DNA from: Bradyrhizobium diazoefficiens
GTDB lineage: Bacteria; Pseudomonadota; Alphaproteobacteria; Rhizobiales; Xanthobacteraceae
Direction of reading: 5' to 3'
DNA: 64,000 bases
Assembly: GCF_016616235.1 (NCBI RefSeq)
Contig: NZ_CP067100.1
Span: 4,337,001-4,401,000 of the forward strand
Under the pieces are notes generated by a model, which had not been told where the DNA came from, ran no database searches, and saw nothing but the letters and a program-made list of their open reading frames with translations. Position numbers and translations under genes: made by a program. Of the stretch, positions 1 through 64,000 are shown in pieces (position 1 is the stretch's first letter; every line of letters begins with the position of its first letter).

Positions 1-417
1 GTCGTCCTCGTGTTCGGCATGCTCGGGGTCTCCGCGCTCGACGGCCTGATCGGGCGCCGGCCGTCGGTGCTGCTGAGCTACGCGATTTCGATCCTCGGCA
101 TCGCCCTGCTCTGGCTGTTGCAATATTCGCCCAACATCCTCCTGCTCACCGGCTTCGTCGTCTGCTTCGGTAGCATGATGGGCTCGCGCGGCCCGCTGAT
201 CAGCGCGACCGCGATGCGGATTTTCCAGGGCAAACGGGTCGGCACCATCTACGGCACCATCTCGATCGGCAGCGGCCTCGGCTCGGCGTTCGGCTCCTGG
301 AGCGGCGGCCTGATCCACGATGCGACCCACGGCTACAACGCGCTGCTTGCGTTCGCACTTGCGAGCGTCGTGCTCGGGATGATCCCGTTCCTGGTCGTGC
401 CCGCCTTGCGGCGCTAG
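1..417 (+). CDS. MFS transporter, C-terminal fragment (gene starts outside the window)
   Basis: The reading frame is open from base 1 and ends at 417, giving the last 138 residues of a membrane transporter. It is hydrophobic with several helices (for example around ISILGIALLWLLQY and ASVVLGMIPFLVV). It also has the small-residue-rich GTISIGSGLGSAFGSWSGG segment typical of the C-terminal half of major facilitator superfamily permeases. The first internal GTG at base 10 is not a plausible start because the frame continues upstream. The substrate cannot be told from this part. Family assignment is fairly safe; specificity is unknown. Confidence 0.8.
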   Translation, partial: VVLVFGMLGVSALDGLIGRRPSVLLSYAISILGIALLWLLQYSPNILLLTGFVVCFGSMMGSRGPLISATAMRIFQGKRVGTIYGTISIGSGLGSAFGSWSGGLIHDATHGYNALLAFALASVVLGMIPFLVVPALRR

Positions 418-437
418 GTTTCGCAGGAGTAACCTGG

Positions 438-486
438 GCGCATTCGCGTCACCGGGAAATTACGGACGGGCACGACGCGAATGCGC
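438..486. repeat. 13-bp perfect inverted repeat with 23-nt spacer
   Basis: GCGCATTCGCGTC (438–450) is exactly complementary to GACGCGAATGCGC (474–486). It begins 21 nt after the stop of the MFS gene and could fold into a strong hairpin in the transcript. No T-run follows, so it may be a processing or stabilising hairpin, or a decayed dispersed palindrome, rather than a classical terminator. Confidence 0.55.
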
Positions 487-636
487 GCAAAAATCCGAAT
501 CGCACGCGGCTGAAACCGCGGCCTGCGGTGTTTTGTCCGACATGACGAAAATGTCAGCGTGAAATTTATTCCGGGTGGCTTGCGAGGCGGAACCGAATGC
601 GCTCCAAGTCGCGCATTGGATGGAGGGCACAAACCA

Positions 637-1050
637 ATGGACTTTCCCTATCTCGTTCGCTTTCAACCGGTTCTCTTGAGCCTGTTTCGCTTCATCACCG
701 GCCTGCTGCTGTTCCAGTACGGTATGACCAAGATCTTCCACATTCCGCAGGTGGCCATGTTCGCGAATCCTCCACCGCTGATCTGGACGGCCGGCCTGAT
801 CGAACTCGTGCTTGGCGCGGCGTTGATGATCGGACTGTTCACCCGCCTCTCGGCCTTCATCCTCTCCGGCGAAATGGCGTTCGCCTACTTCCTTGGTCAC
901 GTGTTCCACATCTCCAAGGAAGGCCCGCCGGTGTTCCTGCCGCTGCTCAATGGCGGCACCGCCGCAATCCTGTTCTGCTTCGCGTGCCTCTACCTGTCGT
1001 CCGCCGGCGGCGGCTCGGTCAGCGTCGATGCGGCGATGGGCAAGAAATAA
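637..1050 (+). CDS. DoxX family membrane protein
   Basis: This 137-residue protein has four predicted membrane helices and the DoxX layout. An N-terminal helix carries RFITGLLLFQYGMTKIF, followed by a GLIELVLGAALMIGLFTR helix and two C-terminal helices. DoxX proteins are inner-membrane proteins of uncertain biochemical role, often linked to redox or thiol stress. The ATG at 637 is chosen because GGAGGG (622–627) lies 9 nt upstream; the frame is open further upstream but no better start is seen. It stands alone between an upstream fold-back repeat and a downstream hairpin, so it is probably monocistronic. Family call is confident; function is not known. Confidence 0.85.
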   Translation: MDFPYLVRFQPVLLSLFRFITGLLLFQYGMTKIFHIPQVAMFANPPPLIWTAGLIELVLGAALMIGLFTRLSAFILSGEMAFAYFLGHVFHISKEGPPVFLPLLNGGTAAILFCFACLYLSSAGGGSVSVDAAMGKK

Positions 1051-1114
1051 TGCTTCGATCGGCGCCGCGTTGGCGCGATGCTGACGCGCACAATTGACAC
1101 GCAGGCAACAGATG

Positions 1115-1136
1115 GCACCGGCAACTCTGCCGGTGC
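1115..1136. terminator. Hairpin between convergent genes
   Basis: GCACCGGCA and TGCCGGTGC form a perfect 9-bp stem with a 4-nt ACTC loop, 64 nt after the DoxX stop. There is no T-run. It lies between doxX and a convergent small ORF and may serve both. Confidence 0.5.
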
Positions 1137-1139
1137 GGC

Positions 1140-1232
1140 CTAGCGCGAGCCCAGCACGTTCCAGATCAGAACGAGGGCTGCTGCGAGCAGCACGGACATG
1201 ATGAGGCGGTGAACGAATCGGTTCGTCGTCAT
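1140..1232 (-). CDS. Small hypothetical single-helix membrane peptide (30 aa)
   Basis: A short ORF reads from ATG at 1232 to TAG at 1140. The product has a basic N-terminus (MTTNRFVHR), one hydrophobic stretch (LIMSVLLAAALVLIWNVL) and ends GSR, the pattern of a small single-span membrane protein. A weak GGTGGG lies directly before the ATG, which is poorer support than for neighbouring genes. It could be a real small protein or a chance ORF. No function is proposed. Confidence 0.35.
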   Translation of the reverse strand: MTTNRFVHRLIMSVLLAAALVLIWNVLGSR

Positions 1233-1266
1233 CCCACCAGGCTCGATCACCACCAGAATCTGTTCA

Positions 1267-1292
1267 CCTCTCCCGCTTGCTTGCGGGAGAGG
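1267..1292. repeat. Short palindromic unit (10-bp arms)
   Basis: CCTCTCCCGC and GCGGGAGAGG are perfectly complementary around a 6-nt TTGCTT loop. From general knowledge, similar CTCTCCC/GGGAGAG palindromes are scattered between genes in Bradyrhizobium genomes. It lies downstream of the large minus-strand gene and could stabilise that mRNA's 3' end. Confidence 0.5.
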
Positions 1293-1327
1293 CCGGCGTA
1301 GGCGGCACTTGGCCGCCATTCAAGAGC

Positions 1328-1346
1328 GCCGACGCTTCGCATCGGC
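1328..1346 (-). terminator. Hairpin downstream of the YhdP-type gene
   Basis: GCCGACGC and GCATCGGC pair with one mismatch around a TTC loop, about 45 nt beyond the stop of the minus-strand gene. It lacks a strong U-tract, so termination is a guess. Confidence 0.35.
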
Positions 1347-1390
1347 TGCCAAACCCGATCGCGTAGAACTATGACGAAAATCGCTCGCTC

Positions 1391-4300
1391 CTACCGCCGC
1401 GCGAGGCTGCACCCGCTCGAGAGCTGACGGGTCGGTGCGGTCGAGCCGTCGTTCGACTGCGACGGGAATTCCTCGAACGGCGAGTTCTGCTTGCCGGTGT
1501 TGAACTCCATGATCTTCCGGGTCACCCCGGGAAAAATCGCCGAGATCGGATTGACGCGCATCACGGGGGCGGCCGGCGTGCCGACGACCTCGTAGGTCAC
1601 GCCGATCAGTCCCTCGTTGTTGCCGCCGCCAAGGAACAGCCCGAGCACCGGGATTTGCCCGAACATGTTGTTCAGCCCGTACATCGGCACGAAGGTGCCG
1701 CTCATGCACACCTGGTTGCCGGGATAGTCGATCGAGCCCTCGATGGTGGCGCCGATCATCGGGCCCTTGACCACGCCATCGCGGATCGTGAGCGCGCCGT
1801 TCTGCCGGGTGAATTCGGCACGAAGCGCGCTGAACGAGACGCCGTTCCCGGTGCCGCTGGGCGCACCGGCGGCGACGCGCTCGAGCTGCGCCTCGCCCTT
1901 CACCGTGAAGTCGCGCACGTTGATGAGGCCCTCGCGCGAAGTGTTCGGCTCCGACGTCGGCGGCTCCATCGCCACCACCATCTGGCCGCCGACCGCCTTG
2001 GTGTAAGTGTCGGTGAAACGCAGCAGCGCCCCGGCATTGTTGGTCTGGAGGTAGATCACCTCGCGGCTGCCCTGGGCGCGGCCGCCGCGCAGGTCGGCAG
2101 CGACCGGCGAGTCGTTGCCGATTTTGCCGCTGAGGGTGAAGGCCTTGATGGCGCCGGCGCGTTTCGACATCTTGGCGTCGAGGCTGCGCATCGCCTCGCC
2201 GTTGAAACCCAACACGGCGCCGAGCTTCACGTCGATGTCGAAATCGACGTTCTTCATCTTGTTCTTGGCGTCGTCCTTGGAATTGCCTGAGATCGCCGAC
2301 TTCAGGAAGCCGCGGCCGTCGAACACGTCGCCGCGCATCGTGCCCTTGATCACGCCGTCCTGACCGCGCTCGACCTTCAGCGACGCCTTGTCGCCGTCGG
2401 ACGGCGAATAGGTCGGAAAGTTCGCGTTCATGAGGTCGCCGTTCGCATCGACCTCGAGCGAGCCCTTGATCGAAGCGCCGCCGCCTTCGATGACGATGTC
2501 CTCGAGGCGCGTCGACTGCGCCGTCGGCACGACCTTGAAGCTGGCTTTGCCTGACTTGCCCGGCAGCTTGACCCAGCCCGGCAGGATGTTGTCGAGCTTG
2601 ACCGAGGTCAGGTCGGCCTCGATGCCGAGCTTCGTCGTCTGCTCCGCGCCGCCGGCGATCTTGCCAGACAATTTGATCGGCAGCGATCCACTGACGGCGG
2701 GACTGAGATCGAATCCGAGGCGCGCGCGGCTCGCATCGTCGAGCGTCGCCTGCAACCTGACGTCCGCATCGCCTTCAGCCGGCTTGCGATAGTCGAGCGA
2801 GGCGGCCTGGCCGCCGATCTTGACGTCGCCCTTGACCTGATAGCCCTGGTTGTTGGCCGATATCTTGAGGTTGTTGGCTTCCAGCTTCTGGTTCATCACC
2901 AGCTTGTCGGCTGAGAAGCCGTTGAGATCGGCGGTGACCGCATAGACGGTATCGGCCTTGGTCAGCTCGCCCTTGACCGGCAAGCCAAGCTGGATGTTGG
3001 CTGTGAACGTGCCCTTGCTGGTGTTGGGGTCGACGACCGTCGCGGAGAGATCGCTCAGGCGATCATTGGCGAGCATTTCAGCCGCCGCCGGCACCGGACC
3101 GTCGACACGGAACCTGGTGCGCGAGGGCGAGGGCTTGGGCGCCATGTCGGGCACCTCGAAGACGAAGTCGGAGATCGTGACCTTGCGGCCGGCGGGTGTA
3201 TCCGCAATGCCCTGCCCGATATTCACGGTCGCGGTGCGCCCGGTGACGCGCGCCTTCAGATCGGCATCGTGCACCACAGGCATGCCGTCGACGGGGCGGA
3301 CCGCGACGCCACTCGCCACGATGTTGACTGACAGGCCGTCGTCCGGAATCGGCGGGCCCTTGCGCGGCAGGTTCCTGGTCGGCGAATTGATTCCAATCTC
3401 GATGCGCTGCAGCGTACCGCGCTCGATCCGCTCGATCACCCATTCGCGCAATTCGGGAACGACGAGCGTCGGCCACATCCGCTTCAGCGCGGAGGCCGAC
3501 ATCGGCGTTCCCGCAAAGCCCAGGGTCAGCCGCGGCTCGCCCGAATAGTCGATGGCGCCGGTGCCGGCGACGCCAATCTCGCCATTGCTGATGTCGGCCT
3601 GCGTCAGCACCATGCGCTTGTGGTCGGTGTCGAAGCGGAAGCCGATCGCGATGCGGTTGAAGACGAGCGGCGGCTCGTTGTCGATGCCGCCCAGCAGAAT
3701 CGAGCCGCCGCTGAAGCCGAGCTGCCAGTCGTTGACGGTGCCGTTGGGCGGCTCGAGATGGGCCAGCAGCGTCAGGCGGTTCGCACCCGAGAGGATCTTG
3801 AACGGCGCGACCAGCACCCGCCGGTTGGCGTCCCACTCGATACTGATCTCGGCCGCGTCGATCGCCATCGGATAATCCGGCGTATCGGTATCGATGATGT
3901 TGCCGGCGCCGATTGCGATCTTGCCGCGGAAGAAGGTCGGCACGCCGTCGCGGCCGAGCTCGCCCTTGAGCTCGCCGGTCAGCGGCAGATCGGCGGTATA
4001 GGTGAGGTCCTTCAGCCGCAGCGCCAGCAGGATGTTGGCGGTCGAGACCTTGTCGGCCTTGATGTCGACCGAGCGCACGCCGTTCTCGGCGGGGCCGATC
4101 GTGGCACGTAGCGACCACGGATTCGCGCCCTCCTCGCCGAGGCTGAGCGTGACGCCGCCACGGCTCGGCCGGCGTAGGCTGAGCGTGATGTTTTCAAACG
4201 ACCATTTGCTGCCGCGCTGCTGATCGTCGACGATCAGATTGCCGTTCTTCAGACCGATCTCGTTGAGGTTCTGGCCATCGAGGCCGGTCATGCTCAAACT

Positions 4301-5227
4301 GTCGAGCCAGTCGAGGCCTTGAAGGATGCCGCTCTGCGCGGTCGTCTGCGGCGCAGCTTGCGGTGCATCCGGGGTTGCGGGCGCAGTCGCGAAGGGCGGC
4401 GGCGGGACGCCGCCACGCGGGAATGTCGGCGGCAGGCCCGCGTCCTTCTTGGACGCGACGCCGGTTGCGAGCGGCTTTGCGGTATCGCCGGCCGACACGG
4501 TGACGGTGCCGTCGGGCGCAATCCGGATCGCGAGTTCGGCATCGACGAGATTGAGGCTTTCAGCGCGCAGGTGCCCCATCAACAGGCCGGCACCGGACAG
4601 TTTCACCTCGGCCTTGGGCGCGCTGGCGACGATGGCTTGGTCCTTGTCGCGCACGATGATGTCGCGGATGCGGACAGCGATGCGGATCCGCCCGGCCCGC
4701 TCGATCTGGGTGCCGCCGACCTCGACCGTGTTGCCGTGGCCGATATTGTCCTCGATGGCGGCAGCGAGCCACGGGGTTGCGATGTCGAGATTGATCGGTC
4801 CGGCGCCAAGCCGCCACCACAGCGCGCCAAAACAGCCGACGAAAATGACGGCGAGAGCGCTGACGACGATGGCAAGCCGCACCAGCCAGCGGCCGCCGCC
4901 GAGCCGGCGACGCAACAGTCCGAACCCGTCACCGAAGCGAGGGAAGGCCGAGCTGGAACGCGACAGCAGCCGGCGCGCCCGATGGCCCGCCGCCGCTTCC
5001 TGATCCGGATCCCAGTCGGCGTCGTCCCATTCCTGCGGCTCTGTCTGGCCGCCGCGCCGATCGAAATCCCGGTTGTAATCCTGGGGCGACGTATTCCTTG
5101 CCATTGCCTCTCGATACAGGCGCCCGTCATAGGATTGAGCGCCGCCGGGACCGCAGCCGTCCACCGGAAGCGAAGCTCCCTGCGCCGGCACTGCCGCCAT
5201 ACCTCGACTATTCCTGCTGTTCGTCAT
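1391..5227 (-). CDS. Large AsmA/YhdP-type envelope protein (DUF3971 and AsmA-like C-terminal region)
   Basis: The product is up to 1,278 residues. A Pro/Gly/Arg-rich cytoplasmic N-terminus is followed by one transmembrane helix near residues 115–137 (LVRLAIVVSALAVIFVG), then a very long periplasmic part rich in alternating beta segments. A central block with ELREWVIERIERGTLQ resembles DUF3971, and the C-terminal block with GSIDYPGNQVCMSGTF and a final NPISAIFPG segment resembles AsmA_2. Proteins of this group span the periplasm as hydrophobic grooves and are thought to move phospholipid between membranes. The start is uncertain: ATG 5227 is the longest, while ATG 5104 (MARNTSPQDY) is also possible. 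It diverges from the peroxiredoxin gene. Confidence 0.8.
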   Translation of the reverse strand: MTNSRNSRGMAAVPAQGASLPVDGCGPGGAQSYDGRLYREAMARNTSPQDYNRDFDRRGGQTEPQEWDDADWDPDQEAAAGHRARRLLSRSSSAFPRFGDGFGLLRRRLGGGRWLVRLAIVVSALAVIFVGCFGALWWRLGAGPINLDIATPWLAAAIEDNIGHGNTVEVGGTQIERAGRIRIAVRIRDIIVRDKDQAIVASAPKAEVKLSGAGLLMGHLRAESLNLVDAELAIRIAPDGTVTVSAGDTAKPLATGVASKKDAGLPPTFPRGGVPPPPFATAPATPDAPQAAPQTTAQSGILQGLDWLDSLSMTGLDGQNLNEIGLKNGNLIVDDQQRGSKWSFENITLSLRRPSRGGVTLSLGEEGANPWSLRATIGPAENGVRSVDIKADKVSTANILLALRLKDLTYTADLPLTGELKGELGRDGVPTFFRGKIAIGAGNIIDTDTPDYPMAIDAAEISIEWDANRRVLVAPFKILSGANRLTLLAHLEPPNGTVNDWQLGFSGGSILLGGIDNEPPLVFNRIAIGFRFDTDHKRMVLTQADISNGEIGVAGTGAIDYSGEPRLTLGFAGTPMSASALKRMWPTLVVPELREWVIERIERGTLQRIEIGINSPTRNLPRKGPPIPDDGLSVNIVASGVAVRPVDGMPVVHDADLKARVTGRTATVNIGQGIADTPAGRKVTISDFVFEVPDMAPKPSPSRTRFRVDGPVPAAAEMLANDRLSDLSATVVDPNTSKGTFTANIQLGLPVKGELTKADTVYAVTADLNGFSADKLVMNQKLEANNLKISANNQGYQVKGDVKIGGQAASLDYRKPAEGDADVRLQATLDDASRARLGFDLSPAVSGSLPIKLSGKIAGGAEQTTKLGIEADLTSVKLDNILPGWVKLPGKSGKASFKVVPTAQSTRLEDIVIEGGGASIKGSLEVDANGDLMNANFPTYSPSDGDKASLKVERGQDGVIKGTMRGDVFDGRGFLKSAISGNSKDDAKNKMKNVDFDIDVKLGAVLGFNGEAMRSLDAKMSKRAGAIKAFTLSGKIGNDSPVAADLRGGRAQGSREVIYLQTNNAGALLRFTDTYTKAVGGQMVVAMEPPTSEPNTSREGLINVRDFTVKGEAQLERVAAGAPSGTGNGVSFSALRAEFTRQNGALTIRDGVVKGPMIGATIEGSIDYPGNQVCMSGTFVPMYGLNNMFGQIPVLGLFLGGGNNEGLIGVTYEVVGTPAAPVMRVNPISAIFPGVTRKIMEFNTGKQNSPFEEFPSQSNDGSTAPTRQLSSGCSLARR

Positions 5228-5396
5228 TTCGCCCCGGGAGCGCGTTCAACGAGCAGTGGGGTGGTGGTGCGTGGAATTCCTTGTAACCATACTCCGGCGT
5301 CGTCAGACTTGCCCAGCCGAGGGCGATTCCGGCACACCGGACGAGAGCTGCAATACCGCTTCGGTTGACCCGCCGAAAGCGTCGAAAGGAAGGCGT

Positions 5397-6077
5397 ATGT
5401 CCAAGAAATCCCGAAAGAAATCGTCCAAGACGCCCTCCGGCGGTCCCACAGCTGAAAAGAAGGCCCCGATAACGCGGGCAGCGACTCAAACAAAGTCCGC
5501 GAAAACACAGCGGACACCGGCGCGCAAATCAACTGCGACCACAGCAAAAGCAGGATCACATAAGGCCGCATCGAAACAGTTAATTTCCACCAAACCGGCG
5601 GCCGCGGCGAAGCCTGGACTCACCAAGGGCCAGAAGGCCCCCGCCTTCCGCCTGCCCCGCGACGGCGGCGATGTGGTCTCGCTGTCGGATTATGCCGGCC
5701 GGAAGCTCGTGCTGTTCTTCTATCCCCGCGCCGACACCCCCGGCTGCACCAGGGAGGCGATCGACTTCACCCGGCTGGCCGACGACTTTGCCAAGGCCGC
5801 GACCGCCGTGCTCGGTATCTCCGCCGATCCGTTAAGGGCGCAGGAGAAGTTCCGCGACAAGCACAAGCTCGGCGTTCCCTTGATCTCGGATGAGCAGCAC
5901 GAGATGCTGCAGGCCTACGGCGCTTGGGGCGAAAGATCCATGTACGGCAAAAGCTTCCTCGGGATTCTTCGCACCACGGTGCTAATCGGAAGCGACGGCA
6001 GGATCGCCAGGATCTGGCGCAATGTCCGGGTCGATGGCCACGCCGACCAAGTGCTCGAAGCGGCAAGAAGTCTTTAA
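5397..6077 (+). CDS. bcp: Thioredoxin-type peroxiredoxin (PrxQ/BCP family) with Lys/Ala-rich N-terminal tail
   Basis: The last ~150 residues form a peroxiredoxin of the BCP/PrxQ group, which reduces hydrogen peroxide and organic hydroperoxides. The peroxidatic cysteine lies in FYPRADTPGCTREAIDF. The resolving cysteine found five residues later in many BCPs is absent, and the protein has no second cysteine at all, so it must act by a one-cysteine mechanism with an outside thiol. The first ~75 residues are rich in Lys, Ser, Thr and Ala and look disordered; such a tail is not part of the usual ~155-residue enzyme. ATG 5397 is preferred because AAGGAAGG ends a few bases upstream. Confidence 0.88.
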   Translation: MSKKSRKKSSKTPSGGPTAEKKAPITRAATQTKSAKTQRTPARKSTATTAKAGSHKAASKQLISTKPAAAAKPGLTKGQKAPAFRLPRDGGDVVSLSDYAGRKLVLFFYPRADTPGCTREAIDFTRLADDFAKAATAVLGISADPLRAQEKFRDKHKLGVPLISDEQHEMLQAYGAWGERSMYGKSFLGILRTTVLIGSDGRIARIWRNVRVDGHADQVLEAARSL

Positions 6078-6188
6078 CCAGCCCGTTAAGTTCTAGCGGT
6101 TCCGTTTCCGGAAAATTAACCATGAGCGGCCCAGATTGCTGCGGCAATTGAGCCGCAAGGAACCCATCCGACCGGCGCGGGAGTGCCG

Positions 6189-7544
6189 ATGTCGAAAAGT
6201 TCTGCCCAATACTCGCAGTACCCCCAACATCATCCTCGCGACCACGGACGGGTCCTTCATCGCCGTTCTGCTGCCGCGATGACAGCCGCAATTCCCCTCG
6301 CCCCCGCGGCGGACGACGCCTACACCATCGTGCATCACGGCAAGCAGGTCCGGCTCGGGCCCGTGGTGTTCTGGATCGTGGTTGGCACCGTCGTGCTGCT
6401 CGGCCTGTGGTCGGCGGCAACGGCCACCTATTTTGCCTTCCGCGACGACGTCCTGACGCGGCTGATCGCCCGCCAGGCCGAGATGCAGTACGCTTATGAG
6501 GACCGCATCGCCGAGCTCCGCGCCAAGGTCGACCGCACCACCAGCCGGCAATTGCTCGATCAGGAACAGTTCGACCAGAAGCTCGACCAGATCATGAAGC
6601 GCCAGACGGCGCTGGAGTCCCGGGCAACGGCGCTTGGCGCCATGCCCGACGTGACCGGATCGATTCCGCGTGGCGCCCCGCAGCGCGGCGACGCCAGTCA
6701 GGGCACGCCAAAGCCGTCGCCGATCAGCGACACCGTGATCTTCGTGGCGCCGCCGGACCGCGAGGCGCGCCTTGAGTCGCGCGCGCCGGCCACGATGGCG
6801 CCGCCAACCAATCAATTCGCCAAGAACCAGGGTTTTGACAACGTCCTGGTCCGGCTCACGAACTCGCTCGACCAGGTCGAGCGCCGCCAGATGGCAGCGC
6901 TCAGCGCCGTCGAGGACGGCATGGATTCCCGCATGCGCCGGATGCGCGGCGTCGTCAGCGATCTCGGCCTCAATCTCGCCAGCCTCGAAGCCGCCGTACC
7001 GCGCTCCGCGATGGGCGGACCTTTTGTGCCGGTCAAGCTGAACGCCAATGCCGGGCCGTTCGAGAAACAGCTCAACCGCATCAATATCAGCCGGGCCGAG
7101 ATGGACCGTCTCAACCGCACGCTGGCGCTGGTGCCCTACCGCAAACCCGTCATCGGCGAGGTCGAGTTCACCTCCGGCTTCGGGGTCCGCAGCGATCCCT
7201 TTCTCGGCCGTCCCGCGATGCATACCGGGCTCGACTTCCGCGCCGCCACCGGCGATCCCGTCCGCGTCACCGCCAACGGCAAGGTGGTCTCGGCCGGCTG
7301 GTCCGGCGGCTACGGCCGCATGGTCGAGGTCGATCACGGCAACGGACTGTCGACCCGCTACGGCCATCTCTCCGAGATTAGCGTCAGGGTCGGCGAGGTC
7401 GTGAAGATCGGCCAGGTGGTCGGTCTCGTCGGCTCGACCGGCCGCTCCACCGGTCCGCATCTGCACTACGAAACCCGGATCGACGGCGAAGCCGTCGATC
7501 CGCAGAAGTTCCTGCGCGCCGGCGTGCGCCTCAGCGCGGGCTAG
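6189..7544 (+). CDS. M23 family metallopeptidase (LytM-type)
   Basis: The 451-residue protein has a cytoplasmic N-terminus, one transmembrane helix at about residues 58–82 and a predicted coiled coil after it. A C-terminal LytM domain follows. Zinc-binding residues are visible: His345 and Asp349 in HTGLD, and His424/His426 in GPHLHYE. Such anchored M23 proteins either cut peptide cross-links in peptidoglycan or regulate amidases during division; all ligands are present here, so it may be active. ATG 6189 is the second start codon in frame, after a GTG at 6183. It follows the peroxiredoxin gene by about 110 nt and converges on the DUF5666 gene. Confidence 0.88.
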   Translation: MSKSSAQYSQYPQHHPRDHGRVLHRRSAAAMTAAIPLAPAADDAYTIVHHGKQVRLGPVVFWIVVGTVVLLGLWSAATATYFAFRDDVLTRLIARQAEMQYAYEDRIAELRAKVDRTTSRQLLDQEQFDQKLDQIMKRQTALESRATALGAMPDVTGSIPRGAPQRGDASQGTPKPSPISDTVIFVAPPDREARLESRAPATMAPPTNQFAKNQGFDNVLVRLTNSLDQVERRQMAALSAVEDGMDSRMRRMRGVVSDLGLNLASLEAAVPRSAMGGPFVPVKLNANAGPFEKQLNRINISRAEMDRLNRTLALVPYRKPVIGEVEFTSGFGVRSDPFLGRPAMHTGLDFRAATGDPVRVTANGKVVSAGWSGGYGRMVEVDHGNGLSTRYGHLSEISVRVGEVVKIGQVVGLVGSTGRSTGPHLHYETRIDGEAVDPQKFLRAGVRLSAG

Positions 7545-7577
7545 GCCCGCGCGCTTTGCTTCCGCCGGATGCGGCCC

Positions 7578-8801
7578 TTAGCGCCGCCCGCCGCCCATGC
7601 CGCCTCCGGGACCGCCGAATCCGCCGCTGCCCATTCCACCGCCGGGACCCATGGGGCCACCGGGCGCGCCAGGACCTCCGGGTGAACCAAGGCCACCGGG
7701 ACCTGACGGGCCGCTCGGCCCCGTCGGTCCGGGACCGTTCGTCGGGCTGGGGCCAGATCCCGGCGCCCCCGGTGCGCCCCCGGGTGCCGGAGACTGGCCG
7801 CCGCCCTGAATGGTGCTGCCGCGATCGGGATGCAGGATCGAGCCGCCCGGCGACCGCGCGGGGCTGCCGGCGCCGCCCGGTGCTTGCGTCGGCGAGCCCG
7901 GGAATTGGCCGACCGGCCGCGCCGAATCGAGCTGGAGGCCGCGCGAGCGGTCGAACACGCCGTTCACCACCATGCGTGCTTCGCCGGCCGCGGGGCCGAA
8001 GCGCGAACTGTCACGGGCAATCAGTCCGGAGCCGAGCTGGAGGTTTGCGCCCGACCGCTGCACATAGGCCTCGATCGACAGCCGGCTCGCGCCGACGAGA
8101 TCGGAGAAATCGTCGATCCGTGTGCGCGTGGCCTGCATCATGCCCTGGCTCGCGCTGCCCTCGATCTGGACGCGCTGGCCAACCAGCAGGGGATCGACGC
8201 CGTTCAGCTTCAGCCCGCCGATATGCAGACCGTTTGCTCCGCGCTCGACGAGGCCGGTCACGCGCGCGGCCGCATCGCGGCGCGGCTCGACCAGACTGGC
8301 GACGATGACACCGTCGGTCCGGCGCAGGCCGTACACGGCCACTTGCGCGCCTGCCCGCAGCTTGCTCTCCTTGCCGCTCGTCACGACCTTCTGACCGAGC
8401 ACCGTCAGCTCGTTGCCCTTCATGGATTCGATCGGGCCTGCGACCTCGCTCGCAATGGTGATGTTGCGCGTCACCAGCGTGCCGTCGGCCTGTCGGGCTG
8501 CGACCACGCGCGCGAGCTGGCCGATGCGCAGCGCCTTGGCGCTGGCCGCCTCGCCGTCGATCCGGACCGGAACGTCGGCCGCATAAGTGACGCGCTCACC
8601 GTTGACGTAGATGCTGCCGAAGCGCTGGATTACGCCGACGATGCCGGTGCCGCCGATGCCATGGTCATCGCCGCGCGTGAGCCCGGTGCCGCCGATGCCC
8701 TGGTCGGTGCCGCGCCCGCTCTGCGCACGGGCGATCGCCGTGCCGGCGAGCCAGAGTCCGGTCAGCAGCAGGCGACGCGAGATCAGCGGCGGCGGGCTCA
8801 T
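7578..8801 (-). CDS. DUF5666 domain protein, exported, with collagen-like Gly/Pro tail
   Basis: The 407-residue product starts with a likely signal peptide (SRRLLLTGLWLAGTAIARAQ; the two arginines could be read by the Tat system). Repeated short beta modules follow, such as GIVGVIQRFGSIYVNG and GPIESMKGNELTVLGQKV, which are typical of DUF5666. The last ~110 residues are a low-complexity Gly/Pro/Ser tail with collagen-like triplets. The ATG overlaps the stop of the upstream DUF6502 gene as ATGA (8798–8801), so the two are translationally coupled. The function of DUF5666 is unknown. Confidence 0.75.
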   Translation of the reverse strand: MSPPPLISRRLLLTGLWLAGTAIARAQSGRGTDQGIGGTGLTRGDDHGIGGTGIVGVIQRFGSIYVNGERVTYAADVPVRIDGEAASAKALRIGQLARVVAARQADGTLVTRNITIASEVAGPIESMKGNELTVLGQKVVTSGKESKLRAGAQVAVYGLRRTDGVIVASLVEPRRDAAARVTGLVERGANGLHIGGLKLNGVDPLLVGQRVQIEGSASQGMMQATRTRIDDFSDLVGASRLSIEAYVQRSGANLQLGSGLIARDSSRFGPAAGEARMVVNGVFDRSRGLQLDSARPVGQFPGSPTQAPGGAGSPARSPGGSILHPDRGSTIQGGGQSPAPGGAPGAPGSGPSPTNGPGPTGPSGPSGPGGLGSPGGPGAPGGPMGPGGGMGSGGFGGPGGGMGGGRR

Positions 8802-9685
8802 GAGGAGCTGCCCTCTTTGCCCGCCTCTTTGCCGGCTTGCGTCGCCTCACTCTCTTCGTCGGCCTCCTCGCTGTAGATGTAGATGCCGAAATTCCAGCGG
8901 GCGTCACCGCCCTTGTCCTTGGCGAGCGCGCGGTTCGCCTCGCGGTTGGCGGTCTTCAGCGCGTCCATCGCCAGCTCGCGCGAGCGCGCCTCGAGGCGCT
9001 TCGCCAGCTTCGGCGAGATATTGTTGTAGTGCACCGCGCGTTCGAGGAAGCGCGGCCCAGCCGAGACGTTTTGCGCCGCCGCCGCGATATGGTCGTGCAG
9101 ATTGCGGCCGAGATAATGCCATTTGCTGTCGTCCTCGCCCGATGGAACGAAGGCGGCCTCGACCAGCTCGATCTCGTCATTCTCGTTGATGCTGACGAGC
9201 TTGCGGTCGATCCATTCGTCGAGCACCGCGCGCGGGCGCACGTCCTTGGTGACGGAGGCGACGAGCTGCTCGAACGAGGGCTCATCGCCTTCGGCCGTGC
9301 GCGGCAGCGCCAGCGGCTCGCCCTTCGCGTCGGTGAACTCGGGCGCGGCGAGCCAGCGCGAGATCACGGCGCTGGTCAGCGACACCGCAGCCGGCGCCTC
9401 GTGCACGGGCGCACCGGCGCCGCGCAGCCGCGCCACCTCCTTGCGATGGATCCCGGTGAGCAGGCTGACGCGGCTGTCGGTCTGCTCCTTTCCCTCCAGC
9501 GCGAAATCGTGCTCGGCGACGTTGACGAACAGCTCGCGCAGCAATTGCGCCAGCGCCGGAAAGGTCATGCCGCTGCGGATGCAAAGCCGCACCAGCGGGC
9601 GCAGCAGCCGCGCCAGCGGCGCGTGCAGCTTCGCGGCGGCATTCGGCTGCGGAGCCGCTGCTTTGGACCCGGACTTGGCATTCAT
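8798..9685 (-). CDS. DUF6502 family protein, likely DNA-binding
   Basis: This 295-residue protein has a conserved N-terminal region (LLRPLVRLCIRSGMTFPALAQ) followed by a segment with helix-turn-helix character (TDSRVSLLTGIHRKEVARLR), as expected for the DUF6502 family. The last 30 residues are rich in Glu, Ala and Lys. ATG 9685 is preferred over the longer frame from 9781, because the longer version runs through two palindromes and carries no family-like sequence. It forms a two-gene operon with the DUF5666 gene. The HTH-like segment together with operator-like palindromes just upstream suggests an autoregulated transcription factor, which is inference. Confidence 0.7.
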   Translation of the reverse strand: MNAKSGSKAAAPQPNAAAKLHAPLARLLRPLVRLCIRSGMTFPALAQLLRELFVNVAEHDFALEGKEQTDSRVSLLTGIHRKEVARLRGAGAPVHEAPAAVSLTSAVISRWLAAPEFTDAKGEPLALPRTAEGDEPSFEQLVASVTKDVRPRAVLDEWIDRKLVSINENDEIELVEAAFVPSGEDDSKWHYLGRNLHDHIAAAAQNVSAGPRFLERAVHYNNISPKLAKRLEARSRELAMDALKTANREANRALAKDKGGDARWNFGIYIYSEEADEESEATQAGKEAGKEGSSS

Positions 9686-9709
9686 GTCCGAATTGTACCG
9701 GTGCAACGC

Positions 9710-9726
9710 GTGGGACACAATCCCAC
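9710..9726. promoter_or_regulatory. 17-bp palindrome, operator-like (proximal)
   Basis: GTGGGA and TCCCAC are perfect 6-bp arms around CACAA. It sits 24 nt upstream of the DUF6502 start and is one of two similar 17-bp elements whose centres are 39 bp apart. Confidence 0.55.
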
Positions 9727-9748
9727 TTTTTCCTACTTGCTGATTGAC

Positions 9749-9765
9749 GTGGTAAATTTTCCCAC
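9749..9765. promoter_or_regulatory. 17-bp palindrome, operator-like (distal)
   Basis: On the minus strand this reads GTGGG, then AAAATTTA, then CCAC, sharing the GTGGGA…CCAC frame and the 17-bp length of the element at 9710. It lies in the 125-bp gap between divergent genes, so it could control the DUF6502 operon, the polysaccharide cassette, or both. Confidence 0.5.
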
Positions 9766-9810
9766 ATATACGGAACACCACTGAGGGCGTGACTTGAAGG
9801 AATATTGACC

Positions 9811-9972
9811 ATGGCCGACCGCTTGGCCCGCATTTCCAGTGCAGCGCGTGCTGTTCCGATGTTCGAGAGCCGCCGCGGCCTGATCGAGCCGATGCTGCCG
9901 GCGCTCGTGCGCGGCGTGATCTTCATCTCGGTTCTGGCCGCACCGTTCGTCGCAGCGCTGCTCGCGGGCTGA
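9811..9972 (+). CDS. Small hypothetical membrane protein (53 aa) heading the polysaccharide cassette
   Basis: A 53-residue ORF runs from ATG 9811, preceded by GAAGGA (9797–9802) at a good distance, to TGA 9972. The glycosyltransferase gene starts 8 nt later. The product has a polar N-terminal half and a C-terminal hydrophobic helix (ALVRGVIFISVLAAPFVAAL). The Shine-Dalgarno site and tight spacing argue that it is translated as the first gene of the operon. I do not recognise the family. It could be a small accessory subunit of the export complex, or a leader whose translation couples to the next gene. Confidence 0.6.
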   Translation: MADRLARISSAARAVPMFESRRGLIEPMLPALVRGVIFISVLAAPFVAALLAG

Positions 9973-9980
9973 CCGCCATC

Positions 9981-11921
9981 ATGCATCACACCCAGGAAAC
10001 CTTGCAGAAAACCCCGCGCCGTCCGTCGGTGCTGCACATTTTCAAGATCTACTATCCCGACCTGTTCGGCGGCACGCTCACGGTGATCCGCGACATCTGC
10101 GCCAGCCTGAAGGACGCCTTCGCTTCGGCCGTGCTGGTCTGCTCGCAATCGGCCGAGCGGCGCCACATCGTTGTCGACGGTGTACCGGTCGAGCGCGTGC
10201 GCTCGTTCGGCAACGTTCTGTCGCTGCCCGCCGCCCCCACCTATCCCTGGCGCCTGTGGCGTAGAATCGCCGAGCACGATCTGCTCGCGCTGCACGCCCC
10301 CTTTCCGCTCGCCGACCTCGTCCTCGCCTTCGGATTTGGCGCGAGGCGGCCGCTGGTGGTGCACTGGCACGCCGACATTGTCAGCCATGCCGGCCTGCGC
10401 TGGTTCATCGAGCCCCTGATGCGGCGAACGCTGCGCCGCGCCAAGGCGATCATCGTCTCCGACCACGTGCTGGTCGAGAACACGCCCTTGCTGCGCGAAT
10501 TCGAGGACAAGTGCCGCGTCGTGCCGTTCGGCATCGACACTTCGGGTTATGACTGGCCGAAGATCGAGCCGCACCATGTCAACGATCGCGGCCGGCTGGT
10601 GCTCGCCTGCGGCCGGCTCGTGCCCTACAAGGGCTTCGACGTGCTGATCCGCGCCGCGGCTGCGCACAATTTCGAGGTCTGGATCATCGGCGAGGGCGTC
10701 GAGCGGCCGCGGCTTGAGCATTTGATCCGCGAGCTCGGCGTCAGTGACCGCGTCCGCCTGCTCGGCTCGGTCAACGATTGCGAGCGCATCAAGCTGATGT
10801 GCCTTGCCGACGTCTTCGTGATGCCGTCGGTGACCAACGCCGAGACCTTCGGTCTCGTCCAGCTCGAGGCCATGGCCGCCGGCCGCCCCGTCGTCAACAC
10901 CGCGCTCGACACCGCGGTGCCGCGCGTCGCCCGCCACGGCATGGAGGCGATCACCGTGCCGCCCGGCGACGCCGAGAAGCTCGGCGAGGCCATCGACACC
11001 CTGATCCGCGATCCCGAGCGGCGTCGCCGCATGGGACTTTCGGCGCGCACGCGCGCGCTCAGCCGCTATTCGGCCACCGCCTTCAGACAGGGCATGGAAG
11101 CGGTTTACCGCGACGCCGTCGCCGCAGCCGATAAGGAACGATCGAAGCTCCCCGAACGGGCGCAGGCAGCCGGTTGGCTGGACACCGTCAAGATCGCGGC
11201 GGCGCTGGCCTGGTCCGACATGCGCCACCGCTATGTGCGCTCGCTGCTCGGCCCCTTCTGGATGTCGCTCCAAATGGCGATCGTAGTCGCGGTGCTAGGC
11301 TCGGTGATCGGCCAGATGTCGAACGGCAGCATGCTGGCGCGCCTGCCGATGCTGGCGCTGTCGATGACGGCCTGGACGTTCCTCAACAGCGTCGTGCTCG
11401 ATGCCACCACGGCGCTGCAGAATTCCGCGAGCCTGATCCGCGACCGGGCGCTGCCGCCGGTCGTCTTCCTGCTGCAATGCACGTTCCGTCAGGCGCTGTT
11501 CGCGCTGCATAATGCCTGCGTGCCACTGGTGCTGTGGCTGATCCTGTCGTCCCACGACCTCTCTCACGCGCTGGCGGCGCTGCCCGGCCTCCTCGTCTTC
11601 GTGGCCTGCACTTTCGCCCTGAGCCTCGTCCTCGGCGCCATGGCGACGCGCTACCGCGACCTCAAGCCGATCATCGAATCCACCCTGATGCTCGCCTTCC
11701 TCGCCTCGCCCGTGATCTGGTCATCGGACATGATCAATCACCGCTCCGCCGTGATGCGGCTCAATCCGCTGACGCATCTGTTTGCGGTGTGGCGCGAGCC
11801 GCTGACGGGCGGCCATGTCGATCCCGTCAGCATTGCCTACGTCGTCGCCGCGCTGGCGCTCCTGACCGTTGCGAGCGTGCTGACGGTCATCCACCTGCGC
11901 AAAGCGGCTTTCTGGATCTGA
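9981..11921 (+). CDS. Fusion of a GT4-type glycosyltransferase and an ABC-2 polysaccharide exporter permease
   Basis: One uninterrupted 646-codon frame encodes two normally separate proteins. Residues 1 to about 385 are a GT-B-fold glycosyltransferase of family 4 type. It has VLHIFKIYYPDLFGGT at the start and the E-x7-E nucleotide-sugar motif in NAETFGLVQLEAMAAGRP. After a short linker (DAVAAADKERSKLPERA), residues from about 400 to the end are a Wzm/TagG-like permease with about six helices, starting ALAWSDMRHRYVRSLLGPFW and ending in HLRKAAFWI. The permease would export an undecaprenyl-linked glycan, and the fused transferase may act at the channel entrance. The partner ATPase gene starts 3 nt after the stop. 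Both halves look complete. Confidence 0.9.
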   Translation: MHHTQETLQKTPRRPSVLHIFKIYYPDLFGGTLTVIRDICASLKDAFASAVLVCSQSAERRHIVVDGVPVERVRSFGNVLSLPAAPTYPWRLWRRIAEHDLLALHAPFPLADLVLAFGFGARRPLVVHWHADIVSHAGLRWFIEPLMRRTLRRAKAIIVSDHVLVENTPLLREFEDKCRVVPFGIDTSGYDWPKIEPHHVNDRGRLVLACGRLVPYKGFDVLIRAAAAHNFEVWIIGEGVERPRLEHLIRELGVSDRVRLLGSVNDCERIKLMCLADVFVMPSVTNAETFGLVQLEAMAAGRPVVNTALDTAVPRVARHGMEAITVPPGDAEKLGEAIDTLIRDPERRRRMGLSARTRALSRYSATAFRQGMEAVYRDAVAAADKERSKLPERAQAAGWLDTVKIAAALAWSDMRHRYVRSLLGPFWMSLQMAIVVAVLGSVIGQMSNGSMLARLPMLALSMTAWTFLNSVVLDATTALQNSASLIRDRALPPVVFLLQCTFRQALFALHNACVPLVLWLILSSHDLSHALAALPGLLVFVACTFALSLVLGAMATRYRDLKPIIESTLMLAFLASPVIWSSDMINHRSAVMRLNPLTHLFAVWREPLTGGHVDPVSIAYVVAALALLTVASVLTVIHLRKAAFWI

Positions 11922-11924
11922 CGC

Positions 11925-12665
11925 ATGGTCTCGGTCAAGCTTCGCAACGTCTGTCTCGATTATCCGCTCTACGGCGCCTACGACCACTCGCTGAAGCGGC
12001 GGCTGCTCGGCCATCTCATTCGCGAGCCGGGCCAGATGCGGATCATCCGCGCCGTCGACAATGTCACGATCGAGGCCCAGGCCGGCGCCCGCATCGGGCT
12101 TGCCGGTCCCAACGGCTCCGGCAAGTCGACGCTGCTGCGCCTGATCGCCGGCGTCTATCCACCGAGCAGCGGCAGCATCGCGGTCCAGGGCAACGTCGTG
12201 CCCCTGCTCGGCCTGAATGCCGGCGTCAACCTCGACTTCGTCGCCGAGGACAATATCGCGCTGCTGCTGCGGATCAGCGGCCGCAAGCCGACCCGCAGCG
12301 TGATCGACGAGATCTGGGCCTTCACCGAGCTCGAGCCGCGGATGCAGCGCGTGCCCTTGCGGATGTTCTCATCGGGCATGCTGATGCGGGTGCTGTTTGC
12401 GACCGCCACAGCGTTTCCGGCCGACATCCTGCTGCTCGACGAATGGCTCAGCGTGGTCGACGAGCACTTTGCCGAGAAGGCACAGCGGCGGCTGTTGAAC
12501 CTGGTGTCGCAGGCGGCGATCGTGATCATCGCCTCGCATGACCAGATGCTGCTGCGCCGCACCTGCTCCAGCATCATCAACCTCGATCACGGCCGCATCG
12601 CCTCGACCGTCACGGTCCAGCCGCCGGCCACGCACACCTTAGAGCTCCGCGAGAAACGCGCATGA
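11925..12665 (+). CDS. ABC transporter ATPase of polysaccharide export (Wzt/TagH/KpsT type)
   Basis: The 246-residue protein has Walker A GPNGSGKST at residues 61–69, a signature MFSSGMLMRV at about 148–157, Walker B DILLLDE near 167–173 and the H-loop His205. SSGM instead of SGGQ and the preceding 45-residue lead with LDYPLYGAYDHSLKRR are hallmarks of ATPases that export O-antigen, capsule or teichoic acid. There is no C-terminal glycan-binding domain as in Wzt of O8/O9a type, so chain-end recognition is probably not done here. It starts 3 nt after the fused permease and its stop overlaps the next start (ATGA, 12662–12665). Confidence 0.93.
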   Translation: MVSVKLRNVCLDYPLYGAYDHSLKRRLLGHLIREPGQMRIIRAVDNVTIEAQAGARIGLAGPNGSGKSTLLRLIAGVYPPSSGSIAVQGNVVPLLGLNAGVNLDFVAEDNIALLLRISGRKPTRSVIDEIWAFTELEPRMQRVPLRMFSSGMLMRVLFATATAFPADILLLDEWLSVVDEHFAEKAQRRLLNLVSQAAIVIIASHDQMLLRRTCSSIINLDHGRIASTVTVQPPATHTLELREKRA

Positions 12666-14041
12666 AACAGAACATTCTCGTGGTCTCCGAGTCACTCGGA
12701 CAACCCAATCACAAGCGCGGCATCTTCCACTTCACCCGGGAATTGGTCCGTTCGCTCGCCTCGGAAGGCCACGAACTCACGCTGCTGGTGGAGACCTCGA
12801 AGCGTTACCGCAAGCTATGCCGGCGCGAGCGACGCACCAGGCTGTTTCCGGCGCAGTCGCGCAATATCGAGCTGCTCGCTCTTTACCGCTTCCTCGACGA
12901 GATCAACGTGAGCGGGCCGGTGACACTCAGCGGCACGGCTCGCAAGTTCGACTGGCTCCGCCACAGGGCCGGCCTGTTGCTGTCGCGGGACAATATCCTC
13001 TGCCTCCTGCGCGCGATCGGCCTGCGTGGCCTGAGCGCGCAGCTGATCGAGAACCGCGCTGCCGCGCTCGAATACATTCCGCCGGATCTGAGCCACCTCG
13101 AACTGTTCCGCGACTTCCAGCTCGAGCCTGGATTCTTCAATTATCAGGACTCCTCGGCCTTCTTCCTGCTGCCGCCGCCGCGGATCGATGCGCGCGACTA
13201 TGACCTCATCGTCGTGGACACCCCGACGCGCATCGCGATCAGGCGCAAGCCGAACGCCAAAGTGATCTGCGTGGTGCACGATTTGTTGCCGCTCACCGAC
13301 CTCAAGCTCAGCGACATCGCCACACGGCAGTTTTTGGCGCGAATCCGCACCAGCCTGCGTCAGGCCGATGAGCTCGCCTTCGTTTCAAACTATAGCATGA
13401 TGCGGTTCAGGGAACTGTTGCCGCAATTTGCGCACCTGCCGGCGCGGGTCGTGTATCCCCGCACCCGGTTCGACGCCCCGGATGTCCTGCACCTCCCAGC
13501 CCCGTCGGGCCGTCCGGGGCGGCCGAGCTTTGTCGTGATCGTCTCGAACGAGCCGCGCAAGAACGTCGCCATCGTCATTCGCGCCTTCCGCAACATCCCC
13601 CAGGCCGATCTCGTGGTGATCGGCTATGCCGGCCAGATCAGCCGGATGCGGAGTCTTCCGAAAAACATCCGCTTCGCCGGCTACGTCGACGAGCATGAAA
13701 AAGCCGCGCTGATCGCGGAGGCTCATGGCGTGATCATGCCGAGCCTCGCCGAAGGTTTTGGCATCCCGATCATCGAAGCACTCGCTGCCAACACGCCGGT
13801 GCTGTGCTCGGACATCGCAGTGTTCCGCGAGGTCGCGGGCGACCTCGCCGATTATTTCGACCCGTTCTCGACCGAAGCGATCGCAGCCTCCGTTACCCGC
13901 GTGCTGACGCGGCAGGAGGAGTGCCGCGGCAAGATCCGCGCAAGGCGCCACGAGCTCGCCAAGCGCTTTGGCTACGAGACCCAGGCTCGCGATTTCCTCG
14001 GCCATGAGCTGCCCAGAGAACGGCTGGCCGCGGCACAATAG
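12662..14041 (+). CDS. Glycosyltransferase, GT4-type
   Basis: The 459-residue protein starts LVVSESLGQPNHKRGIFHFTRELV and has a C-terminal GT-B half with SFVVIVSNEPRKNVAIVIRA, GYVDEHEKAALIAEAHGVIM and the E-x7-E motif EGFGIPIIE. This is the layout of a retaining family 4 transferase that adds a sugar from a nucleotide donor. The middle part (about residues 60–200) is longer than usual and not recognised. It overlaps the ATPase gene by 4 nt, so it is translationally coupled and presumably builds the glycan exported by the neighbours. Donor and acceptor cannot be read from sequence. Confidence 0.85.
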   Translation: MKQNILVVSESLGQPNHKRGIFHFTRELVRSLASEGHELTLLVETSKRYRKLCRRERRTRLFPAQSRNIELLALYRFLDEINVSGPVTLSGTARKFDWLRHRAGLLLSRDNILCLLRAIGLRGLSAQLIENRAAALEYIPPDLSHLELFRDFQLEPGFFNYQDSSAFFLLPPPRIDARDYDLIVVDTPTRIAIRRKPNAKVICVVHDLLPLTDLKLSDIATRQFLARIRTSLRQADELAFVSNYSMMRFRELLPQFAHLPARVVYPRTRFDAPDVLHLPAPSGRPGRPSFVVIVSNEPRKNVAIVIRAFRNIPQADLVVIGYAGQISRMRSLPKNIRFAGYVDEHEKAALIAEAHGVIMPSLAEGFGIPIIEALAANTPVLCSDIAVFREVAGDLADYFDPFSTEAIAASVTRVLTRQEECRGKIRARRHELAKRFGYETQARDFLGHELPRERLAAAQ

Positions 14042-14052
14042 GCGTCCTCCGC

Positions 14053-15333
14053 ATGATTGCCGAACCCTCGGCATGGTCTGGCCCGGCAGATCCGCAAAGC
14101 TTGCGCAGCCGATGGCAGGCGCTCGGCCATTCGGCTGCGCTGGTCCGGGCGGCGGATCTGCTCGTCGTGCTGATCGCGGCGTCGCTGCCCTGGTCGACCA
14201 CAGCGCCTTCGATCTTCGTCGGGCTCTGGCTGCTCGCGGTCACGCCGGCCATCGACTGGCGCGACTATGCGCGCGCGCTGCTGCAGCCCGCCTTTGCCCT
14301 GCCCTTCGCCTTCCTGCTGCTCGCGCTTGTGGGCATGCTGTGGTCGGATGGCGACTGGCCGGACCGGCTGCATGCGATCAAGCCGGTGGCAAAGCTGGTG
14401 CTGATTCCGCCGCTGCTCTATCATTTCCGCCGGTCCGAGCGCGGCTTTTGGGTTTGCCTCGCCTTTCTCGGCTCCTGCACGCTCCTTGCGGTCTACTCCT
14501 GGATCGTGCTGCTTGATCCCGCCTGGAAGATCACCGCGACCGCATCGGCCGGCGTGCCGGTCAAGAACTACATCGACCAGAGCCAGGAATTCACGCTGTG
14601 CGCCTTCGCACTGGCGCTGCCCGCGCTTCATTTCTGGCGCGGCCGAAGAGCGATCCCGGCAGCCGCCTGCCTCGCCTTGATCCTGCTGTTCGCCACCAAC
14701 ATGGTGTTCGTCGCCGCGGCCCGCACCGCTTTACTCTGTATCGCCGTGCTGCTCGGTCTATTCGCGTGGAAGCATCTCAGCCGGCGGGCGGCGCTGGTGC
14801 TGCTCGCCGGCACGGTGGCAGCGAGTGCGCTGGCCTGGGCGACATCGCCCTATCTGCGCCAGCGCATCACCGACGTCGCGATCGAATACCGCCACGGCCA
14901 TGAGGACATCAGCCGCGCCTCGACCGCGCAGCGGCTGACCTATTGGCGCAAGGCGCTCCACGCCTTCGCCGAGGCGCCTCTGATCGGCCATGGCACCGGC
15001 TCGATCAAGCGCCAGTTCGAGCGCGCCTCAACGAATGGAAGCAGTCTGGATGCGGAGGTCGTCAGCAATCCGCACAACCAGACGCTCAACGTGGCGGTGC
15101 AGTGGGGCGTGCTCGGCATCATCCTGCTCTATGCGATGTGGATCGCGCACCTGCGCCTGTTCCTGGGCGAGGGTCTTGCGGCCTGGATCGGCCTCATCGC
15201 GATCGTCCAGAACATCGCGAGCTCGCTTTTGAACTCGCATCTGTTCGATTTCCACGAGGGCTGGATGTATGTGCTCGGCGTCGGCGTTGCCGGCGGCATG
15301 GCGCTGAAGGCCGAGGTGAAGCGCCCGACGTGA
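14053..15333 (+). CDS. O-antigen ligase-type polysaccharide protein (Wzy_C/WaaL family)
   Basis: The 426-residue product has about eleven hydrophobic segments and the Wzy_C signature in its longest loop: RLTYWRKALHAFAEAPLIGHGTGS followed by VVSNPHNQTLNVAVQWG. This family contains O-antigen ligases, which move a finished glycan from undecaprenyl diphosphate to lipid A core or protein, and some polymerases. Beside an ABC-type exporter a ligase role is more likely than Wzy polymerisation, since ABC-dependent systems do not need Wzy. It starts 11 nt after the glycosyltransferase and ends back-to-back with the convergent binding-protein gene. Confidence 0.85.
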   Translation: MIAEPSAWSGPADPQSLRSRWQALGHSAALVRAADLLVVLIAASLPWSTTAPSIFVGLWLLAVTPAIDWRDYARALLQPAFALPFAFLLLALVGMLWSDGDWPDRLHAIKPVAKLVLIPPLLYHFRRSERGFWVCLAFLGSCTLLAVYSWIVLLDPAWKITATASAGVPVKNYIDQSQEFTLCAFALALPALHFWRGRRAIPAAACLALILLFATNMVFVAAARTALLCIAVLLGLFAWKHLSRRAALVLLAGTVAASALAWATSPYLRQRITDVAIEYRHGHEDISRASTAQRLTYWRKALHAFAEAPLIGHGTGSIKRQFERASTNGSSLDAEVVSNPHNQTLNVAVQWGVLGIILLYAMWIAHLRLFLGEGLAAWIGLIAIVQNIASSLLNSHLFDFHEGWMYVLGVGVAGGMALKAEVKRPT

Positions 15334-16566
15334 CTACTGGCCGCGCTCGTGGCCGACCTCGCCGGTGATGACCTCGCCGAACAGCTCCCAGGCCTGCCCG
15401 TTGAAACGCATCAGTTGCATCTGCTCGATCGGGAAATAATCGTCCGGGGAGGTGTTGACCATGATGCCCGGCAGCATCAGGTCGGTATGGAAATCCCTGA
15501 GGTTCGCGGCCTGCTTCATCGCGTTCTCGCGCGTGAGATTGTCGCCGCATTGCTTCAGCACCTGCGCCATCGCCTCGGCCTGCACGTAGCCATAGAGGTT
15601 GTTGGCATTGGCCTTGTCGCCTTCCGGATAGTACTTGTCCATGAAGGCGCGCCACGCGATCACTGCCGGATCCTTGTCCCAGGTCGGGTCGGTCGGATCC
15701 TTCAGATACGCGGTCGAGGTGATGTCCTTGGAATATTCGAGCCCGGCCGGCTTGAGCACCGAGGCGATGGATGTTGCGGTATTGGCGAGGAAGAACTTCG
15801 GCTTCCAGCCGAGTTCGCCCACTTTCCGGATCGCCTGCGCCGAGCCTTTCGGCGCGGCCCACGAGAAGAAGATGTCGGCACCGGAATCGTGCAGGGCGAC
15901 GATCTGCGAGTCGATCGAGGGATCGCTGACCTCGTAGGACTTGTCAGCGATGATCATATTGGCCTTGTCGCCGAGCCCATCCTTCAGGCCCTTGAACTGG
16001 TCTTTGCCGGCATCGTCGTTCTGCCAGAACACGGCGATCTTGCTGTTCGGAAAATGATCGCGGATGTACTTTGCGTAGATCCGCCCCTCGCTCTGATAGT
16101 TCGGCTGGAAGCCCATGGTCCACGGAAAGTTCTTGGGGTCTCCGAACTTGGTGCCGCCGGAGGCGACGAACAGCTGCGGCACCTTCTTGGCATTCATGTA
16201 CTTCATGATCGCGGAGTTCGAGGGCGTGCCGAGCGACTGGAAGATCAGGAGGACCTCGTCGCTCTCGACCAGCTTGCGCGCCTGCTCGATCGCCTTTGGC
16301 GGTGAATAGGCATCGTCATAGCTGATGAAATTGATCTTGCGCCCGTTGATGCCGCCTTGGTCGTTGATCATCTTGAAGTATGCGGCCTCGGTCTTGCCGA
16401 TCACGCCATAAGAGGACGCCGGCCCGCTATAGGGCATGATGTTGCCGATCTTGATTTCGGTGTCGCTCGCGCCCGGGTCGTATTTCTTCTGCGCCAGGGC
16501 CGGTGTCGTGACCAGCACTCCGACAGCAAGCATGGCGAGGGTAGCAAGGCTGCGACGACCCGGCAT
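15334..16566 (-). CDS. ABC transporter substrate-binding protein, branched-chain amino acid type
   Basis: The 410-residue protein has a signal peptide (SLATLAMLAVGVLVTTPALAQ) followed by a type 1 periplasmic binding fold of the Leu/Ile/Val group (Peripla_BP_6). Recognisable parts are TEIKIGNIMPYSGPASSYG and INDQGGINGRKINFISYDD. The permease and ATPase genes are not adjacent, so this is an orphan binding protein or works with a transporter elsewhere. The start at ATG 16566 is supported by GGGGAGAG just upstream. The much longer frame to 17550 is only the shadow of the neighbouring exporter gene. Confidence 0.9.
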   Translation of the reverse strand: MPGRRSLATLAMLAVGVLVTTPALAQKKYDPGASDTEIKIGNIMPYSGPASSYGVIGKTEAAYFKMINDQGGINGRKINFISYDDAYSPPKAIEQARKLVESDEVLLIFQSLGTPSNSAIMKYMNAKKVPQLFVASGGTKFGDPKNFPWTMGFQPNYQSEGRIYAKYIRDHFPNSKIAVFWQNDDAGKDQFKGLKDGLGDKANMIIADKSYEVSDPSIDSQIVALHDSGADIFFSWAAPKGSAQAIRKVGELGWKPKFFLANTATSIASVLKPAGLEYSKDITSTAYLKDPTDPTWDKDPAVIAWRAFMDKYYPEGDKANANNLYGYVQAEAMAQVLKQCGDNLTRENAMKQAANLRDFHTDLMLPGIMVNTSPDDYFPIEQMQLMRFNGQAWELFGEVITGEVGHERGQ

Positions 16567-16673
16567 GGTTCTCTCCCCTGTTTTGTAGTCTTGTTTTGCT
16601 GGGAGTGTCGCAAGCAGGCCGGCGGCTGGCAAGCGCCACGATTTTCCGCAGCGTGAAACGGGAGAGCTGGAAC

Positions 16674-17585
16674 TTACACGCCGCGCCGCAGCAGATTCAG
16701 GACGCGCCCGTCGATGACGAGCAGCGCGCTGCCGATGACGATCGCACCCGCGATTTCGCACGCAAAGATCGGCTCGCCCAGCACCAGCCAGCCCAGCAGG
16801 ATGGCGGTGACGGGAATAAGCAGCGTCACCAGCATCACATTGGTTGCGCCCGAGCGCCGCAGGATCTGAAAGAAGACGATATAGGCGAGCGCGGTCGATA
16901 AGCCGGCAAGGCCGAGCACTGCGAACCAGGTCGTCAGGCCAGGCATCGGAAGCCGCCACGGCTGTTCCATGACGCCGGCGACGGCCGCCATCATCACAGT
17001 CGAGGCCATTAGCTGAAACGTCGCGGTGCCGAGCGGGGCTGAGTCCTTCAGCAGCCGCCGCGCCGCCAGCGCCGCGAAGCCGTAACTGAAAGCGCCGCCA
17101 AGGCCGAGCAGGATGCCGAGCCCCTGCCCCGGCCTCGCCTCGATGCCCCATCCGCGCAGCACGATCACGCCCAGCAGGCCCAGCGCCACGCCGGCGATGC
17201 GCCGCATCTGCAAGGCCTCTTCGCCTGCCGCAGCCATCACCATCACCGTGAACAGCGGCGTCGTCGCATTCAGGATCGACGCCAGCCCGCTCGGAACAAA
17301 GGTCTGGCCGATCACGATCAGCGAGAACGGGATGACGTTGTTGAGCAACCCGATCGCGACGAATGGTGTCCAGCCAGCAGCTCCCTTGGGAAAGCCGATC
17401 CCCTGCCTGCGCAGCAGTGGCAGGAGAATGGCGGCGCCGAGTGCCACGCGTAGGAACACGAGCGTCAGCGGCGGCAACTCGCGCAGCGCGGCGCCGTTGA
17501 AGAAGAACGAGCCGCCCCAAAGAATTGAGAGCACGGTGAGCAGCGACCAATCTCGCGCGTCGATCCGGTTGTCGTTCGGGGGCAT
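16674..17585 (-). CDS. EamA family transporter (drug/metabolite exporter type)
   Basis: A 303-residue protein with ten predicted helices in two EamA repeats. The first begins WSLLTVLSILWGGSFFFNGA and the second has a typical PVTAILLGWLVLGEPIFACEIAGA segment near the end. The family exports amino acids or small metabolites; the substrate is not predictable. ATG 17585 (MPPNDNRIDARDW) is preferred to the longer frame from 17636 because AGGTGAGA lies just upstream and the first helix follows normally. It runs in the same direction as a second, only distantly similar EamA gene 81 nt upstream. Confidence 0.88.
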   Translation of the reverse strand: MPPNDNRIDARDWSLLTVLSILWGGSFFFNGAALRELPPLTLVFLRVALGAAILLPLLRRQGIGFPKGAAGWTPFVAIGLLNNVIPFSLIVIGQTFVPSGLASILNATTPLFTVMVMAAAGEEALQMRRIAGVALGLLGVIVLRGWGIEARPGQGLGILLGLGGAFSYGFAALAARRLLKDSAPLGTATFQLMASTVMMAAVAGVMEQPWRLPMPGLTTWFAVLGLAGLSTALAYIVFFQILRRSGATNVMLVTLLIPVTAILLGWLVLGEPIFACEIAGAIVIGSALLVIDGRVLNLLRRGV

Positions 17586-17666
17586 GGAGGTCTCACCTGG
17601 GCGGCTGAGCCTGCGGCCTAGGACGAGGCGGCGCACAAGGCCACCCGATTTCCGACCAGGCGGCGC

Positions 17667-18542
17667 TCAGGTGGTTCGGCGTGATCGGGGGTCGGCGGCG
17701 ATATCGGCGACCACGGCTCCGATCACCAACGCTCCGCCAATGAGCGCGTGAACGGCGGGGATTTCGCGGAAGGCAACCCAGATCCAGAGCGGCATCAGCG
17801 GCGTCTCCAGCGTCGCGATCAGCGACGCTTGTCCTGACGGCAGCAGGCGTGAGCCAAGCATGTAGAACGTCAAGCCGAGCGCGACCTGGAGGCATCCGAA
17901 CATCACGAGGATCGCAAGGCTGTTGCCGCCGACATGGGCGATGTCGTGGGCGAACGGCAGGCTGACGAGGCTTCCCATGAAGTTCGACAGCGCGGCGGCC
18001 GCCACCATCGACGTCTCGCGGTGGCGCCGAACCACGACGGTCATGGCGGAGATGGCGAGCACCATCAGGCAGCTCAGGGCCACGCCGCTGATATCTGCGC
18101 CGGCTCGAACACCGCCGACGATGATAGCCACGCCGGCAAACGCAACGAGGCTCGCAATCAGCGTGCGCCATGTCGCAGCTTCGCCGAGCCACAGCCAAGC
18201 CAGCGCAGCGGCAACGAACGGCTGGGTCGCGATCAGCACCGCGACGTTCATGACGTCTGTCATCTGAAGCGCGGGAATGAACGAGATCATGCCGATCGTA
18301 GACAGTGATGCGACGAGCAGGCCACTCCTGCCCGGGATCACCAACTGCCAGAGCGCGGCGCGTCCCTGCATGACGACGAGAAACACCGTGATCAGGCTGC
18401 CGCCGAACAGGCCGCGCCAGAACAGGATGGTCCAGGGATCGAACGGCAACAGGCGGGTGAAAAACGGCGCGGTGCTCCAGGCAACCGCGGCGGCAAGGAC
18501 GAGGGCAATGCCGAGACCACGTTCCGAATGACGCTGCCCCAT
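17667..18542 (-). CDS. EamA family transporter
   Basis: The 291-residue product has ten helices and two EamA domains, starting GIALVLAAAVAWSTAPFFTR, with the conserved PLMPLWIWVAFREIPAVHALIGGALVIGAV near the C-terminus. It is likely an inner-membrane exporter of a small metabolite. The gene starts 13 nt after the stop of the oxidoreductase gene (18556) and runs in the same direction, so the two are probably cotranscribed. The next EamA gene follows 81 nt on. No substrate is proposed. Confidence 0.88.
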   Translation of the reverse strand: MGQRHSERGLGIALVLAAAVAWSTAPFFTRLLPFDPWTILFWRGLFGGSLITVFLVVMQGRAALWQLVIPGRSGLLVASLSTIGMISFIPALQMTDVMNVAVLIATQPFVAAALAWLWLGEAATWRTLIASLVAFAGVAIIVGGVRAGADISGVALSCLMVLAISAMTVVVRRHRETSMVAAAALSNFMGSLVSLPFAHDIAHVGGNSLAILVMFGCLQVALGLTFYMLGSRLLPSGQASLIATLETPLMPLWIWVAFREIPAVHALIGGALVIGAVVADIAADPRSRRTT

Positions 18543-18555
18543 GCGAATGTACCGC

Positions 18556-19437
18556 TTAGGACGGCTTCTTCGGCCGCGATACCAGTTCGATCATCCTGCC
18601 TTCGTCCTCGTCCGGCATTGCGGCCTTCGCCTGCGCGTAGGATTCGACCGCAGCGCGCGAGACCAGCGGCTTGTCGGCGAGCAGGCTTTCCGCAAGCTTG
18701 ACGGCATAGGCGGCATCCTTGTGCCGCACCGCTGCCGTGAAGGTTGCGCCACTGAAGTCGCGGGCGACCATGCGTTTGGAGTGCCGCTGCACCTGCGGGC
18801 TGGCGGCGACGCCCGCCTGGATCGAGTCCAGCACCAGCTTCATGTCGAGCCCGGCCTGCTCGGCGATGGCGAGGCCCTCGGCGAGTCCGGCGATCTGGAT
18901 CGCGCCCAAGAGATTGTTGATGAGCTTGTAGACCGTGCCGGAGCCGACCAGGCCGAAATGGCGGATGGTCGAGCCGATCGGTTCGAGATAGGGGCGCGCG
19001 CGTTCGAGATCGGCCGCGTCAGCGCCAACGAGCAGCGTCAGCTTTCCGCTGGCGGCCGCATCCGGCAATCCCGTCACGGGGCAATCGATGTAGATCAGCC
19101 CACGCGAGTTCAGCTCGCGGCCCATCTCGCGGGCGTGGTCATAGGAGACGGTGGAGCATTCGATCGCGATGGTGCCAGCCTTCGCCGTCTTGGCCGCGCC
19201 CTCCGGTCCAAGCCAGACCGCACGCGAGGCCTCGTCATCGGCGACCATGGTCACGACGGCATCGGCATCGATCGCGGCATCTTCCGGCGACGTCGCCCAG
19301 CGCCCGCCGCGCGCGATCAGGTCTTCGGCCTTTGCCTTGCTGCGATTCCACAGCGTCACCGTAAAGCCGGCATCGAGATAGCGGCCGGCCATGCCGCGGC
19401 CCATCCGTCCAAGCCCGATGAAGGCGACGCGCGGCAT
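18556..19437 (-). CDS. NAD(P)-dependent oxidoreductase, 3-hydroxyisobutyrate dehydrogenase family
   Basis: The 293-residue enzyme starts with a Rossmann fold carrying GxGxxG (GLGRMG, residues 8–13). The family's substrate motif is present as DCPVTGLPDAAASGKLTLLVG and the catalytic lysine lies in GSGTVYKLINNLLGA. Members reduce or oxidise beta-hydroxyacids such as 3-hydroxyisobutyrate or tartronate semialdehyde, and some are imine reductases. The Lys is present, consistent with a hydroxyacid substrate. It starts 2 nt after the prfB stop and leads directly into the EamA genes, so transcription from prfB may read through. Confidence 0.88.
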   Translation of the reverse strand: MPRVAFIGLGRMGRGMAGRYLDAGFTVTLWNRSKAKAEDLIARGGRWATSPEDAAIDADAVVTMVADDEASRAVWLGPEGAAKTAKAGTIAIECSTVSYDHAREMGRELNSRGLIYIDCPVTGLPDAAASGKLTLLVGADAADLERARPYLEPIGSTIRHFGLVGSGTVYKLINNLLGAIQIAGLAEGLAIAEQAGLDMKLVLDSIQAGVAASPQVQRHSKRMVARDFSGATFTAAVRHKDAAYAVKLAESLLADKPLVSRAAVESYAQAKAAMPDEDEGRMIELVSRPKKPS

Positions 19438-19439
19438 GA

Positions 19440-20571
19440 TCAGTCCACGTCCTCGATGTCGCCGCTGGTGGTGCCGAAGGCGCGCTGCGCCAACGTCGCG
19501 GCCATGAACTCGTCGAGATCGCCGCCGAGCACGCCCGAGGTGTCGGAGGTCTGCACGCCCGTGCGCAGATCCTTCACCATCTGGTAGGGCTGCAGCACGT
19601 AGGAGCGGATCTGGTGGCCCCAGCCGATGTCGGTCTTGGCGGCCTGATCGGCGGCGGCCTTCTCCTCGCGCTTCTTCAGCTCGATTTCATAAAGACGCGC
19701 GCGCAACATGTCCCACGCCTGCGCGCGGTTCTTGTGCTGGGAGCGGCCAGCCTGGCAGACCACGGCGACGCCGGTGGGGATGTGCGTCAGGCGCACCGCG
19801 GATTCGGTCTTGTTGACGTGCTGACCGCCGGCGCCGCCCGAACGCATGGTGTCGACGCGCACATCGGATTCCTTGATGTCGATCTTGATGCTGTCGTCGA
19901 TGACCGGAAACACCTGCACGCTCGAGAACGAGGTGTGCCGCCGTGCGTTGGAATCGAACGGCGAGATGCGCACCAGGCGGTGCACGCCGGCTTCCGTCTT
20001 GAGCCAGCCATAGGCGTTGTGACCGGAGACCTGGATGGTCGCGGACTTGATGCCGGCCTCTTCGCCCTCGGATTCTTCGAGGTACTCGACCTTGAAGCCG
20101 TGCGTTTCGGCCCAGCGCGTGTACATGCGCAAGAGCATCTGCGCCCAGTCCTGGCTCTCGGTGCCGCCGGCACCCGCATGGACTTCGAGATAGGAATCGA
20201 ACCGGTCGGCCTCGCCCGAGAGCAGCGCCTCGAGCTCGCGCCGCGCGACTTCCTTCTTCAGAGTCTTCAGCGCGGCTTCGGCCTCGGCCACGACGCCGTC
20301 ATCGCCCTCGGCCTCGCCGAGCTCGATCATGCCGATGTCGTCTTCGAGCTCCTGCTCGACCTTGCCGATGCCCGAGAGCGAATCCTCAAGCGAGGTGCGC
20401 TCCTGCATCAGCTTCTGGGCCTTCTGGGGATCGTTCCAGAGGTTGGGATCTTCTGCGAGCTTGTTCAGCTCGGCGAGGCGCGCCGTCGATTTCTCGACGT
20501 CAAAGATGCCTCCTCAGCAGCCCGACTGACTGCTTGATCTCTTCTACCAACCGTTCGATTTCGGCGCGCAT
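19440..20571 (-). CDS. prfB: Peptide chain release factor 2, with programmed +1 frameshift
   Basis: Release factor 2 ends translation at UGA and UAA. A 23-codon frame starts at ATG 20571 ([21 protein letters not shown]) and stops at an in-frame TGA (20502–20500). Shifting +1 there opens a 353-residue frame to 19440, giving a normal 376-residue RF2. The GGQ catalytic motif ([18 protein letters not shown]) and the SPF stop-codon-reading motif (VRISPFDS) are both present. The shift site matches the classical autoregulatory one, so RF2 shortage lets the ribosome shift and make more RF2. An annotation starting at ATG 20408 would lose the N-terminus. It lies downstream of mrcA. Confidence 0.96.
20500..20514 (-). 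promoter_or_regulatory. prfB: prfB programmed frameshift site
   Basis: On the minus strand AGGAGG is followed by CAT, CTT, TGA and then C. An internal Shine-Dalgarno sequence three bases before the CTT slippery codon and the weak TGA-C stop context is the arrangement known from Escherichia coli prfB. Confidence 0.93.
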
Positions 20572-20685
20572 GTCGCTCTCTGGTGTCGCGGGACTGATCC
20601 CGCGTGCAAATGAGATGGGGGATGTAACGGCGGCGGCTGCAAAGCGCAACCGCCACCGCCAATAACCTCTGTCTTGTCCTAAACC

Positions 20686-23193
20686 TTAGTACAGCCCACC
20701 GGTGCCGGGCCGCATGAAGAAGCCGGAATCCGGCTGTTGCTGCTGCGAGGCCGGCACGCCGCCGCGCCCGTCAGCGTCAGCAACGCCGATCACCGAATAA
20801 TTGTCCGGCGGCGCCGTGCCCGGCTTGAAGGCTTCAAGGATAGTTCCACCGGACTCACCAGGGCCTGCGCGCATGCCGGTCTTGGCGACGACGCGCACGA
20901 GCTTGATGCCGGCCGGCACCTTGAACGGAACGGCGGGCTTGTCCGCCAGCGCGAGCTTGAAGAAGTCGCGCGCGATCGGCGCTGAGAGATGGCCACCGGT
21001 GGCCGCATTGCCTCTCCCCAGCGGGCGCGGCTTGTCGTAGCCCATGTAGATGGCGACGGCGACATCCGGCGAGAAGCCGACGAACCAGGCGTCCTTGGCC
21101 TCGTTGGTCGTACCGGTCTTGCCGGCGATCGGCTTGCCGACTTCCCTGACGACAGTCGCGGTACCGGCCTGCACCACGCCTTCCATCAGCTCGGTGATCT
21201 GATAGGCGGTCATGGCGTCCAGCACCTGCTCGCGGCGATCGATCAGCTGCGGCTCGGCCTGGTTCTTCCAGCCGCCCGGCGCATCGCAGCCGCGGCATTC
21301 GCGCTGGTCGTGCTTGAAGATGGTGTGGCCATAGCGGTCCTGGATGCGGTCGATCAGGGTCGGCTTCACGCGACGCCCGCCATTGGCGAGCATCGAATAG
21401 GCCGTGACCATGCGCATCGCCGTGGTTTCGCCGGTTCCTAGCGAATAGGACAGATAGTTGGGCACCTCGTCATAAACACCGAAGCGGCGCGCATACTCGC
21501 CAATCAGGGGCATGCCGATGTCTTGCGCCAGCCGCACCGTCACCGTATTGCGCGACAGCCGCAAGGCATTACGCAACGTCATCGGCCCCATATACTTGCC
21601 AGCATCAAAGTTTTCCGGCCGCCACACGCCGGCGCCCTGGCCCTGGTCGATTTCGATCGGCGCATCGAGCACGACGGTCGAGGGCGTATAGCCGTTGTCC
21701 AGCGCCGCCGAATAGACGATCGGCTTGAACGACGAGCCCGGCTGCCGGTAGGCCTGAGTGGCACGGTTGAACTGGCTCTGGTCGAACGAGAAGCCGCCGA
21801 CCATCGCGAGCACGCGGCCGGTCCAGGGATCCATCACCACCATCGCGCCCGACACTTCGGGAATCTGACGCAGCCGGTACTGGCCTTCGACGGGCTGGCC
21901 GTCCTTGTAGAGCGGATCGGCATAGATCACGTCGCCGGGCTGCAGCACCTGCGCCACCGAAGTCGGCGTCTTGCCCTTCGTTCCGCCCTGCGCGGCCCGG
22001 GCCCAGCGCACGCCGTCGAGCGTGACGATGCCGGTCTCGCGCTGCTTGCTGACGGCGCCGCCGAGCTCGCGGCTCGGCTGGAAGCCGATGCGCGCGGATT
22101 GGTCGCTGGTCTCCAGCACCACCGCCATGCGCCACGGCGAGATGTCGGACAGCGCCTTGATCTCGGCAAGCTTGACGCCCCAATCGCCCGACGTATCGAG
22201 CTTGCTCATGGCGCCGCGATAGCCCTGCTGCTCGTCATAATTGACGAGGCCGGCGACCATGGTCTTGCGCGCCATGACCTGAATCTTCGGATCCAGCGTG
22301 GTGCGGACCGACAGGCCGCCCTCATACAGCTTCTTCTCGCCGTAGCGCTCGAAGATGTCGCGGCGGACTTCCTCGGCGAAATATTCGCCGGCGAAGGTGT
22401 GGGCGCCGTTGGAGCGGTTCGTGACGGCCAGCGGCTCCTTGCGCGCCTTCTCGGCGTCGGCCTGCTTGATCCAGCCGTTCTCCAGCAGACGATCGATCAC
22501 GTAATTGCGACGCTCGATGGCGCGGTCGCGGTTGCGGACCGGATGCAGCGTCGCCGGCATCTTCGGCAGCGCCGCCAGATAAGAGGCTTCCGCAACGGTC
22601 AGCTCGTTCACCGACTTGTCGAAATAGACCAGCGAGGCGGCCGCGATGCCGTAGGCGCCGAGGCCCAGATAAATTTCGTTCAGATACAGCTCGAGGATCT
22701 TATCCTTCGAATAGGTCTTCTCGATGCGCATCGCCAGCAAGGCTTCCTTGATCTTGCGGGCGAAGGAAACCTCGTTGGTCAGAAGGAAGTTCTTGGCGAC
22801 CTGCTGGGTGATCGTGGACGCACCCTGCGGACGGCGGTTGGAGCCGTAGTTCTGGAGATAAAGCAAACCGGCGCGCGCCATACCGGTGTAGTCGATGCCG
22901 CCATGCTCGTAGAAATTCTTGTCCTCGGCCGCGAGGAAGGCGTTGATCACGAGTTTCGGCACCGCCTGGATCGGCAGGTACAGCCGCCGCTCCTTGGCGT
23001 ATTCACCGAGCAGCGAACCGTCGACCGCGTGCACGCGGGTCATCACCGGCGGCTCGTAATCCTGAAGCTGAGAGTAATCCGGCAAGTCCTTGGAGAAATG
23101 CCAGATCAGGCCTGCCACGGCCCCGACACCGACAAGGAACACCACTGTTCCCGCGGCGAACAGGAAGCCCATGAACCGCACAAGCAAGCGCAT
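20686..23193 (-). CDS. mrcA: Penicillin-binding protein 1A, bifunctional
   Basis: The 835-residue class A PBP polymerises glycan strands and cross-links peptides in the periplasm. An N-terminal helix (about 8–32) anchors it. The GT51 domain has catalytic Glu90 in EDKNFYEHGG and the TITQQVAKN motif. The transpeptidase domain shows SSFK with Ser487/Lys490, SRN at 547–549 and KTGT at 692–695. An insertion between the domains (about 300–440) matches the OB-like PBP1A insert. A CxxC-containing stretch (ECRGCDAPGG, ~632–641) precedes the KTG box. It lies between amiC and prfB, a common alphaproteobacterial order. Confidence 0.96.
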   Translation of the reverse strand: MRLLVRFMGFLFAAGTVVFLVGVGAVAGLIWHFSKDLPDYSQLQDYEPPVMTRVHAVDGSLLGEYAKERRLYLPIQAVPKLVINAFLAAEDKNFYEHGGIDYTGMARAGLLYLQNYGSNRRPQGASTITQQVAKNFLLTNEVSFARKIKEALLAMRIEKTYSKDKILELYLNEIYLGLGAYGIAAASLVYFDKSVNELTVAEASYLAALPKMPATLHPVRNRDRAIERRNYVIDRLLENGWIKQADAEKARKEPLAVTNRSNGAHTFAGEYFAEEVRRDIFERYGEKKLYEGGLSVRTTLDPKIQVMARKTMVAGLVNYDEQQGYRGAMSKLDTSGDWGVKLAEIKALSDISPWRMAVVLETSDQSARIGFQPSRELGGAVSKQRETGIVTLDGVRWARAAQGGTKGKTPTSVAQVLQPGDVIYADPLYKDGQPVEGQYRLRQIPEVSGAMVVMDPWTGRVLAMVGGFSFDQSQFNRATQAYRQPGSSFKPIVYSAALDNGYTPSTVVLDAPIEIDQGQGAGVWRPENFDAGKYMGPMTLRNALRLSRNTVTVRLAQDIGMPLIGEYARRFGVYDEVPNYLSYSLGTGETTAMRMVTAYSMLANGGRRVKPTLIDRIQDRYGHTIFKHDQRECRGCDAPGGWKNQAEPQLIDRREQVLDAMTAYQITELMEGVVQAGTATVVREVGKPIAGKTGTTNEAKDAWFVGFSPDVAVAIYMGYDKPRPLGRGNAATGGHLSAPIARDFFKLALADKPAVPFKVPAGIKLVRVVAKTGMRAGPGESGGTILEAFKPGTAPPDNYSVIGVADADGRGGVPASQQQQPDSGFFMRPGTGGLY

Positions 23194-23433
23194 TATGTGT
23201 TTATCCGTTCAAACTCTGGAGCCAGCCCAATATCAGCCCTTGGCACCTCAAACTGGCGCCAACCTCACGTCGCGAATTCACCGGCCTACCCAATACTATC
23301 CGTGCCGGACCTAAGACGCTTGCCGATCGGGATTCTCTTACGATTCCGGAACCCCTGCGGCATTTTTATAAGGCGCCCGCTGTGGCCAAACTAGGGCTTT
23401 TGCGGCGGGACGGAAAAACCGTCTCGATTCAAC

Positions 23434-24726
23434 TCAATGCGACGACCCCGCGGTCGCCATCCGCTTGGTCAGGAACCCGTCGATCGCCTGCGCCATCGAG
23501 CCCACGGCCTTGGAGCGCCAGCCCTCGGAGACCAGGTGCTCGAGGTCGCCCTTGTTCGAGACATAGCCGATCTCGACCAGCACCGAGGGCACGTCCGGCG
23601 CCTTCAGGACCCGGAAGCCGGCTGACTTCAGAGGATGCTTGTGCATCCGCACGCTCGACTTCATTTCACCCATCAACAGGCGGGCAAAACGGTTTGAAAA
23701 CGTACGGGTTTCCCGCTGGGTGAGGTCGATCAGGATGTCGGCAACGTCGGTCGGCTCCTCGGCAAGATTGAACCCTGCGATGGCGTCCGCCCGGTTTTCG
23801 GCGTCCGCCAGCCGCTGCGCTTCGGCGTCGGAAGCCTTGTCGGACAGCGTGTAGATAGTGGCGCCCTGCGCATCCCCCTCCGCCTTCGGCAGCGCGTCGG
23901 CGTGGATCGAGACGAACAAGGCGGCCTTGAGGTTGCGGGCGATTTTGGTGCGGTCGTTGAGCGGGATGAAGGTGTCATCGTCCCGCGTCATCACCACGCG
24001 GTATTTGCCAGCCTTCTCGAGCTTGTCACGGAGCGCCAGGCCGAAGGCCAGCACCAGATTTTTCTCGCTCTCGCCGCCCGATTGGGTGCCGTTGTCGATG
24101 CCGCCATGGCCGGGATCGATTACCACCACCGGACGGCCATCAGCCTTCTGCGTCGTTTCCGGCGCAGGGGCGGCCTGAACCGTGGCCGGCGGCGCCTCGG
24201 CAATCGCGGGCCGCAGCTCCGGTTGGTTTGCCGGAGGAATCGTCGGCACGAAGGCGGCGCGATCGACCTCCTCCAGCTCGAGCACGAGCCGGGCCGGCTG
24301 GCCGTTAGCCGCCTCCAGCACGTAGGAATTGGCGATCTTGGCCGGTCCCGTCAGGTCGAACACGATTCGCGAGCCGCCGGGCATGACGAGGCCGTAGCGG
24401 AAGGCCTTGACCAGCCCCCGCCCCCCGGCGCCGGTACCCGCCGGCAGCTGAAAATTGAGCTGGGGCACGTCGATGACCACCCGATACGGGTCGGCCAGGG
24501 TTACGGTGCGGAAGGTGACGGTCTGATCGATGTCGAGGATGAAGCGGGTCTGCTTGCCGTCGCCGGCGAGGCGCGCGGCCGAGGCAACCGGAAAATTCGC
24601 TACTGCAACAGCGGGTTGCGGTTGGCTTTCGGCTGCGCTCAGGCGCCAGGAATCAGCGCACGCCAATGCTGCGGTGCACAGCAAAACGCATCCCAGCAAA
24701 ACCCTTTGATTTGTGCGGCTCGCCAC
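23434..24726 (-). CDS. amiC: N-acetylmuramoyl-L-alanine amidase with AMIN domain
   Basis: The 430-residue protein has a signal peptide, an AMIN domain (about 45–165) that targets the septal wall, a Pro/Ala linker and an Amidase_3 catalytic domain. Zinc ligands appear in VVVIDPGHGGIDNGTQ, in SGGESEKNLVLAFG (Glu) and in FVSIHADALP, and the catalytic Glu in SVLVEIGYVSN. It cuts the bond between MurNAc and L-Ala to split daughter cells. The start is GTG 24726, with GGAGG 10 nt upstream. The next gene on this strand is mrcA, 240 nt away. Confidence 0.95.
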   Translation of the reverse strand: MASRTNQRVLLGCVLLCTAALACADSWRLSAAESQPQPAVAVANFPVASAARLAGDGKQTRFILDIDQTVTFRTVTLADPYRVVIDVPQLNFQLPAGTGAGGRGLVKAFRYGLVMPGGSRIVFDLTGPAKIANSYVLEAANGQPARLVLELEEVDRAAFVPTIPPANQPELRPAIAEAPPATVQAAPAPETTQKADGRPVVVIDPGHGGIDNGTQSGGESEKNLVLAFGLALRDKLEKAGKYRVVMTRDDDTFIPLNDRTKIARNLKAALFVSIHADALPKAEGDAQGATIYTLSDKASDAEAQRLADAENRADAIAGFNLAEEPTDVADILIDLTQRETRTFSNRFARLLMGEMKSSVRMHKHPLKSAGFRVLKAPDVPSVLVEIGYVSNKGDLEHLVSEGWRSKAVGSMAQAIDGFLTKRMATAGSSH

Positions 24727-25430
24727 CGATTCCGTGCCTCCGAGCAGCCCTTTTAACGCAATAGAACCACAGGGTTAATCGATCCCTAATGACAGAGATG
24801 CGAAACTCGCTGACTGTGACCGCCGTGCGACGCTCCCTTGCACGGCTGGCCCATTCCACGTATGTACGGAGTGCTGACGGCCGATATTTCCGGTTGTGTC
24901 GCATTCAGCCTCCCGGTGCAGCGCCGGAACTCTCAAGGTTTGGGAATTCCAGCGTTTTCCGTTTCCCTCTAAGACCAGCGCGGTGCGCGGCAGCGAGGTG
25001 GAGCGGGCGAAGCCCCGGTGGCGGACGGTCCCGGGTTACCTCAGCGTTTCCGGGACGGTTTTGACAGCGACGCGACCATTTACCCGGTCCCTTAATCCCA
25101 AGGGAGCGGTTCGTGATCCCCAAGGCGAGCGCGCTCGCGCCATGCCTGGCCAACAGCAACTGATTGAGGGGCGGCCCCGCCGCCCAATGCTTCATACGGG
25201 CCGACGCTTGATGCGCCAGACTGTGCCGACGAATTCTGAAGGACCATTCGCGACGCTGCGGAGTGATACTCCCGCGCGCCGCCTCGGTCCTGAAGCTTCC
25301 GGTTCGGCAAGGCGCGAGAGACGGCGTTTCGGCCTTCCCCTCACCCCCGAATCAGGTGGACCGTCGCGTCACCCGGCAGCGCAATTCGCGCCCACGGTCG
25401 ATCGCGCCCGCCGCCGCCAAGAGTTAAGAC
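24727..25430. other. rne: 704-bp divergent region: amiC promoter and long rne leader
   Basis: No convincing gene lies here. It must hold the amiC promoter and the rne promoter and 5' leader. A hairpin with 7-bp arms GTCCCGG (25028–25034) and CCGGGAC (25050–25056), followed by GGTTTTG, is the clearest structure. ORFs through this region (for example 24896–25516) have no coding look. Confidence 0.6.
24838..24866 (+). promoter_or_regulatory. Candidate sigma-70-type promoter of rne
   Basis: TTGCAC (24838–24843) and TATGTA (24861–24866) are spaced by exactly 17 bp. A start near 24873 would give a leader of about 560 nt before the rne ATG. Confidence 0.5.
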
Positions 25431-28400
25431 ATGCCCAACAAGATGTTGATCGATGCCACCCACCCGGAAGAGACCCGGGTCGTCGTGGTCCGCGGCAATC
25501 GCGTCGAAGAGTTTGATTTCGAGACTGCGCAACGCAAGCAACTGCGCGGGAATATCTACCTCGCCAAGGTCACAAGGGTCGAACCCTCGCTCCAGGCCGC
25601 CTTCGTCGAATATGGCGGCAACCGCCACGGCTTCCTCGCCTTCAGCGAAATCCATCCCGACTACTACCAGATCCCGGTCGCCGACCGGCAGGCGCTGATC
25701 GAGGCCGAGGAACAGGCCCATCGTGAGGCCGAGGAGGAGAGCGAGAACCGCTCCCATGGCCGCCGCCGTTCGCGCCACCGCAATGCCCGCCGCCGCGGCC
25801 ATGGCGAGCGCGTCCGCAGCGACATCGTCGAAGGCCTCGAGGCCGGCGTCGATCCCACGGCCCAGCCGGTCGAGGGCGAGGCCCTGCACCCTGAGGGGGC
25901 TTCGCACGAGAGCGAGTACCTGCACGCCGATGCCGAGCATCATGGCGAGCACGAAGCCCACGATCATCACGACCACGATCATGGCGAGCATGATCACGAG
26001 CATCATGATCACCACGACCATGATCATCGGGAGCACGGGCACGACGATCATCATGAGACCCATGATGACGACCATCATCACGATGCGCACGACCATCACG
26101 ACCATGATCATGACGAGACGCCCGCGGCCGTCGGCGCCGAGCCCGTAGTCGCAACCGAGACCGTTGCCGAGCCGCAGGAAGCCCACGCTGATGAAGCCCA
26201 TGCCGAGGCTCTGGCCGAAGCCGTGACCTCGGCCGCGGAGCCGGCTGATGCCGTTTACGGCGACGGCGCCGAGGCGCCGCATGCCGAGGCCGCGGAAGCA
26301 GCCGGCGAAGACGACGAGGACGAGGACGAGGACGGCGAGGAAGCCGAAGAGGAACACGTCGAATCCGTCGGGGGCGACGACGTGCTCGAGGAAGTGCCCG
26401 AGCGCACCTTCCGTCCGCGCCGCCAGTACAAGATCCAGGAAGTCATCAAGCGCCGCCAGGTGATGCTGGTCCAGGTCGTCAAGGAAGAGCGCGGCAACAA
26501 GGGCGCGGCGCTCACGACCTATCTCTCGCTGGCCGGCCGCTATGCCGTGTTGATGCCGAACACCGCGCGTGGCGGCGGCATCAGCCGCAAGATCACCAGC
26601 GCGCAGGACCGTTCGCGCCTGAAGGAAGTGGTGCAGGACCTCGACGTGCCCGAGGGCATGGGCATCATCCTGCGCACCGCCGGCGCCTCCCGCACCAAGC
26701 CCGAGATCAAGCGCGATTTCGAGTATCTGATCCGGATGTGGGAGACGGTGCGCGACCTGACGCTGAAGTCGCAGGCCCCGACCCTCGTCTACGAGGAAGG
26801 CTCGCTGATCAAGCGCTCGCTGCGCGACCTCTACAACAAGGAGATCGACGAGATTCAGGTCGCCGGCGAGTCCGGCTACCGCGAAGCGCGCGATTTCATG
26901 AAGATGCTGATGCCCGCCAATGTCAGCGCGGTGAAGCAGTATCGCGATGGCCAGCCGCTGTTCTCGCGCATGGGCGTGGAGAGCCAGTTGGACGCGATGT
27001 TCTCGCCGACCGTGCAGCTGCGCTCCGGCGGCTATATCGTGATCAATCAGACCGAGGCGCTGGTCTCGATCGACGTCAACTCGGGACGATCGACCCGCGA
27101 GCACCATATCGAAGACACCGCGCTCAAGACCAATCTGGAGGCCGCCGAAGAGGTCGCCCGCCAGCTCCGCCTGCGCGACCTCGCCGGCCTGATCGTCATC
27201 GACTTCATCGACATGGACGAGAAGCGCAACAACCGCGCGGTCGAACGCAAGCTGTCCGATTGCCTGCGGCAGGATCGCGCCCGCATCCAGGTCGGCCGCA
27301 TCTCGCATTTCGGCCTCCTGGAAATGTCGCGCCAGCGCATCCGCGCCAGCGTGCTGGAGTCCTCGACCGACCCCTGCCCGCATTGCGGCGGCACCGGCCA
27401 CGTCCGTTCGGTGTCGTCGGTGGCGCTGCAGCTGTTGCGCGGCCTCGAAGAGATCCTGATGAAGGGCGCGACCCACAATCTCGTGGTTCGCACCCGCACC
27501 GATGTCGCGCTCTATGTGCTGAACCACAAGCGCGGGCATCTGCGCGACCTCGAGAACAGCTTCAAGGTCACGCTGTCTGTGATCGCCGACCCCAGCGTCA
27601 GCGGACCGCAGGCCTATCTCATCGATCGTGGCGAGCAGGTGCATACGCTCGAAGCCGCCAAGGCGCTGCTCGCGGCGCAGGCGGCAGCGAGTCCGCCGCC
27701 GCTGGCCGAAGAGGCCTATGACGACGAGGAATTCGATCCGGAACTGGAATCCGAGGTCGAGACCGAGGAGACCGAAGGTCTCACCGAAGAGCAGGCTGCC
27801 GGCGAGGCCGGCCCCGAGCAGGACGGCCAGCGCCGCAAGCGTCGCCGTCGCCGCCGCGGCCGCGGTGGCCAGCGCGACGGCGAGCTGCGCGAGGACAGCC
27901 CACCCACCCTTCCCGAGGCGGTCGTGGCCGCCGGCGAAGGCGAGGAGGACGATGCCGATACCGAGCAGGACGGCGAGGAAGGCGAGGAGCAGGCCGCCCG
28001 TGGCGAGCAGCAGGGCGGCGGCGAGCGCCGGCGCCGGCGCGGTCGCCGCGGCGGACGCCGTCGGCGTGGCGGTGGCGAGGAAGGCCTCGCTGGCTCCATC
28101 GGCGACGAGCTCGCGGCCAATGCCCCGCCGGAAGCGAGCGACGCAGTCGCCGACTTCGACAGCTTCGGCAGCGAAGCTGCGCCCTCGATCGCACAGGCCG
28201 AGCACGTCGTGGAGCCGCAGGCTGCACAGCCTGAGGCGCAAGCGGAAACGCCGGCTGCGGCCCAGCCGGAGCCCGCGCCCAGCGCCGCAGCCGAGGAGCC
28301 TGCGGACGACAAGGCGGCGCGCCGCCGCTCCACGGTCCGGGAAAAGGTGAGCTTCCTGCTCAACAGCGAGAGCGAGCCGGCAGCGCCGGTTACGGAGGCG

Positions 28401-28517
28401 AGCGAGCCGGTTCCTCCGCCTGCGCCTGAGCCTGCGCCGGAAGCAGCAAATGAAACGCCGGCCGCACCGCGTCGTGCCGGCTGGTGGTCGCGGCGCTTCG
28501 GCGGCGGCGGCGAGTAA
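25431..28517 (+). CDS. rne: Ribonuclease E with His/Asp-rich insertion in the S1 domain
   Basis: The 1,028-residue endoribonuclease initiates mRNA decay and processes rRNA and tRNA precursors. The N-terminal S1/RNase H part starts MPNKMLIDATHPEETRVVVV. The S1 domain is split by an insertion of about 235 residues (90–325), including a 63-residue stretch (165–228) with about 30 His and many Asp, then an acidic run. Catalytic Asp548 (SIDVNSG) and Asp591 (VIDFIDMD) and the Zn-link CPHC (649–652) are intact. The C-terminal half is disordered, with Arg-rich blocks likely to bind RNA and assemble the degradosome. The gene diverges from amiC and ends in a strong terminator. Confidence 0.95.
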   Translation: MPNKMLIDATHPEETRVVVVRGNRVEEFDFETAQRKQLRGNIYLAKVTRVEPSLQAAFVEYGGNRHGFLAFSEIHPDYYQIPVADRQALIEAEEQAHREAEEESENRSHGRRRSRHRNARRRGHGERVRSDIVEGLEAGVDPTAQPVEGEALHPEGASHESEYLHADAEHHGEHEAHDHHDHDHGEHDHEHHDHHDHDHREHGHDDHHETHDDDHHHDAHDHHDHDHDETPAAVGAEPVVATETVAEPQEAHADEAHAEALAEAVTSAAEPADAVYGDGAEAPHAEAAEAAGEDDEDEDEDGEEAEEEHVESVGGDDVLEEVPERTFRPRRQYKIQEVIKRRQVMLVQVVKEERGNKGAALTTYLSLAGRYAVLMPNTARGGGISRKITSAQDRSRLKEVVQDLDVPEGMGIILRTAGASRTKPEIKRDFEYLIRMWETVRDLTLKSQAPTLVYEEGSLIKRSLRDLYNKEIDEIQVAGESGYREARDFMKMLMPANVSAVKQYRDGQPLFSRMGVESQLDAMFSPTVQLRSGGYIVINQTEALVSIDVNSGRSTREHHIEDTALKTNLEAAEEVARQLRLRDLAGLIVIDFIDMDEKRNNRAVERKLSDCLRQDRARIQVGRISHFGLLEMSRQRIRASVLESSTDPCPHCGGTGHVRSVSSVALQLLRGLEEILMKGATHNLVVRTRTDVALYVLNHKRGHLRDLENSFKVTLSVIADPSVSGPQAYLIDRGEQVHTLEAAKALLAAQAAASPPPLAEEAYDDEEFDPELESEVETEETEGLTEEQAAGEAGPEQDGQRRKRRRRRRGRGGQRDGELREDSPPTLPEAVVAAGEGEEDDADTEQDGEEGEEQAARGEQQGGGERRRRRGRRGGRRRRGGGEEGLAGSIGDELAANAPPEASDAVADFDSFGSEAAPSIAQAEHVVEPQAAQPEAQAETPAAAQPEPAPSAAAEEPADDKAARRRSTVREKVSFLLNSESEPAAPVTEASEPVPPPAPEPAPEAANETPAAPRRAGWWSRRFGGGGE

Positions 28518-28534
28518 GAGAGACAATCGCGTTG

Positions 28535-28566
28535 AAACCGCCCGGCCAAACCGGGCGGTTTTGATT
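28535..28566 (+). terminator. Intrinsic terminator of rne
   Basis: AAACCGCCCGG and CCGGGCGGTTT form a perfect 11-bp stem around CCAAA, followed by a TTGATTT tail, 18 nt after the rne stop. Confidence 0.88.
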
Positions 28567-28582
28567 TGGCGAGGGCATTCGA

Positions 28583-29815
28583 ATGCAAAGCGCGATCGTT
28601 CTCGGCGGCGGCATGATTGGCGTCAGCGCGGCGCTGCACCTGCGGCAGCGCGGCTGGTCGGTCACGCTCGTTGACCGCAGGGAGCCGGGCCGCGAGACCA
28701 GCTACGGCAATGCCGGGATGATCCAGGCCGAAGCGGTGCGCCCCTATCCGATGCCGCGCGATCTCTTTTCGCTGCTCAAGATCGCGACCGGCCGCACCAA
28801 CGACGTCCGCTACAGCCCGTCGTCGCTTCATCTCCATATCGAGCCCCTGCTCCGCTACTGGTGGCATTCGGCGCCGAAGCGGCATCGCGAAGCGATCGAC
28901 GCCTGGGCGCGGCTGATCGCCTACGCAACAAGCGAGCACGACATCCTCATTCGCGAGGCCCATGCCGACAATCTGATCCGCCGCGCCGGATACCGGCATC
29001 TGCATCGCGACCCGGGCTCATTCGATCAGGCCGTCAAGGCCGCGGAAGAAGACGAGCGCGAGTTCGGCGTGAGGTTTCGCGCGCTCTCAGGCGCCGAGCT
29101 CGCCAAGGCCGAACCGATCCTGCGCGACGACCTCCCCGGCGCGATTCACTGGCTCGACACCTGGACCGTGTCCGATCCCGGCGCGCTGGTCACCGCCTAT
29201 GCCGAGCTGCTCGAGCGCCTCGGCGGCGCCATTGTGCTCGGTGATGCCCAGAGCCTGCAGCAGACCGCGACCGGCTGGTCGGTCAGCACCGACAAGGGAC
29301 GCATCGATGCGCACCACGCCGTGGTGACGCTCGGACCTTGGTCACCCGATCTGCTGCACAAGTTCGGCTACCGCATCCCCTTGGTGCGCAAGCGCGGCTA
29401 CCACATGCACTATGCCGGCGGCGCGTCGCTCGATTTACCCCTCGTCGACAAGGCCGGCGGCTACGCCATGGGGCCGATGGCCAAGGGCATCCGCATCACC
29501 ACCGGCGCGGAATTGACCGGCATGGATGCGCTCGCAACGCCGGTGCAGCTCGCCAGCGCCGAAGCCTCCGCGCGCGAGCTGATCGATCTTGGCCAGCGCG
29601 TCGAGCCGGATCCCTGGTTCGGCACGCGGCCCTGCACGCCCGACATGCTGCCGGTGCTCGGCCCGGCCCCGCGCCACCCCGGCCTCTGGATGAATTTTGG
29701 CCACGGCCACCAGGGCTTTACGCTCGGGCCCGCGACCGGACGCCTGCTCGCCGAGATGATGAGCGGCGAGACGCCGGCGATCGATCCCGCGCCATATCGG
29801 CCGGAGCGGTTCTAG
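28583..29815 (+). CDS. FAD-dependent oxidoreductase, D-amino acid dehydrogenase (DadA) type
   Basis: The 410-residue protein begins with a dinucleotide-binding fold (SAIVLGGGMIGVSAALHLRQRGW) and ends with the DAO-family FAD-binding segment (GLWMNFGHGHQGFTLGPATG). Similarity in layout is closest to DadA-type dehydrogenases, which oxidise D-amino acids and pass electrons to the respiratory chain from the inner face of the membrane. Glycine- or sarcosine-oxidase-like activity is possible. It follows the rne terminator by about 20 nt and its stop overlaps the end of the convergent TPR gene by 4 nt. Substrate is not certain. Confidence 0.85.
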   Translation: MQSAIVLGGGMIGVSAALHLRQRGWSVTLVDRREPGRETSYGNAGMIQAEAVRPYPMPRDLFSLLKIATGRTNDVRYSPSSLHLHIEPLLRYWWHSAPKRHREAIDAWARLIAYATSEHDILIREAHADNLIRRAGYRHLHRDPGSFDQAVKAAEEDEREFGVRFRALSGAELAKAEPILRDDLPGAIHWLDTWTVSDPGALVTAYAELLERLGGAIVLGDAQSLQQTATGWSVSTDKGRIDAHHAVVTLGPWSPDLLHKFGYRIPLVRKRGYHMHYAGGASLDLPLVDKAGGYAMGPMAKGIRITTGAELTGMDALATPVQLASAEASARELIDLGQRVEPDPWFGTRPCTPDMLPVLGPAPRHPGLWMNFGHGHQGFTLGPATGRLLAEMMSGETPAIDPAPYRPERF

Positions 29816-31896
29816 CTTTCCGCCTTCGCGGCCAGCACCGCGAGTGCAGCCGACAGCCGCATCAGCGGGTCGTTCCATTCGCGGGGGCTGCGCTGGCGGA
29901 ACAGGCGCATGGTCGGATACCACGGGCTGTCCTCGCGCTCGCGCAGCCAGCGCCAGTCGAGCCCGTAAGGCGTCAGCATCCAGACCGGACGGCCGAGCGC
30001 GCCGGCGAGATGCGCGACTGACGTATCGACGGCAATGACGAGATCGAGCGCAGCGACCGCAGCCGCCGTGTCGGCGAAATCGCCGAGCGCAGGCGCAAGG
30101 TCGATGACGTCGCAGCCAAGCGCCGCAAGCATCTCGCCATCCTCTGGCCGCGGCTCCTTTTGCAGTGAGTAGAGCTGCACGCCGGGCATCACGAGGCGCG
30201 GCAGCACGGAAGCGGCCGGCAGCGAGCGTTGCCGGTCGCCCTTATGCCTGGCGTTGCCGGCCCAGACCACGCCGACCTTCAAGCCCGTGACATCCGCGAG
30301 CGCCGCGCGCCAGCGAGACAGTCTTGCGGGATCGGGATGCAGATACGGCACATCGGCCGGGATGGTATCAAGCGTGGTGCCAAACACGCGCGGCAGGCTC
30401 ATCAGCGGCAGTTGCAGATCGAACCGCGGCAGCGCTTCGCCGCGCGGGATCACGGTGACATCGGGAAGCTGCCGCAGCAACGTGGCGAGCGCCGGCTGAA
30501 CCTGAAGGATGATCTTGCCGCCGAGGGCCGCCACCGTCGGCACATAGCGCACGAAATGCAGGGCATCGCCGAGCCCGTATTCCGCGAACAGCAGCAGCGT
30601 GCGCCCGTTCAGCGGCTCACCCTGCCACTCAGGCTCGCTGAAGGTGGGATCGCCGTCGGACAGCGACTTGCATTTGCGCCGCCAGCGATAGGCCGCAAAG
30701 CCATTCACGAAGTCGCCGTTCATCAGCAGGAAATGCGCATGGTTGTACTGCGCGAGCGGCTGCTCCGGATCGAACCCGACCGCGCGATGCGAGGCCGCGA
30801 GCGCCTCGTCGATCTCGCCGGCATTGCGCAGCGCCACCGCAAGATTGGCGTGGCCCTTGGCATAGTCGGGATCGGCAGCGACCGCGCAGCGATGCGCGGC
30901 AATCGCATCGCAGGCGCGGTCCTGCTTCTCGAAGACGATGCCGAGATTGGTCCAGGCCGCTGCGTAATCGGGCTTGAGCAGCACCGCTTGCTCGCAGGCG
31001 GAGGCCGCCTCGTCCAGCGCGCCGAGCTCGGACAGACAGGCGCCGAGATTGCTTGCGATCACGTGATCCGATGCGTCGCGCGCAAGGCTCCGCCGGTAGA
31101 TCTCGGCAGCGTCTTGCAGCTGACCGGCCTCGTGCAGCACGAGGCCCAGCAGGCGCAGTGCCGCCACGTTATCAGGTGCGAGCGCGATGGCCCGGCGGTA
31201 CGAGGCGACGGCGTCTTGAAGCAATCCTTCCCGGTAGAGCACGGCGCCGAGACTGCACAGCAGCGCGGGATCATCCGGATCGCTGTCGAGGGCGCGGCGA
31301 TAAGCGGCTTCCGCCTCGCCGAGCCGCATCTGATCCGCAAGGAGATTGCCGAGATTGAGCCAGACGCCGCGATAGCAAGGCTCCCGCGCGATAACCGCGC
31401 GATAGGCCTCCTCGGCTTCCGTCGGCCGCCCCTGCCCGGCGAGCACGACGGCGAGATTGAAGCAGGCCCGCGTCAGATGCGCATCGAGCACCAGCGCGCG
31501 GCGATAGGCGGCTTCGGCCTCGTCGAACCGCGCGAGCGCTCCCAGTGCCAAGCCGAGCTTGTTGTGCAGGCCCGCATCGTCCGGCCGCCGGACCAGCGCA
31601 CGGCGGAACGCGGCCACCGCGCCTTCCTGCTCGCCCTTCAGCGCCAGTGCGTCGCCGAGCGTGACCAGCGCAGGCGCATGGTCCGGATCGATGTCGAAGA
31701 CGCGGCCGAGCAGCTCGGCACCATCGGCCGCGCGATCCGTGACGAAAGCGGCCACGGCGGCAAGATGCAACGCCGGCACATGATCCGGCTCGACCCGCAG
31801 CACCTCCGCACAGAGCGCGTCAGCCTGATCCGGCCGCCCCGCCGAAAAACGCTCCGCCGCCTCCAGCACGATTCGATCCACAGCCCCGTTGCCCAC
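29812..31896 (-). CDS. TPR protein with C-terminal GT9-like glycosyltransferase domain
   Basis: The 694-residue protein starts with about ten to twelve tetratricopeptide repeats (residues ~10–420), for example DEAEAAYRRALVLDAHLTRA. The C-terminal ~260 residues resemble the heptosyltransferase/GT9 fold, with LLLFAEYGLGDALHFVRYVP, KVGVVWAGNARHKGDRQRSL and VIAVDTSVAHLAGALGRPVW. Such TPR–glycosyltransferase proteins are common in Bradyrhizobium and are suspected to glycosylate proteins or surface glycans. It has no signal peptide and is likely cytoplasmic. It is convergent with, and overlaps, the DadA-type gene. Confidence 0.85.
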   Translation of the reverse strand: MGNGAVDRIVLEAAERFSAGRPDQADALCAEVLRVEPDHVPALHLAAVAAFVTDRAADGAELLGRVFDIDPDHAPALVTLGDALALKGEQEGAVAAFRRALVRRPDDAGLHNKLGLALGALARFDEAEAAYRRALVLDAHLTRACFNLAVVLAGQGRPTEAEEAYRAVIAREPCYRGVWLNLGNLLADQMRLGEAEAAYRRALDSDPDDPALLCSLGAVLYREGLLQDAVASYRRAIALAPDNVAALRLLGLVLHEAGQLQDAAEIYRRSLARDASDHVIASNLGACLSELGALDEAASACEQAVLLKPDYAAAWTNLGIVFEKQDRACDAIAAHRCAVAADPDYAKGHANLAVALRNAGEIDEALAASHRAVGFDPEQPLAQYNHAHFLLMNGDFVNGFAAYRWRRKCKSLSDGDPTFSEPEWQGEPLNGRTLLLFAEYGLGDALHFVRYVPTVAALGGKIILQVQPALATLLRQLPDVTVIPRGEALPRFDLQLPLMSLPRVFGTTLDTIPADVPYLHPDPARLSRWRAALADVTGLKVGVVWAGNARHKGDRQRSLPAASVLPRLVMPGVQLYSLQKEPRPEDGEMLAALGCDVIDLAPALGDFADTAAAVAALDLVIAVDTSVAHLAGALGRPVWMLTPYGLDWRWLREREDSPWYPTMRLFRQRSPREWNDPLMRLSAALAVLAAKAES

Positions 31897-31980
31897 GATA
31901 CCGCCCGCCCCTTAACGTCAGAGATGCGGGTTAAACGGGCGAAGCCGCGAAATCCGTCAGTCGGATCGCTCGGCCGGCCA

Positions 31981-32018
31981 AAAGAAAAAGGGCTGATCGA
32001 GAATCTCGACCAGCCCTG
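31981..32018 (-). terminator. Intrinsic terminator of dctA
   Basis: On the minus strand two 14-nt arms (AGGGCTGGTCGAGA and TCTCGATCAGCCCT) pair with one mismatch, followed by TTTTTCTTTT. It lies about 40 nt after the dctA stop. Confidence 0.85.
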
Positions 32019-32056
32019 CGACTTCGAGCTCTGACGGCGCCGGCGCCGGCTGCACA

Positions 32057-33391
32057 TCAGTCCGTCGTGACGGCCGTTTCCATGTCGGTCGGATCGATCT
32101 GCCTGGAGAGGTTGGCGTTGAGCTTGTTGCGGTCGAGCTCGCCCTCCCACCAGGCGACGATCACGCAGGCAACGCCGTTGCCGCACAGATTGGTCAGCGC
32201 GCGGCACTCGCTCATGAACTTGTCGATGCCGAGCACGATCGCCATGCCCGGCACGAGGCGCGGATCGACCACGGCGAGCGTTGCCGCCAGCGTGATGAAG
32301 CCCGCCCCGGTGATGCCCGAGGCACCCTTCGAGGTCAGCATCGCCACGACCAGAATCGTGAGCTGCTGACTGAAGGAGAGATCGTAGCCGAGCGCCTGCG
32401 CGATGAAGAGCGTCGCCAGCGTCATGTAGATGTTGGTGCCGTCGAGGTTGAACGAATAGCCCGTGGGCACCACGAGGCCGACCACCGACTTGGAGCAGCC
32501 GAGCCGCTCCAGCTTCTCCATCAGGGACGGCAGCGCACTTTCCGAGGACGAGGTGCCGAGCACGATCAGCAGCTCGTCCTTGATGTAGGCCAGGAACTTG
32601 AAGATCGAGAAGCCGGCGATCCGCGCGATGATGCCGAGCACCACTAACACGAACAGCGCCGCGGTGACGTAGAACGTCGCGATCAGTCCGATCAAGTTGA
32701 GGATCGCGCCGGTGCCGAACTTGCCAATCGTAAAGGCCATCGCGCCGAACGCACCGATCGGCGCCGCGCGCATCACGATCGCGATGACGCCGAACACCGC
32801 GTGCGCGGCATCGTCGATGAAGCTGCGGATGGAATGGCCGCGCTCGCCGAGCCCCATGATGGCGAAGCCGAACAGCACCGAGAACAGCAGCACCTGGAGG
32901 ATCTCGCCTTGCGCGAAGGCGCCGACCACGGTGTCCGGAATGATGTGCAGCACGAAATCGACTGACTTCTGACCGGCGGCCTGCTTGGCGTAATTGGCGA
33001 CGGCCGCCTCGTTGGCCGCGCCGCTGCCGAAGCCGGCGCCCGGCTTCACCAGATTGCCGATGATCAGTCCGATCACCAGCGCAAAGGTCGAGACGATCTC
33101 GAAATAGACCAGCGCCTTGACGCCGATGCGGCCGACCTTCTTGGCGTCCTGGATATGGGCGATGCCGGAGACCACGGTGCAGAAGATGATCGGCGCGATC
33201 ACCATCTTGATCAGCTTGATGAAGCCGTCGCCGAGCGCCTTGATCCAGTCGTTGGTGGCGACTTGCGGCCAGAGCGAGCCGACGATGACGCCGAGCACGA
33301 TGGCGATCAGCACCTGAACGTAGAGAATTTTGTACCACGGCTTGGCTGCGGCTGGCGCTGCAGGCGCCGCCGCCATCGTTGTCGTCGTCAT
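32057..33391 (-). CDS. dctA: C4-dicarboxylate/proton or sodium symporter
   Basis: The 444-residue transporter belongs to the dicarboxylate/amino acid:cation symporter family (SDF). It has eight helices plus two hairpins, the serine-rich [17 protein letters not shown], and the [15 protein letters not shown] motif of helix 7. DctA takes up succinate, fumarate and malate and is required for nitrogen-fixing bacteroids in rhizobia. ATG 33391 is chosen because GAGGGGGAG ends 7 nt upstream; an extra six residues would be needed for the longer frame. I see no clear sigma-54 promoter in front of it, unlike the classical rhizobial dctA. Confidence 0.93.
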
Positions 33392-33415
33392 TGTTTCACT
33401 CCCCCTCAAACTCGG

Positions 33416-33442
33416 AGCCAGCCAAGATCAACTTGGCCGGCT
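33416..33442 (-). promoter_or_regulatory. Hairpin in the bioY–dctA gap
   Basis: Eleven-nt arms AGCCGGCCAAG and CTTGGCTGGCT on the minus strand pair with one G–U around TTGAT, 24 nt before the dctA ATG. It could end bioY transcripts weakly or modulate dctA. Confidence 0.45.
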
Positions 33443-33474
33443 CTGTCAATCGGAACTGCTCGTTTTGGCGCGCT

Positions 33475-34086
33475 TTAGCCGCGGCGATCGACGATCCGGC
33501 GTGCCGCCGGCATCAGCGTCGCGCCCAGCGCGTTCTTGACCAGCGAGGCTGCAATAAATGGCGCAACGCCGACTTGCCAGGCCTTCGCGGCGCCGAGTCC
33601 GAGACCAAAAGCAAGCCAGCCGAACCCGGCCACCAGTATGACAATATGACCAACTGCCATCGCTGCGAACAACAGCACGACGCTGCGATCCCAGCCGCGC
33701 TCGGCGAGCCAGCCGGTGATGAAGGCGGCGCCAACGAAGCCGAACAGATAACCGGCGGTCGGACCGACCAGCGGTGCAATCCCGCCGACCGGGCTGGCGA
33801 ACACCGGCAGTCCCATTCCGCCTTCGGCGAGGTAGGCGATCATGGTTGCGCTGCCAAGGCGCCAGCCATAGGCAGCGCCGATCATCAGCACCACCAGCGT
33901 CTGCAACGTCATGGGCACGTAAGGCAGCGGCAGGTTCACCTTGGCTGATAGCGCCATCAAGGCGGTGCCGAGCGCGATCAGCACGACGGCGCGAACTGCG
34001 CCGACACTTTCACCCGGCCGGGTCGGCCACATCAGGGCGGCGAGAGGAGAATGCGAAGTGACGGACGGCAAGGAAGGGTCAGACAA
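33475..34086 (-). CDS. bioY: Biotin transporter substrate-binding subunit
   Basis: A 203-residue membrane protein with six helices and BioY hallmarks: LSAKVNLPLPYVPMTLQTL at the start and GAAYGWRLGSATMIAYLAEG further on. BioY captures biotin, alone or as the S component of an ECF transporter. The start is uncertain. TTG 34086 has GGAG six nt upstream and is preferred; TTG 34110 and ATG 34032 are alternatives. It follows the aminotransferase gene by about 33 nt and is probably cotranscribed with it. Biotin supply fits the presence of accB/accC nearby, but they are 5 kb away. Confidence 0.88.
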   Translation of the reverse strand: MSDPSLPSVTSHSPLAALMWPTRPGESVGAVRAVVLIALGTALMALSAKVNLPLPYVPMTLQTLVVLMIGAAYGWRLGSATMIAYLAEGGMGLPVFASPVGGIAPLVGPTAGYLFGFVGAAFITGWLAERGWDRSVVLLFAAMAVGHIVILVAGFGWLAFGLGLGAAKAWQVGVAPFIAASLVKNALGATLMPAARRIVDRRG

Positions 34087-34119
34087 GTTGAACTCCGGAA
34101 GGCTTTCCAAAACTGGCGG

Positions 34120-35307
34120 CTATTTAAGCCAGTGAGCGATCCGGTCAACTGCCTCGCGCATCTCTTCCGCCGAGCGCGCATAGGAAAAACGAATGAACGA
34201 GCGGCCGTGGATAGGATCGAAATCGACTCCTGGCGTTGCCGCGACGTTGGCCTGCTCCAGCATCTGCTTGGCGAACTCGAAACTGTCGGAGGTGAAGTCG
34301 GAGACATCGGCATAGAGATAAAATGCACCGTCGGCAGGCAGAAACTTGCGAAGGCCCGCCTTGGGCAATCCCTCGATCAAAATGCGCCGGTTTTCCTGAT
34401 AGCCGTGCTTGATCTCCTCCATCTCGGCCGCGCCGTCGAATGCCGCCTCCGCCGCGATCTGCGACAGCGCCGGCACCGAGATCGACAGGTTCTGCTGGAG
34501 ACGCTCGATCGGGCGCACCAGAATTTCCGGCGCGACCATCCAGCCGACGCGCCAGCCGGTCATGCAAAAATATTTCGAGAACGAGTTGATCACCAGCGCG
34601 TGCTCGGATAGCGCCGCCGCCGTCACTGCGGGAAACGCGTAGTCGAGCCCGTGATAGATCTCGTCGGAGATGAAGCGGATGCCGGCATCCTCCGCCGCTG
34701 CGATCAGGCCGGCGAGCGCCTCGCGCGACATCATCGTTCCCGTCGGATTGGCGGGGCTGCCGACCAGCACGCCCTTGAGCGGCGCCTTGCGATGGGCGGC
34801 GAGCAGCGCCTCGCCCGTCAGCGCATGACGCGTCTCGTCGGCGGTCTCGATCAGCACCGGCTCGCAGCCGAGCGCGGTGAGGATGTGGCGGTACGGCGGA
34901 TAGCCCGGCACCGTCACGGCGACGCGGTCGCCCGGCTCGAACATCGACAGGAACGCCAGGATGAACCCGCCGGAGGAGCCCGTCGTCACCACGATCCGCT
35001 CGGGGCTGACGTCACAGCCATAGACATCGCGATAATGCCGGGCGATGCGCGCGCGCAAGGAAGGAATGCCGAGCGCCGAGGTGTAATCGATCCGCCCGGC
35101 CTCGAGCGCGGCATGGGCCGCCGCGATCGCGGTCTTCGGCGCACCCGCCGCGGGCTGGCCGACCTCCATATGGATGACGTGGCCGCCGGCGGCCTCGATT
35201 CGGGCTGCCGCGGCCATGACGTCCATCACCATGAAGGGGGGAACATCGCTGCGGCGGGAGGGCTCGAGCCACTGCCCCAACCGGTTCCTCAATGTCGCAT
35301 GGTGCAT
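34120..35307 (-). CDS. PLP-dependent aminotransferase, class I/II
   Basis: The 395-residue enzyme shows the fold-type I aminotransferase pattern: HVIHMEVGQPAAGAP near the N-terminus, VVTTGSSGGFILAF, the GSPANPTGTMM stretch, ISDEIYHGLDY, and the PLP-binding Lys in NSFSKYFCMTGWRVGW. It is in the aspartate/aromatic group; substrate is not predictable. It is the first gene of a probable aminotransferase–bioY(–dctA) unit. About 44 nt upstream of the start is a terminator-like hairpin with a U6 tract on the same strand, suggesting possible attenuation. Confidence 0.88.
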   Translation of the reverse strand: MHHATLRNRLGQWLEPSRRSDVPPFMVMDVMAAAARIEAAGGHVIHMEVGQPAAGAPKTAIAAAHAALEAGRIDYTSALGIPSLRARIARHYRDVYGCDVSPERIVVTTGSSGGFILAFLSMFEPGDRVAVTVPGYPPYRHILTALGCEPVLIETADETRHALTGEALLAAHRKAPLKGVLVGSPANPTGTMMSREALAGLIAAAEDAGIRFISDEIYHGLDYAFPAVTAAALSEHALVINSFSKYFCMTGWRVGWMVAPEILVRPIERLQQNLSISVPALSQIAAEAAFDGAAEMEEIKHGYQENRRILIEGLPKAGLRKFLPADGAFYLYADVSDFTSDSFEFAKQMLEQANVAATPGVDFDPIHGRSFIRFSYARSAEEMREAVDRIAHWLK

Positions 35308-35350
35308 CGATTTCTGCTATTTCGCTGGCGGACCGGTCCGTCCGGTCCGT

Positions 35351-35373
35351 AAAAAACGGGGCGCTTGCGCCCC
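35351..35373 (-). terminator. Terminator-like hairpin in the aminotransferase leader
   Basis: On the minus strand GGGGCGC and GCGCCCC pair tightly and are followed by GTTTTTTA. It is upstream, not downstream, of the aminotransferase gene, 44–66 nt before its ATG, and no other minus-strand gene precedes it. Confidence 0.65.
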
Positions 35374-35515
35374 AGACTGGCCGCATTGTACGGCTCATAA
35401 GGAGTGCGGCTCACAAGGGCATATCGCGTATCCGGTCCGCCGCCAATCGCCAAAACCAATCACGAAACCGCTTTGCAAGAACGCCTGACCAAGACCGTTT
35501 GACCCAGACCGCCTG

Positions 35516-36919
35516 ATGTTGCCCCAGATCGCATTGCGCAAGAAGGCCTCCGCCCTCACTGCCCTCGTCACGGCCGCGGCGATCGCGCTGCTGCCGGTTC
35601 CGGCCGCGCATGGACAGGCCAAGGGGCCGCCGGTGCTGCGCGACACCGAAACCGAGCAGCTGCTGCGCGAATACACCCGCCCGATCCTGCGCGTCGCCGG
35701 TCTGGAGAAGCAGAACATTCAGATGGTGATCCTCAACGACGCCTCGTTCAACGCGTTCGTTGCGGACGGCCGCCGCATCTTCGTCAATTACGGCGCAATC
35801 CTCCAGTCGGAGACGCCAAACCAGATCATCGGCGTGCTCGCGCACGAAACCGGGCATCTGGCCGGCGGCCACCTGTCCAAGCTGCGCGAGCAGCTCGCCA
35901 CCGCCCAGACCCAGATGATCATCGCGATGTTGCTCGGCGCCGGCGCGATTGCCGTCGGCAGCACTCGTGGCAGCAACAGCGCGGGCAATAACGGTCTCGC
36001 CAATGCCGGCGCGGCCGCGATCGCCGCCCCGCAGGAGATGATCCGCCGCTCGCTGCTGTCCTACCAGCGCCAGCAGGAGGAGAACGCCGACCGCGCCGGC
36101 GTGAAATTCCTGACAGCGACCCAGCAATCGCCGAAGGGCATGTACGAGACGTTCAAGCGCTTCACCGGCGAAAGCCTGTTCGCCGCACGCGGCGCCGATC
36201 CCTATCTCCAGTCGCACCCGATGCCCGCCGAGCGCGTCGCCGCGCTCCAGGAATTCGCCAGCTCCAGCCCCTATTGGGACAAGAAGGACGATCCCGCGCT
36301 GCAGCTCCGCCACGACATGGTGCGTGCCAAGATCTCCGCGTTCATGGAGCGGCCGGAGACGGTGTATCGCCGCTATCCGCAGACCAACGAGAGCCTGCCG
36401 GCGCGCTATGCCCGCGCCATCAGCACCTATCTGCACGGGGACTTACGCAGCGCGCTGGCCCAGATCGACGCCCTGATCCAGGTCCAGCCCAACAACCCGT
36501 ACTTCTACGAGGTGCGCGGCCAGGCGCTGCTGGAGAGCGGCAAGCCTGCCGAGGCCATCGCCCCGCTGCGCAAGGCGGTCGCGCTCTCCAACAATGCGCC
36601 CCTCATCGAGATGTTACTTGGGCAGGCTCTGGTTGGAACCGATAATAAGGCCTACACGGACGACGCCGTTCGGATTCTCCGCGCCGCGGTGGCGCGCGAG
36701 CCCGAGGCGCCGCTCGGCTATACCCAGCTCGCGATGGCCTATGGCCGGAAGGGCGACTATGCCGAGGCCGATCTCGCCTCGGCCCAGGCCGCCTATTTGC
36801 GCGGCGACAACAAGACCGCCCGCGAGCTTGCCACGCGCGCGAAAACCCGTTTCGCCGTCGGCACGCCCGGATGGGTCAAGGCCGACGACATCGTGGCGGC
36901 GAAGCCGCCGCGCAACTAG
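35516..36919 (+). CDS. M48 family metalloprotease with TPR domain (BepA-like)
   Basis: The 467-residue protein has a signal peptide (ALVTAAAIALLPVPAAHGQA), a zinc protease domain with HETGH in GVLAHETGHLAGGH and the third ligand Glu in QQEENADRAG, then TPR-like repeats (residues ~310–460). BepA proteins watch over outer-membrane protein assembly and degrade stalled LptD or BamA in the periplasm. The start ATG 35516 has no strong Shine-Dalgarno, but the signal peptide starts at the right distance. The dsbA-like gene follows in the same direction. Confidence 0.9.
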   Translation: MLPQIALRKKASALTALVTAAAIALLPVPAAHGQAKGPPVLRDTETEQLLREYTRPILRVAGLEKQNIQMVILNDASFNAFVADGRRIFVNYGAILQSETPNQIIGVLAHETGHLAGGHLSKLREQLATAQTQMIIAMLLGAGAIAVGSTRGSNSAGNNGLANAGAAAIAAPQEMIRRSLLSYQRQQEENADRAGVKFLTATQQSPKGMYETFKRFTGESLFAARGADPYLQSHPMPAERVAALQEFASSSPYWDKKDDPALQLRHDMVRAKISAFMERPETVYRRYPQTNESLPARYARAISTYLHGDLRSALAQIDALIQVQPNNPYFYEVRGQALLESGKPAEAIAPLRKAVALSNNAPLIEMLLGQALVGTDNKAYTDDAVRILRAAVAREPEAPLGYTQLAMAYGRKGDYAEADLASAQAAYLRGDNKTARELATRAKTRFAVGTPGWVKADDIVAAKPPRN

Positions 36920-37017
36920 ATCGACCCAACCGACGCCCGACACTACGACGTCACGACATCGAGCTTAAGTCCGCCGGGACGCATCCCGAAACCTGCTTTG
37001 GATAAGAGGATTTGCCT

Positions 37018-37785
37018 ATGCCTTCGCTGCGCCTGCTTGCTCCCGCGCTGTTTGCGCTCGCCATGTTCGGTGCAGCCGTGCCCGCGTCGGCCGACAGCTT
37101 CTCCGATGCCCAGCGCACCGACATCGAGGCGATCGTCAGGAACTACCTCGTCACCCACCCGGAGGTGCTCGAGGAGGCCATGACCGAGCTCAGCAAGCGC
37201 CAGGCCGACGCCGAAACCAAGAAGCACGAGGCCAGCATCGCGCAGAATTCGGATGCGATCTTCAACTCGCCGCGCCAGGTCGTGCTCGGCAACAAGGACG
37301 GCGACGTCACCTTCGTCGAGTTCTTCGATTACAATTGCGGCTACTGCAAGCGCGCCATGGGCGACATGCTCGACCTCATGAAGAGCGATCCGAAGCTGAA
37401 GGTCGTGCTGAAGGAATTTCCGGTGCTGAGCCAGGGTTCAGTCGAGGCGGCGCAGGTCGCGGTCGCCGTGCGCATGCAGGACCCCACCGGCAAGAAGTAT
37501 CTCGACTTCCACCAGAGGCTGCTCGGCGGCCGCGGCGCCGCGGACAAGGCGCGCGCCATGCAGGCGGCCAAGGAGGCCGGCCTCGACACCGCCAGGATCG
37601 AGAAGGACATCCAAAACCCTGAGGTGCGCGCCACCATCGAGGAGAACTTCAAGCTTGCGGAGGCCATGGGCATGAACGGCACGCCGAGCTACGTGATCGG
37701 CAAGCAGATCGTGATCGGCGCCGTCGGCCTCGAAGGCCTCAAGGAAAAGATCGGCGTCGCCCGCTGCGGCAAGGCAACCTGCTGA
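37018..37785 (+). CDS. DsbA family thiol:disulfide interchange protein
   Basis: The 255-residue protein has a signal peptide (LLAPALFALAMFGAAVPASA). An N-terminal helical segment with DIEAIVRNYLVTHPEVLEEA is typical of the ScsC/Com1-like group. A thioredoxin-like DsbA domain follows with active site CGYC (107–110) in FFDYNCGYCKRA and the cis-Pro in NGTPSYVIG. It likely introduces or shuffles disulfides in the periplasm. ATG 37018 has AGAGGA 7 nt upstream. Two C-terminal cysteines (ARCGKATC) are an extra feature. A strong terminator follows. Confidence 0.9.
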   Translation: MPSLRLLAPALFALAMFGAAVPASADSFSDAQRTDIEAIVRNYLVTHPEVLEEAMTELSKRQADAETKKHEASIAQNSDAIFNSPRQVVLGNKDGDVTFVEFFDYNCGYCKRAMGDMLDLMKSDPKLKVVLKEFPVLSQGSVEAAQVAVAVRMQDPTGKKYLDFHQRLLGGRGAADKARAMQAAKEAGLDTARIEKDIQNPEVRATIEENFKLAEAMGMNGTPSYVIGKQIVIGAVGLEGLKEKIGVARCGKATC

Positions 37786-37812
37786 TCAGGTGTTCTACGC
37801 TTCAGCAAACGC

Positions 37813-37843
37813 AAAAGGCCGGCTGAAAAGCCGGCCTTTTTCT
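37813..37843 (+). terminator. Intrinsic terminator after the dsbA-like gene
   Basis: AAAAGGCCGGCT and AGCCGGCCTTTT form a 12-bp stem with a GAAA tetraloop, followed by more T. It starts 28 nt after the stop. Confidence 0.9.
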
Positions 37844-37947
37844 TGCACCAAACCGTGGCTCACACCTTGGTTCAAACCTTGGCGCGATCCTGCAAAGTCA
37901 TTCATCCGGCATTCAACAAACAAATGCCGCGGAACAGGCGAAGTTCC

Positions 37948-37972
37948 GGAACAACTCAAATCCCCTTTCGTT
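37948..37972 (+). promoter_or_regulatory. EcfG-type general stress promoter of the DUF1236 gene
   Basis: GGAAC (37948–37952), 16 nt, then CGTT (37969–37972) matches the consensus of the alphaproteobacterial general-stress sigma factor EcfG exactly. It lies 45 nt before the start codon. Confidence 0.8.
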
Positions 37973-38017
37973 GGTGGCGCGGGCAATGACGCGAAGAAAA
38001 CACGTGAGGAGAATTCG

Positions 38018-38884
38018 ATGTTGAATCGCTTTATGATCTCGGTTGCCGCGCTCGCGCTGGTCGCGGGCACCGGTTTCGCCAACGCACAGGGCACCATGGG
38101 CCGCGACAGCGGCGGCGCGCAGACGCAGCATTCGCAGTCTTCGGGCGGCGCGGCCGAGCGCAGCGGCTCGATGGGCAAGGAATCCACCCAGGAGAAATCC
38201 GCACAAGACAAATCCACCCACGAGAAGGGCACCGTCGGCCAGGCCGGCGGCTCCGGCAGCATGAAGTCCGGCACCTCGGCCGAGGACAAGTCCTCGGGCG
38301 CGACGAAGGACGAGCATTCGGGCCGCGAGATGAACAAGAACGCGGCTGAGGACAAGTCCGGCGCCACCAAGGGCCAGCGCACCGACGAGCGTGCGCAGGG
38401 TCAGCAGGACAAGTCCAAGAGCATGAGCCAGGACACCAGCAAGTCCGGCGCCCAGAAGGACCAGAAGGCTGAGGGCAGCAAGACCGGCACCTCGACCAAC
38501 AACGCCGAGAACCAGAATCGTACCGGCACGAGCCCCAACCAGAACGCTCAGGGTCAGACCGGCACCAGCACCAACCAGAACGCCCAGGGTCAGACCAACA
38601 CGACGGTTGGCCAGGCCGGTGCCGGCGCCAAGCTCTCGACCGAGCAGCGGACCCAGATCACGTCGGTGATCCGCGAGGAGCACGTGCGGCCCGTCACCAA
38701 CGTGAACTTCTCGATCTCGGTCGGCACGCGCATTCCGCGTGAGGGCATCGAGCTGCACGCCCTGCCGTCGCGGGTCGTGACGATCTATCCGGAGTGGCGG
38801 ACCTATAAGTACGTCCTGGTCCGGGATGAGATCGTGATCATCAATCCGGACACCTACGAGATCGTGGCGGTCCTGAACGCCTAA
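38018..38884 (+). CDS. DUF1236 domain protein, exported, low-complexity
   Basis: The 288-residue product has a signal peptide (MISVAALALVAGTGFANAQG) and then about 180 residues of low-complexity Gln/Ser/Lys/Thr/Gly sequence, including repeats of TNQNAQGQT. A C-terminal DUF1236 domain is present (IREEHVRPVTNVNFSISVGT … VRDEIVIINPDTYEIVAV). The function of DUF1236 is unknown. ATG 38018 has GAGGAG just upstream; the longer frame from 37790 would read through the previous terminator. An exact EcfG-type promoter precedes it, so it is probably induced by general stress. Confidence 0.88.
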   Translation: MLNRFMISVAALALVAGTGFANAQGTMGRDSGGAQTQHSQSSGGAAERSGSMGKESTQEKSAQDKSTHEKGTVGQAGGSGSMKSGTSAEDKSSGATKDEHSGREMNKNAAEDKSGATKGQRTDERAQGQQDKSKSMSQDTSKSGAQKDQKAEGSKTGTSTNNAENQNRTGTSPNQNAQGQTGTSTNQNAQGQTNTTVGQAGAGAKLSTEQRTQITSVIREEHVRPVTNVNFSISVGTRIPREGIELHALPSRVVTIYPEWRTYKYVLVRDEIVIINPDTYEIVAVLNA

Positions 38885-38905
38885 GGCCGGATACCGGCAA
38901 CCTCA

Positions 38906-38930
38906 GGGGCGGGCAGCAATGCCCGCCCCC
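38906..38930 (+). terminator. Hairpin after the DUF1236 gene
   Basis: GGGGCGGGCA and TGCCCGCCCC form a 10-bp stem with a GCAA loop, 21 nt after the stop; the tail CTTTG is only weakly T-rich. Confidence 0.7.
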
Positions 38931-39112
38931 TTTGCATTCGGCCGCAGCCATGGTTAGGACTGGTTAACAAGCAATTTCCGTATCTTCCGCACAGGTTTTT
39001 GCGCTCTGGATGAGGGGCTTGATGCACCCCCGGAGCCCCTTCGAGGCTTCCCCTGGGGCGCTTTGTTACCTATAACCGCCGCCACGCCGAAGCACCTCTT
39101 TCCGGGATTGGA

Positions 39113-39580
39113 ATGGCTGAACCTGCAACCGACACGATCCTCGTCCTGAACGGGCCGAACCTCAACATGCTGGGGACGCGCGAGCCCGAGAAGTACGGTC
39201 ATGCCACGCTGGCCGATGTCGAGGCGCTGTGCCGGGAGACGGCAGCACACTTCGGCCTGAAGGCCGACTGCCGCCAGTCCAACCGCGAAGGCGAGCTGAT
39301 CGATTTCATCCACGAGGCGCATGCGCGCAAGATGAAGGGCATCATCATCAATGCGGGCGGCTATTCGCACACCTCGATCGCGCTGCACGACGCGCTGCTG
39401 GCGGTGCAGATCCCGACGGTCGAGGTGCATGTGACCAACATCCATGCCCGCGAGAGCTTCCGTCACCACTCCTACACCGCGCGCGCGGCCTTCGCCTCGC
39501 TCTGCGGTTTCGGCATCGAGGGCTACCGCCTCGCCATCCAGGGCCTTGCCGCCAGGCTCGGCATCAAGTCCAAAGCCTGA
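39113..39580 (+). CDS. aroQ: 3-dehydroquinate dehydratase, type II
   Basis: The 155-residue enzyme converts 3-dehydroquinate to 3-dehydroshikimate in the shikimate pathway. Visible active-site segments are [17 protein letters not shown] (flexible lid), [16 protein letters not shown] and [17 protein letters not shown] with the catalytic His. Length and motifs match the type II dodecameric enzyme. It is followed 37 nt later by accB, the usual alphaproteobacterial order. Confidence 0.96.
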
Positions 39581-39617
39581 CGCTCCCTCATCACACAGAA
39601 CATTCGGATCAAACAAC

Positions 39618-40115
39618 ATGGCGCGCCAGCCAGACGATAAAGCAGCCGCAAAGTTTTCCAGCGAGGATTCCGCGCTCGTGCGCGAGCTCGCATTGCTGCT
39701 CGATGAGACCAGCCTCACCGAGATCGAGATTGAACGTGCGGGCCTGCGCCTGCGCGTCGCCCGCAACATCAGCGTCGCCGCGACCATGCCGATGCCGGTC
39801 GCAGCCCCTCCCGCCGCCCTGCCGGCGGCAGCAAGCGCCGTTGCAGCGCCCGCTGCGGCCGCAGCCGACCTGTCTAAACATCCCGGCGCCGTCACCTCGC
39901 CGATGGTCGGCACCGCTTATTGGGCGCCGGAGCCCGGCGCCAAACCGTTCATCGAGGTCGGCAGCAAGGTCTCGGTCGGCCAGACGCTGCTGATCATCGA
40001 AGCCATGAAGACCATGAACCAGATCCCCTCGCCGCGCGCCGGTACGGTGACACAGATCCTGGTCGACGACGGCCAGCCGGTCGAGTACGGCGAGCCGCTG
40101 GTCATTATTGAGTGA
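39618..40115 (+). CDS. accB: Biotin carboxyl carrier protein of acetyl-CoA carboxylase
   Basis: The 165-residue carrier has an N-terminal helical part ([20 protein letters not shown]), an Ala/Pro linker and a biotinyl domain. The biotinylated Lys is in EAMKTMNQI. It shuttles CO2 from AccC to the carboxyltransferase in the first step of fatty-acid synthesis. ATG 39618 is preferred to the long upstream frame, which lies over aroQ. accC follows after an 82-bp gap containing a curious repeat. Confidence 0.96.
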
Positions 40116-40190
40116 CGCGAATGGGGAATAGCGAATAGCGAATGGCATCAGCCTTCCCTACTCGCCATTCGCCACTCGCCATTCGCTGCA
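40116..40190. repeat. Iterated GCGAATA/GCGAATG repeat and its inverse
   Basis: GCGAATGG, GCGAATA and GCGAATGG-type heptamers on the left are answered by CGCCATTCGCCACTCGCCATTCGC-type inverse units on the right (written here in parts: CGCCATTCGC, CACTCGCC, ATTCGC), across a spacer of about 17 nt. It would fold into a long imperfect hairpin between accB and accC. Confidence 0.6.
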
Positions 40191-40197
40191 GGACAAC

Positions 40198-41556
<1,359 letters not shown>

Positions 41557-41570
41557 CGTCCAGCCGCTTT

Positions 41571-41595
41571 GGAACCCTTTGCCTTCGCGGACGTT
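41571..41595 (+). promoter_or_regulatory. EcfG-type general stress promoter of the two-component operon
   Basis: GGAAC (41571–41575), 16 nt, then CGTT (41592–41595) is an exact match to the EcfG consensus, 66 nt before the kinase start. Confidence 0.78.
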
Positions 41596-41597
41596 CT

Positions 41598-41615
41598 GAG
41601 CAGTTGGAACTGCTC
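41598..41615 (+). promoter_or_regulatory. 18-bp perfect palindrome at the predicted transcription start
   Basis: GAGCAGTT, GG, AACTGCTC lies directly behind the EcfG-type -10 element. It could be an operator or a 5'-end hairpin of the mRNA. Confidence 0.5.
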
Positions 41616-41661
41616 TCGGGGGCCTCTTTGCATTCCGTCGTTTGTGTGAGGCGAGACCGTC

Positions 41662-43179
41662 GTGACGGCTGAGTCCCTCCGGCGGCGCGCAATCTGGCAG
41701 ATCCTGCTGTTCGCGGCGGGCCTCTTGGTGCTGACCGTGATCAGCGCCGGCTCGGTCTATCTCGTCAACAAGGCCAGGGAGGACAGCAAATGGGTGATCC
41801 ACACCATCGAGGTGGAAAATCAGATCAACACCCTGCTGCTTGAAGTCCGTCGCGCCGAGAGCGGCGCCCGCGGCTTTCTCCTGACGCGGGGACCGGACTT
41901 CCAGTCGGACCATGAGAAGGCCGTCGCAGCGATCATTCCGGCGCTCGACAAGCTTACGCGTCAGATCGGCGACGATCCGGCGCAACGCGACAGCATCGAG
42001 AAGCTGAGAGCAGCGATCGGAACGCGGCTCGACCAGTTCTCGCGCGAGATGGATTTCGTCAGGCAGGATCAACCCGATCGGGCCATTGCGCTGGTCCGCG
42101 AGGCCGCCGCAAGCAACACCACGACCACGATCGGCAACCTGGCCAACGCGATGATCCGCGAAGAGGAGCGGCTGTTCCGGATCCGGACTGCCAACTCCGA
42201 TCGAAGTCAGACGCTCGCCGCATCGATGACGGGCATCGGATCGGGCCTCGTCGTGCTGCTGGCGCTGATCTCGATCTGGCTGGTCCGCCGATCCGCACGT
42301 GCGCGCGATGAAGCTGACACGCGTCTGCGCGACGCAAACCTCAACCTTGAGTCTGTCGTCGACGAACGCACGGCAGACCTGCGCGAGGCCAACGACGAAA
42401 TCCAGCGCTTTGCCTACATCGTCAGCCACGATCTGCGCTCGCCCCTCGTCAACATCATGGGCTTCACCAGCGAACTCGAAGAGCTTGGCGGCGACATTTT
42501 CCGCCGCATCGGCAGCCTCACCCATGAAGCGGCCGGCGGGCCGCCGCCGGCGGCTGGCGAGATTTCGCTCACAGGCCCCGACCAGCAGCTTTCGGCGGAT
42601 TTTTCCGAGGCGCTCGGCTTCATCAAGTCCTCCATCGCCAAGATGGATCGCCTGATCTCGGCGATCCTCAACCTCACCCGCGAGGGCCGGCGCGAGTTCA
42701 AGCCGGAGAAGATCGACATGCGCGAGCTGATCGAGGCCATCGTCTCGACACTGGCGCATCAGGCCGCCGAGGCGCAGGCCGAGATCCATGTCGAGCCGCT
42801 GCCGAATCTGGTCAGCGACCGTCTTGCGCTGGAGCAGATCTTCTCCAATCTGATCGACAACGGGATCAAATATCTCAAGACCGACGTTCCCGGCGAGATC
42901 AGAATCCGGGGGCGCACCAAACTCGGATACGCTATCTTCGAGATCAGCGACAACGGCCGGGGCATCGATCCCAGGGATCACCAGCGGATTTTCGACCTAT
43001 TCCGCAGGGCGGGAACCCAGGACAGGCCCGGCCAGGGCATAGGTCTTGCCCACGTGCGTGCACTTGTGCGCCGCCTCGGCGGCACGATGTCGGTATCGTC
43101 GGAACTGAACGCGGGCAGCACGTTCACGATCACACTGCCCATCGCCTGGAACGCCAGCAACCGGAACGCAGATCGATGA
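41662..43179 (+). CDS. CHASE3-domain sensor histidine kinase
   Basis: The 505-residue membrane kinase starts at GTG 41662. Helix 1 (~12–34) and helix 2 (~191–209) flank a periplasmic CHASE3 domain with EVRRAESGARGFLLTR. A HisKA domain carries His256 in AYIVSHDLRSPL. A HATPase domain follows, with the N box around SNLIDNGIKYL and GRGIDPRDH. A Pro/Gly-rich insertion (~535 nt after the H-box start, GGPPPAAGEIS) lengthens the dimerisation helices. It overlaps the response-regulator gene by 4 nt and is preceded by an exact EcfG-type promoter, so it likely acts in stress conditions. Confidence 0.92.
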   Translation: MTAESLRRRAIWQILLFAAGLLVLTVISAGSVYLVNKAREDSKWVIHTIEVENQINTLLLEVRRAESGARGFLLTRGPDFQSDHEKAVAAIIPALDKLTRQIGDDPAQRDSIEKLRAAIGTRLDQFSREMDFVRQDQPDRAIALVREAAASNTTTTIGNLANAMIREEERLFRIRTANSDRSQTLAASMTGIGSGLVVLLALISIWLVRRSARARDEADTRLRDANLNLESVVDERTADLREANDEIQRFAYIVSHDLRSPLVNIMGFTSELEELGGDIFRRIGSLTHEAAGGPPPAAGEISLTGPDQQLSADFSEALGFIKSSIAKMDRLISAILNLTREGRREFKPEKIDMRELIEAIVSTLAHQAAEAQAEIHVEPLPNLVSDRLALEQIFSNLIDNGIKYLKTDVPGEIRIRGRTKLGYAIFEISDNGRGIDPRDHQRIFDLFRRAGTQDRPGQGIGLAHVRALVRRLGGTMSVSSELNAGSTFTITLPIAWNASNRNADR

Positions 43180-43616
43180 CTCAGCCCGTCAGCATCATCA
43201 TGATCGAGGACGACGAGGGACATGCCCGCCTGATCGAGCGCAACATCCGCCGCTCCGGCGTCAACAACGAGATCATCTCCTTCGCCAACGGCAGCGACGC
43301 GATGAGGCACCTGTTCGGCGCCGACGGCAGCGGCCTCGTGCAGAAGGGCAATGCGCTCTTGATCCTGCTCGACCTCAACCTGCCCGACATGACCGGAATC
43401 GACATCCTGAAGCAGATCAAGGAGAACAAATATCTGAAGGCCTCGCCCGTGGTGGTGCTGACCACCACCGACGACAGCCAGGAAATCAAGCGCTGCTACG
43501 AGCTCGGCTGCAACGTCTACATCACCAAGCCCGTCAATTACGAGAATTTCGCCAATGCCATCCGGCAGCTCGGCCTGTTCTTCTCGGTCATCCAGGTCCC
43601 TCCCGCCGCCCCATGA
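43176..43616 (+). CDS. Single-domain response regulator (Rcp1-like)
   Basis: The 146-residue protein is a receiver domain only. The acidic pocket is IEDD (10–13), the phosphorylated Asp is Asp66 in LLDLNLPDMTG, and the Lys lies in YITKPVNY. The loop before Asp66 is longer than in CheY, as in Rcp1-type partners of phytochrome-like kinases. It overlaps the kinase gene before and the REC–kinase gene after, each by 4 nt, so all three are coupled. It may pass phosphate between the two kinases. Confidence 0.92.
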   Translation: MTQPVSIIMIEDDEGHARLIERNIRRSGVNNEIISFANGSDAMRHLFGADGSGLVQKGNALLILLDLNLPDMTGIDILKQIKENKYLKASPVVVLTTTDDSQEIKRCYELGCNVYITKPVNYENFANAIRQLGLFFSVIQVPPAAP

Positions 43617-44716
43617 ACCAGCGCACGCCAACACTGCTCTACATCGATGACGACGATGCGCTGGCGCGCCTGGTCGATCGCGGCCTGACGCGGCGCGGCT
43701 ACAAGGTCGTGCATGCTGCAAGCGGCGAGGAAGGCCTCGAACGCATCCGCCGCGCGGGGACCGATGGCGGCATCGACGTCGTGGCGCTCGATCAGTATAT
43801 GCCCGGGCTCGACGGGCTGGAGACGCTCGAGCAGATCATGGCCATCGCGGGCGCGCCGCCCGTCGTGTTCGTCACGGCCTCGCAGGATTCCACCATTGCG
43901 GTGACTGCGTTGAAGGCGGGCGCGGCCGATTATCTCGTCAAGGACGTCAAGGGCGACTTCATCCCCCTGCTCCACGTTGCGGCCGAGGGCGCGCTGCGCC
44001 AGGCCGAGTTGCAGAAGGCGCGCGAGGAAGCCGAAGCCGAGATCCACGCCTCGCGCGACCGCTACGCCGCGCTCGCCGCCGAGCGCGAGCTCTTGCTGCG
44101 CGAGGTCAATCACCGCGTCGGCAACTCGCTCCAGATCATCGCCTCGCTGCTGCACCTTCAGGCGAGCTCCGCCGCGCGGGAAGAGGTCAAGGCGGCGCTG
44201 ACCAATGCGATGGGCCGCGTTGCAGCGGTCGCGCAGGTGCACCGCCGCCTCTACACCTCGCAGGACCTCAAGAGCGTGGTGCTGAACCAATATCTGGATT
44301 CGCTGCTCGAGGATCTCCGCCGCTCGGCCGAAGGCAACCGGATGTCGCGCCTGACGCTGAAGGCCGAACCGATCGAGATCGACCCGGACCGCGCGGTCGC
44401 CGTCGGCATCATCGTCAACGAGCTGGTGATGAACGCGGTGAAATACGCCTATCCTGACGGCGCCGGCCCGATCCATGTCGAGCTGAGCTCGACAGGAGAC
44501 GACCTGCTGCTGTCGATCAGCGACGACGGCGTCGGCGACAAGGGCAAGGCCGATCCGCGCTCCACCGGCATGGGCCAGCGCATCGTCGCAGCGATGGCCT
44601 CCAAGCTCGAAGCCACCGTCGAGCGCGACCCCGCGCATTCAGGAACCCGCATCGTGCTGAGGTTCCGCCGCGCGCCCGCCGCCCCCGGCAAAGCAAATAA
44701 TGTCGCCGCGAGCTGA
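43613..44716 (+). CDS. REC domain fused to HisKA_2-type histidine kinase
   Basis: The 367-residue soluble protein has an N-terminal receiver (Asp60 in VVALDQYMPGLDG), a coiled linker and a HisKA_2 kinase domain. His167 lies in LLREVNHRVGNSLQ, and a HATPase part follows with VNELVMNAVKYAYP. HisKA_2/HWE kinases are the usual inputs to the PhyR–NepR–EcfG stress switch in alphaproteobacteria. With the EcfG-type promoter upstream, a feedback role in the stress response is an attractive inference. It is the last gene of the operon. Confidence 0.92.
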   Translation: MNQRTPTLLYIDDDDALARLVDRGLTRRGYKVVHAASGEEGLERIRRAGTDGGIDVVALDQYMPGLDGLETLEQIMAIAGAPPVVFVTASQDSTIAVTALKAGAADYLVKDVKGDFIPLLHVAAEGALRQAELQKAREEAEAEIHASRDRYAALAAERELLLREVNHRVGNSLQIIASLLHLQASSAAREEVKAALTNAMGRVAAVAQVHRRLYTSQDLKSVVLNQYLDSLLEDLRRSAEGNRMSRLTLKAEPIEIDPDRAVAVGIIVNELVMNAVKYAYPDGAGPIHVELSSTGDDLLLSISDDGVGDKGKADPRSTGMGQRIVAAMASKLEATVERDPAHSGTRIVLRFRRAPAAPGKANNVAAS

Positions 44717-44764
44717 CCCGCGCCGCCCATCGCAACCGAATTGCGATCCTGCTATTGTTGCGTC

Positions 44765-45445
44765 ATGACTTCGCGCGACTCCGCCTCGTCTGAAATCACG
44801 CCGGCCGTGCTGCTGCGCGCCTATGCCTGCGGCATCTTTCCGATGGCGGAGAGCGCCGACGATCCGACCCTGTTCTGGGTCGAGCCGGAACTGCGCGGCG
44901 TGATCCCGCTCGATGGATTCCGCGTCGCCTCGCGGCTGGCGCGCACCGTGCGCTCGGATGCGTTTCGCGTCACCGTCAACACCGCGTTCAAGGCGACCAT
45001 CGCCGGCTGCGCCGCGCCGCAGGCAGGGCGCGAGGACACCTGGATCAACAAGCGCATCCGCGACCTCTATGGCGGCCTCTACGAGCTCGGCCATTGCCAC
45101 AGCGTCGAGGCTTGGCAGGGCGACGAGCTCGTCGGTGGGCTCTACGGCGTCAGCCTCGGGCGCGCCTTCTTCGGCGAGAGCATGTTCCACACCGTGCGCG
45201 ATGCCTCGAAGGTCGCACTGGTGCACCTGGTCGCGCGGCTGATCCACGGCGGCTTCGAGCTGCTCGACACGCAATATGTCACCGAGCATCTGAAGAGCTT
45301 TGGCGCGGTGGAAATCTCACGGCGGCGCTACACCGGCCTGCTCGACAAGGCGCTGGCCGGCGATCCCGGCGATTTCCTGCGGCTCTCCGCCGGCGAGGCA
45401 ATCCCGGGCGCCCGCGCGCTCGAGATCATCGCCTCGCGGCAATAG
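44765..45445 (+). CDS. aat: Leucyl/phenylalanyl-tRNA–protein transferase
   Basis: The 226-residue enzyme attaches Leu or Phe to proteins with N-terminal Lys or Arg, marking them for ClpAP (N-degron pathway). Characteristic segments are [14 protein letters not shown] at the N-terminus, [19 protein letters not shown] and [21 protein letters not shown] 44765 (MTSRDSAS) is preferred to ATG 44741. It is part of the conserved accB/accC neighbourhood, separated from accC by the two-component operon, and converges with the DUF2155 gene. Confidence 0.95.
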
Positions 45446-45448
45446 GAT

Positions 45449-46486
45449 CTAGCGGCCGAAGCCGGGGAAATTGAACAGACCGGGCCGCTGCTGCTCCGGC
45501 TGCGGCGGAGCCGGCTGCGCTTGCGGCGGCGGCGGCAGAGGCTGCGGCGGGCGCTGCTGGACCTGCTTGGGTGCGGCCCTCTTCTGCGCAGGCGGCGGTG
45601 GCGCGGCCGGCTTGGTGGCGGGATCGGGCGCAGCGGTTGCCACGGTCTGCTGCGGCTCTTTGCAGTCGGTCAGCCAGATGTCGTAAATCGGGTGCTCGAC
45701 GCCGTGCAGGCCCGGGCTTGCCGCGTACATCCAGCCCGAGAAGATGCGCTTCACCTCGCCCTGCAATGTGATCTCGTCGACCTCGACGAAGGCGTCGGTA
45801 TTGGCGGCTTCCGTCGCCGGGCGCGTATAGCAGGCGTCGGTCTTGACGCGCAGCGCGCCGAACTGGACGGTCTCGCCGATATCCTCGTCGAAATTGATGA
45901 TGCGCCCGGTGATCTTGTCGAGGCCGGAGAAGGTCGCCTTCTTGTTCACGATCTTCTGGGCCGGCGGTTCGGTCACGACCTCGTCGCCCGGCTGCAGGCT
46001 TGCCGGTGTCTGCGGCACGGCACCGCCGGGTGCGCCCTTCTGCTGCGGCGGGCGCTGACCGGGCGTGCCCGGCGGATTGGGCGGAGCGACCGCCACGGAG
46101 GGCGGCTGATTGGGCGGAGCGGCGGCGGAGCCCGGCGGCGGCGCCAGGGGCTGGCTCTCGACCGGCCCGGGCAAGGCATTGCCCTGGATGTTGCCTTGCC
46201 GTCCCGGCGGCGGAGGCATCGGGCGCGAGGGCAGCACGCGGCCCTGGGGTGGCAGCGCGGGGACTTCCTCGTCGTCGTCATCGGGCATCGGCGGTTGCGG
46301 CTGGCCGCGCGGAATGCTGCCCGGCGGCCGCAGCGGCGGCGGATCGGAGAAGATCGTGCCGATCTGCGCCTGCACGGGCATCGCCACCGTCAGCGCGGTA
46401 GCGGCCAGCAGCGCCGCAAGGCCTGTCAGAGTAAAGCTTTTGAACATCTCGCGCGGCTTCAACAGCGAATCGGGCTTGTTGGACAT
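45449..46486 (-). CDS. DUF2155 domain protein, exported, Pro-rich
   Basis: The 345-residue protein has a signal peptide (LTGLAALLAATALTVAMPVQAQ) and a long Pro/Gly/Gln-rich segment. A DUF2155 domain follows (residues ~195–290, with KATFSGLDKITGRIINFDED and FSGWMYAASPGLHGVEHPIY) and then a second Pro/Gln-rich tail. DUF2155 is found next to aat and NDUFA12 in alphaproteobacteria; the Pro-rich ends suggest it spans the periplasm or binds the wall. The start is ATG 46486; the longer frame to 46708 overlaps the next gene and is unlikely. Confidence 0.85.
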   Translation of the reverse strand: MSNKPDSLLKPREMFKSFTLTGLAALLAATALTVAMPVQAQIGTIFSDPPPLRPPGSIPRGQPQPPMPDDDDEEVPALPPQGRVLPSRPMPPPPGRQGNIQGNALPGPVESQPLAPPPGSAAAPPNQPPSVAVAPPNPPGTPGQRPPQQKGAPGGAVPQTPASLQPGDEVVTEPPAQKIVNKKATFSGLDKITGRIINFDEDIGETVQFGALRVKTDACYTRPATEAANTDAFVEVDEITLQGEVKRIFSGWMYAASPGLHGVEHPIYDIWLTDCKEPQQTVATAAPDPATKPAAPPPPAQKRAAPKQVQQRPPQPLPPPPQAQPAPPQPEQQRPGLFNFPGFGR

Positions 46487-46713
46487 TTTACAGGGGATAC
46501 CGCCGCTCGCAGGCCATCGGGTTAACACGCCGAATACGGCGGGGAAAGGGCGGCATTCCTGCCCTGCCCGCCGCCCGCTGGCCAGACCGGCTCCCCGATG
46601 GGATAGTTGATGCGCCTCTCCCCGGGGCCGCGCGGCGGGTATTGCCCCGAAAACGACGTCCCAACGACAACCAGAAGCCTCGGAGGTTCCGGGGCTACGA
46701 GATCGCAATCGAA

Positions 46714-47721
46714 ATGCCGCCCGCCCTCCAAGCCATCATCGCCGCTCCAATCCGCTGGCTGACCTGGATTGGCGACCAGGGCACTCGCGCCGTGGCGACG
46801 GTGGTGTTCATCGCGGTCGCAGTGCCGCCGATCGGCGCGCTGCTGCGACCCTATCTCACCTGGGCGATCGTCGGCCTGCTCTGCATCTCGTTCATGCGCG
46901 TCGATCTCGCCGCGCTCTACGGCCATTTCCGCCGGCCCGCTTTGGTCGCGACCGCCACCGCATGGACCACGCTGGGTGTGCCCCTGATCGTCGGGCTGAT
47001 CGCCTGGGCGACCGGCTTCGACAACCGCGCCCCCGGCCTCTTCCTCGGCTTGATGCTGCAGGGCATGGCCTCACCGATGATGGCATCGCCCGCGCTCGCC
47101 GCCATGATGGGCCTCGATGCGACGCTGGTGCTGATCACGCTGGTGACCTCGACGGCGCTGGTGCCCTTCACCGCCACGCTGTTCGCCGGCCTGTTTCTCG
47201 GCGCCAAGCTCAGCGTCACCCCGCTGGCGCTGGGCCTCAAGCTGCTCGGCCTGCTGGCAGGCTCGCTGCTGGGCGCGACCATCATCCGGCGCCTCGCCGG
47301 CGCGGCGGCGATCCAGCGCCACAAGCGGCCGATCGACGGCATCAACATCATCATCCTGCTGGCATTCGCGTCCGCGATCATGGGCGATGTGGCCCACGAC
47401 GTGCTGACCGATCCGGTCGTCACGATCGGCGTCGCGCTGCTGGCCTTCGCGGTCTACTTCACGCTGCTGGCGGTGACGACGCTGATCTTCCGCCGCATCG
47501 GCTATGAGCGCGCGCTGGCGCTCGGCCTGATGGTGTCGCAGCGCAATCTCGGCCTGATGCTGGCTGCGACTGCCGGCGCGCTGCCGGCCACGACCTGGCT
47601 CTATTTCGCGATGACGCAGTTTCCGATCCACCTGTCGCCCTACATGCTGATGCCGATTGCGCGGCGATTGACCGCAAGGGCGGAGGTGTCCCGCATGGCG
47701 GTCCCGGGCAGCCCAATTTGA
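46714..47721 (+). CDS. BASS-family-like membrane transporter
   Basis: The 335-residue protein has about ten helices arranged like bile acid:sodium symporters. A segment GLMLQGMASPMMASPALAAMMG corresponds to the crossover helix and SQRNLGLMLAATAGALP to the second. Members move bile acids, pantothenate or other organic anions with sodium; the substrate here is unknown. ATG 46714 (MPPALQAI) is chosen; a TTG at 46642 would add 24 basic residues. It diverges from the DUF2155 gene and converges with ampR. Confidence 0.78.
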   Translation: MPPALQAIIAAPIRWLTWIGDQGTRAVATVVFIAVAVPPIGALLRPYLTWAIVGLLCISFMRVDLAALYGHFRRPALVATATAWTTLGVPLIVGLIAWATGFDNRAPGLFLGLMLQGMASPMMASPALAAMMGLDATLVLITLVTSTALVPFTATLFAGLFLGAKLSVTPLALGLKLLGLLAGSLLGATIIRRLAGAAAIQRHKRPIDGINIIILLAFASAIMGDVAHDVLTDPVVTIGVALLAFAVYFTLLAVTTLIFRRIGYERALALGLMVSQRNLGLMLAATAGALPATTWLYFAMTQFPIHLSPYMLMPIARRLTARAEVSRMAVPGSPI

Positions 47722-47767
47722 CGACTGCACAATGGCCTCGCTGGAAGCCACGGCAGACCCCGGCGCC

Positions 47768-48670
47768 TCATGGATTGCGCGGTCTCTTTTTCTTGCACTC
47801 TGCCAATATCCAGTCCCGGAACGCTTTCATCGCAGGCGAGAGCCTTTTTGATTTAAGCGACGTGAGCCAATAGGACCCCAAAAGGACCTGGCGGTCATAG
47901 GGACAAACCAACCGCTTGCGCGACAGATCGTCCGAAAACAACGCGACCGGCAGAAGCGCGACTCCGGCGCCCTGAGCTGCCGCATGCGCCAAAGAGACCG
48001 ACGAATCGAAGGTCGGACCGGTCATCCGCGGTTGCCTGCATTTGACCATCTCGAACCAGTGCGCCCACTCGCCCGGGCGATACGATCGCAACAGCACCTC
48101 CTTATGGAGGTCGACCGGATTTTTAAGGCGCTTCGCGACATCAGGCGCACACATCGGGGTGAAATGAGCCTCGATCAGAGGCTCGGCATTGGTCCCGTGC
48201 CACGCACCGTCGCCAAATCGAATGGCGTAGTCCAGTCCTTCGCCGCCAAGGTCCACACGGTTGTTGTTGGCAAAGATCCTGATATCGATATGCGGATGGC
48301 TCGAGGTGAAGCTCCCGATGCGCGGAAGGAGCCAGCCGGACGCGAACGTTCCGACCACGCCGATGGCGAGACTCTCGCGCATTCGACCGTTCTCGAACCG
48401 ATCCAGCACCTGACTGATCTGACTGAAGGCGCTCGATATTGCAGGCTGTAGCGCCTCGCCTTCTTCGGTGAGAGCAAGGCCGCGGGTCAGTCGCTTGAAA
48501 AGCCTGACGCGCAGGCTCTCTTCCAGAGTCCGCACCTGCTGGCTTACCGCGGCCTGCGACACCCGAAGTTCGAGACCGGCCTTGGTGAAGCTGAGATGGC
48601 GCGCAGCCGCTTCAAACGAGCGGAGCGCGTTCAGGGGCAGACTGGAAATGTCGGCGGGACGGCGGGCCAC
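47768..48670 (-). CDS. ampR: LysR-family regulator of the AmpR group
   Basis: The 300-residue protein opens with the AmpR-typical SLPLNALRSFEAAARHLSFTKAG and a winged HTH with VSQAAVSQQVRTLEE, followed by a periplasmic-binding-like effector domain. AmpR proteins sense muropeptides released when beta-lactams block wall synthesis and switch on the divergent beta-lactamase gene. The start is GTG 48670, 99 bp from the beta-lactamase start. The divergent layout fits this role exactly. Confidence 0.9.
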   Translation of the reverse strand: MARRPADISSLPLNALRSFEAAARHLSFTKAGLELRVSQAAVSQQVRTLEESLRVRLFKRLTRGLALTEEGEALQPAISSAFSQISQVLDRFENGRMRESLAIGVVGTFASGWLLPRIGSFTSSHPHIDIRIFANNNRVDLGGEGLDYAIRFGDGAWHGTNAEPLIEAHFTPMCAPDVAKRLKNPVDLHKEVLLRSYRPGEWAHWFEMVKCRQPRMTGPTFDSSVSLAHAAAQGAGVALLPVALFSDDLSRKRLVCPYDRQVLLGSYWLTSLKSKRLSPAMKAFRDWILAECKKKRPRNP

Positions 48671-48769
48671 GTCTGATCCAAGTTTTGCTTATGGATGGCC
48701 TTACGAACCATCGTTTGTCAATCGCTCGAGCCCGACGCAAAACCTTCCCGCTATTCACGGGAGTTTTCG

Positions 48770-49654
48770 GTGCTGACACGACGTCAATTCGCCTCATCAG
48801 CACTTGCGGTCGCGGGAAGTGTCTTTCTGCCCGATGTTTCGGCGGCTCCGCCAGGCGGAGCTGCACCGCTCATCGAGGCCATCAAGCAGTTGGAAGTGAA
48901 GAGTGGAGGTCGGCTCGGCGTCTCCGTGCTCGACACGACGACAGGCGTTCCGATCGATTACAAGGGAGACGAACGCTTTCCCCTGTGCAGCACATTCAAG
49001 GTCCTGGCTGCGGCAGCAATCCTCAAGGAGGCGGACGGCAAGCTGGAACGCCTCGAACGCCGCGTTCGTATCGAGCAGACCGACATCGTCGAGAACTCGC
49101 CCGTGACCCGCGAGCATGTCGGCGGAGAGGGAATGTCGCTCCGTGAACTCTGCGACGCCGCCATCACCAGGAGTGACAACACGGCCGGGAACGCACTTCT
49201 GAAAAATATCGGCGGCCCCGCCGGGCTGACCAGCTTTGCGCGGAGCCTCGGCGACAAGATGACGAGATTGGATCGGACCGAAACCGAACTGAATGAGGCA
49301 ACTCCAGGCGATCCCCGCGACACCACAACCCCGAATGCGATGGCCGCAAATTTCAGGCGCTTGCTGCTCGGTGACGTCCTGCTTCCGGAGGGCCGCGATC
49401 AACTCGTCAAATGGCTCATCGCGAACAAGACCGGTGATAGTCGGTTACGCGCCGGCCTGCCGCAGGGCTGGCGCGTGGGCGACAAGACCGGAGCAGGCGA
49501 ACATGGCACCACCAATGACGTCGCCATCGTGTGGCCGCCCGAGCGTTCGCCCCTCATCGTCGCGGTTTATCTCACCGGCGCCACGCTCGACCCGAATGGA
49601 CGAAACGATCTGATCGCATCCGTCGGACGGGAGGTCGGCAAGGCCTTTGGCTGA
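48770..49654 (+). CDS. Class A beta-lactamase with Tat-type signal peptide
   Basis: The 294-residue enzyme hydrolyses beta-lactams. Active-site motifs are all visible: Ser74-T-F-Lys77 (S70xxK), SDN at 135–137, ETELN at 171–175 (Glu166 region) and KTG at 239–241. The start GTG 48770 has GGGAG six nt upstream and gives MLTRRQFASSALAVAGSVF, a clear twin-arginine signal. A longer frame from ATG 48695 lacks such support. A Cys precedes the active serine (LCSTFK), as in CTX-M-type enzymes, but no matching Cys follows the KTG box. It is divergent from ampR. Confidence 0.93.
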   Translation: MLTRRQFASSALAVAGSVFLPDVSAAPPGGAAPLIEAIKQLEVKSGGRLGVSVLDTTTGVPIDYKGDERFPLCSTFKVLAAAAILKEADGKLERLERRVRIEQTDIVENSPVTREHVGGEGMSLRELCDAAITRSDNTAGNALLKNIGGPAGLTSFARSLGDKMTRLDRTETELNEATPGDPRDTTTPNAMAANFRRLLLGDVLLPEGRDQLVKWLIANKTGDSRLRAGLPQGWRVGDKTGAGEHGTTNDVAIVWPPERSPLIVAVYLTGATLDPNGRNDLIASVGREVGKAFG

Positions 49655-49673
49655 CAAATCGTGTGCTCGCGCC

Positions 49674-50618
49674 CTACCCCGCCCGCGCCGCACGGCGCAG
49701 CGCCTGCGGCGGCTGGCCGAAGGCGCGGATGAAGGCGCGCCGCATGCGCTCGGGATCGCGGAAGCCGGTCACTTCGGCGACGAGCTCGATCGCCTCGCGC
49801 GAGGACTGCACGCGCTCGCGCGCGACCTCGAGCCGCAGCCGCTCGATCGCCTTGGACGGCGTCGTGCCGGTCTCGGCGGCGAAGGCGCGGGCAAAATGCC
49901 GCGCGCTCATGCCGGCGCGATCGGCGAGGTCCTCGACCGTCAGCGGCGCGTCGAGGTTCTCGCGGGCCCAGGACAGCAATGCGCCGAAGCGGCCATTCGG
50001 CGCCTTCAACTCCAGCAGCGATGAGAATTGCGACTGGCCGCCGCTGCGGCGATGATAGAGCACGAGCTGGCGCGCGGTGACCCGCGCGATCTCCTCGCCG
50101 TGGTCCTCGGTGACCATCGCGAGCGCGAGGTCGATGCCGGCACTGATGCCGGCCGACGTCCAGACATTGCCGTCGCGGGTGAATATCTGGTCCGGCTCGA
50201 ACTTGATCTTCGGATAGCGCGCGACGAAATCGCGGGTGCGGCCCCAATGCGTAGTGGCGCGGCGACCGTCGAGCAGTCCGGCCTCGGCCAGCACATAGGC
50301 GCCCGAGCAGACACTCGCGACGCGAACGCCGCGCCTGGCCAGCCGCTGCACGAAGGCGAGCGTAGCGGGACAGCGCGCCGGGGCCGATACGCCCGCGCCG
50401 CCGGCGACAACCAGCGTCGTGATCGCGTTCGCCGATTTGAAGCCGCCCGCCATCATCTCGACGCCGGAGGACGAGCGCACGGCGCCTGCGTTCAGCGCCA
50501 GCACCCGCAGCGCGAGCGGCTTGCCGCTGGCGCGTGCTGCGATCTCGAACACCGAGATCGGGCCCGCCGCATCGAGCAGCTGGAAGTCCGGGAAGATCAG
50601 GATGCCGATCATGGTCAT
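49674..50618 (-). CDS. GlxA-type transcriptional regulator (DJ-1/PfpI + AraC)
   Basis: The 314-residue protein has a DJ-1/PfpI-like domain (residues 1–~185, nucleophile-elbow Cys in VASVCSGAYVLAEAGLL) and a C-terminal AraC HTH pair with LADRAGMSARHFARAFAAET and VAEVTGFRDPERMRRAF. Such regulators usually activate nearby catabolic genes. The divergent neighbour encodes a stand-alone DJ-1/PfpI enzyme, and an exact 11-bp direct repeat lies between them. ATG 50618 or 50612 may be the start. It converges with the beta-lactamase gene. Confidence 0.9.
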   Translation of the reverse strand: MTMIGILIFPDFQLLDAAGPISVFEIAARASGKPLALRVLALNAGAVRSSSGVEMMAGGFKSANAITTLVVAGGAGVSAPARCPATLAFVQRLARRGVRVASVCSGAYVLAEAGLLDGRRATTHWGRTRDFVARYPKIKFEPDQIFTRDGNVWTSAGISAGIDLALAMVTEDHGEEIARVTARQLVLYHRRSGGQSQFSSLLELKAPNGRFGALLSWARENLDAPLTVEDLADRAGMSARHFARAFAAETGTTPSKAIERLRLEVARERVQSSREAIELVAEVTGFRDPERMRRAFIRAFGQPPQALRRAARAG

Positions 50619-50637
50619 GTCCGAAAGTGAGGGAAAT

Positions 50638-50673
50638 ATGCCATTTTGGACAGGAGAGCATCATGCCATTTTG
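50638..50673. promoter_or_regulatory. 11-bp direct repeat between divergent DJ-1/PfpI genes
   Basis: ATGCCATTTTG occurs exactly at 50638–50648 and 50663–50673, 25 bp apart. Direct repeats spaced by about two helical turns are typical operators of AraC-family proteins. Confidence 0.6.
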
Positions 50674-50703
50674 CGCCCGTCAAGCTCTTCATTGGAGGTC
50701 CTC

Positions 50704-51390
50704 ATGTCGGCACCGCTCCAGATCGGTCTCCTGGTGTTTCCACGTGTCACCCAGCTCGACTTCACCGGTCCCTTGCAGGTGTTTTCATCAGTCCCCGGCG
50801 CGGCCGTGCACCTGATCTGGAAGACGCTCGATCCGGTGCCGAGCGATTCCGTACTGATGCTGACGCCGACGGTGACATTCGCCGACTGCCCGCAACTCGA
50901 TGTGATCTGCATTCCCGGCGGCTTCGGCACCGACGCTCTCCTCAATGACGAGGAGACAATCGACTTCGTCCGCAAGCAGGCATCGGGCGCCAAATTCGTC
51001 ACGTCCGTCTGCACGGGATCGCTGGTGCTGGGCGCGGCCGGGCTCTTGAAAGGCTACAATGCCGCGACCCATTGGAGTGCAATGGAGATGCTGGCGTTGT
51101 TCGGTGCGACCCCGACCAAGACGCGGGTCTGCGTCGATCGAAATCGGGTGACCGGCGGCGGTGTCACCGCTGGAATCGATTTCGCGCTGACGCTGGTGTC
51201 GCTGCTGGTCGGCCGCACCACGGCCGAGGCCGTGCAGCTCCGCCTCGAATATAATCCCGCGCCGCCCTTCAATGCCGGCTCGCCCGATACCGCACCGGCC
51301 GAAGTGCTCGCGCTCATGAAGGAGCGGGTCGCACCATTCCAGGCGCGGCGTCTCGATGCTGCCAGGCGCGCAGCCGAGCGGTTGAGGTAA
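50704..51390 (+). CDS. DJ-1/PfpI family protein, isonitrile hydratase-like
   Basis: The 228-residue protein is a single DJ-1/PfpI domain with the conserved Asp/Glu region (QLDFTGPLQVFS), the nucleophile Cys in VTSVCTGSLVLGAAGLLKG and the following His in NAATHWS. This resembles isonitrile hydratase (InhA), which hydrates isonitriles to N-substituted formamides, but cyclohexyl isocyanide hydratase and uncharacterised relatives look the same. ATG 50704 has GGAGG 5 nt upstream. It diverges from the GlxA-type regulator gene. Confidence 0.85.
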   Translation: MSAPLQIGLLVFPRVTQLDFTGPLQVFSSVPGAAVHLIWKTLDPVPSDSVLMLTPTVTFADCPQLDVICIPGGFGTDALLNDEETIDFVRKQASGAKFVTSVCTGSLVLGAAGLLKGYNAATHWSAMEMLALFGATPTKTRVCVDRNRVTGGGVTAGIDFALTLVSLLVGRTTAEAVQLRLEYNPAPPFNAGSPDTAPAEVLALMKERVAPFQARRLDAARRAAERLR

Positions 51391-51400
51391 TCTCGGCTGG

Positions 51401-51527
51401 CGTGTCCCGGACGCGCTGCAGCGCTCTTGCGCTGCCGGGACCCATCGCGGGACGGATTTCGCTGCAAAGTGGGCCCCGGCTCTGCAGCGCACCGCTGAAG
51501 AAGCGCTGCGCCTGCGTCCGGGGCACG
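51401..51527. repeat. 127-bp imperfect fold-back element
   Basis: The outer arms CGTGTCCCGGACGC (51401) and GCGTCCGGGGCACG (ending 51527) pair with one mismatch. Inner blocks CCGGGACCCAT and TGGGCCCCGG also pair with one mismatch. The sequence style matches short palindromic repeats known between Bradyrhizobium genes. Confidence 0.65.
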
Positions 51528-51548
51528 GAGACTTTCACCCAACAAGAA

Positions 51549-51580
51549 AAAGGCCGCCCGGTTTCCCAGGCGGCCTTTCC
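51549..51580 (+). terminator. Intrinsic terminator
   Basis: AAAGGCCGCC and GGCGGCCTTT form a 10-bp stem around a 10-nt loop, with A- and T-rich flanks, so it can work for both directions. Confidence 0.75.
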
Positions 51581-51871
51581 TGTCTCACGGCGGCGCACAT
51601 TCCCATCGGGCGATTTCGGAACTTCAAGACCGGGGGCCTATCTCCCGATCGAGTCCTTACTCGGCGGCCGCTGCATCTCGGGGCAGTCGCGAACTGTTGC
51701 CCGAACCGAACGCGATGGTCTCCCATCTCCGTAAGATGGGATCATTGAGCCGCAATGCCGGGGCCGCTGCAACGAGCGCGCAGGCGCCATCCCCGCTGTT
51801 CCCGTTGTCCACAGCGGCGTCGGGCGGATGCGGGTGCATCCAACCGGATGATAAGGATTGCGTCCGGACGG

Positions 51872-52279
51872 CTAGCCGGGCGTCCAGGGCTGATAGTCGC
51901 CGGTCGCCTTCGGCCGCCGGCCGCTGGCGAGCGTCGAGCCCGAGGGGCGGTAGGCCTTGGGCGTGCCGGTGAGATTCGGCTGGTGCGGCTTTTCCCACTC
52001 CCGCGGCTGGTAGTTGATCGCGGTCGGCGGGGTGTCGACGACATGATGAATCCAGCCGTGCCAGGACGGCGGAATGCGGCTCGCCTCGGCATAGCCGTTA
52101 TAGATCACCCAGCGCCGCTCGAAGCCGAGTGTCGGATCGATCTCCCCGCCGCGGGTGCGATAATAGCGGTTGCCCTGCTCGTCCTCACCGACCAGCTCGC
52201 CGTAGCGGCTGGTCCAGAGCTGGGTGCCAAATGTCTGGCCATTCCACCAGGTGAAGAACTTCAGAAAGAATTGTTTCAT
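51872..52279 (-). CDS. NADH:ubiquinone oxidoreductase accessory subunit NDUFA12
   Basis: The 135-residue protein begins MKQFFLKFFTWWNGQTFGTQ. It has the NDUFA12 core YGELVGEDEQGNRYYRTRGG and RRWVIYNGYAEASRIPPSWHGWIH, then a Pro-rich tail. It is an accessory subunit of respiratory complex I in alphaproteobacteria and mitochondria. ATG 52279 gives the normal length; the frame is open 16 codons further. It is in the same conserved neighbourhood as aat and DUF2155, but separated from them by the beta-lactamase and DJ-1 genes. Confidence 0.95.
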   Translation of the reverse strand: MKQFFLKFFTWWNGQTFGTQLWTSRYGELVGEDEQGNRYYRTRGGEIDPTLGFERRWVIYNGYAEASRIPPSWHGWIHHVVDTPPTAINYQPREWEKPHQPNLTGTPKAYRPSGSTLASGRRPKATGDYQPWTPG

Positions 52280-52525
52280 GCGGCAAGGGCCCTGCTTCGT
52301 CGGGCCCTGATGCCATCCGGACGGCAAAATGTCCAGTTCGGCCGGCGGGCCCGTGCCCTTCGCAAATGCCGTGCTCCGCGCCGCCGGCGGCGCCGCAAAT
52401 CGGTCTCGATCCGTTCATGCCCGGTACAGCGGCGAGGTGAGACGCTTCGCGACAGGCGCAAACCAGCGTGATCCCAGGAACTACCTCTGTTTCATCGGGT
52501 TGGCTTTCGGGAAAGGAGTTCGATC

Positions 52526-53188
52526 ATGAACAGTCTGAAGGTTTTGAGTGCCACCGCGGCAGTGGCGTTGATGCTTCCGTTGGCAAGCCCTAGCTTCGCC
52601 CAGGTCCAGGGCGGTCGCGGGGGTGGCGGCGGCGGTGCCCATTTCGGCGGTGGCGGTGGCGGCGTCCATGTCGGCGGTGGCGGCGGAGGCGCTCACTTCG
52701 GTGGTGGCGGCTTTGGCGGCGGTGCCCGCATGGGCGGCGGCGGCTTCAGCGCTGGCCCACGGGTCGGTGGCGGTGGCGGCAGTTTCGCGGGTGGCGCAGC
52801 CATGCGCCCGAGCGCCGGTGTTGCCATGCGCCCAAGCGCGGGAGGTACGTTTAGCGGCGGCGGCCGGTTCGCAGCTGCGGGCGGCAACTGGCAGGGCGGC
52901 AGCGGCAATTGGAGCGGTCACCGCTGGCATCATCGCGGCGGCGGCTTCTGGCCTGGCTTCGCGGCAGGCGCCGCGATCGGCGGCCTCGGCTCCTACGCCT
53001 ATTACGGCGGCGGCTACTACGATGATCCCTACTACTACGGCGACACCTATTATGATGAGCCGTCAGTCGCGGTGGTACCCGACACCGGCGGCGACTCCGC
53101 TGCCTATTGCGCGCAGCGCTACCAATCGTACGACCCGGCCTCGGGCACCTATCTCGGCTATGACGGCCTGCGCCATCCCTGCCCGTAA
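52526..53188 (+). CDS. BA14K family protein, exported, Gly-rich
   Basis: The 220-residue protein has a signal peptide (SATAAVALMLPLASPSFAQ) and about 110 residues of glycine-rich repeats. A short Trp/His segment (NWSGHRWHHRGGGFW), a helix (FAAGAAIGGLGSYAYYGG) and the BA14K motif AYCAQRYQSYDPASGTYLG near the C-terminus follow. BA14K proteins are membrane-linked and were first described as immunoreactive lectin-like proteins in Brucella. ATG 52526 has AAAGGAG 8 nt upstream. A sequence differing by one base from the EcfG consensus (GGAAC, 16 nt, GGTT, 52477–52501) ends about 25 nt before the start. Confidence 0.88.
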   Translation: MNSLKVLSATAAVALMLPLASPSFAQVQGGRGGGGGGAHFGGGGGGVHVGGGGGGAHFGGGGFGGGARMGGGGFSAGPRVGGGGGSFAGGAAMRPSAGVAMRPSAGGTFSGGGRFAAAGGNWQGGSGNWSGHRWHHRGGGFWPGFAAGAAIGGLGSYAYYGGGYYDDPYYYGDTYYDEPSVAVVPDTGGDSAAYCAQRYQSYDPASGTYLGYDGLRHPCP

Positions 53189-53210
53189 GGCAGCATGAAA
53201 AGACCATTTC

Positions 53211-53239
53211 CCGGGCGGCGACTGATCGTCGCCGCCCGG
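53211..53239 (+). terminator. Hairpin after the BA14K gene
   Basis: CCGGGCGGCGAC and GTCGCCGCCCGG form a perfect 12-bp stem around TGATC, 22 nt after the stop. No T-run follows; it may also serve the convergent minus-strand gene. Confidence 0.65.
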
Positions 53240-53252
53240 TGTTCGGGCCACC

Positions 53253-53468
53253 TCACGGCATCCTCAGCCTTCGATACAGTTCGAGCCAGCGCCGCTCGCG
53301 CCCCGTCAGCGGCTGCCCCTCGAACGACCACGCCGGATGCCCCTCCTCGTCGAGCGGCGCCGTGGCATCCAGCCGTTCGAACTCCGCAAGCTCCTCCGGC
53401 GTCGGACGAGCAACAGCCGCTATCGCCACGGATGCGCGACGACCGGCCTCGTGCGATCCCTTCGGCAT
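53253..53468 (-). CDS. Hypothetical protein (71 aa)
   Basis: The ORF starts at ATG 53468, overlapping the stop of the upstream membrane-protein gene (TGATG), which suggests coupled translation. The product is soluble and charged, with TPEELAEFERLDATAPLDEE and an Arg-rich end RERRWLELYRRLRMP. I do not recognise a family. Its likely job is tied to the small membrane protein before it. Confidence 0.55.
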   Translation of the reverse strand: MPKGSHEAGRRASVAIAAVARPTPEELAEFERLDATAPLDEEGHPAWSFEGQPLTGRERRWLELYRRLRMP

Positions 53469-53764
53469 CACGCAATCCCTGACCGGCGCGGCAAATACCG
53501 GGTCGCGTTCGGATCGCCGTCCCGCCGATTGCCAGCGTCTTCGCGCAACGCACCGATCAGCCTGATGATGTTCACGGGAATCAGCGCGCCATGGAGGATC
53601 GCGATCGGTGCAAGATGAAGCGCGACGGCATAGGTGAGGAAGGCGACATTACTACAGAGCGCGACCAGCCGCAGCGGCACCATGCGGCGCATGTAGAAGG
53701 TCAGGAACACCAGCGACGAGGCGATGTAGCCAGCCACTTCCACCCACCGCACGGCAGACCTCAT
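53468..53764 (-). CDS. Small membrane protein, CBU_0592-like
   Basis: The 98-residue protein has three hydrophobic segments (VEVAGYIASSLVFLTFYM, LRLVALCSNVAFLTYAVAL, LAPIAILHGALIPVNIIRL), the layout I associate with the CBU_0592 type and with the membrane part of some cyclic-nucleotide-binding proteins. The start at ATG 53764 is chosen; ATG 53785 is possible. One of four related palindromes lies 81 nt upstream, just after the luxR stop, so it may be a regulon member as well as being read from luxR. Confidence 0.65.
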   Translation of the reverse strand: MRSAVRWVEVAGYIASSLVFLTFYMRRMVPLRLVALCSNVAFLTYAVALHLAPIAILHGALIPVNIIRLIGALREDAGNRRDGDPNATRYLPRRSGIA

Positions 53765-53845
53765 TGCGATTTCATCCGGCCGCATCGGGCACGAGCGGCG
53801 CGGACTTGCTTCGGCACGGAATTTAGCGGATCGCGATATCCGCCG

Positions 53846-53867
53846 TCTTCACCCGGGCGGGTGAGGC
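53846..53867. promoter_or_regulatory. LuxR-type palindrome, copy a
   Basis: Arms TCTTCACCCG and CGGGTGAGGC around GG; 8 of 10 pairs match. It is 81 nt upstream of the small membrane protein start (53764). Confidence 0.6.
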
Positions 53868-53868
53868 A

Positions 53869-55008
53869 TCACTGTTCCTGGTCCGCTTCCCCGATCCGCA
53901 CGCTGCCAATCGATGCGATCAGCCCGGCGAGTTCTGCCTGCCGTCCCGTCGCAGTCTTGGCGAAGACGCGGCGCAGATGCGTCTTGATGGTGTTGGGAGA
54001 CAGCTTCAGCGATTGCGCGGTCTCCAGGACGGTGTTGCCGGAGGACGCCGCGAGCGCCACCCGCGCCTCGGCGTGGGTTAGGCCGTAGGCGTCCATGATC
54101 TGCCCGAGCGGGATCGAGCGCCGCTTGGCTGGATCGACGACGAACAGCAGCACGGCGGCATCCTTGACGCCGGCATCCGAGAGCCGCCCGAGATCCTTGC
54201 TCCGGATCGCGGAGACGAGGATGGTCAGAAGGCGGCCGTCGAGCTGGCGCGGCAAGCTCATGGTGCCGCCAGCAGCCCCCTGCAGCGCGGAGCGGATCAG
54301 CTCATTCAGCCGCTGCGAATGCGCCGACGAATGGGTCCCGACAGACTGGTGTAGCCGCAGCACGCCTTCCTCCGCCATGCGGCGGGCGGCGGCATTGACG
54401 AACAGCACCCGCGCCTTGCGATCGAGCACGGCGATGCCATCAGCAAGCCGATCCAGGACGTCGAATGCTGCTTGCTGCATGGCGAGGTAGCCGTCGATCC
54501 GAAACCCGAGCGTCACCGACCTGCACAGATGCGGCGACAACCATTCCAAAAGCCGCTGCTCGTCGGGATCGAACATGCCCCGACGCGCGCTGCGACACAT
54601 GTTGAACGCGGCGCGAAAGTCGTCGCGCGCCGCCAGCGCGATCATTCCGTTGTGGGCGATCTCCTGCGGCCGCAACACCTCATCAAAGAACGCGGACCGC
54701 TGAAGCTCCCCGAGCGAGACCGCTTCATCCGACAGCACCAGCCGTCCTGTCGGCTGGCTTTCCATGTAACGCGACCACGGATTCTGCATATGCCGCTCCT
54801 GGTAGGCGCGGTTGCACTCTTCGTTCAGGCGACCGTTGAAATCGAAGTAAATCCGTTGCGCGGTGTAGGACTGACCGAACAGGATGCCGCCCTCACTATG
54901 CGTGAGATCGGCGACCGCCGTGAGCGCATGCGGCCACAGATCGTTATCGGCCGCGGCGTCGTAGATCAGGTCGAGAATCTTCTCGATCTTGTCACTGGAG
55001 AAATTCAC
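53869..55008 (-). CDS. LuxR family transcriptional regulator
   Basis: The 379-residue protein starts at GTG 55008 with AGGGAG six nt upstream. The N-terminal ~200 residues are a sensor part of unknown fold (KILDLIYDAAADNDLWPHAL). A PAS-like part follows around ADGIAVLDRKARVLFVNAAA. A C-terminal LuxR HTH carries LTHAEARVALAASSGNTVLE and LSPNTIKTHLRRVFAKT. This type is common in Bradyrhizobium, often with unknown signals. A perfect 22-bp palindrome 92 nt upstream suggests autoregulation. Frames starting further upstream (to 55221) read through this element and are rejected. Confidence 0.88.
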   Translation of the reverse strand: MNFSSDKIEKILDLIYDAAADNDLWPHALTAVADLTHSEGGILFGQSYTAQRIYFDFNGRLNEECNRAYQERHMQNPWSRYMESQPTGRLVLSDEAVSLGELQRSAFFDEVLRPQEIAHNGMIALAARDDFRAAFNMCRSARRGMFDPDEQRLLEWLSPHLCRSVTLGFRIDGYLAMQQAAFDVLDRLADGIAVLDRKARVLFVNAAARRMAEEGVLRLHQSVGTHSSAHSQRLNELIRSALQGAAGGTMSLPRQLDGRLLTILVSAIRSKDLGRLSDAGVKDAAVLLFVVDPAKRRSIPLGQIMDAYGLTHAEARVALAASSGNTVLETAQSLKLSPNTIKTHLRRVFAKTATGRQAELAGLIASIGSVRIGEADQEQ

Positions 55009-55100
55009 GGCACTCTCCCTGCCTGAGGCTGCCGACAGCCGACGGCCGTCCGCGCAATCTAGGGCGGTATCATGATGATACGGCGACTCGCGGCAGCGAG

Positions 55101-55122
55101 GCCTCACCCGACCGGGTGAGGC
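55101..55122. promoter_or_regulatory. LuxR-type palindrome, copy b (perfect)
   Basis: GCCTCACCCG and CGGGTGAGGC are perfectly complementary 10-nt arms around AC. It lies 92 nt upstream of the luxR start (55008). Confidence 0.75.
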
Positions 55123-55221
55123 AGGGTTGATGTCGGTCAAATATCCGTTTTCAATCTCCTTTCGACGGCGACATCCCTGCTCATCACGCTGGTCGGTTGT
55201 CCGCTCTAAGCACATATTCAA

Positions 55222-55488
55222 TCAAAAGTTGTGACCGTCGTGATCGCTGCTCGTATTCTGCGGGCTCGGCGGCATCGCTTTCACATTCACACCGGCTGTC
55301 AGGTCGTTACGAACCGTCCGCGACGTCTGTCTGTCGTACAGCGAGAAACCGATCAGCAGCGCGGCGAAGACCATGAAGTCGATGACATAGGACGCGCGCG
55401 CCCAACGTCGGTAGGTCTGACGATCTTCTTCCGTAGGCGCGGACGCTGGTCTCGATGAATGCCTACTGCGCATGGCAAGTCTGGTCAT
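55222..55488 (-). CDS. Small membrane protein (88 aa)
   Basis: The ORF starts at ATG 55488 with an excellent GGGAGG 7 nt upstream. The product has a basic N-terminal half (RLAMRSRHSSRPASAPTEED), one helix (ASYVIDFMVFAALLIGFSLY) and a polar tail. I do not recognise a family. It is divergent from the autotransporter gene. Copy d of the palindrome lies 112 nt upstream. Confidence 0.7.
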   Translation of the reverse strand: MTRLAMRSRHSSRPASAPTEEDRQTYRRWARASYVIDFMVFAALLIGFSLYDRQTSRTVRNDLTAGVNVKAMPPSPQNTSSDHDGHNF

Positions 55489-55600
55489 AGTGGAACCTCC
55501 CGCACGTCCGGATGCGGGCATGCATCCAGTTGCGATCGAGATCTCCGGCAAGCCCCGACCGGGATCACACCTCGGCAATACGTCAAGCTGAGATCACGCG

Positions 55601-55622
55601 TCATCATCCAGGCGGGTGAGAC
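55601..55622. promoter_or_regulatory. LuxR-type palindrome, copy d (weak)
   Basis: The right arm CGGGTGAGAC matches the consensus at 9 of 10 positions, the left arm TCATCATCCA at only 6; centre GG. It is 112 nt upstream of the small membrane protein start (55488). Confidence 0.5.
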
Positions 55623-55726
55623 GGGCGTACGACGTGTGCACTTCTTCTTTGCGCACCGTTCTCGTCCTCTTGCGAGCCAGTGCTGCCGGTGTGCTGTGCG
55701 CGCCACGGTTGCCGCGAAGTCGTGCC

Positions 55727-55748
55727 GTCTCACCCGGGTGGGCGACGC
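55727..55748. promoter_or_regulatory. LuxR-type palindrome, copy c
   Basis: The left arm GTCTCACCCG matches at 9 of 10 positions, the right arm TGGGCGACGC at 7; centre GG. It is 91 nt upstream of the autotransporter start (55840). Confidence 0.55.
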
Positions 55749-55839
55749 GGCCTCTGCAACCGTTCGGTATTCACATGCGCAAACGTGTTCACACGATTCG
55801 AAACAGCTCTTGCCTGACCTCAAGACATTGGAATGAGCA

Positions 55840-58611
55840 ATGCCAAAGCCGAGCCGTAACGCTACGAGGCGCCGCCGCGACGTCGAATTCACCCGTGTAT
55901 TCGCAGGCTCGCTGACGCTGTCGATGCTTCTGGCAGCACCATCGGCTTGGGCCACCTGCACGCCGGCATCGACGAACAATGTCACCGCCACTTGTACCGG
56001 CGCCACCGTCAATCAGGGCGCCGGAGCGCCGGGCACCAGCGCTGGTGCCAATGGCTACGGCGCCGGAGAATTCGGCATCACGGTCAATGTCGCCAACGGC
56101 GCGAGCGTTACCGGTAACGCGAACGCCAATTCCAACGGCATCGCCTTCACCAGCGGGACCATCAACAACGGCGTGGGCGCAAATATCAGCGGCACCAGAT
56201 TTGGATTGGTACTCGACACCGGAATTGTCGCGAACGCCGGGACCATTGCCGGCTCGACCCAAAGCGGCATCGCGGTCTTTACCAGCGCCACGATCGTGAA
56301 CAGCACGGGCGGAACGATCACCGGAACCTCCGGCATCGGAGGCGGTTCCGCATCGATCAGCGTCACCAACAACGGAATCGTCAGCGGTGGCACAAGTTTC
56401 GGTATCCTCGGCGACAGCGTGACCGTCGTCAACAATGCCGGCGCCAGCATCACGGGGCCTATCTCTGGCATTGGAGCAGTGAACACCGCCACAGTGACCA
56501 ATTCGGGCACGATTTCCGCCGACGCACCAAGCACCGGAATCGGCGTCAACGCCAACAACAACGTCAGCGTTACCAACAATGCCGGCGCGACGATCACAGG
56601 CGCCCTCTACGCAATCAATTCCAACGGCAGCGGGTCAGTGGTCAATGCCGGCACCATCAGCGGCACCTTTGCCGCAATCAACCTCCTTGGCGGCAATTCA
56701 TCCGTCTTCAACGCCGGGACCATCAGTGTGACCGGCGGGTCCGACGCGATCGTCTTCGCCGGGACCGGCAACACGCTGACACTCGCGCCCGGATCGGTCA
56801 TTTCGGGCAACGTGACCGGCACCGGCAGCGACACGCTCCAACTCGGCGGCAGCGGCGCAGCGACGTTCGACCTCTCACGGCTCGGCTCGGGCAAGCAATA
56901 CCAGGGCTTTGCCACGTTCAACAAGGTCGGAGACTCGACCTGGACGGCGACCGGCGCCAGCACGTTCAACGGCGCCACGAACGTCAATGCGGGGACGTTG
57001 CTCGTTAACGGCGATCTGTCCGGTAGCAATGTCACCGTGAATGCCGGCGGCATACTGGGCGGCACCGGCACAGTCGGCAATCTCGTCGTCAATGGCGGCA
57101 CGCTCGCGCCCGGCAATTCGTTCCTTGTGCAGTTCAATCTGTCCTTCACCGCTGCATCGACCTACCTGGTCGAAGTCTCGCCGTCGGCCTCAAGCTTCAC
57201 CAGCACCTTCAAGGGGAAGGCAACGCTTGGAGGCGCATCGGTGCAGGCGGTCTTTGCACCGGGCAGCTACGTCTCGAAGCAATATACCATCCTCAGCTCC
57301 CCCAGCGGCGTCAACGGCACGTTCGGCAGTCTCACCACCAACCTGTCGCCGAACTTCAGCGCGAGCCTGAGCTACGATGCCAACGACGTCTATCTGAACC
57401 TCCTTCTTAATTTTGCCATTCCCGGCGGCCTCAACGCCAACCAGCAGAACGTCGCCAACGCGCTGACGAATTTCTTCAACGCCAATGGCAGCATTCCGGC
57501 GGTCTACAGCATGCTGAGCGCGGCGGGCCTCACCCAGGCCTCGGGCGAAGCCGCAACCGGCAGCCAGCAGGCGACCTTCAATGCCATGAATCAGTTCATG
57601 GGCGTCCTGACCGATCCGTTCATTGCCGGGCGCGGCGAGACGACGACGTCCTCCGGCACGTCCTCCTTCGCGGCCGAGACCGGCGGAAGCAGCACATCGC
57701 GCCTCGAACGTGATGCCTATGCCGCGATGTTCGCCAAGGCTTCCGTCGCGCAGGTCTACGATCGGCGCTGGAGCGTGTGGGGCGCGGGCTTCGGCGGCGC
57801 CCAGACCACGGACGGAAACGCCGCACTTGGCAGCAACAACACCACGAGCAACCTCGCCGGCATCGCCGTCGGTGCAGATTATCGCTTCTCGCCGGATACG
57901 GTTGCCGGCTTCGCACTCGCCGGCGGCGGGACGAGCTTCTCCGTCGACAATGGCGGCTATGGCCGCTCCGACCTGTTTCAGGCCGGCGCGTTCGTGCGCC
58001 ACAAATCCGGCCCGGCCTACGTCTCCGCCGCGCTCGCCTACGGCTTTCAGAACGTCACCACCGATCGCATCGTGACCATCGCCGGCGTCGACCGGCTGCA
58101 TGCCGAGTTCAACGCGAACGCCTATTCGGGCCGCATCGAGGGCGGCTACCGGTTCGCAACGCCCTGGCTCGGCGGCATCGGTCTCACCCCGTACGCTGCG
58201 GCGCAGTTCACCACATTCGACCTGCCCGCCTACGCGGAGCAGGCGCTGGCAGGCACGCCGGTCTTTGCGCTCGCTTACGCGGCGAAGACCGTCACCGACA
58301 GCCGCAGCGAACTGGGCGTTCGCGGCGACAAGTCGTTCGCGGTCTCCAGCGCCATCCTGACGCTGCGGAGCCGGCTCGCCTGGGCCCACGACTTCAATTC
58401 GGACCGTTCGGTCGGCGCAACGTTCCAGGCGCTGCCGGGCGCAAGCTTCGTCGTCAATGGCGCAGCTCGCCCGCACGATTCAGCGCTGACGACAGCGTCC
58501 GCCGAGATGCGGTGGATGAATGGCTGGTCCGCCGCCGCCTCGTTCGAAGGCGAGTTCGCCGGCACGGTGCGCAGCTATGCGGGCAAGGGCGTCGTGCGCT
58601 ATTCCTGGTAG
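55840..58611 (+). CDS. Autotransporter (type V secretion) adhesin-like protein
   Basis: The 923-residue protein has a signal peptide (FAGSLTLSMLLAAPSAWA) and a passenger of short Gly/Asn/Thr-rich beta-helix repeats such as VVNAGTISGTFAAINL and VFNAGTISVTGGSDAIVFAG. An autotransporter-associated repeat follows (GATNVNAGTLLVNGDLSGSN … GGTLAPGNS). A C-terminal beta-barrel of about 270 residues ends VVRYSW, with the aromatic last residue needed for outer-membrane insertion. It likely displays an adhesin at the cell surface. Its upstream palindrome and the neighbouring LuxR gene suggest direct control. Confidence 0.9.
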   Translation: MPKPSRNATRRRRDVEFTRVFAGSLTLSMLLAAPSAWATCTPASTNNVTATCTGATVNQGAGAPGTSAGANGYGAGEFGITVNVANGASVTGNANANSNGIAFTSGTINNGVGANISGTRFGLVLDTGIVANAGTIAGSTQSGIAVFTSATIVNSTGGTITGTSGIGGGSASISVTNNGIVSGGTSFGILGDSVTVVNNAGASITGPISGIGAVNTATVTNSGTISADAPSTGIGVNANNNVSVTNNAGATITGALYAINSNGSGSVVNAGTISGTFAAINLLGGNSSVFNAGTISVTGGSDAIVFAGTGNTLTLAPGSVISGNVTGTGSDTLQLGGSGAATFDLSRLGSGKQYQGFATFNKVGDSTWTATGASTFNGATNVNAGTLLVNGDLSGSNVTVNAGGILGGTGTVGNLVVNGGTLAPGNSFLVQFNLSFTAASTYLVEVSPSASSFTSTFKGKATLGGASVQAVFAPGSYVSKQYTILSSPSGVNGTFGSLTTNLSPNFSASLSYDANDVYLNLLLNFAIPGGLNANQQNVANALTNFFNANGSIPAVYSMLSAAGLTQASGEAATGSQQATFNAMNQFMGVLTDPFIAGRGETTTSSGTSSFAAETGGSSTSRLERDAYAAMFAKASVAQVYDRRWSVWGAGFGGAQTTDGNAALGSNNTTSNLAGIAVGADYRFSPDTVAGFALAGGGTSFSVDNGGYGRSDLFQAGAFVRHKSGPAYVSAALAYGFQNVTTDRIVTIAGVDRLHAEFNANAYSGRIEGGYRFATPWLGGIGLTPYAAAQFTTFDLPAYAEQALAGTPVFALAYAAKTVTDSRSELGVRGDKSFAVSSAILTLRSRLAWAHDFNSDRSVGATFQALPGASFVVNGAARPHDSALTTASAEMRWMNGWSAAASFEGEFAGTVRSYAGKGVVRYSW

Positions 58612-59067
58612 GCATCCGGACCATCGAGCGCGCGCCCCCCTTCTCGTCATGCCGATGCCGCTGCGGCGGCCGTCCGTGCCGTTCTGGGGGCTGGTGGCTC
58701 CCGCCCGCGCCCTTGTCATCATTGTCGATCCCGCGGCGAAGTCGCGCACCGTGGCGCCGGCGATCCAGGCCTTTGGCCTGACCGACGCATCTGCGCCGCT
58801 GTTTCAAGAAGACCGGAACCCATTCGCAGGCGGAGCCGGCGCGCCTGTTCGCGATGTGCCGCTGAACGATGTGCCGGGCCCGGGGAGCTATTGCCTCGAT
58901 CTTTCGTCGAAATGTCAGGATTGGATCGGGTGGCACGGCGGCGGGAACCCGCAAGGCGCTTTTATGCATCGCGCCGTGCATATCTACGTCGATCCACTCC
59001 CAAATTGACCCGACATACGATTCGCGGATATCACCAATGCGGGGACTTCGATCTACTGGGAAGTGTC
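58612..59067. other. 456-bp gap with decayed regulator sequence
   Basis: It contains the LuxR-type relic listed separately (58649–58800). The frame stays open to 59008, but the part after 58800 has no recognisable sequence. I see no promoter motif. Confidence 0.5.
58649..58800 (+). pseudogene. Relic of a LuxR-type regulator (central region)
   Basis: The translation from ATG 58649 reads MPLRRPSVPFWGLVAPARA then LVIIVDPAAKSRTVAPAIQA then FGLTDA. This aligns with the region of the neighbouring LuxR protein just before its HTH (LLTILVSAIR … VLLFVVDPAKRRSIPLGQIM … AYGLTHAEA). The homology stops at GLTDA, where the HTH should begin, and neither the sensor part nor the HTH is nearby. It looks like the debris of a duplicated regulator. 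Confidence 0.6.
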
Positions 59068-59481
59068 ATGCCGCGTATCCTCGTGGTTGATGACGATCCG
59101 ATGGTCGGCGCGACCATCGAGGTCCTCCTCCAACGTCAGGGCTTCGACGTCACGCTGGCCGACGGCGGCGAAACTGGACTGGCTGCGCTGGAAGCGCAGG
59201 CCTATGACGTGATGCTGGTCGACATCTTCATGCCGCATATGCGCGGCTTCGAATCGATCCGCATCTTTCACGAGCGCGCGCCGGCGGTCCCGCTGATCGC
59301 GATGTCCGGCTACGCCTTCGCCTCGTCCGCCTCGCCCTCCCCCGATTTCCTCCGCATGGCACTGGAACTCGGCGCGACGCGCTGCCTGCGCAAGCCGTTC
59401 ACGCCGGACGCGCTGCTGACCACGATCCGCGAATGCCTCGGCGAGGCCGCCTTGCCGAAGGACAAGAAAGAAGCACCTTGA
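59068..59481 (+). CDS. Single-domain response regulator
   Basis: The 137-residue receiver has VVDDD (6–10), phospho-acceptor Asp52 in LVDIFMPHMRG, the Thr/Ser position in MSGYAF and Lys in CLRKPFTP. ATG 59068 has a weak GGGAAG upstream. Its stop overlaps the TTG start of the hybrid kinase gene, so the two form a coupled pair. There is no DNA-binding domain, so it acts through protein contacts or phosphate transfer. Confidence 0.92.
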   Translation: MPRILVVDDDPMVGATIEVLLQRQGFDVTLADGGETGLAALEAQAYDVMLVDIFMPHMRGFESIRIFHERAPAVPLIAMSGYAFASSASPSPDFLRMALELGATRCLRKPFTPDALLTTIRECLGEAALPKDKKEAP

Positions 59482-61733
59482 TCCCAACGCAACGCGTCAT
59501 TCTCGGTGCTGGACTCGCCATCCTCCTGATCATCACCGCCGCATCGATCGCGCTCGACGTCAAGTCGCGGTCGGATACGGCCCGGGTCAATCACACCATC
59601 CAGGTGCAAAAGAAGATTTCCGACCTGCGCGTGCTGCTGCGCCGCGCCGAGAGCGCCGCGCGCGGCTTCGAGATCTATCGCAGCGAGAGCTTCAGCGACG
59701 AATTCCAGGCGGTGCATGCCCAGATCGCCCCGGCGCTCGCCGAGCTCAAGCGCGAGGTGCGCGACAATCCCGACCAGGTCGCGCTGCTGGAGGGCACCGA
59801 GCCGCTGGCGCTGCGCCGGATCGAGATCGCTGCGGCGGCGATGCGCCTGCGCGCTGCGAACGATCAGGCCGGCATCGCCGCGCTCCAGGGCAAGGGCGAG
59901 GGCCGCGGCCTCATGGACACGGTGATGGGCAATCTCGACCGTCTGAGCGCGGAGGAGGAGCGACTGCTGACCGCGCGCTCCCAGGATTCGCGCCGCACCG
60001 GCGTCGTGCTGCTCGGCATCGACGTGGCCGGCGCGCTGGTGATCCTGCTGCTCGTGCTGATGGTGATGCGCGAGAGCCACCGCACCGAAAGCGCGCTCAA
60101 GAGCACGCTCGAGGAAGCCACCGCCGCCAACGAACAGCTCGAAGCCGCGGTGGCCGAGCGCACCGAACATCTGGTCGCCGCCCATGACGAGCTGCGCCTC
60201 TCGGTCAACGTGCTCCAGAGCACCTTTCGCAGCATGGCGGAGGCGGTGCTGGTCATCGACACCGAGGGCAATGTGCTTTTGTCCAATCCGGCCGCCGAGC
60301 GCATGCTGCTGCATCGCACCGGCATGAACCTGCGCAATCTGCGCGCGCTGTCCGACGTCTTCCGTGGCGACGGCGTCACGCCGCTGAGGGCCGACGAGCT
60401 GCCGTCCGCGCGCGTGCTGCGCGGCGAGCAGTTCGAGGCCATGGAGATGATCGTCCGCCCGCACAGCGGCAACTCTCCGCGCCATCTCATGATCAGTGGC
60501 CGGCCAATGCGCGATGCGCAGGGCGACATCTCCGGCGCGGTGCTGGTCTATCATGACGCGACGATCTCGCGCGAGACCGAGCGGCAGCTGCATCAGTCGC
60601 AGAAGCTGGATGCGATCGGCAAGCTGACCGGCGGGGTCGCGCACGATTTCAACAACATGCTGACCGTGATCTCCGGCAACACCGAGACGCTGGTGGAGAG
60701 CCTGAAGCAGCAGCCGGATCTGCAGCGCGTGGCGCGTCTGATCGACGATGCCGCCGAGCGCTGCGCCGAACTGATCCAGCATTTGCTCGCCTTCGCGCGC
60801 AAGCAGCCGCTGCAGCCGCGCAATGTCGAAATCAACGCGGCGATCGCCGACATCGCCAAGCTGCTGCGGCCCACCCTCGGCGAGCAGATCCAGATCGAGA
60901 CCGTGCTGCAACAGGGACCGATGACCGCGCACATCGATCCGTCCCGGCTCACCAATGCCGTGCTCAACATGGCGATCAACGCCCGCGATGCCATGCCGAA
61001 CGGCGGCAAGCTGCTGCTCGAGACCCACCGCGTCGTGCTGGACGAGGCCTATGCCCAGGCCAATGCCGAGGTGGTGGCGGGCCCTTACGTGATGCTCGCG
61101 GTCAGCGACACCGGCACCGGCATGTCGTCCGACATCCAGCAGAAGGCGTTCGAGCCGTTCTTCACCACCAAGGAGGTCGGCAAGGGCTCGGGCCTCGGCC
61201 TCTCCATGGTCTACGGCTTCGTCAAGCAGTCCGGCGGCCACATCAAGATCTACAGCGAGCAAGGCCACGGCACCACGATCAAGCTCTATCTGCCGCCGGG
61301 CGAAGGCACGGCGGAGGTCGCCGCGCCCGCAGCGCCGCAGGCCGAGGGCGGCGCCGAGACCATCTTCGTCGTCGAGGACGATCCCTTGGTGCGCAACTTC
61401 GTCACCGCGCAGCTCCAGAGCCTCGGCTACAAGACGGTCGCCGCTGCCGACGGCAAGGCCGCGCTGGAATTGATCGAGGCCGGCCAGGCCTTCGACCTGC
61501 TCTTCACCGACGTCGTCATCCCCGGCGGCATGAGCGGACGCGAGCTCGCCGACGAAGTGGCCAAGCGCCGCCCCGGCGTGAAGGTGCTCTACACCTCCGG
61601 CTATACCGACAACGCCATCGTGCATCACGGCAAGTTGGACGATGGCGTGCTGCTGCTGACGAAGCCGTATCGGAGAAACCAGCTCGCCGAGATGATCAGG
61701 AAGGCGCTGGGCGGCGGGACGACTGCGAGTTAG
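59478..61733 (+). CDS. CHASE3–PAS hybrid histidine kinase with C-terminal receiver
   Basis: The 751-residue protein starts at TTG 59478, so the first residues are IPTQRVILGAGLAILLIITA, a helix right at the N-terminus. A periplasmic CHASE3 domain (RVLLRRAESAARGFEIYRSE) is followed by helix 2 (~176–197), a coiled coil, a PAS domain (~250–365) and HisKA with His389 (GGVAHDFNNML). The HATPase part (DTGTGMSSD, GSGLGLSMV) and a receiver with Asp678 complete it. HDFNN-type HisKA marks a group often paired with receivers. A longer frame from ATG 59433 is less likely. Confidence 0.92.
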   Translation: MIPTQRVILGAGLAILLIITAASIALDVKSRSDTARVNHTIQVQKKISDLRVLLRRAESAARGFEIYRSESFSDEFQAVHAQIAPALAELKREVRDNPDQVALLEGTEPLALRRIEIAAAAMRLRAANDQAGIAALQGKGEGRGLMDTVMGNLDRLSAEEERLLTARSQDSRRTGVVLLGIDVAGALVILLLVLMVMRESHRTESALKSTLEEATAANEQLEAAVAERTEHLVAAHDELRLSVNVLQSTFRSMAEAVLVIDTEGNVLLSNPAAERMLLHRTGMNLRNLRALSDVFRGDGVTPLRADELPSARVLRGEQFEAMEMIVRPHSGNSPRHLMISGRPMRDAQGDISGAVLVYHDATISRETERQLHQSQKLDAIGKLTGGVAHDFNNMLTVISGNTETLVESLKQQPDLQRVARLIDDAAERCAELIQHLLAFARKQPLQPRNVEINAAIADIAKLLRPTLGEQIQIETVLQQGPMTAHIDPSRLTNAVLNMAINARDAMPNGGKLLLETHRVVLDEAYAQANAEVVAGPYVMLAVSDTGTGMSSDIQQKAFEPFFTTKEVGKGSGLGLSMVYGFVKQSGGHIKIYSEQGHGTTIKLYLPPGEGTAEVAAPAAPQAEGGAETIFVVEDDPLVRNFVTAQLQSLGYKTVAAADGKAALELIEAGQAFDLLFTDVVIPGGMSGRELADEVAKRRPGVKVLYTSGYTDNAIVHHGKLDDGVLLLTKPYRRNQLAEMIRKALGGGTTAS

Positions 61734-62627
61734 CTACCGCGTCGCCAGCACCACGGCGGCCAGCGTGAAGATCAGCGCCGCGATCTGCCCCGGCCCGAGC
61801 GGCTCGTGCAGTGCAATCGCGGACGCTACGACGCCGATCACGGGCACCGCCATCGTCCCGATCGCAGCGACCGAGGCCGGCAGGCGCGCCAGCGCGGCGA
61901 ACCAGCTGACATAGGCGATGCAGAACTGCACCACGGTCGAATAGACCAGGAGCCACCAGCCGAGCGGCGTCACCTTGTCCAGCTGCGTGGTCTCGACCAG
62001 GAGGCCGATGATCGAGATCGGCAGGCAGCCGATTCCGATCTGCCAGGCCGCCGCCGTGAGCGGCGGCAGATGGATCGGGTATTTCTTCGAGAACACCGTG
62101 CCGACGGCAAAGCCGAGCGCGCCAGTGAGCGCCATGATGATTCCAGGCGCTTTCTCGGTGCTGGCGGCGAGGCCGTTGCCGCCCATGATCGAGGCAAGGC
62201 CGGCAAAGGCCATTACCAGCCCGAGCGTGCGCAGCAGTGTCGGCCGCTCGCCGAGCACCGGCCAGGCGATGATCGAGGCCCAGACCGGCATGGTGTAGGC
62301 GATCAGCGCCGCCTCGCTCGCCGGCAGCCAGAGCAGCGCGAGACCCATCAGCACCATCCAGCCGGTGACGTTGAGCACGGCGGCGGTGAGCAGCCGCGGC
62401 CAGATCTTGGGCTCCACCCGCAAGCTCTGCCGTCGCATCACCGCCAGCGCCGCCAACAGCAGCGCGCCGAGCACGCCGGTGACCCCGCGGAGCGTCAGCG
62501 GCGGCAGCTCGGCGAGCAGGAATTTGGTCACCGGCCAATTGAAGCCCCAGCCGATCGAGGTGATGGCAAGGAACATCAGGCCGGCCGGCGCGATGCGCGC
62601 TCGCACCGGCTGAGTCGAATCAAGCAT
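61734..62627 (-). CDS. EamA family transporter
   Basis: The 297-residue protein has ten helices and two EamA repeats, from AGLMFLAITSIGWGFNWPVT to GQIAALIFTLAAVVLATR. Like the two EamA genes at 16.7–18.5 kb it probably exports a small metabolite, but the sequences are not close copies. Its stop is directly adjacent to the hybrid kinase stop (no gap), with the genes convergent. It starts at ATG 62627, opposite the nrdJ leader. Confidence 0.88.
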   Translation of the reverse strand: MLDSTQPVRARIAPAGLMFLAITSIGWGFNWPVTKFLLAELPPLTLRGVTGVLGALLLAALAVMRRQSLRVEPKIWPRLLTAAVLNVTGWMVLMGLALLWLPASEAALIAYTMPVWASIIAWPVLGERPTLLRTLGLVMAFAGLASIMGGNGLAASTEKAPGIIMALTGALGFAVGTVFSKKYPIHLPPLTAAAWQIGIGCLPISIIGLLVETTQLDKVTPLGWWLLVYSTVVQFCIAYVSWFAALARLPASVAAIGTMAVPVIGVVASAIALHEPLGPGQIAALIFTLAAVVLATR

Positions 62628-62899
62628 GTGGGAGGTCCGGCAAAATCGAGCTCAGCTTGGACCGGATTCGCACCCCGGACCACCACCCTGGCGGGCATGC
62701 CTGCCCTCACCTTCCGTAGGGCTACGTGAGTCCTGCTGACGCAATCCCAATGCTCAAAAATATACCTGCCCTGTGAACAGCGGGATGAAGGCTCCGTATC
62801 GTCACGGCCGGCAAATTTTTTCGGTTGGGAATCCCTGAGGACTCACTGATACTTGGCTCCACAACAGGCGCGGCCCTTGCCCCTGTTATCCCCCGCAAT

Positions 62900-62915
62900 C
62901 CACCATATTTAGTAT
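62900..62915 (+). promoter_or_regulatory. NrdR-box-like sequence 1
   Basis: CCACCATATTTAGTAT matches the NrdR consensus (aCaCwAtATaTwgtgt) at 12 of 16 positions by eye, in the expected upstream region of a ribonucleotide reductase gene. Confidence 0.55.
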
Positions 62916-62930
62916 TTGATTCAGGAACTC

Positions 62931-62946
62931 GCACTAGTTCTTGACG
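62931..62946 (+). promoter_or_regulatory. NrdR-box-like sequence 2 (weak)
   Basis: GCACTAGTTCTTGACG matches at 9 of 16 positions. It starts exactly 31 bp after box 1, the spacing known for NrdR box pairs. Confidence 0.35.
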
Positions 62947-63390
62947 GGCGCAACGGAGAGTCCTAGCTTTCGGTCCGTTCGGCGCGAGTGAGTTTGCGTC
63001 CCGCCGGCACTCCCCCAAAGGGTTCGCAGAACTGCACTCCGCCAGGCCAGACAAAGGCAGCGGGATGAGGGCTTGTCTGCCCGCGAAAGCGGACTTTTCG
63101 GGCGCCAGAACGGGCCGGCAAAAGGCTCGAATGGCATCGGTAGAAGACGTGACGTTGTGGGGCGTTGAACGCATGTCGCGGACATCCCGTTGGGGCGGAT
63201 GTGCGTGGACATGCCGGCGGATGAGGTGCTCGCACCGACCATCGCGCCGGGAGAAACCGGGCCGGAAACCACCGGCTGAACTGCGAAGCCTTTGGGCCGG
63301 TGGCCCGCAAGGAAGCGCGAAAGAGAAATGACGACCCGGCACGTCTCCAACGAGGGGCGGACCCGGGCAAAATAAGGACGGGGCAAGACA

Positions 63391-64000
63391 ATGCGGATCG
63401 AGCGGCGCCACACCACCCAAGGACAGTCTCCTTACGCGGGAATCGATTTCCGCCTGACCACGTCGGAGATTCGCAATCCCGACGGCTCGGTCGTGTTCAA
63501 GCTCGACAATGTCGAGGTCCCGGCCGAATGGTCGCAGGTCGCCTCCGACGTGCTGGCCCAGAAATATTTCCGCAAAGCGGGCGTCGCCGCGCGCCTGAAG
63601 AAGGTCGAGGAGGAATCCGTCCCCTCCTTCCTGTGGCGCTCCGTGCCCGATACCGAAGCTCTCGCCGCGCTGCCGGAGAAAGAGCGTTATGTCAGCGAAC
63701 TCTCCGCGAAGCAGGTGTTCGACCGCCTCGCCGGCTGCTGGACCTATTGGGGCTGGAAGGGCGGCTATTTCAGCCATGACGAGGACGCGCAGGCCTTCTA
63801 CGACGAGCTCCGCTACATGCTCGCCATGCAGATGGTCGCGCCGAACTCGCCGCAATGGTTCAACACCGGTCTTCACTGGGCCTATGGCATCGACGGCCCC
63901 GGCCAGGGCCATTATTACGTCGACCCCTTCACCGGCAAGCTGACCAAGTCCAAGTCGGCCTATGAGCATCCGCAGCCGCACGCCTGCTTCATCCAGGGCG
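63391..64000 (+). CDS. nrdJ: Vitamin B12-dependent ribonucleotide reductase, class II (N-terminal part, runs off the window)
   Basis: The first 203 residues are present: RIERRHTTQGQSPYAGIDFR, then TYWGWKGGYFSHDEDAQAFY and MVAPNSPQWFNTGLHWAYGI, the typical N-terminus of the adenosylcobalamin-dependent enzyme that makes deoxyribonucleotides with or without oxygen. PNSPQWFNTG matches the substrate-binding region of class II enzymes. ATG 63391 has AAGGA upstream at a somewhat long distance. I see no B12-box riboswitch; the leader instead holds NrdR-box-like sites. The gene continues past base 64000. Confidence 0.94.
   Translation, partial: MRIERRHTTQGQSPYAGIDFRLTTSEIRNPDGSVVFKLDNVEVPAEWSQVASDVLAQKYFRKAGVAARLKKVEEESVPSFLWRSVPDTEALAALPEKERYVSELSAKQVFDRLAGCWTYWGWKGGYFSHDEDAQAFYDELRYMLAMQMVAPNSPQWFNTGLHWAYGIDGPGQGHYYVDPFTGKLTKSKSAYEHPQPHACFIQG

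Follow-up and report, generated by a model that had tools for sequence, protein, structure and literature searches.

The lux box of LuxR at the luxI promoter and the TraR box belong to the class II promoters of the LuxR-type quorum-sensing activators, and class II activation by LuxR-type proteins combined with autoregulation is an arrangement of a known kind. In a 64,000-nucleotide stretch of DNA from Bradyrhizobium diazoefficiens (the window, to which all coordinates refer unless the genome is named) we describe a regulator gene, here called luxR, together with a set of palindromes that precede it and its neighbours. The protein resembles the LuxR and TraR activators in its GerE helix-turn-helix (HTH), in a short palindrome near -42.5 in the place of the -35 element, and in autoregulation, which is here predicted; it differs from them in its extra PAS-like domain, in the operator sequence and in giving no Autoind_bind match.

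Three other groups of described regulators invite comparison. The VqmA-type PAS-GerE proteins of Vibrio and phage share the order of a PAS-like domain followed by an HTH, but the VqmA chains matched are 215-228 residues long, and LuxR has a further N-terminal sensor domain. The BagY/FevT proteins are of similar length (profile 367) and match weakly over LuxR residues 99-363. Response regulators of the NarL/FixJ type have the GerE HTH in common with LuxR, which carries sensor-like domains instead of a receiver. The genes of the locus are:

53253..53471, minus strand: 72-aa open reading frame (ORF) from the ORF list; overlaps the CBU-like gene at the 3' end of the latter
53468..53764, minus strand: gene for a CBU_0592-like or Imp-YgjV-like small membrane protein of 98 aa, predicted target (PF10688 at 20.7 bits, under the 23.5 cut-off)
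53869..55008, minus strand: luxR, 379 aa, GTG start, predicted activator with a GerE HTH, a PAS-like domain and an autoinducer-domain-like/GAF-like N-terminal domain
55222..55488, minus strand: gene for an 88-aa small membrane protein, predicted target, with homologues beside luxR in L016, L018, L021 and L027
55840..58611, plus strand: gene for a 923-aa autotransporter, predicted target (PF03797 beta-domain, 155.9 bits)

The LuxR protein and its class

The GerE HTH (PF00196) was found at 25.7 bits against a cut-off of 23.5 over residues 311-360 of the translated stretch, which places the protein in the LuxR/GerE family. Its middle part gave weak PAS matches below cut-off and its N-terminal domain no Pfam match. 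An AlphaFold2 model built with 22 sequences (mean pLDDT 82.7, pTM 0.55) has three domains, and when it was submitted to Foldseek it matched phytochromes and VqmA (6ide, 7dwm, 6ugl), the ligand-binding domain of VqsR (5xhx) and CviR (3qp1), with TM scores over the target of 0.75 and 0.57. From their lengths and their order of strands and helices, the VqsR and CviR matches are taken to cover the N-terminal part of the modelled protein. No Pfam match to Autoind_bind was obtained at E 0.001, so that the likeness to the AHL receptors is one of fold and not of sequence; nor was a luxI gene seen, by eye, in the ORF list around luxR. No receiver domain was matched, which sets the protein apart from the NarL/FixJ group, and its 26.5 bits against NCBIfam NF041232 lie so far under the cut-off of 700 that LuxR is not a member of BagY/FevT. 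In the 15 rows listed, plasmid-borne relatives bear the bare label “helix-turn-helix transcriptional regulator” or none. In the database records compared, the regulator, its operator and its regulon go without a specific name.

Palindromes and their core

A preliminary description, made from the sequence alone, had reported four related palindromes, and these were borne out on re-reading the window: TCTTCACCCGGGCGGGTGAGGC at 53846, GCCTCACCCGACCGGGTGAGGC at 55101, TCATCATCCAGGCGGGTGAGAC at 55601 and GTCTCACCCGGGTGGGCGACGC at 55727. The palindrome at 55101 is perfect, with arms of 10 bp. The start codons likewise lie at the stated distances of 81, 92, 112 and 91 nt from the palindromes, and three of the four palindromes have a GG centre as read on the plus strand. 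The distance to the start codon, described as similar at each site, varies, and the constant is an interval of 22-23 nt to a -10-like hexamer. The unit conserved among the palindromes is a 16-bp core, TCACCC-N4-GGGTGA, which is exact at 53849-53864 and 55104-55119 and has one mismatch at 55604-55619 and 55730-55745. Neither the outer GCC/GGC nor the GG centre is conserved in the aligned sites of relatives, and the latter was ruled out as a feature of the motif, the relatives having AT, AC, GC, GT and others in its place. The candidate operator cores and predicted -10 hexamers are:

53820..53825, minus strand: predicted -10, TAAATT, lying 23 nt beyond core 1 (CBU-like gene)
53849..53864, minus strand: core 1, TCACCCGCCCGGGTGA on the minus strand, exact, upstream of the CBU_0592-like gene (palindrome 53846-53867 of the preliminary description)
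55075..55080, minus strand: predicted -10, TATCAT, lying 23 nt beyond core 2 (luxR)
55104..55119, minus strand: core 2, exact, in the perfect palindrome upstream of luxR (first described as 55101-55122)
55575..55580, minus strand: predicted -10, TATTGC, lying 23 nt beyond core 3 (88-aa gene)
55604..55619, minus strand: core 3, TCACCCGCCTGGATGA, one mismatch, upstream of the 88-aa gene
55730..55745, plus strand: core 4, TCACCCGGGTGGGCGA, one mismatch, upstream of the autotransporter gene
55768..55773, plus strand: predicted -10, TATTCA, lying 22 nt beyond core 4 (autotransporter gene)

When as many as three mismatches were allowed, the full 22-mer matched twice in the window where 0.01 matches were expected, and none of 100 shuffles reached two. 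The whole genome (one contig of 7,668,734 bp) contains only four exact cores: two at the luxR locus, one upstream of a paralogue, luxR2 (3502541), and one at 1458780. Random scatter of the motif, named at the outset as an observation that would count against a regulon, is therefore not what was found, three of the four exact cores in 7.67 Mb lying at two luxR-family genes. Cores within one mismatch number 22 in the genome, four of them inside 1.9 kb of the luxR locus; the Poisson expectation for such a stretch is 0.005, and a rough correction for all windows brings the estimate to approximately 3e-7. On neither side of the core at 1458780 (L001) does TA occur 21-24 nt away, and for want of the -10 spacing this core was set aside as a further operator.

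Promoter geometry

At all four sites a -10-like hexamer starting with TA follows the core by 22-23 nt when the sequence is read towards the gene. If this hexamer is the -10 element, the centre of the core would fall near -42.5/-43.5, and the core would span about -50 to -35. Judged by eye, the aligned promoters of five gene classes contain no TTGACA-like -35. A palindrome centred near -42, followed by a predicted -10 and accompanied by a poor -35, is the geometry of a class II activator.

The spacing was counted over oriented sites with no more than one mismatch lying upstream of genes of the luxR family and of CBU-like, 88-aa, autotransporter and TSUP genes. The choice of sites (at most one mismatch, 40-260 nt from the start codon and nearest to 95 nt) was fixed before TA was counted; the 95-nt rule matters for L028 and L019, where the best match would otherwise be the site on the autotransporter side. 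Seven near-identical downstream stretches were dropped by ungapped comparison, reducing 47 sites to 40, a set which still holds a few close relatives such as L035 beside L029. TA was present at +22/+23 in 36 of these 40 sites (43/47 before the reduction), that is at 5/5 autotransporter, 6/6 TSUP, 5/6 CBU-like, 5/5 88-aa and 15/18 luxR-family sites. The background at other offsets is 1.7% per offset, and no other offset exceeded 6/40. The four sites without the spacing are those of paralogues in L020 and L021, of the CBU-like gene in L022 and of luxR in L023. The corresponding binomial value of 3e-49 is overstated because the orthologues are related and not independent; five unrelated downstream genes and the paralogues agree on the spacing. 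As a control within the same genome, 18 other sites with at most one mismatch were read in both directions, and TA at 21-24 nt occurred only at luxR2 and at 5489978.

The last of these sites (L005, G000:C1:5489978-5489993) has a one-mismatch core with TA at +22 and precedes a LysE-like reading frame. The homology of this frame is apparently split over two frames, and it is possibly a further target that has decayed.

The site in relatives of luxR

Twenty-one of the named loci (L016-L036) carry a luxR of at least 55% identity. Of the 13 at 62% identity or more, 12 have the core before luxR with at most one mismatch, L021 being the exception; the putative operator thus precedes the regulator's own gene, as autoregulation entails, in 12 of 13 such relatives. 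In the group at 55-61% identity (L029-L036) it stands directly upstream of luxR in none of the eight loci, and in six of them it is found instead upstream of the gene preceding luxR, which we name TSUP (TauE/SafE-like) from its sequence. In the remaining two, the core of L032 is exact but lacks the spacing, and L033 has none.

At 28-30% identity, members from Neorhizobium vignae and N. galegae (L037, L038) have an exact core upstream, and those from Rhizobium sp. (L039) and from plasmid pRL9 of R. leguminosarum (L188) a core with one mismatch; TA is at +22/+23 in all four (+23 in L188). None of the 27 order-level members L108-L134 (25-31% identity) has the core within one mismatch upstream, and the N. 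galegae plasmid member L187 has none upstream either. The TCACCC-N4-GGGTGA operator, as we read these sequences, is a feature of part of the luxR family. The question of whether the motif follows luxR, put to the loci of relatives and to homologues of the targets, can be answered in the affirmative in that it tracks the regulator, though not universally. Likewise, its conservation upstream of orthologues extends from luxR itself to the homologues of the CBU-like, autotransporter and 88-aa genes that stand beside luxR.

Predicted target genes

The CBU-like gene was compared at 30 loci from a larger list of matches, with a luxR-family gene sought in the 1.5 kb flanks. All six loci beside a full luxR-family gene have the site, and none of the 24 loci without such a gene has it. 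Five of the six sites are exact with TA at +23, among them those of L142-L145, each upstream of the CBU-like gene and beside a luxR-family gene; the sixth, in L146, has two mismatches and TA at +24. One of the site-free loci, L148, has a 56-residue HTH-like match nearby. The 72-aa ORF, which has no Pfam hit, is probably co-transcribed with the CBU-like gene; tblastn matches to it closely follow luxR in 5 of the 25 relatives examined (L016, L017, L018, L020 and L028).

The 923-aa protein has the C-terminal beta-domain of a classical autotransporter (the PF03797 match), while its PATR match of 22.6 bits falls under the cut-off of 27. It had been termed an adhesin, and no domain found in it points to attachment. 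Thirty of many more autotransporter matches were compared by scanning the whole oriented loci and seeking luxR in the 1.5 kb flanks: the site was present in 3/3 loci with luxR and in 0/27 without. The asymmetric right half GGGCGA is also found upstream of the autotransporter orthologues beside luxR in L017, L018, L019, L028 and L107. In a similar manner the four homologues of the 88-aa gene beside luxR keep the right half GGATGATGAC upstream; the 88-aa protein has no hit in Pfam or NCBIfam.

Genome-wide occurrence of core and -10

Core and spacing were joined into a composite pattern (TCACCCN4GGGTGA-N22/23-TANNNT), with the reversed pattern as control. In the 7.67 Mb of its own genome the composite has three matches, before luxR, the CBU-like gene and luxR2, and the control none. 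Across 297 genomes of the order there are seven matches, including these three, against zero for the control; among the others, that in G085 precedes a sigma-32-like gene and that in G218 adjoins a 23% luxR-family match.

In 117 genomes of the genus the composite occurs 29 times, in 20 genomes, and the control again not at all. It is present in 13 of the 16 genomes with a luxR orthologue (E 1e-60 or better) versus 7 of the 101 without (Fisher p 5.8e-10), a test that partly repeats the named loci since some of the genomes are the same assemblies. The 29 matches lie before luxR (6), CBU-like (4), TSUP (7), luxR2-type (2) and Bug/TctC-receptor-like (3) genes, with 7 other or unclear; one TSUP assignment (L216) is by direct match and the other six are by a position about 1.2 kb upstream of luxR. 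Among the seven orthologue-free genomes with the composite, a luxR2-like gene adjoins the site in G327 and a 25% luxR-family match was obtained in G383; the other five have no luxR-family match within 1.5 kb. The Bug/TctC-receptor-like genes preceded by the composite are at L196, L198 and L217, all in genomes of the genus other than the present one, whose luxR2 also adjoins such a gene (L105:10612-11580).

The luxR2 paralogue and a sister subfamily

The only other luxR-family gene of the genome at E 1e-4 or better is luxR2 (3501219-3502334; 31% identity, E 1.7e-27), which has the exact core at 3502541 upstream and a recognition helix resembling that of luxR (SPNTVKTHARQVF versus SPNTIKTHLRRVF). 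A sister subfamily of Bradyrhizobium paralogues has instead the recognition helix AETT[VA]KTHLHR, and upstream of its genes the TCACCC palindrome is absent and the palindrome TCCTCCGATCGGAGGA is present. The sister composite (TCCTCCGATCGGAGGA followed by TANNNT at +21/22) occurs once each in 16 of the 117 genomes, with no match for the control, and all 16 matches, counted as composites and not as subfamily genes, precede a gene of the AETT[VA]KTHLHR subfamily. In fifteen cases the gene is 26-62 nt away; for L223, with the reading frame adopted, the interval is 201 nt.

A different helix is thus paired with a different half-site at a nearly constant position relative to the predicted -10. This pairing, which is drawn from two subfamilies, is the strongest evidence, albeit indirect, suggesting recognition of the palindrome by the LuxR-type protein itself. 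A third palindrome, GGCGTCAYCCGAAAGTATGACGCC, lies upstream of luxR-family genes with the helix ENTLKTHLNRIF in L125, L126 and L131; no TA follows it at the usual spacing, and it fits the pattern of helix and operator poorly. Among the distant relatives L108-L134 no second clear palindrome rule emerged beyond the AETTVKTH group.

We would give even odds to a broader proposition, under which LuxR is one of a large group of Hyphomicrobiales proteins, LuxR-type one-component switches that activate themselves; each subfamily would have a 16-bp palindrome of its own near -42.5, and helix and operator would change together (SPNTIKTH with TCACCC-N4-GGGTGA; AETTVKTH with TCCTCCG-N2-CGGAGGA). Were this so, one might see in the family a natural code from helix to operator, its common logic being bistable self-activation.

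Predicted regulation and alternatives

We put at roughly 0.85 the probability that the palindromes are operators of the LuxR protein encoded at 53869-55008, acting as a class II activator of its own gene and its neighbours. A signal would reach either the N-terminal (autoinducer-domain/GAF-like) domain or the PAS-like domain, and a LuxR dimer would bind TCACCC-N4-GGGTGA through its C-terminal GerE HTH. The site, centred some 42.5-43.5 bp before the predicted start of transcription, would then replace the missing -35, LuxR recruiting RNA polymerase. In this manner LuxR would switch on its own gene, a positive feedback, as well as the genes for the autotransporter and the 88-aa membrane protein, and the CBU-like gene together with the 72-aa ORF that overlaps it. 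It had been proposed from the outset that LuxR binds these sites and controls its own gene, the autotransporter and two small membrane proteins; the rarity of the core, its co-conservation with the regulator and the -10 spacing lend support to that proposal, and it is from such sequence features that we infer binding by LuxR, activation rather than repression, and control by a signal. The neighbours found in relatives (TSUP, LysE, Bug/TctC receptor, CBU-like) are partly transport-related, and our guess is that this would fit the sensing of a small metabolite.

LuxR might bind the same sites and repress, the palindrome overlapping the -35 region and blocking RNA polymerase in a negative autoregulation. 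Autorepression is common among HTH regulators, and a core spanning about -50 to -35 occupies a place that repressors can also use. Nevertheless we consider repression unlikely: the promoters of the five gene classes have no -35 recognisable by eye and hence look weak unaided, and the fixed spacing to the -10 suits class II activators whereas a repressor site need not keep it. The sites might also belong to a different regulator, luxR2 or an unrelated protein, with luxR as just one of its targets. Having its own core and a similar helix, luxR2 could quite possibly share sites with LuxR through cross-binding of both proteins; however, the composite tracks the luxR orthologue across the 117 genomes (13/16 versus 7/101), and an unrelated regulator would not predict that the sister subfamily has another helix and another palindrome at its own genes. 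Ownership by another regulator is consequently very improbable.

We attach least credence to the palindromes being RNA or DNA hairpins (terminators, attenuators or REP-like repeats) and not operators, and have rejected the terminator and repeat-element readings in view of the rarity of the core, the fixed -10 spacing and its occurrence on both strands. The arms are admittedly G+C-rich, and the site at 53846 lies 1-2 nt past the luxR stop codon, where a terminator could stand. Yet the genome has just four exact cores, the core precedes genes on both strands at a fixed distance from a -10-like hexamer, and the autotransporter and 88-aa sites keep asymmetric mismatches in relatives, contrary to what is expected of hairpins.

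Activation by LuxR through these operators would provide a precise operator and promoter map for a poorly labelled regulator, linked to surface and membrane genes of plant-associated rhizobia. The two subfamilies, which differ in helix and in palindrome and place the latter at nearly the same position, would make a compact system for the evolution of DNA specificity in LuxR-type proteins, and a palindrome with the -10 spacing before a regulator's own gene could serve to assign operators to uncharacterised members of the family.

Other observations at related loci

The luxR orthologue of Bradyrhizobium campsiandrae (L027:5329-6822) falls into two overlapping pieces in different frames and may be broken, the surrounding sites being still present. 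At L028:6183-6619 the N-terminus of the autotransporter seems to lie near the C-terminal end of a luxR-family gene, as if the intervening DNA had been deleted. In L018 and L019 the autotransporter is followed by a second luxR-family gene. On plasmid pRL9 of R. leguminosarum (L188) the luxR-family gene with its own site is two genes from rapA2, which is annotated there as a calcium-binding lectin.
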